Source: Caryophanales bacterium UBA4856 (GTDB lineage Bacteria > Bacillota_I > Bacilli_A > RFN20 > CAG-288). From it: DNA of 13,687 nucleotides. A model generated the notes under the pieces. It was given only the letters and a program-made list of their open reading frames with translations. It did not search any database and had not been told where the DNA came from. Position 1 is the stretch's first letter. Each line of letters opens with the position of its first letter. Made by a program: the position numbers and the translations under genes. The stretch lies in the NCBI GenBank assembly GCA_002399765.1, contig DHEG01000011.1, positions 57,558 through 71,244 on the forward strand, read 5' to 3'. Positions 1 to 13,687 of the stretch are shown here, in pieces.

Positions 1-1693
1 CACTTGACTCACCGCCCTCACTGTCGTGATGGAAACTGTGATGACTGGTGTAGGAATGACCATTTGGACCGTGGCCGAAATGAGTAGATGGCATGTAACG
101 GGGATCGTCGTTGTGCTCATGGTTGTTGGAATGCCAATCACGATGGAAGTCTTTGTGATAACTGTCTTTGTGGTAGCTGTCCTTATGGTAACCATGGGCG
201 TTGTCCCCATCCTGGTCGTTATCCCTGTCGGAATGGTAGCGAGAGGAGGATGAATGGCCGTAATGGGAATGATCGTCATCGGATCGATGGCCGTAGCTTG
301 AATGCCCATAGTTGTTTGGATGTCCATAACTCGAATGACCAAAGCTTGAATGGCCATAACGCTTATGGCTGTCGCCTCTATCGAAGTGGCGGTGATCCTC
401 TCCGTCCCCGGCCTCTTCCTGCTTTTCCTTTTGGGCCTTGGTCTTAAGGTGCTCTTGCCAAAGGTGCTTCTTGGAGGGGTCGTTCTTCCAGCGGCTGTCG
501 CGTTTCGATTCGGCTTCTTCTTTTGGGTTGTCCTTAAAGGCGAAGGGTTGGGGTTTCTTATGGGCCTTCAAGACCACGGGCACGCCATTCTTCAAGGCAT
601 TGGCAATGCTGGTGGCGATGGTAGTGGCCATCTTGGCTGCATCGGAATCCACCTTCTTGATGTCTTCGATGTTCTGGGGTTGGGGATCGTCGCGCCCGAT
701 GTTTGACACCGTCCGCCTGATGATGGTCTCGACATCCCCGAACCGGATCTTCCCGTCCTTGAATTGCTGCAAGGCGATCTCGTCGGCGGCATTGGCCGCG
801 ATTAGGGCCCTTTCGCCCTGGGTCTTGTACATGAAGGCCAGATAGCCAAACAGCGGATGGCGATCCTTGTCATAGTCGGTCAAATAGTCATTGCCTTTGT
901 CGGTCAAGGCGAGGTCTTTGGCAGTCCATGCGTCCAACAGCCCAGGTTCACCGGCCTTTTGGGCAATCTCGAAGCCCTTGTCGGTCTTAAGCGCGGCCAG
1001 GTCCTTTGGATCGGCTGAGCTCTTGGCACTGAAATAGTCGAAGGGCTTGTTGGACAAGGAGGAGACGGTAACCAAACCGAACAGGGCCTTTAGGCCCGTG
1101 GCTTCATCGACGAAGTCCTTGATGGTCGTGCTCTTCTCGATGTAGGGACCATAGGCGGTGCCGAACAGATCCTTGATGGCCACGGCCTTGAAGGGATCGC
1201 TGTTGTCTATCAAGGACAGGGAACCTGCCTGGAGGTTGTCCGATCCGGCCAAGGGCAACAGGGCCTTGAGATCCTCGTCCAAGGGATAATACTTGCCCTG
1301 GAGCTTCTTGGCTTCGGAACCGGCCAAGGCCAAGAACTCCCGGCTGTAGGAATAGACCTCAAGGCCTTTGCTCAGGGCGGTTAGGATCAATGGGATGGAG
1401 GGGAAACCGGTAAGGGCGATCAAGACCGCGTCGGCCTTGGTGGTGAAGAGCAGATCGGCAAAGCCCTTGTCTCCCGCGAACAGCTTGTCGTCCGATCCGG
1501 CCGGCAGGGCATATTGCTCGTCCTTGACCCAGACGTTTTTGACATCGAGTGACTCGCTCTCATCCAAAAGGTCCTGGGTGGCCTTCAGATCGCCCAGGGC
1601 CACCACGGCATAATCCCCATTGGTCTTCAATGCTTCCAGGGCTTTTTGGCCCCAAGGGGTCGAAACACCCAAAACGACGATAGACTTTGACAT
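1..1693 (-). CDS. Degenerate Dxr-like protein with a His-rich C-terminal tail (partial, runs off left edge)
   Basis: The frame from ATG at 1693 is open for 564 codons to the window edge with no stop, so the C-terminus is missing. A strong site (AAGGAGG, 7 nt before ATG) supports the start. Residues 1-330 resemble DXP reductoisomerase of the MEP isoprenoid pathway. A Rossmann-type start (IVVLGVSTPWG, 5-15) replaces GSTGSIG. YSREFLALAG (116-125) stands where ANKE..V.AG is expected. YPLDEDLKALL follows at 136-146. The best match is the C-terminal ANAADEIALQQFKDGKIRF (300-318), close to the family's NAANE-A--AF--G-I-F. Active-site motifs are damaged: the metal-binding DSE reads DED, and the H-P-N-W loop and the N-K---E helix are not recognisable. 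Residues about 345-430 are charged, and 432-564 carry 27 histidines. Position after cdsA is the normal dxr site. I infer a non-catalytic or repurposed Dxr relative; the function is unknown. Confidence 0.72.
   Translation of the reverse strand, partial: MSKSIVVLGVSTPWGQKALEALKTNGDYAVVALGDLKATQDLLDESESLDVKNVWVKDEQYALPAGSDDKLFAGDKGFADLLFTTKADAVLIALTGFPSIPLILTALSKGLEVYSYSREFLALAGSEAKKLQGKYYPLDEDLKALLPLAGSDNLQAGSLSLIDNSDPFKAVAIKDLFGTAYGPYIEKSTTIKDFVDEATGLKALFGLVTVSSLSNKPFDYFSAKSSADPKDLAALKTDKGFEIAQKAGEPGLLDAWTAKDLALTDKGNDYLTDYDKDRHPLFGYLAFMYKTQGERALIAANAADEIALQQFKDGKIRFGDVETIIRRTVSNIGRDDPQPQNIEDIKKVDSDAAKMATTIATSIANALKNGVPVVLKAHKKPQPFAFKDNPKEEAESKRDSRWKNDPSKKHLWQEHLKTKAQKEKQEEAGDGEDHRHFDRGDSHKRYGHSSFGHSSYGHPNNYGHSSYGHRSDDDHSHYGHSSSSRYHSDRDNDQDGDNAHGYHKDSYHKDSYHKDFHRDWHSNNHEHNDDPRYMPSTHFGHGPNGHSYTSHHSFHHDSEGGESS
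149..193 (-). repeat. Three tandem 15-bp units encoding S/F-YHKD repeats
   Basis: Plus-strand units start at 149, 164 and 179 (gtctttgtgataact, gtctttgtggtagct, gtccttatggtaacc). They lie in frame in the Dxr-like gene and encode repeated YHKDS on the minus strand. Third-position differences between units indicate selection for the amino acids, or age, rather than a very recent expansion. Confidence 0.8.
287..358 (-). repeat. Imperfect coding repeats of GHSSYG type in the His-rich tail
   Basis: In the Dxr-like frame, residues 446-469 read as units GHSSF, GHSSY, GHPNNY, GHSSY, GH. The 15-18 nt units diverge mainly at synonymous positions. Similar HSHYGHSSSS sequence continues toward position 250. 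Such His/Gly/Ser/Tyr repeats are typical of metal-binding or adhesive low-complexity tails; the role here is inferred. Confidence 0.7.
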
Positions 1694-1775
1694 CTTTATG
1701 CCTCCTTAGGGCATCCATTGATTTTCGCTTTACGCAAATCTTCGGTGAGAGGGATTATAAGCCATATTGGTTAGG
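1694..1775 (-). promoter_or_regulatory. cdsA to Dxr-like intergenic region with a TATAAT box
   Basis: This 82-nt gap holds a perfect -10 hexamer TATAAT (complement of 1754-1759) and a strong AAGGAGG ribosome binding site before the ATG at 1693. No good -35 is visible 16-18 nt upstream. The -10 lies inside CCAATATGGCTTATAATC, nearly repeated upstream of dnaD. The Dxr-like gene may therefore have its own promoter besides read-through from cdsA. I saw no terminator here. Confidence 0.4.
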
Positions 1776-2771
1776 TTAGCTTAAGAAGTCCCAGTTGTTG
1801 AACGTTATTATCACTATTATGGCCGTGGCGATGGAAGTCACCAGGGAAGAGTCGAACCGATCAAGCACGCCGCCATGGCCGGGGAAGATCCTGCCCCAGT
1901 CCTTGGCGCCGTATTTGCGCTTCACCGCCGAGAACATGAACCCACCAAGGTTGTCCAACAGGGGGAAGAGGAAGGCGAATAGGGTCACCCAGCCCCAGGC
2001 ATAAGGATCGGTCCTGACGTCAAACACGCCCGGAAGCAGGGGATAGCCGAGCCAATAGTCCAGGACCAAGACGTATGAGTAGGAGAAGACTATGGACAAT
2101 ATGGCGCCCCCGAAGAACCCTTCCCAGGTCTTGTGGGGCGAGATGCGGGGATTCATCGGATGCTTGCCGATGGTGATGCCGGTCAGATAGGCACCGGTAT
2201 CGGAAGTCCAATCCCCGATCAGGACGAACCACAAGAGGATGCAGGAAGACGGATCCCAGGCGAAGTCCAGCCATTTGGCATAGGCGGTCCCATTGTCCAG
2301 GAAGGGCGGGAAGAAGCGAAGGAACAGGATCGAATAGAAGCCCAGGCCCACCAAGATGAACATGGTGAAGAGATAGAAGATGTCCTCGACCCTGAAGTTG
2401 GCCCACCAAAAGGAGGCTATGAAAAGTAGACCCAAGTAGACCATGATGGCGATGACCGAAACGCTGAAATCGCCAAGGTAGAAGAAGTTGCCTTGCAGCA
2501 GACTGGTCCGGATGTCGGAGTTCTTGATGAATGGCCAATAGACCAAGGCGAACATGGAGAGGTAGGTGATGACCCATATCACGGGGCTATAGCGCTTGGT
2601 GCCCGGAAGGGTCAATATCTCATAGGTGGCTATCGCCACGAAAAGGAAAGAGAGGCCCAGCATGAACCAGCCACCGATGGTGGCGGCCGGGATGCCGATG
2701 GCCATCAACACGATGGCGGTGACGGTCCTGACCCAGAGGGTATGTTCCGTGTTCTCCGAAAGCTTCTTCAT
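1776..2771 (-). CDS. cdsA: Phosphatidate cytidylyltransferase (CDP-diglyceride synthase)
   Basis: CdsA is the membrane enzyme that makes CDP-diacylglycerol from phosphatidic acid and CTP, the entry point to phospholipid synthesis. The 331-residue product is mostly hydrophobic with several membrane segments. It contains SDTGAYLTG and NPRISPHKTWEGFFGG, both characteristic of the family. It ends with the full CDP-diglyceride synthase signature at 281-307 (S-x-x-K-R-x4-K-D-W-G-R-I-F-P-G-H-G-G-x-x-D-R-x-D), including the metal-binding Asp residues. It is somewhat longer than the roughly 260-280 residues common in bacteria; part of the excess is a segment near NGTAYAKWLDFAWD between membrane helices. 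The ATG overlaps the uppS stop as ATGA, so translation is probably coupled to uppS. Confidence 0.96.
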   Translation of the reverse strand: MKKLSENTEHTLWVRTVTAIVLMAIGIPAATIGGWFMLGLSFLFVAIATYEILTLPGTKRYSPVIWVITYLSMFALVYWPFIKNSDIRTSLLQGNFFYLGDFSVSVIAIMVYLGLLFIASFWWANFRVEDIFYLFTMFILVGLGFYSILFLRFFPPFLDNGTAYAKWLDFAWDPSSCILLWFVLIGDWTSDTGAYLTGITIGKHPMNPRISPHKTWEGFFGGAILSIVFSYSYVLVLDYWLGYPLLPGVFDVRTDPYAWGWVTLFAFLFPLLDNLGGFMFSAVKRKYGAKDWGRIFPGHGGVLDRFDSSLVTSIATAIIVIITFNNWDFLS

Positions 2772-3499
2772 TGCTTGATGGCTCCAAAGCGGCGGTCGCG
2801 GGCATAGTACTCATCGACTGCTTCCTTTAGGTCTTCCTTGCCGAAGGCCGGCCAATAGGTCTTGGGAAACTCCATCTCGGCATAGGCGACCTGATACAGA
2901 TAACAGTTGGAGATCCTTAGTTCCCCGGAGGTCCTTACCAACAGGTCGACCGGGGGCAAGCCAGCCGTCCAAAGTAGATCGGCATAGCTGTCGGTGTTGA
3001 GGTCCTTCAGCTGTGCCTTGCCTTCCTTATAGAGGAGGGCGAACTTCTTGGTGGCCTGGACGATGTCCTGCCTGCCGCCGTAATTGAACAGGACGTTGAA
3101 GTTATAGACCTTCAAATCCTTGGTCTGCTCCATGGCGTCTTCGATGGTGCGCAAGATGTCTTGGGGTATCCTTGGATCGTCCAATTCGCCAAGGACCCTC
3201 ACCCGACAGCCGATGGATTTGAAATAGTCGATGTTGGAAGCGAAGAACTGCTTCAGCAACCTGAAAAGGGTAGCGATCTCGCCCTGGGGCCTGTTCCAAT
3301 TCTCCGTGGAGAAGCAAAACAGGGAGACATAGGGGATGCCATAGCCCTTGAAGCAGGTATCGGCTATTTCCTTGATCCTCTTGACTCCGGCGGCGTGTCC
3401 GGCGGTACGCGGCAAAAGGCGCTGTTTGGCCCAGCGCCCGTTGCCATCCATGATGAAGAGGATGTGGTTCAGTTTCTTCTTGCCAGCAGTGTCCGTCAA
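2768..3499 (-). CDS. uppS: Isoprenyl transferase (undecaprenyl diphosphate synthase)
   Basis: A cis-prenyltransferase that extends farnesyl diphosphate with isopentenyl diphosphate to give the C55 lipid carrier of cell-envelope glycan synthesis. The 243-residue product has the key motifs: MDGNGRWAKQR (17-27, catalytic Asp18), RTAGHAAG with His35, SLFCFSTENW-RP, NYGGRQDIV, and near the C-terminus DLLVRTSGELRISN, leading to the conserved AYAEMEF. Length is normal. The start codon is TTG at 3499-3497, overlapping the frr stop as TTGA. That overlap and the family-typical distance to MDGNGRWA favour this start. It also overlaps cdsA downstream by 4 nt. Making a polyprenyl carrier implies an isoprenoid precursor supply, notable beside the degenerate Dxr. 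Confidence 0.96.
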   Translation of the reverse strand: MTDTAGKKKLNHILFIMDGNGRWAKQRLLPRTAGHAAGVKRIKEIADTCFKGYGIPYVSLFCFSTENWNRPQGEIATLFRLLKQFFASNIDYFKSIGCRVRVLGELDDPRIPQDILRTIEDAMEQTKDLKVYNFNVLFNYGGRQDIVQATKKFALLYKEGKAQLKDLNTDSYADLLWTAGLPPVDLLVRTSGELRISNCYLYQVAYAEMEFPKTYWPAFGKEDLKEAVDEYYARDRRFGAIKQ

Positions 3500-4047
3500 A
3501 GTGTCAAAAGCTCTTTCTCTTTGACCTTGAACAGGTCATCGATTTCCTTTATGTGGGCATCATGGAGCGCCTGGATTCCATCGTCGATGCGCTTCTCCAG
3601 ATCCTCGGAGAACTCCTCCGACTTCTTGACCTTGGTGATGTAGTCCTTGCGGACGTTCCTTATGGTGACCTTGTTGTCATCGCAATAGGACTTGGCGGTC
3701 TTGACCAGTTCCTGGCGCCTCTCGCCGGAAAGGGGCGGGAAGTTAAGCCTTATGACGTTGCCCTGCACATTGGGATTTACACCCAGATCGGAGGTCCCGA
3801 TGGCAGCGACGATGGGCTTCAAGGCGCCGGGATCGAAGACCTTGAGCAAAAGGGAAGTCCCGTTTTGGACCGATATGGAAGCCAAGTTCTTTATGGGAGT
3901 CGGCTCGCCATAGTAATCGGCCTTTATCCTATCCAAGACGTTGGGGCTGACCGCTCCGGCCCTGAGGGTGGAAAGGGAGCCCTTGAGTTTGGCGATCGAA
4001 TCGTCCATTTCGGCCTTTGCCTCGTTCAATATCTCGTTCTCGTCCAT
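3496..4047 (-). CDS. frr: Ribosome recycling factor
   Basis: RRF works with EF-G to split the post-termination ribosome. The 183-residue product matches the usual 185. Typical sequence includes the N-terminal helix with KLKGSLSTLRAGAVSPNVLDRI, then YYGEPTPIKNLASISV, LNFPPLSGERRQELVKTAK and the C-terminal helices with VRKDYITKVKKSE. A GAGGAG ribosome binding site lies 11 nt before the ATG. A 90-nt gap separates it from pyrH. The stop is shared with the TTG start of uppS. This is the normal location of frr after pyrH in Bacillota. Confidence 0.97.
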   Translation of the reverse strand: MDENEILNEAKAEMDDSIAKLKGSLSTLRAGAVSPNVLDRIKADYYGEPTPIKNLASISVQNGTSLLLKVFDPGALKPIVAAIGTSDLGVNPNVQGNVIRLNFPPLSGERRQELVKTAKSYCDDNKVTIRNVRKDYITKVKKSEEFSEDLEKRIDDGIQALHDAHIKEIDDLFKVKEKELLTL

Positions 4048-4137
4048 GTTATTGATTGCTCCTCAATGTTTCGAAAGGAAATCCATCTTCAAAAGTATAG
4101 TATAAGTTCAACCAGCGCTTCGATGCCAAAAGGTTTT
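4048..4137 (-). promoter_or_regulatory. pyrH-frr intergenic region with a possible weak promoter
   Basis: On the minus strand, TTGGCA (complement of 4124-4129) and TATACT (complement of 4099-4104) are 19 nt apart, and a second overlapping TATACT follows at 4094-4099. The spacer is long, so this is only a candidate internal promoter for frr-uppS-cdsA. No terminator hairpin is visible. Confidence 0.25.
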
Positions 4138-4854
4138 TCAGGCGGTTATCACGGTGCCCAGGTCCTCGCCCCCGATGACCTTGGCGAAGTTTTCCGGCTT
4201 CATCGAAAACACCCTGGTTACCACCTTGGAGTTCAACAGCAAGCCCGCCGCGGTGGCATCCATCACCTTCAGGCCGAGCGTTAGTATCTCCCTGTAGGTG
4301 GTCTTCTTTATTAGTTTGGCGTCCCTGTCCTTGTTGGGATCGGCCGTATAGACCCCGTCCACGCCGTTTTTGGCCATCAGTATGGCCTGGGCATCCAGTT
4401 CCAAGGCCCGCAAGGCGGCGGCGGAGTCGGTGGTGAAGAAGGGATTGCCAGTACCTCCTCCGACTATTACCACCTCGCCTTCGCCCAAAGCCTCCAGCGC
4501 CTCTCTACGGGTGTAGTAGGCGATGGGCTTAAGGGCTTCGAAGGAGGAGAAGGCCTTCGCCTTTATCCCCTCCTTTTCCAAGGTGCCCTTTATGGCCAGG
4601 GAATTTATGACGGTCCCAAGCATCCCGATGTCGTCGGCCTCGGCCTGAGGCATGCCGAGGTGGGCTCCCTGTCCGCCCCGCATGATGTTTCCGGCCCCGA
4701 CGACCACGATCACCTGGACGCCCAGCTTGACCAAGCCACCGATCTGGTCTGCCAAGCCTTTCAGCATCTGCTCGGAGAAGACCTGGCCATCGGCCTTGTC
4801 TTCCAACGCCTCGCCCGAGACCTTCAACAGGACTCGCTTGTATTTGACGGACAT
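4138..4854 (-). CDS. pyrH: UMP kinase
   Basis: Bacterial UMP kinase phosphorylates UMP to UDP in pyrimidine nucleotide synthesis and belongs to the amino-acid kinase fold. The 238-residue product has the standard length. It shows KRVLLKVSGEAL (6-17, phosphate-binding Lys/Gly), VVVGAGNIMRGG (50-61) and AEADDIGMLGTVINSLA (71-87), the UMP-binding Asp region. It also has GGGTGNPFFTTDSAAALRA and the ATP-side TADPNKDRDAK. A strong GGAGGT ribosome binding site lies 6 nt before the ATG. An intrinsic terminator stands upstream, so pyrH probably depends partly on its own promoter or on leaky termination after tsf. Confidence 0.97.
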   Translation of the reverse strand: MSVKYKRVLLKVSGEALEDKADGQVFSEQMLKGLADQIGGLVKLGVQVIVVVGAGNIMRGGQGAHLGMPQAEADDIGMLGTVINSLAIKGTLEKEGIKAKAFSSFEALKPIAYYTRREALEALGEGEVVIVGGGTGNPFFTTDSAAALRALELDAQAILMAKNGVDGVYTADPNKDRDAKLIKKTTYREILTLGLKVMDATAAGLLLNSKVVTRVFSMKPENFAKVIGGEDLGTVITA

Positions 4855-4880
4855 TGTCTGACCTCCGTTTCTCTTTTCGA

Positions 4881-4916
4881 TATTTTAATACAAAGATGGC
4901 CTCATATTGGAATATG
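4881..4916 (-). promoter_or_regulatory. Candidate pyrH promoter and 14-bp palindrome
   Basis: Downstream of the tsf terminator, the minus strand has a perfect inverted repeat CATATT-CC-AATATG (4903-4916), then an AT-rich TATTAAAATA (complement of 4881-4890) usable as a -10. The best -35, TTCCAA, sits inside the palindrome with a 19-nt spacer and matches consensus poorly. The arrangement suggests a regulated promoter for pyrH but does not prove one. Confidence 0.3.
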
Positions 4917-4921
4917 GGCAC

Positions 4922-4950
4922 GAAAAAAGGCCAGCCCAGCAGGCTGACCT
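4922..4950 (-). terminator. Intrinsic terminator after tsf
   Basis: On the minus strand, the 9-bp stem AGGTCAGCC / GGCTGGCCT (one G-T pair) closes a 5-nt loop TGCTG and is followed by a run of six T. It begins 6 nt past the tsf stop. It should end or attenuate rpsB-tsf transcription before pyrH. Confidence 0.85.
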
Positions 4951-4956
4951 GTAATG

Positions 4957-5826
4957 CTACTTGAGCTGAGCGGCGACTTCGGCTGCGAAGTTCTCGGCCT
5001 TCTTCTCGATACCTTCGCCGGTCTCGAAACGATAGGCGGTGACCAAGGTAGCGTTGCTCTCCTTGAGGACCTGGCCGATGGTCTTGGTGGTATCGAGGAT
5101 GTATTCCTGTTCGGTGAAGACGTTCTCGGAAAGGATCTTGTGGACCCGGCCCTCGATTATCTTCTTCTGGATGGCGGCGGGTTTGGTCTTGAACTTGGGA
5201 TCGTTCTCGCTGGCCACGGTCTCGATCTTGGTCTGTTCGGCCAAGACGGAAGCGGGGATGTCCTTGTCGGACAGGTACTTGGGGTCGTTGCCGCAGACGC
5301 ACATGGCGATGTTGTCGGCAAACTCCTGATCCCCACCCTTCAAGATGGCCAAGACGGCGATCTTGCCCTGCTTATGGATGTAGGTGCCGAAGATGTCGCC
5401 CTCGGGCAGGTCGACGAACTGGAAACGACGGAGATCGATCTTCTCGCCAAGCTTCAAGGTGTAGTCGGCGATCAGGGGCTTTATCAACTCCTGGGCGGAA
5501 GCCAGGTCCTTGGGCTGTTTGGCCAAGAGAAGCTCGCCTACCTTCTTGGTGAACTCACCGAAGGCCGCACTCTCCGAGACGAAGTCAGTCTCGGAATTTA
5601 CTTCGAATATCAAGGCCTTGGAGCCGTTGACCAAGATCCAGGAACGGCCCTCGGCCGCAATCCTGCCGGCCTTGTTGGCAGCCTTGGTTATGCCCTTCTC
5701 CTTGAGCCAGACTATGGCTTTGGCGATGTCGCTGTTCGTGGCGACCAAGGCGTTCTTGCAATCCATCAAGCCGGCGCCAGTCCGGTCCCTCAGGGCCTTT
5801 ATGGCATCGATGCTTACTTTTGTCAT
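4957..5826 (-). CDS. tsf: Elongation factor Ts
   Basis: EF-Ts is the guanine-nucleotide exchange factor for EF-Tu. The 289-residue product has the N-terminal UBA-like domain with LRDRTGAGLMDCKNAL (12-27), then KGITKAANKAGRIAAEG. The core begins with the FEVNSETDFVS motif, whose Thr-Asp-Phe (80-82) contacts the EF-Tu nucleotide site. A later segment, AVLAILKGGDQEFADNIAMCV, belongs to the dimerisation core. Length is normal. Only one nucleotide separates it from the rpsB stop, and its ribosome binding site (AGAGGT) lies inside the end of rpsB, so the two are likely translationally coupled. An intrinsic terminator follows. Confidence 0.97.
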   Translation of the reverse strand: MTKVSIDAIKALRDRTGAGLMDCKNALVATNSDIAKAIVWLKEKGITKAANKAGRIAAEGRSWILVNGSKALIFEVNSETDFVSESAAFGEFTKKVGELLLAKQPKDLASAQELIKPLIADYTLKLGEKIDLRRFQFVDLPEGDIFGTYIHKQGKIAVLAILKGGDQEFADNIAMCVCGNDPKYLSDKDIPASVLAEQTKIETVASENDPKFKTKPAAIQKKIIEGRVHKILSENVFTEQEYILDTTKTIGQVLKESNATLVTAYRFETGEGIEKKAENFAAEVAAQLK

Positions 5827-5827
5827 T

Positions 5828-6952
5828 CTATTTGGTTACCTCTTTCTTTTCTGCGGGGGCAGCGGGAACTACGTTGGTCTTTGCGGGTTTGATGTCAGTG
5901 GGCTGATTGGAAGTGGCAGCCTGCCTGTTTGTGCCATTGCCGTTGTTATTGTGGAACCTGTTGTTTCCGAACTTCTTGCCGAAACGCGAATTGGCATTGG
6001 CTTTCTTGCGCTTCTTGCCCTTGCGCTTGGCGGCGAAGATATCTTCCCTGATCTTGGAGTGGATGATTCTCAAATCGTCCACGCTGAACTGAGCGGGAAG
6101 GATGTCCTTCATGGTCTCCTTATCGCTGGCATCGGTCTTGTAGGCATACTCCACCTCGCCACCCTTGCCGGCGACCACGGCATCGGCCAAGATGCCGACT
6201 ATCAACTTCACGGACTCGGGTCCGTCCACGTTCACGGGGATCGGATAGTCCACGACGGTGGGATCGCAGTTGGTATCCACCAAGCCGAAGGAAGGGATGT
6301 GAAGGAGCTTGGCCTCATTGACGGCGTTGTGCTCGTACTTGGTATCGATGATGACAATGGCATTGGGGACCTTGCGCATCTCCTTGATGCCACCCAGCAA
6401 CATGTTGAGACGATCGTGCTGCTTGTTGCGGGCGATGGCATCCTTCTTGGAAAGCTTCTCCAAGAGGCCTTCGTCGGCCTCATCCTCAAGGTTCTTCAAT
6501 AGATGGATACGGTGGGAAATGGTGCGGAAGTTGGTGAGGGTTCCGCCCAACCACCTGTTGGAGACATAGAAGGAGCCAGACCTGGTAGCCTCGGCCACGA
6601 TGGTGTCCTTGGCGATGGGCTTGGTGCCGACGAACAGAACCTTGCCACCCTGCTCGACAATCTTCTTCAAGGCCAGATAAGCGGCCTGGAGGAGAACGGC
6701 GGTCTTATTTAGATCGATAATGTGCAGATTGTTTCTCTTGGTGTAGATGAAGGGCTTCATCGCCGGGTTCCAACGCCTGGCCTGATGTCCGAAGTGAGCG
6801 CCCACGGCCAGCAATTCCTTGGGGGATACGACGGGGTCGGAATCGGAATGCACGGTCTGAGCCATTACGTCAGTAGTAGTCGCAGTAGTCTTGTTGGCTA
6901 CAGGAGCGGTGGCGGTTGCCACTGGAGCCTGAGTCTTTATTTCATCACTCAT
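5828..6952 (-). CDS. rpsB: Small ribosomal subunit protein uS2 with long N- and C-terminal extensions
   Basis: S2 binds the 30S subunit near S1 and the mRNA exit. The core is clear: ELLAVGAHFGHQARRWNPAMKPFIYTKRN (from 46), GGKVLFVGTKP and SNRWLGGTLTNFRTI. The ATG at 6952 is chosen because AAAGAGG lies 10 nt upstream and the core then begins near residue 41. The frame stays open further upstream, with another in-frame ATG at 7036. The 374-residue product far exceeds the usual 230-260. It has an Ala/Thr-rich N-terminal extension of about 40 residues. Its tail of about 65 residues (310-374) starts KGKKRKK, is rich in Asn, Gly and Arg in the middle, and ends Pro/Ala/Lys-rich. Such tails are uncommon in S2 and are probably disordered and RNA-binding; that role is inferred. 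Confidence 0.95.
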   Translation of the reverse strand: MSDEIKTQAPVATATAPVANKTTATTTDVMAQTVHSDSDPVVSPKELLAVGAHFGHQARRWNPAMKPFIYTKRNNLHIIDLNKTAVLLQAAYLALKKIVEQGGKVLFVGTKPIAKDTIVAEATRSGSFYVSNRWLGGTLTNFRTISHRIHLLKNLEDEADEGLLEKLSKKDAIARNKQHDRLNMLLGGIKEMRKVPNAIVIIDTKYEHNAVNEAKLLHIPSFGLVDTNCDPTVVDYPIPVNVDGPESVKLIVGILADAVVAGKGGEVEYAYKTDASDKETMKDILPAQFSVDDLRIIHSKIREDIFAAKRKGKKRKKANANSRFGKKFGNNRFHNNNGNGTNRQAATSNQPTDIKPAKTNVVPAAPAEKKEVTK

Positions 6953-6969
6953 GCTAGCAATACCTCTTT

Positions 6970-7004
6970 TGTTATAACCTCCGGATGTTTCAGGTTCGTC
7001 AACC
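6970..7004 (-). other. Mutually exclusive hairpins in the rpsB leader near the start site
   Basis: On the minus strand, GGTT-GACG-AACC (7004-6993) can fold alone. Alternatively, its AACCT half can pair with AGGTT (6996-6992 with 6980-6976), across ACATCCGG. The second fold involves the GGAGGTT upstream of the rpsB ribosome binding site. This could be an S2 autoregulatory switch, but the stems are short and folding was judged by eye. Confidence 0.3.
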
Positions 7005-7090
7005 CAGGGGATGCCATTGCGAAATCCTTTATACATAGGACATTGGCTCCCGAGGACTAGTCGACGAAATCCGCACCCGTGTGCTTTTCT

Positions 7091-7120
7091 CACCTAAAAA
7101 GGCCTTGGCCTTAAAAGGTG
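7091..7120 (-). other. Hairpin at the 5' end of the rpsB leader (attenuator-like)
   Basis: On the minus strand, CACCTTTTAAGGCC faces GGCCTTTTTAGGTG. Outer CACC/GGTG and inner AAGGCC/GGCCTT pair, with a short T-T internal loop between them. The inner part followed by a T run resembles a small terminator. It lies just after the predicted transcription start, so it may stabilise or attenuate the rpsB mRNA. Confidence 0.45.
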
Positions 7121-7128
7121 CGAAAGTT

Positions 7129-7158
7129 AATATACCATCAAAGGGTCTTTCCTGGCAA
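7129..7158 (-). promoter_or_regulatory. Predicted rpsB promoter
   Basis: On the minus strand, TTGCCA (complement of 7153-7158, 5 of 6 to consensus) and TATATT (complement of 7129-7134, 5 of 6) are 18 nt apart. Transcription would start near 7122, giving a leader of about 170 nt before the rpsB ATG. Confidence 0.6.
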
Positions 7159-7192
7159 CGCCGGGGCCTTTGGACGTAAACTGCTGTTAGTA

Positions 7193-7221
7193 TTGACAAA
7201 TGGCGATAAAATTATTAAAAA
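7193..7221 (+). promoter_or_regulatory. Predicted promoter of the marR-like operon
   Basis: A perfect -35 TTGACA (7193-7198) is followed after 17 nt by TAAAAA (7216-7221), a weak -10. Transcription would start near 7228. This excludes the ATG at 7199-7201 as a start and favours the one at 7254. Confidence 0.45.
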
Positions 7222-7253
7222 GTTTAATAGTTGGTGCGAAACAGGACAAAACT

Positions 7254-7817
7254 ATGGAAAACGAAAAAGCAAATGACGCGAAGGAGTCGTACAAGGAACG
7301 CGACATATTGGGTACCATTTCCGGGGGCAAGACGGGGATTCCCCAAGACGGCTCATCGGTAAGCAAGTTCTTGACCTACCTTCTCTATATATACGATTCG
7401 GGAGCGCTCGATCCCTTTATCCAGTATGTGGGTCCTGGACCGAGGATCCTTCTGTTCATCCATTATCGCAAGAGATGCCATCCTTCCCAGATTTCCGCCG
7501 GTTTGCGCCTTTCCCGCCCCCATGTCGCCTCTTCTTTGAAGACCTTGGAGAACGAGGGTTTCCTCACGAGGGAGACCGATCCCTCCAACAGGCGTCAGGT
7601 CTTCGTGACCCTCACCCCCAAAGGCGAGGAGGTCTATTCCCACATCAATGACAACATGGTGCAGCTTTTTGCCAAGTGGTTCAAGATCCTGGGCCCTGAG
7701 ACCGAACATCTGATGAGGGCCTTGGATATCACCTCTACGGCCATCAAGGGAGTTTTCGCCAGTGGCGAATCGCTGTTCCCCGAAGGCGTCATAAAGGATC
7801 TGAAGGACGGCGATTGA
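7254..7817 (+). CDS. MarR-family transcriptional regulator
   Basis: A dimeric winged-helix regulator by family. The start at 7254 has AGGA 7 nt upstream, and the -35 box overlaps the earlier in-frame ATG; the longer start would add 18 residues. The product is 187 residues. After a polar N-terminus comes a helix (37-48) and then the winged-helix domain (about 62-125). It includes HPSQISAGLRLSRPHVASSLKTLENEGFLTRE as recognition helices and the wing DPSNRRQVFVTLTPKGEEV with the family's D-x-S-x-R-R (109-114). The C-terminal helices dimerise in relatives. It heads an operon with an exonuclease and recU, 3 nt before the next ATG. Divergence from rpsB suggests autoregulation, possibly with an effect on rpsB. 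The ligand is unknown. Confidence 0.88.
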   Translation: MENEKANDAKESYKERDILGTISGGKTGIPQDGSSVSKFLTYLLYIYDSGALDPFIQYVGPGPRILLFIHYRKRCHPSQISAGLRLSRPHVASSLKTLENEGFLTRETDPSNRRQVFVTLTPKGEEVYSHINDNMVQLFAKWFKILGPETEHLMRALDITSTAIKGVFASGESLFPEGVIKDLKDGD

Positions 7818-7820
7818 GTA

Positions 7821-8555
7821 ATGAGGCTTCTGGAAGCGGAAATCGGTCACCCCAAGGAGTTAGTCTTTCTCGATCTTGAAGGCACGCAGCTTTCCCATGA
7901 GACCATCGCCATCGGGGCTTGTTCATACTATTGCGACGGGCATCTTTTGCCACTGAAGGGCAAGAGGGTGAAGGTTTACAAGGAGTTCGTGAAGTCGGAA
8001 GGCAAGGTCGGCGGCGTCGTATCGGTCCTGACCGGGATTACCGACGATCTGCTCAAGAAGAAGGGCATCCCCTTCTCCAAGGCCATCTCGGAATTGGTCG
8101 AGTTCAGCAAGTGCCCGGGTGGGGAGAGGGTCTACATAACCTTCGGCAACCAGGACTTGAACATGCTGAGGACCTCCACCATAAAGGACGAGAGCGGCAA
8201 GGCCCGCCAGTTCTACAACCACATCAAGAAGAATTGGTTCGACCTCCAGGAATTCGTCTCCCGCTATGTCCACGATGAGCGTCACATGACCTATTCCCAG
8301 CCCAAGCTCCTGGAGATATTCCAGGCCGAGGACCTTAAGCATGCCCACGACCCCCTTTACGATGCCGAGAATCTCAAGAACCTTTTCGTCCAGGTCATAA
8401 AAAGACCGGACATCATGGTCACCCAATTCGAGAAGGGCATGTTCACCGGAAGGGAAGTGGGCAAGGTCCTTAGACCGGTCCTTACCGACCTGGCGGGTGG
8501 CAAGGATGTCACGGCCAACTCCTTCCGGAAGTATTTGGAGGACTATTTCGGATGA
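7821..8555 (+). CDS. DEDDh-family 3'-5' exonuclease (DnaQ/ERI-1-like RNase H fold)
   Basis: A predicted 3'-5' exonuclease of the DnaQ superfamily; whether it acts on DNA or RNA cannot be told. All five catalytic positions are visible in the 244-residue product: Asp18 and Glu20 in VFLDLEGT, Asp112 in FGNQDLNML, and His176 and Asp181 in HDPLYDAENL. VLTGITDDLL (69-78) matches the conserved ExoII-side segment. The layout is closest to the stand-alone KapD/ERI-1 type rather than the PolC proofreading domain. About 55 residues follow the nuclease core and include a Phe/Arg-rich end (SFRKYLEDYF). It is 3 nt from the marR-like stop and overlaps recU as ATGA, so co-expression with the Holliday-junction resolvase is likely and suggests a repair or RNA-processing role. 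Confidence 0.85.
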   Translation: MRLLEAEIGHPKELVFLDLEGTQLSHETIAIGACSYYCDGHLLPLKGKRVKVYKEFVKSEGKVGGVVSVLTGITDDLLKKKGIPFSKAISELVEFSKCPGGERVYITFGNQDLNMLRTSTIKDESGKARQFYNHIKKNWFDLQEFVSRYVHDERHMTYSQPKLLEIFQAEDLKHAHDPLYDAENLKNLFVQVIKRPDIMVTQFEKGMFTGREVGKVLRPVLTDLAGGKDVTANSFRKYLEDYFG

Positions 8556-9190
8556 AGATAAGGTATCCCAATGGCCAAACCTACGATGACTCAGTCGCCG
8601 ACCTGAAGAAGGAAACCGGCCAGAAGGTTAGGAGGCATGGGGTTTCGGGCCGGGCCAACATGGGCATGAACCTCGAGGGCGATGTCATAAAGTCCTGCGA
8701 TTATTTTAGGCAGCAGGGCTGGGCTTCCATATACAAGAGGCCGACGCCCATACATGTCTACAGGGTCGATCCCAAGAATCCCAACAAGATCACCGAAGCC
8801 CATTTCGAGCAGAAATCGACGACCGATTTCGTCGGCGTCTACCGTTCCAAGTACATCGATTTCGAATGCAAGGAAAGCGCCATCGACACGTTGGAGTTCC
8901 AGCGCATAAGGCCCCAGCAGATAACCCATCTCGACTTGGTCTTGAAACTGGGCGGGATAGGGTTCTTCGTGGTTTCCTTCACCCAGCGCAATGAGGTCTA
9001 CATGCTCGATGCCCATTATGTCGTGGACAGGGTCTTGAAGGAGCATTCCCATGCGGGGTACAAACGTTCGTTCTTCCAGGAAAAGGGCCTGTTGATCCCG
9101 CAGGGCTACCTTCCCCGCTTAAAGCTTCTTGACTGCATCGACAAGTTGTATTTCAAGACCCCCTTCGATCCCAAAGATCCCCGGCGCTGA
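8552..9190 (+). CDS. recU: Holliday junction resolvase RecU
   Basis: RecU cuts four-way junctions in recombination and chromosome segregation and is the Bacillota/Mollicutes counterpart of RuvC. The 212-residue product opens IRYPNGQTYDD, as in Bacillus RecU, which fixes the start. A flexible basic segment (about 10-37) follows, then MGMNLEGDV with Glu42. KRPTPIHVYRVD leads to the nuclease core STTDFVGVYRSKYIDFECKES, with Asp92, Glu105 and Lys107 forming the D...E-x-K site. It continues with HLDLVLKLGGIGFFVVSF and LIPQGYLPRLKLLDCIDKLYF at the end. The start overlaps the exonuclease stop by 4 nt. The stop abuts, without a gap, the stop of the convergent aldo/keto reductase. In Bacillus recU is usually paired with ponA; no ponA is present here. 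Confidence 0.95.
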   Translation: MKIRYPNGQTYDDSVADLKKETGQKVRRHGVSGRANMGMNLEGDVIKSCDYFRQQGWASIYKRPTPIHVYRVDPKNPNKITEAHFEQKSTTDFVGVYRSKYIDFECKESAIDTLEFQRIRPQQITHLDLVLKLGGIGFFVVSFTQRNEVYMLDAHYVVDRVLKEHSHAGYKRSFFQEKGLLIPQGYLPRLKLLDCIDKLYFKTPFDPKDPRR

Positions 9191-10045
9191 TCATTGCATG
9201 TCCAGCGGCTCCTTGCTTGAGGGAGCCGGGAATTCCCGATCGATCCTTGTCCAGTCAGAAGGCGCGATGTCGATTGCGAAAGCCTTGGCATTCTCCAAGG
9301 TATGCTTTGGGTTGGAAGATTTCGGTATGGCAATGACGTCGGGATTTCTAAGGACGAAGGCCAAGAGCAACTGAGCTGGTGTCAGGCCATATTTCCCGGC
9401 GACCTGCTTCACGACGGGGTCGGACATCAACCCTTCTCTAAGGCTTCCCCCGATTGCCAGGGGGCAATAGGCCATGAAGGCGACGTGGTGTTTCTCTTGC
9501 CACGGCAATAGTGAGTATTCGACCCCCCTGGAGCCAAGGTGGTATAGGCATTGGTTGACGGCGCACCTATCCCCGTCCTTCACCTGCCAGAGACGTCCCA
9601 TGTCAGGGGTATCGAAGTTTGACACTCCCCAGTTTTTGATCAGGCCCTTGGCCTTGGCCTTTTCCATGAGGGAGACGGTCTCCGCCAAGGGGACGGGTCC
9701 GATCCAATGGAGGAGGTAGAGGTCTAAATAAGAAGTGTCGAGAAGGGATAGGGATCTTTCGAGGCTTTGCCAGAAGTGGTCCTTGCCGGCGTTGGTGGGG
9801 ATGACCTTGTCGACCAAAAAAAGCCCATGGCGGTCACGGCCCTTTATGGCTTGGCCGACCAACCTTTCCGAATTGCCATAGCCGTATAGCTCCGCGGTGT
9901 CTATCAACGTTATGCCGCTATCGAGACCGGCTTTGAGCGATTCCAGTTCCTGGTCGTGGAGCGCCTTGCTATCGCCCATCTTCCAGGTCCCTAGCCCCAG
10001 CCTTGGCATCCTCGTCCCGTCCTTGAGTGTCAAATACCTTTCCAT
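9191..10045 (-). CDS. Aldo/keto reductase
   Basis: An NAD(P)H-dependent carbonyl reductase of the AKR barrel family; the substrate is unknown. ATG at 10045 is chosen because AAAGGAGC precedes it and the protein then begins MERYLTLKDGTRMPRLGLGTWKMG, the family's standard start. The frame stays open 66 nt further upstream. The 284-residue product has the catalytic tetrad: Asp49 and Tyr54 in LIDTAELYG, Lys80 in LVDKVIP, and His113 in LYLLHWIG. The later WGVSNFD and AIPKSSNPKHTLENAKAF (cofactor phosphate binding) are also standard. The start overlaps the DUF3137-like stop by one base (TGATG), so translation is coupled. It is the last gene of the dnaD-nth operon and converges directly on recU. Confidence 0.93.
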   Translation of the reverse strand: MERYLTLKDGTRMPRLGLGTWKMGDSKALHDQELESLKAGLDSGITLIDTAELYGYGNSERLVGQAIKGRDRHGLFLVDKVIPTNAGKDHFWQSLERSLSLLDTSYLDLYLLHWIGPVPLAETVSLMEKAKAKGLIKNWGVSNFDTPDMGRLWQVKDGDRCAVNQCLYHLGSRGVEYSLLPWQEKHHVAFMAYCPLAIGGSLREGLMSDPVVKQVAGKYGLTPAQLLLAFVLRNPDVIAIPKSSNPKHTLENAKAFAIDIAPSDWTRIDREFPAPSSKEPLDMQ

Positions 10046-11154
10046 CAACGGCTCCTTTCCAAATCGCTTGCGAAGATCTCGCAGAAATCCAGGATGAACA
10101 GCGTCTGACACAGGATGTTCTCGATCGGGTCCCTGTTTTTGGCATAGAGATCCAAAGAATTCTTGTCCCTGTAGACAAACAGGTACCTGTCATGGAAGCA
10201 GGCGGTGAGCTGGCCTTTCTGGGCCAGGGCGTTGAGGCGGTCTATTATCACGGGGTTTACGGCCTGCAAGGCCTGAAGGGGACTGTCGGCAAAGACCTTG
10301 AATTCTTTGTTGAAGGCCAGGCTTTCCGTCTCGACGCGGCTCAGCCCTTCGACCTTGGCTTCCTTGTCGTTGGTTATCAACACGATGCCGGAATTAGGCG
10401 TCTTCAAAGGCAAGAGTAGGATCGAGCCATGGAAGAGGGGTGCGGGTTGGCCCAGGGCCATCACCGTCTCGTTGGTGGCTACGAAGGGTATGCCCCTTTG
10501 GATTCCCTGGATGCAGTCGGAACCGGCATAGACCATTTGGTCTTTGGACTTGAAGGGATAGCCCAAGTCCATCACTTCCTTCTTGATGTATCGGGCCCGC
10601 GAATAGGAGAAGTCCTTGTCCTGGCCGAATTCGGCATTCAGGATTGCGCCTATAAGCTCTGGCGAAGGGGAATCGAAAAGGCCACCCAGCTTCCTTAGGG
10701 CCATCACGAAGACATAGAGGAAGAGAAACTCGGGTATCAAGCCCAAGCCGAATATTATCGAAGTCATGGCTCCGGCCTTGGCATCGACGCCGGACATGCT
10801 AAGGCCGGACAGGAGAATCACCACGAAGATGACGATGAAGAACACCAATGGCACTATCATCCCCGTGAAGCCCATCTTGATTTGTCGCTTGTGCTTCATA
10901 AGTTGGTTCTTTACGTCTTTGTCGGCCTTTACGGTCAAAAGCAGGCTGTTCAGTTTTGGATCGGTCTTCAGCCTTTCCTTGAACAGCTTCCAGTCGTTGC
11001 TTTCGTTGCGCTTGGTTTGGCCCTTCCGCCTCTTGGTCTTCACCACTGCCTTGACCAAGAAGATCAGGCAGACGATGAAAAGGAGCAGGGGCAATACCGC
11101 GCTCAATGACCAGGCGAGGTGGAATTCACTCGAGTATTGATAGTCGCCGCTCAT
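10045..11154 (-). CDS. DUF3137-like membrane protein
   Basis: ATG at 11154 is chosen because it overlaps the nth stop as ATGA; a longer in-frame start at 11217 would lie inside nth. The 369-residue product has three predicted membrane segments: about 16-36 (followed by KTKRRKG, positive inside), 96-117 and 128-152. A large soluble C-terminal region follows. In it, VETESLAFNKEFKVFADSP followed by ALQAVNPVIIDRLNAL resembles the E-x-x-x-FN--F-V-------A----P---------- pattern of the DUF3137 family, which is often membrane-tethered. The function of that family is unknown to me. It lies between nth and the aldo/keto reductase with overlaps on both sides, so it is co-translated, but nothing ties it to DNA repair. 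Confidence 0.75.
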   Translation of the reverse strand: MSGDYQYSSEFHLAWSLSAVLPLLLFIVCLIFLVKAVVKTKRRKGQTKRNESNDWKLFKERLKTDPKLNSLLLTVKADKDVKNQLMKHKRQIKMGFTGMIVPLVFFIVIFVVILLSGLSMSGVDAKAGAMTSIIFGLGLIPEFLFLYVFVMALRKLGGLFDSPSPELIGAILNAEFGQDKDFSYSRARYIKKEVMDLGYPFKSKDQMVYAGSDCIQGIQRGIPFVATNETVMALGQPAPLFHGSILLLPLKTPNSGIVLITNDKEAKVEGLSRVETESLAFNKEFKVFADSPLQALQAVNPVIIDRLNALAQKGQLTACFHDRYLFVYRDKNSLDLYAKNRDPIENILCQTLFILDFCEIFASDLERSR

Positions 11155-11789
11155 CCTTTTATGCTCCTTCCTTCGATCACGTCCCAGCAATGTTTCGGCG
11201 TCGTCGAGGGATGACATACCTTCCGCCCGAACATTATGAGCTGACGATGGGTATTCATGAGGTCACCCAGGCCCCCGAAGCATTTCTCCAAGGTCCTCTC
11301 GATCCTTTCGGGGGAAGTGCCCTTGGCTACGAAGCCGAGCTTTTGGGCTACCACGGCGACATGGGTATCGACCGGGATATAGGGAAAGTCATAGCGTTCG
11401 CCAAGATATACCCCGGCGGTCTTGTAGCCGACGCCCGGCAGGGCCATCAAGGCCTTGCGGTCCTTGGGCAGTTGGCCCTTGAAGTCAGTGAGGACCATCT
11501 GGGCCGCCTTGACCAAATGCCTGGCCTTGGTCGGGGCCAGGCCGACTGGCCTTATTATGGCTTCCACTTCCCTTTCGTCGGCCTTGGCCAGGTCTTTTAG
11601 GGTCTGGTATCTGGCAAAGAGGATGGGCGTGACCTTGTTTACGGCGCCATCGGTGGTCTGGGCCGAAAGCATGATGCAGAATAGAAGCTGATATGGCTTG
11701 CTCCTGTCGTAATGGAGATAGGTCGCTATGAGGCCGTATTCCCGGTCCAGGAAGGCCTTGACCTTTATGGCTTTGTCTCTCTTGGTCAT
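11151..11789 (-). CDS. nth: Endonuclease III-like DNA glycosylase lacking the iron-sulfur cluster motif
   Basis: Endonuclease III removes oxidised pyrimidines and nicks the resulting abasic site in base-excision repair. The 212-residue product matches the family in length and core: QLLFCIMLSAQTTD (34-47), the helix-hairpin-helix LPGVGYKTAG (117-126) with catalytic Lys123, and IPVDTHVAVVAQKLG with catalytic Asp141. The C-terminus normally carries C-x6-C-x2-C-x5-C for a 4Fe-4S cluster. Here only Cys192 and Cys201 remain, eight residues apart, in VCHPSTTPKHCWDV, so a cluster is unlikely. Catalysis may persist, as cluster-free relatives are known in this superfamily. It starts 3 nt after dnaD, the classic Bacillota pairing, and overlaps the next gene by 4 nt. 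Confidence 0.93.
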   Translation of the reverse strand: MTKRDKAIKVKAFLDREYGLIATYLHYDRSKPYQLLFCIMLSAQTTDGAVNKVTPILFARYQTLKDLAKADEREVEAIIRPVGLAPTKARHLVKAAQMVLTDFKGQLPKDRKALMALPGVGYKTAGVYLGERYDFPYIPVDTHVAVVAQKLGFVAKGTSPERIERTLEKCFGGLGDLMNTHRQLIMFGRKVCHPSTTPKHCWDVIEGRSIKG

Positions 11790-11792
11790 CTT

Positions 11793-12437
11793 TCACTTGT
11801 CGTCATGGAGCCAATCGTGAGACAGGATGGCGGCCAGCTTGCGGTCGTTGCGATTGGTATCGTCTCTCACCGTATAGCCTTCCTTGGAGATGTCGCTGGC
11901 CTTCTCGAGACGGAGGATCTCCTTTTCCAGGCGGGGGAAGGTGACGCGCTGCTTGGAAGCCTGGATGTTGATTACGGCGGTCTGGAGCATGCCCATGGTG
12001 GCCCCCTCGCCAAGCCAGCTGGAGATCTTATCCAATTCCAGGGGGGTTATGGTCCTTCCCAAGGTCTTCTCGAAGAAGGCATAGGCCTCGTCCACCTTCT
12101 TGTCCGTCTTCTTGTCCGAGGCCAAGACCAGGTCTTTCTTCACGTCGCCGAACAGCTTGTTGAAAAGCGGGTCGAAGGACATCCTTACGACGGTGCCGCT
12201 AGTCTCGTAGACGATAAGCTTGCGGTCCAAGAGCTTGTATAGCGATTGGTCTATCTCGTCTTTGCCAATGGTCATGTATTCCGAAAGGGTATCAGAAGTG
12301 ATGGGAGCATTCACGTCCTCTTTCTGCACCTCGTTGGCCATGAGGATCACCATCACGTCGTCTTCGCCTAGGCCGTAGTCCTTGTAGCGCTTCAACAACA
12401 GGGAGCGCCAATCGAGGTCCTTGAATCCGAATTCCAT
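11793..12437 (-). CDS. dnaD: DnaD-family replication initiation protein
   Basis: DnaD is a primosomal/initiation protein of low-GC Gram-positives that acts with DnaA, DnaB and DnaI to load the replicative helicase. The 214-residue product has an N-terminal winged-helix region (about 10-85, with LSEYMTIGKDEIDQSLYKLLDRKLIVYE). A charged linker (100-116, KKDLVLASDKKTDKK) follows, then a C-terminal DnaD/DnaB_2 domain (118-185) beginning FFEKTLGRTITPLELDKISSWLGEG. The family's Y-x-x-x-I-x-x-x-W end motif is only partly kept (FPRLEKEILRLEK, no Trp). An AAGGAT site lies 8 nt before the ATG. It is 3 nt from nth, the usual partner, and 71 nt after the TIR-like gene. Confidence 0.92.
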   Translation of the reverse strand: MEFGFKDLDWRSLLLKRYKDYGLGEDDVMVILMANEVQKEDVNAPITSDTLSEYMTIGKDEIDQSLYKLLDRKLIVYETSGTVVRMSFDPLFNKLFGDVKKDLVLASDKKTDKKVDEAYAFFEKTLGRTITPLELDKISSWLGEGATMGMLQTAVINIQASKQRVTFPRLEKEILRLEKASDISKEGYTVRDDTNRNDRKLAAILSHDWLHDDK

Positions 12438-12508
12438 GGTCTCACATCCTTCCTTCTATCATCATTGATTCTAAGCCATATGGGTTCACGGTATAAGCCC
12501 CTATGGAC
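12438..12508 (-). promoter_or_regulatory. Intergenic region before dnaD with a possible promoter
   Basis: On the minus strand this gap holds TAGAAT within CCCATATGGCTTAGAATC (complement of 12467-12484), a close copy of the sequence before the Dxr-like gene, and the dnaD ribosome binding site. No clear -35 and no terminator for the TIR-like gene are visible, so read-through is possible. Confidence 0.35.
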
Positions 12509-13672
12509 CTATTTCGCCAAGAGGGTGGCGTTGATGTCGAACAGGCCCTTCTTGCCCATGTACTCGGTGTGGATTTCCTTGATGGCTCGCTGGAACAGGG
12601 ACTGGGTCAGGGCATCGTCGTTGTGACGGGGATCGCTATCCTCGAAGCTCAGGCGGAAGTCCTTGTTTATCAAGACCTTTCCCTCTTTCTTGAACCTGGC
12701 CATCTTCTCGTCTACCAAGCCCTTCGAACCGGAGACGAAGTCCTTGAAGTCTTCCTCTTCCTTCGCAGTCCCGAACACCACCATCTCATCCAGGAAGGAC
12801 TGGTAGACGTCATAGGCCTTTTTGCCGCTGTTTTGCTCATGGATGGCACTGGAGAGCTTGTTGACCAAGTAGGCGAACTCCAGGGAATCCTCGCAGTAGA
12901 AGAACAGGGGCCGATAGCCAAAGAAGTCCGGCTCTATATGGGGCTTTGGAACCTGATAGCGGCCATCGAGAAGGTCCACGACCAGGGATTCCAAGGTCAT
13001 GTACTTGTCGATGAAGTCGACTGCCAGGCCCTTCTTTTGGGAGTCTTCGTAATGGGCCATGTAGAAGGAGGGGCTGACCTGGTATTCGCGTTCCTTCACC
13101 TGGAAGAAGGGGTCGATGGCATAATACATGCCATCGGGTTTCTCGACCCAGTTGCCCCACTCGTATTCGAGGATGTGGCGGAACTTGTCCCGGGCATCGT
13201 CGGAGACCGGATAGAGCATGTGCTTGGTGGCCAAGTCCAGGATTGCCGTATACATCTTCTGGGCCAGGTCATCGGCGGAATCCTTGTTGAATTGGAGTAT
13301 CTGCAGTCCCCTTATGTCGGAGGGTATCTTGTAGTCGCCTTCATAGCAGAGGAAGACGCGGTCGTATCCCAACGACTTTATGGCATAGCCTACCTCGAAC
13401 ATAACGTTGGGATTGGTCACGTAGTTTTCGGGCTTGAGGACCGTTCCGAGGTTCGATACATCGCCCACCAACATGAACGACTGGTCTATCAATTGGGTGA
13501 TCACGTTCAGAAGCAGCTTGGAGCCGGTCTGGTTGTTGGAAGCCTCCCGGTAATCGACGAAAAGGCCGTTCTTGGCCAAAAGGTGGATGGCCTTCTTCAG
13601 GCCTTTCCGTATGATGTCCGACTTCTCCGGTTGCCAAGTCTGGCTGGAGAAGAATATCAATGGTTTCTCCAT
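12509..13672 (-). CDS. TIR-like nucleotide-binding-fold protein with a novel C-terminal domain
   Basis: ATG at 13672 is preferred because GGGGAGG lies just upstream; the in-frame ATG at the window edge would place that site inside the gene. The 387-residue product has an N-terminal alpha/beta domain (about 1-150). Its pattern is that of TIR-like/deoxyribosyltransferase-like families: IFFSSQTWQPEKSDIIRKGL, VDYREASNN, a D-V-S-N-L turn (71-75), then TNPNVMFEVGYAIKSLG (86-102) with Glu93 at the usual catalytic position, VFLCYEG and DIRGLQILQF (119-128). Many such domains cleave NAD or bind nucleotides in phage defence or stress response; that function is inferred here. Residues 150-387 match nothing I recognise. 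They are rich in aromatic and acidic residues and have no membrane segments or coiled coil. The gene is upstream of dnaD with a 71-nt gap; what precedes it is outside the window. Confidence 0.7.
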   Translation of the reverse strand: MEKPLIFFSSQTWQPEKSDIIRKGLKKAIHLLAKNGLFVDYREASNNQTGSKLLLNVITQLIDQSFMLVGDVSNLGTVLKPENYVTNPNVMFEVGYAIKSLGYDRVFLCYEGDYKIPSDIRGLQILQFNKDSADDLAQKMYTAILDLATKHMLYPVSDDARDKFRHILEYEWGNWVEKPDGMYYAIDPFFQVKEREYQVSPSFYMAHYEDSQKKGLAVDFIDKYMTLESLVVDLLDGRYQVPKPHIEPDFFGYRPLFFYCEDSLEFAYLVNKLSSAIHEQNSGKKAYDVYQSFLDEMVVFGTAKEEEDFKDFVSGSKGLVDEKMARFKKEGKVLINKDFRLSFEDSDPRHNDDALTQSLFQRAIKEIHTEYMGKKGLFDINATLLAK

Positions 13673-13687
13673 GTTAATCCTCCCCAT

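Follow-up and report, generated by a model that had tools for sequence, protein, structure and literature searches.

A Putative Dxr-Derived Pseudoenzyme with a New Helical Motif and a Low-Complexity Tail at the dxr Locus of a Caryophanales Bacterium

We analyzed a 13,687-nucleotide stretch of a contig of Caryophanales bacterium UBA4856 (the whole stretch is here called the window), in which a Dxr-like gene lies directly after cdsA and continues past the end of the window (Table 1). Upstream of this gene stand, in order, cdsA, uppS, frr, pyrH, tsf, and rpsB. The last four are named by resemblance, and such an order is the usual bacterial setting of dxr. The first-pass annotation had placed a Dxr homolog at the normal dxr locus; this is borne out by the family search, which puts cdsA directly upstream, and by the domain matches described below. 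The 564-codon frame proved intact as well: it is open from the ATG to the window edge, with 0 stops (the other five frames of this stretch contain 11 to 30), and the full protein of 660 residues is present in the protein collection (cluster P0002; 4 member sequences, 5 contigs).

Table 1. Features at and around the Dxr-like gene (window coordinates; residue numbers refer to the encoded protein).
Feature	Position	Strand	Basis or remark
Putative Dxr-derived pseudoenzyme gene, codons 1-564 of 660	2..1693	-	Open to window edge; PF02670 and PF13288 present, PF08436 not found
Low-complexity His/Ser/Asp/Gly/Tyr tail, residues 428-564 in window (428-660 in full)	2..412	-	Sequence
Predicted helix-break-helix, residues 390-429, past normal Dxr end	407..526	-	Model of residues 1-440
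Conserved motif SRWKNDPSKKHLWQEH, residues 400-415, 13/16 identical in G399	449..496	-	Pairwise comparison
C-terminal Dxr helical domain, residues 270-353; NAADE region retained	635..886	-	Pfam
Ex-catalytic/connecting region, residues 126-269; most metal and substrate residues changed; fold still predicted	887..1318	-	Alignment, model
N-terminal Rossmann-type Dxr domain, residues 5-125; NADPH loop GSTGSIG changed to GVSTPWG	1319..1681	-	Pfam and alignment
Lengthened cdsA-to-gene gap, 82 bp; TATAAT at 1754-1759, AAGGAGG at 1701-1707	1694..1775	-	Sequence
cdsA, upstream neighbor, normal dxr context	1776..2771	-	Family search
uppS, kept here, absent from equivalent place in G399	2768..3499	-	Family search

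Dxr is regarded as essential and as a target for drugs (fosmidomycin), and its homologs are recognized by their domains. Two of the three domains pass their Pfam cutoffs in the window protein, in agreement with the Dxr signature and Rossmann-like start noted earlier: PF02670 at residues 5 to 125 (E = 7.9e-6; 27.0 bits; cutoff, 21.7) and PF13288 at residues 270 to 353 (E = 1.5e-10; 41.8 bits; cutoff, 27). The catalytic domain PF08436 gave no match at E ≤ 1 (a normal Dxr, P0003, scores 128.2 bits), and the score against the TIGR00243 equivalog model was 56.2 bits, below its cutoff of 315.7. A pathway prediction based on PF02670 and PF13288 alone would thus be misleading, since two of the three domains are recognized while the reaction is very probably absent. 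The window protein is 17 to 25% identical to 53 Dxrs and keeps 19 of the 67 columns that are conserved at ≥88% in those 53, each of which keeps 59 to 67; the residues that it keeps look mostly structural. When residues 1 to 400 were used as a query, the only matches among 7,995 scored candidates were its own cluster and P0003.

An ortholog occupies the same place in a second lineage, represented by the draft genome G399, which is the nearest of 24 genomes by pyrH (61% versus 43 to 52% for the others). Its contig reads pyrH, frr, cdsA, X, rseP-like, and polC-like; uppS is absent between frr and cdsA on this single assembled contig and may sit elsewhere in the genome. Protein X (P0243; 575 residues) has no Pfam match above the cutoff and reaches neither PF02670 nor PF13288. 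It nevertheless matches the Dxr profile (E = 9.6e-10) and the window protein (E = 3e-19 over 434 residues), and the latter match persists when the motif and tail are left out (E = 1.2e-8; 55.5 bits; shuffled sequences gave ≤26.9 bits, with 92 of 100 shuffles matched). In the PDB, P0243 has weak direct matches to 8 DXR sequences (best E = 0.78). Outside the motif, the two proteins are approximately 21 to 23% identical. The proposed family of Dxr-derived proteins has these two members, and its locus, SRWKNDP motif, and tail all recur in G399. A profile built from the pair matches 231 of the 279 genomes of the order; among the matches listed, only that of G399 crosses the motif (by construction), and the others stop by position 372 of 471, inside the Dxr part.

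Most catalytic residues are lost in both proteins, as revealed when they were placed against 59 aligned Dxrs (catalytic and metal-binding residues are given in Escherichia coli numbering). The metal ligands D150, E152, and E231 align with D, D, and G in the window protein and with D, D, and D in G399, in a region of uncertain alignment where two alignments of the G399 protein conflict at D150-E152. At S186, H209, W212, S222, N227, and K228, the window protein carries N, K, a gap, E, K, and A, and the G399 protein carries T, A, a gap, A, D, and A; S254 and H257 are P and L in the window protein. The NADPH loop G-x-T-G-S-I-G is broken in both (i.e., GVSTPWG and GLDEPGG, with a proline in common). 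Of the NKE in the A-N-K-E motif, the window protein keeps the glutamate alone, which is also kept in G399. The earlier reading of the metal-binding DSE as DED is confirmed (D139, E140, and D141), as is the loss of the His-Pro-Asn-Trp loop (neither HPNW nor HPTW appears in the alignments). The replacement of the N-K---E helix by A-T---K does not hold: A198-T199 is the retained AT of D-S-A-T, and N, K, and E have become K, A, and G. The idea that all catalytic residues would be present after proper alignment is ruled out by several alignments, in which most are replaced. Judged by its sequence, it is very improbable that the window protein functions as a DXR.

The first-pass proposal of Dxr similarity also agrees with an AlphaFold model, in which a Dxr-like fold is predicted over residues 1 to 365 from an input alignment that was made of Dxrs and is biased toward this fold; the core is predicted to be folded up to approximately residue 368 and to be followed by a flexible linker. 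Such a fold would also suit an enzyme of changed chemistry, i.e., a Rossmann-type oxidoreductase or isomerase with a new substrate and a rebuilt active site, and so would several of the aligned acids (D150 kept and E152 changed to D in both proteins, E231 changed to D in G399, and the NKE glutamate kept in both). Metal binding is still conceivable in G399, because D, D, and D align there with the metal ligands. We nonetheless consider this enzyme quite unlikely, given the broken glycine-rich loop of both proteins, the glycine at E231 of the window protein, the loss of K228, N227, S222, S186, and H209 from both, and the conflicting alignments of G399 around D150-E152. Since the replacements differ at most of the lost sites, they do not have the look of a new shared active site.

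Past the normal Dxr end, the window protein continues into a helical segment that is predicted with block pLDDT values of 76, 90, 91, and 83 over residues 391 to 430 (model of residues 1 to 440). This segment bears a motif in common with G399, SRWKNDP[SA]KK[HE]LW[QN]EH (i.e., SRWKNDPxKKxLWxEH). The next-best 16-residue stretch has 7 identical positions, and shuffling the identity pattern 20,000 times reached 13 in 4 cases, a post hoc figure for charged linkers that match easily. A looser form of the motif is present only in these two genes among the compared proteins and the six-frame translations of the window and the compared loci, and a PDB search with the RWKNDP segment returned a single chance match (E = 6.5).

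The tail that follows is taken to be disordered beyond residue 428. As had been described, it is His rich (19% His over the 233 residues from 428 to 660; net charge, -13), and it contains short YGHSS- and YHKDS-like repeats. Third-position G+C content falls to 0.52 at residues 441 to 564, which together with the repeats suggests that the tail probably grows by expansion. The tail of the G399 protein contains 8% His and 20% Arg, with a net charge of +19. The ortholog shares the motif and the presence of a long low-complexity tail, while the composition of the tail differs strongly, so that what is both new and conserved is the RWKNDP segment rather than His richness; the tails are less likely to be the carriers of a conserved specific function. 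A metal-binding role, suggested earlier, finds no support as a conserved function for the same reason. A His-rich metal store or metallochaperone would account for the His content and repeats of the window tail; it is highly improbable in view of the Arg-rich orthologous tail and of the window genes searched, among which no metal protein was above the cutoff (a MarR-type gene weakly matches metal regulators, below the cutoff). In the same genome, rpsB (window positions 6955 to 5828, minus strand) carries a second low-complexity tail, a long Asn/Lys/Arg-rich C-terminal extension.

Among relatives, PF13288 was found in 253 of the 279 genomes of the order that contains the nearest genomes (one match each), with G399 among the 26 lacking it. 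We fetched 20 stretches from relatives and dropped one without cdsA (L054). In all of the remaining 19, dxr directly follows cdsA; it is whole in 18 and lies in two frames in L036, probably through an assembly fault. In each of these 18, an rseP-like gene comes next, and 11 of them also have a polC-like gene (translations read by eye); all 18 whole Dxrs keep the catalytic motifs. In a CdsA tree of 28 rows, the window and G399 are sisters (support, 100/97), and the pair adjoins 13 rows at a fork with support of 94/91 (below the strict mark); 12 of these 13 have a whole ordinary dxr, and the other is L036. By this tree, a single origin on the branch shared by the window organism and G399 is the simplest account of both the loss and the new parts. 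The gene has descended from dxr, and its position and the tree favor descent in place over horizontal acquisition.

Neither a scan of genome contigs with the window protein (39 stretches) nor a scan of viral contigs with the two-protein alignment (71 stretches) revealed a further relative. A protein search was unable to reveal eroded forms, because true Dxrs occupied the best 120 of 648 matches, all of which carry PF08436. The window uppS product is 93% identical to one cluster and 70 to 72% identical to the other 119 of the best 120 of 7,481 proteins. The latter (P0005 to P0123) form a large clade, with some proteins on hundreds of contigs, and presumably belong to a gut clade (from one record name); this clade was not met among the genomes searched or in the contig scan.

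The spacing after cdsA sets the two loci apart from those of their relatives. The distance from the cdsA stop to the dxr start is -4 to +10 bp in the 19 relatives (-4 bp in 11 of them; starts were assigned by rule as those closest to the Dxr match, except that of L050, which was set by hand), compared with 82 bp in the window and 152 bp in G399, where the ATG is preceded by AAGGAG (62 bp, were an upstream TTG the start). Of the expression signals claimed earlier, both sequences are in place: AAGGAGG stands seven bases ahead of the window gene's ATG, and a perfect TATAAT occurs in the window gap as well as in that of G399. A -35 partner was not found for the TATAAT, with 0 promoter-like sites at window positions 1600 to 3700 and none passing the scan in the G399 gap. 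A terminator-like hairpin follows cdsA in G399, and the G+C content of the window gap is 0.43 (all bases). These features point to a possible separate transcription of the Dxr-like gene from cdsA.

A gene that diverges this fast (17 to 25% identity to Dxrs, versus 70 to 72% for uppS to the nearest large clade) could be a slowly decaying relic, i.e., a dxr that was weakly selected after loss of the MEP pathway and remained open by chance or through coupling to its neighbors. The further erosion of the G399 protein, which is without any Pfam match above the cutoff, would fit such a course, as would the lack of ispG and ispH in G399, where the pathway itself looks lost. We regard decay as unlikely, however. 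In neutral simulations (uniform mutation of one relative's dxr to a mean protein identity of 17 to 52%), frames acquired 12 to 18 stops on average, and none of 300 was open at any of the four divergence levels. Third-position G+C content is still coding-like, at 0.75 to 0.78 for residues 1 to 365 of the window gene (14 neighbors, 0.66 to 0.83) and at 0.83 for the first 372 codons of X in G399 (cdsA, 0.90). Moreover, two proteins that are otherwise so divergent have a new 16-residue motif in common, and coupling to cdsA is weaker than in relatives, not stronger. The simulated decay, third positions, and shared motif support the first-pass argument against a simple decaying pseudogene.

The isoprenoid setting was examined in G399 and its relatives. 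In the draft genome G399, PF13288 (dxr), ispG, and ispH were not found, and HMG-CoA reductase, which is present in 2 of 43 genomes tested, is also absent. Among 23 comparators (G398, G400 to G420, and G187; taken as near kin from the listing order), ispG occurs in 22 and ispH in 11 of 13 tested; G398 and G406 have ispG but no ispH. The genes missing from G399 may be assembly gaps, because this genome is a draft and two ispG-bearing comparators are without ispH, and the loss of one contig could remove ispG and ispH together, since they lie approximately 7 kb apart in G420 and G403. The MEP pathway was probably lost in G399. While uppS is retained in the window organism, a whole-genome look gave no uppS candidate in G399, and none either in G404, which has ispG and PF13288; at E ≤ 1e-75, there was no match in G398 or G409 either. 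Twenty of the 26 genomes without PF13288 were tested further. In G559 to G562, none of dxr, ispG, ispH, and HMG-CoA reductase was found, and G610 and G611 have HMG-CoA reductase instead.

Of 23 genomes tested for PF00953 (MraY), one (G398) has it, and no match was found in G399. The small lineage of G399, to which the window organism would belong, is probably without a wall. In the order of G187, the single MraY among 23 genomes stands beside the frequent ispG and ispH (22/23 and 11/13); polyprenol synthesis is apparently kept there despite wall loss. Among the articles drawn on (PMC10868615, PMC7301438, and PMC3847144), PMC7301438 reports that four genomes of RFN20 and RF39 have uppS and the MEP genes, with ispD as the exception in one of them, together with peptidoglycan-unit genes, so that the wall has not been lost throughout these orders.

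We favor, as the probable explanation, a Dxr-derived pseudoenzyme that has descended in place and whose folded scaffold displays a helical peptide together with a disordered tail. In the common ancestry of the window organism and G399, the dxr gene would have lost DXR catalysis, become separated from cdsA by a lengthened leader, and acquired the C-terminal SRWKNDPxKKxLWxEH segment and the long disordered tail. It would then have been retained for its Dxr-like, probably dimeric core, a scaffold for the new peptide and tail. Because normal Dxr is dimeric, the protein would expose a pair of hairpins and a pair of tails, and the hairpin may bind a partner, most likely a protein or a nucleic acid. 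We infer selection for a noncatalytic role, along with dimerization and binding. The earlier suggestion that a former MEP-pathway enzyme was recruited to a new role thus holds for its MEP descent, and recruitment is probable given the G399 ortholog with the shared motif; conserved metal binding is the part that fell away. The chances appear evenly balanced for a broader account, in which dxr was turned into a nonenzymatic scaffold gene at its own locus during MEP loss in a wall-less lineage, with the window organism (uppS kept) and G399 as successive stages and the RWKNDP hairpin and tail as a new protein family. If true, it would show how an essential enzyme gene is freed as the need for undecaprenol drops in wall-less bacteria, caught at two stages, and the part of the old enzyme kept for a new role would be the fold with a new peptide, not the active site, which is testable.

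Compared with DXR/IspC (type I; TIGR00243, with PF02670, PF08436, and PF13288), the window protein has the same predicted fold over residues 1 to 365, the same N- and C-terminal Pfam domains, and the same place after cdsA (and, in G399, before rseP- and polC-like genes). It differs in having no recognizable catalytic domain, a D/D/G metal triad, a broken NADPH loop, an equivalog score below the cutoff, and the extra helical segment and long tail. Pseudoenzymes in general keep an enzyme fold and lose catalytic residues, and the window protein, with its proposed binding role, resembles them in this respect. In the literature searched (titles and abstract openings), no Dxr-derived pseudoenzyme or His-rich Dxr paralog was found. 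DXR type II (DRL) is an alternative DXR-like family that, in some bacteria, likewise occurs alongside ordinary DXR or in its stead; according to PMC3847144, it has DXR activity, whereas the window protein derives from type I and appears inactive.

Two other genes of the window deserve mention. A 392-residue protein (positions 12509 to 13687, minus strand), adjoining dnaD and nth, contains a CAP12/Pycsar-type TIR domain (PF10137; E = 2.1e-9) and matches the PADLOC models PDC-S50 (E = 3.9e-11) and TIR effectors (E = 1.7e-9 to 2.1e-8); it is a possible anti-phage effector. A DUF3137 protein (PF11335; E = 3.6e-12) is encoded at positions 10045 to 11217 (minus strand) in a frame that overlaps its neighbors.
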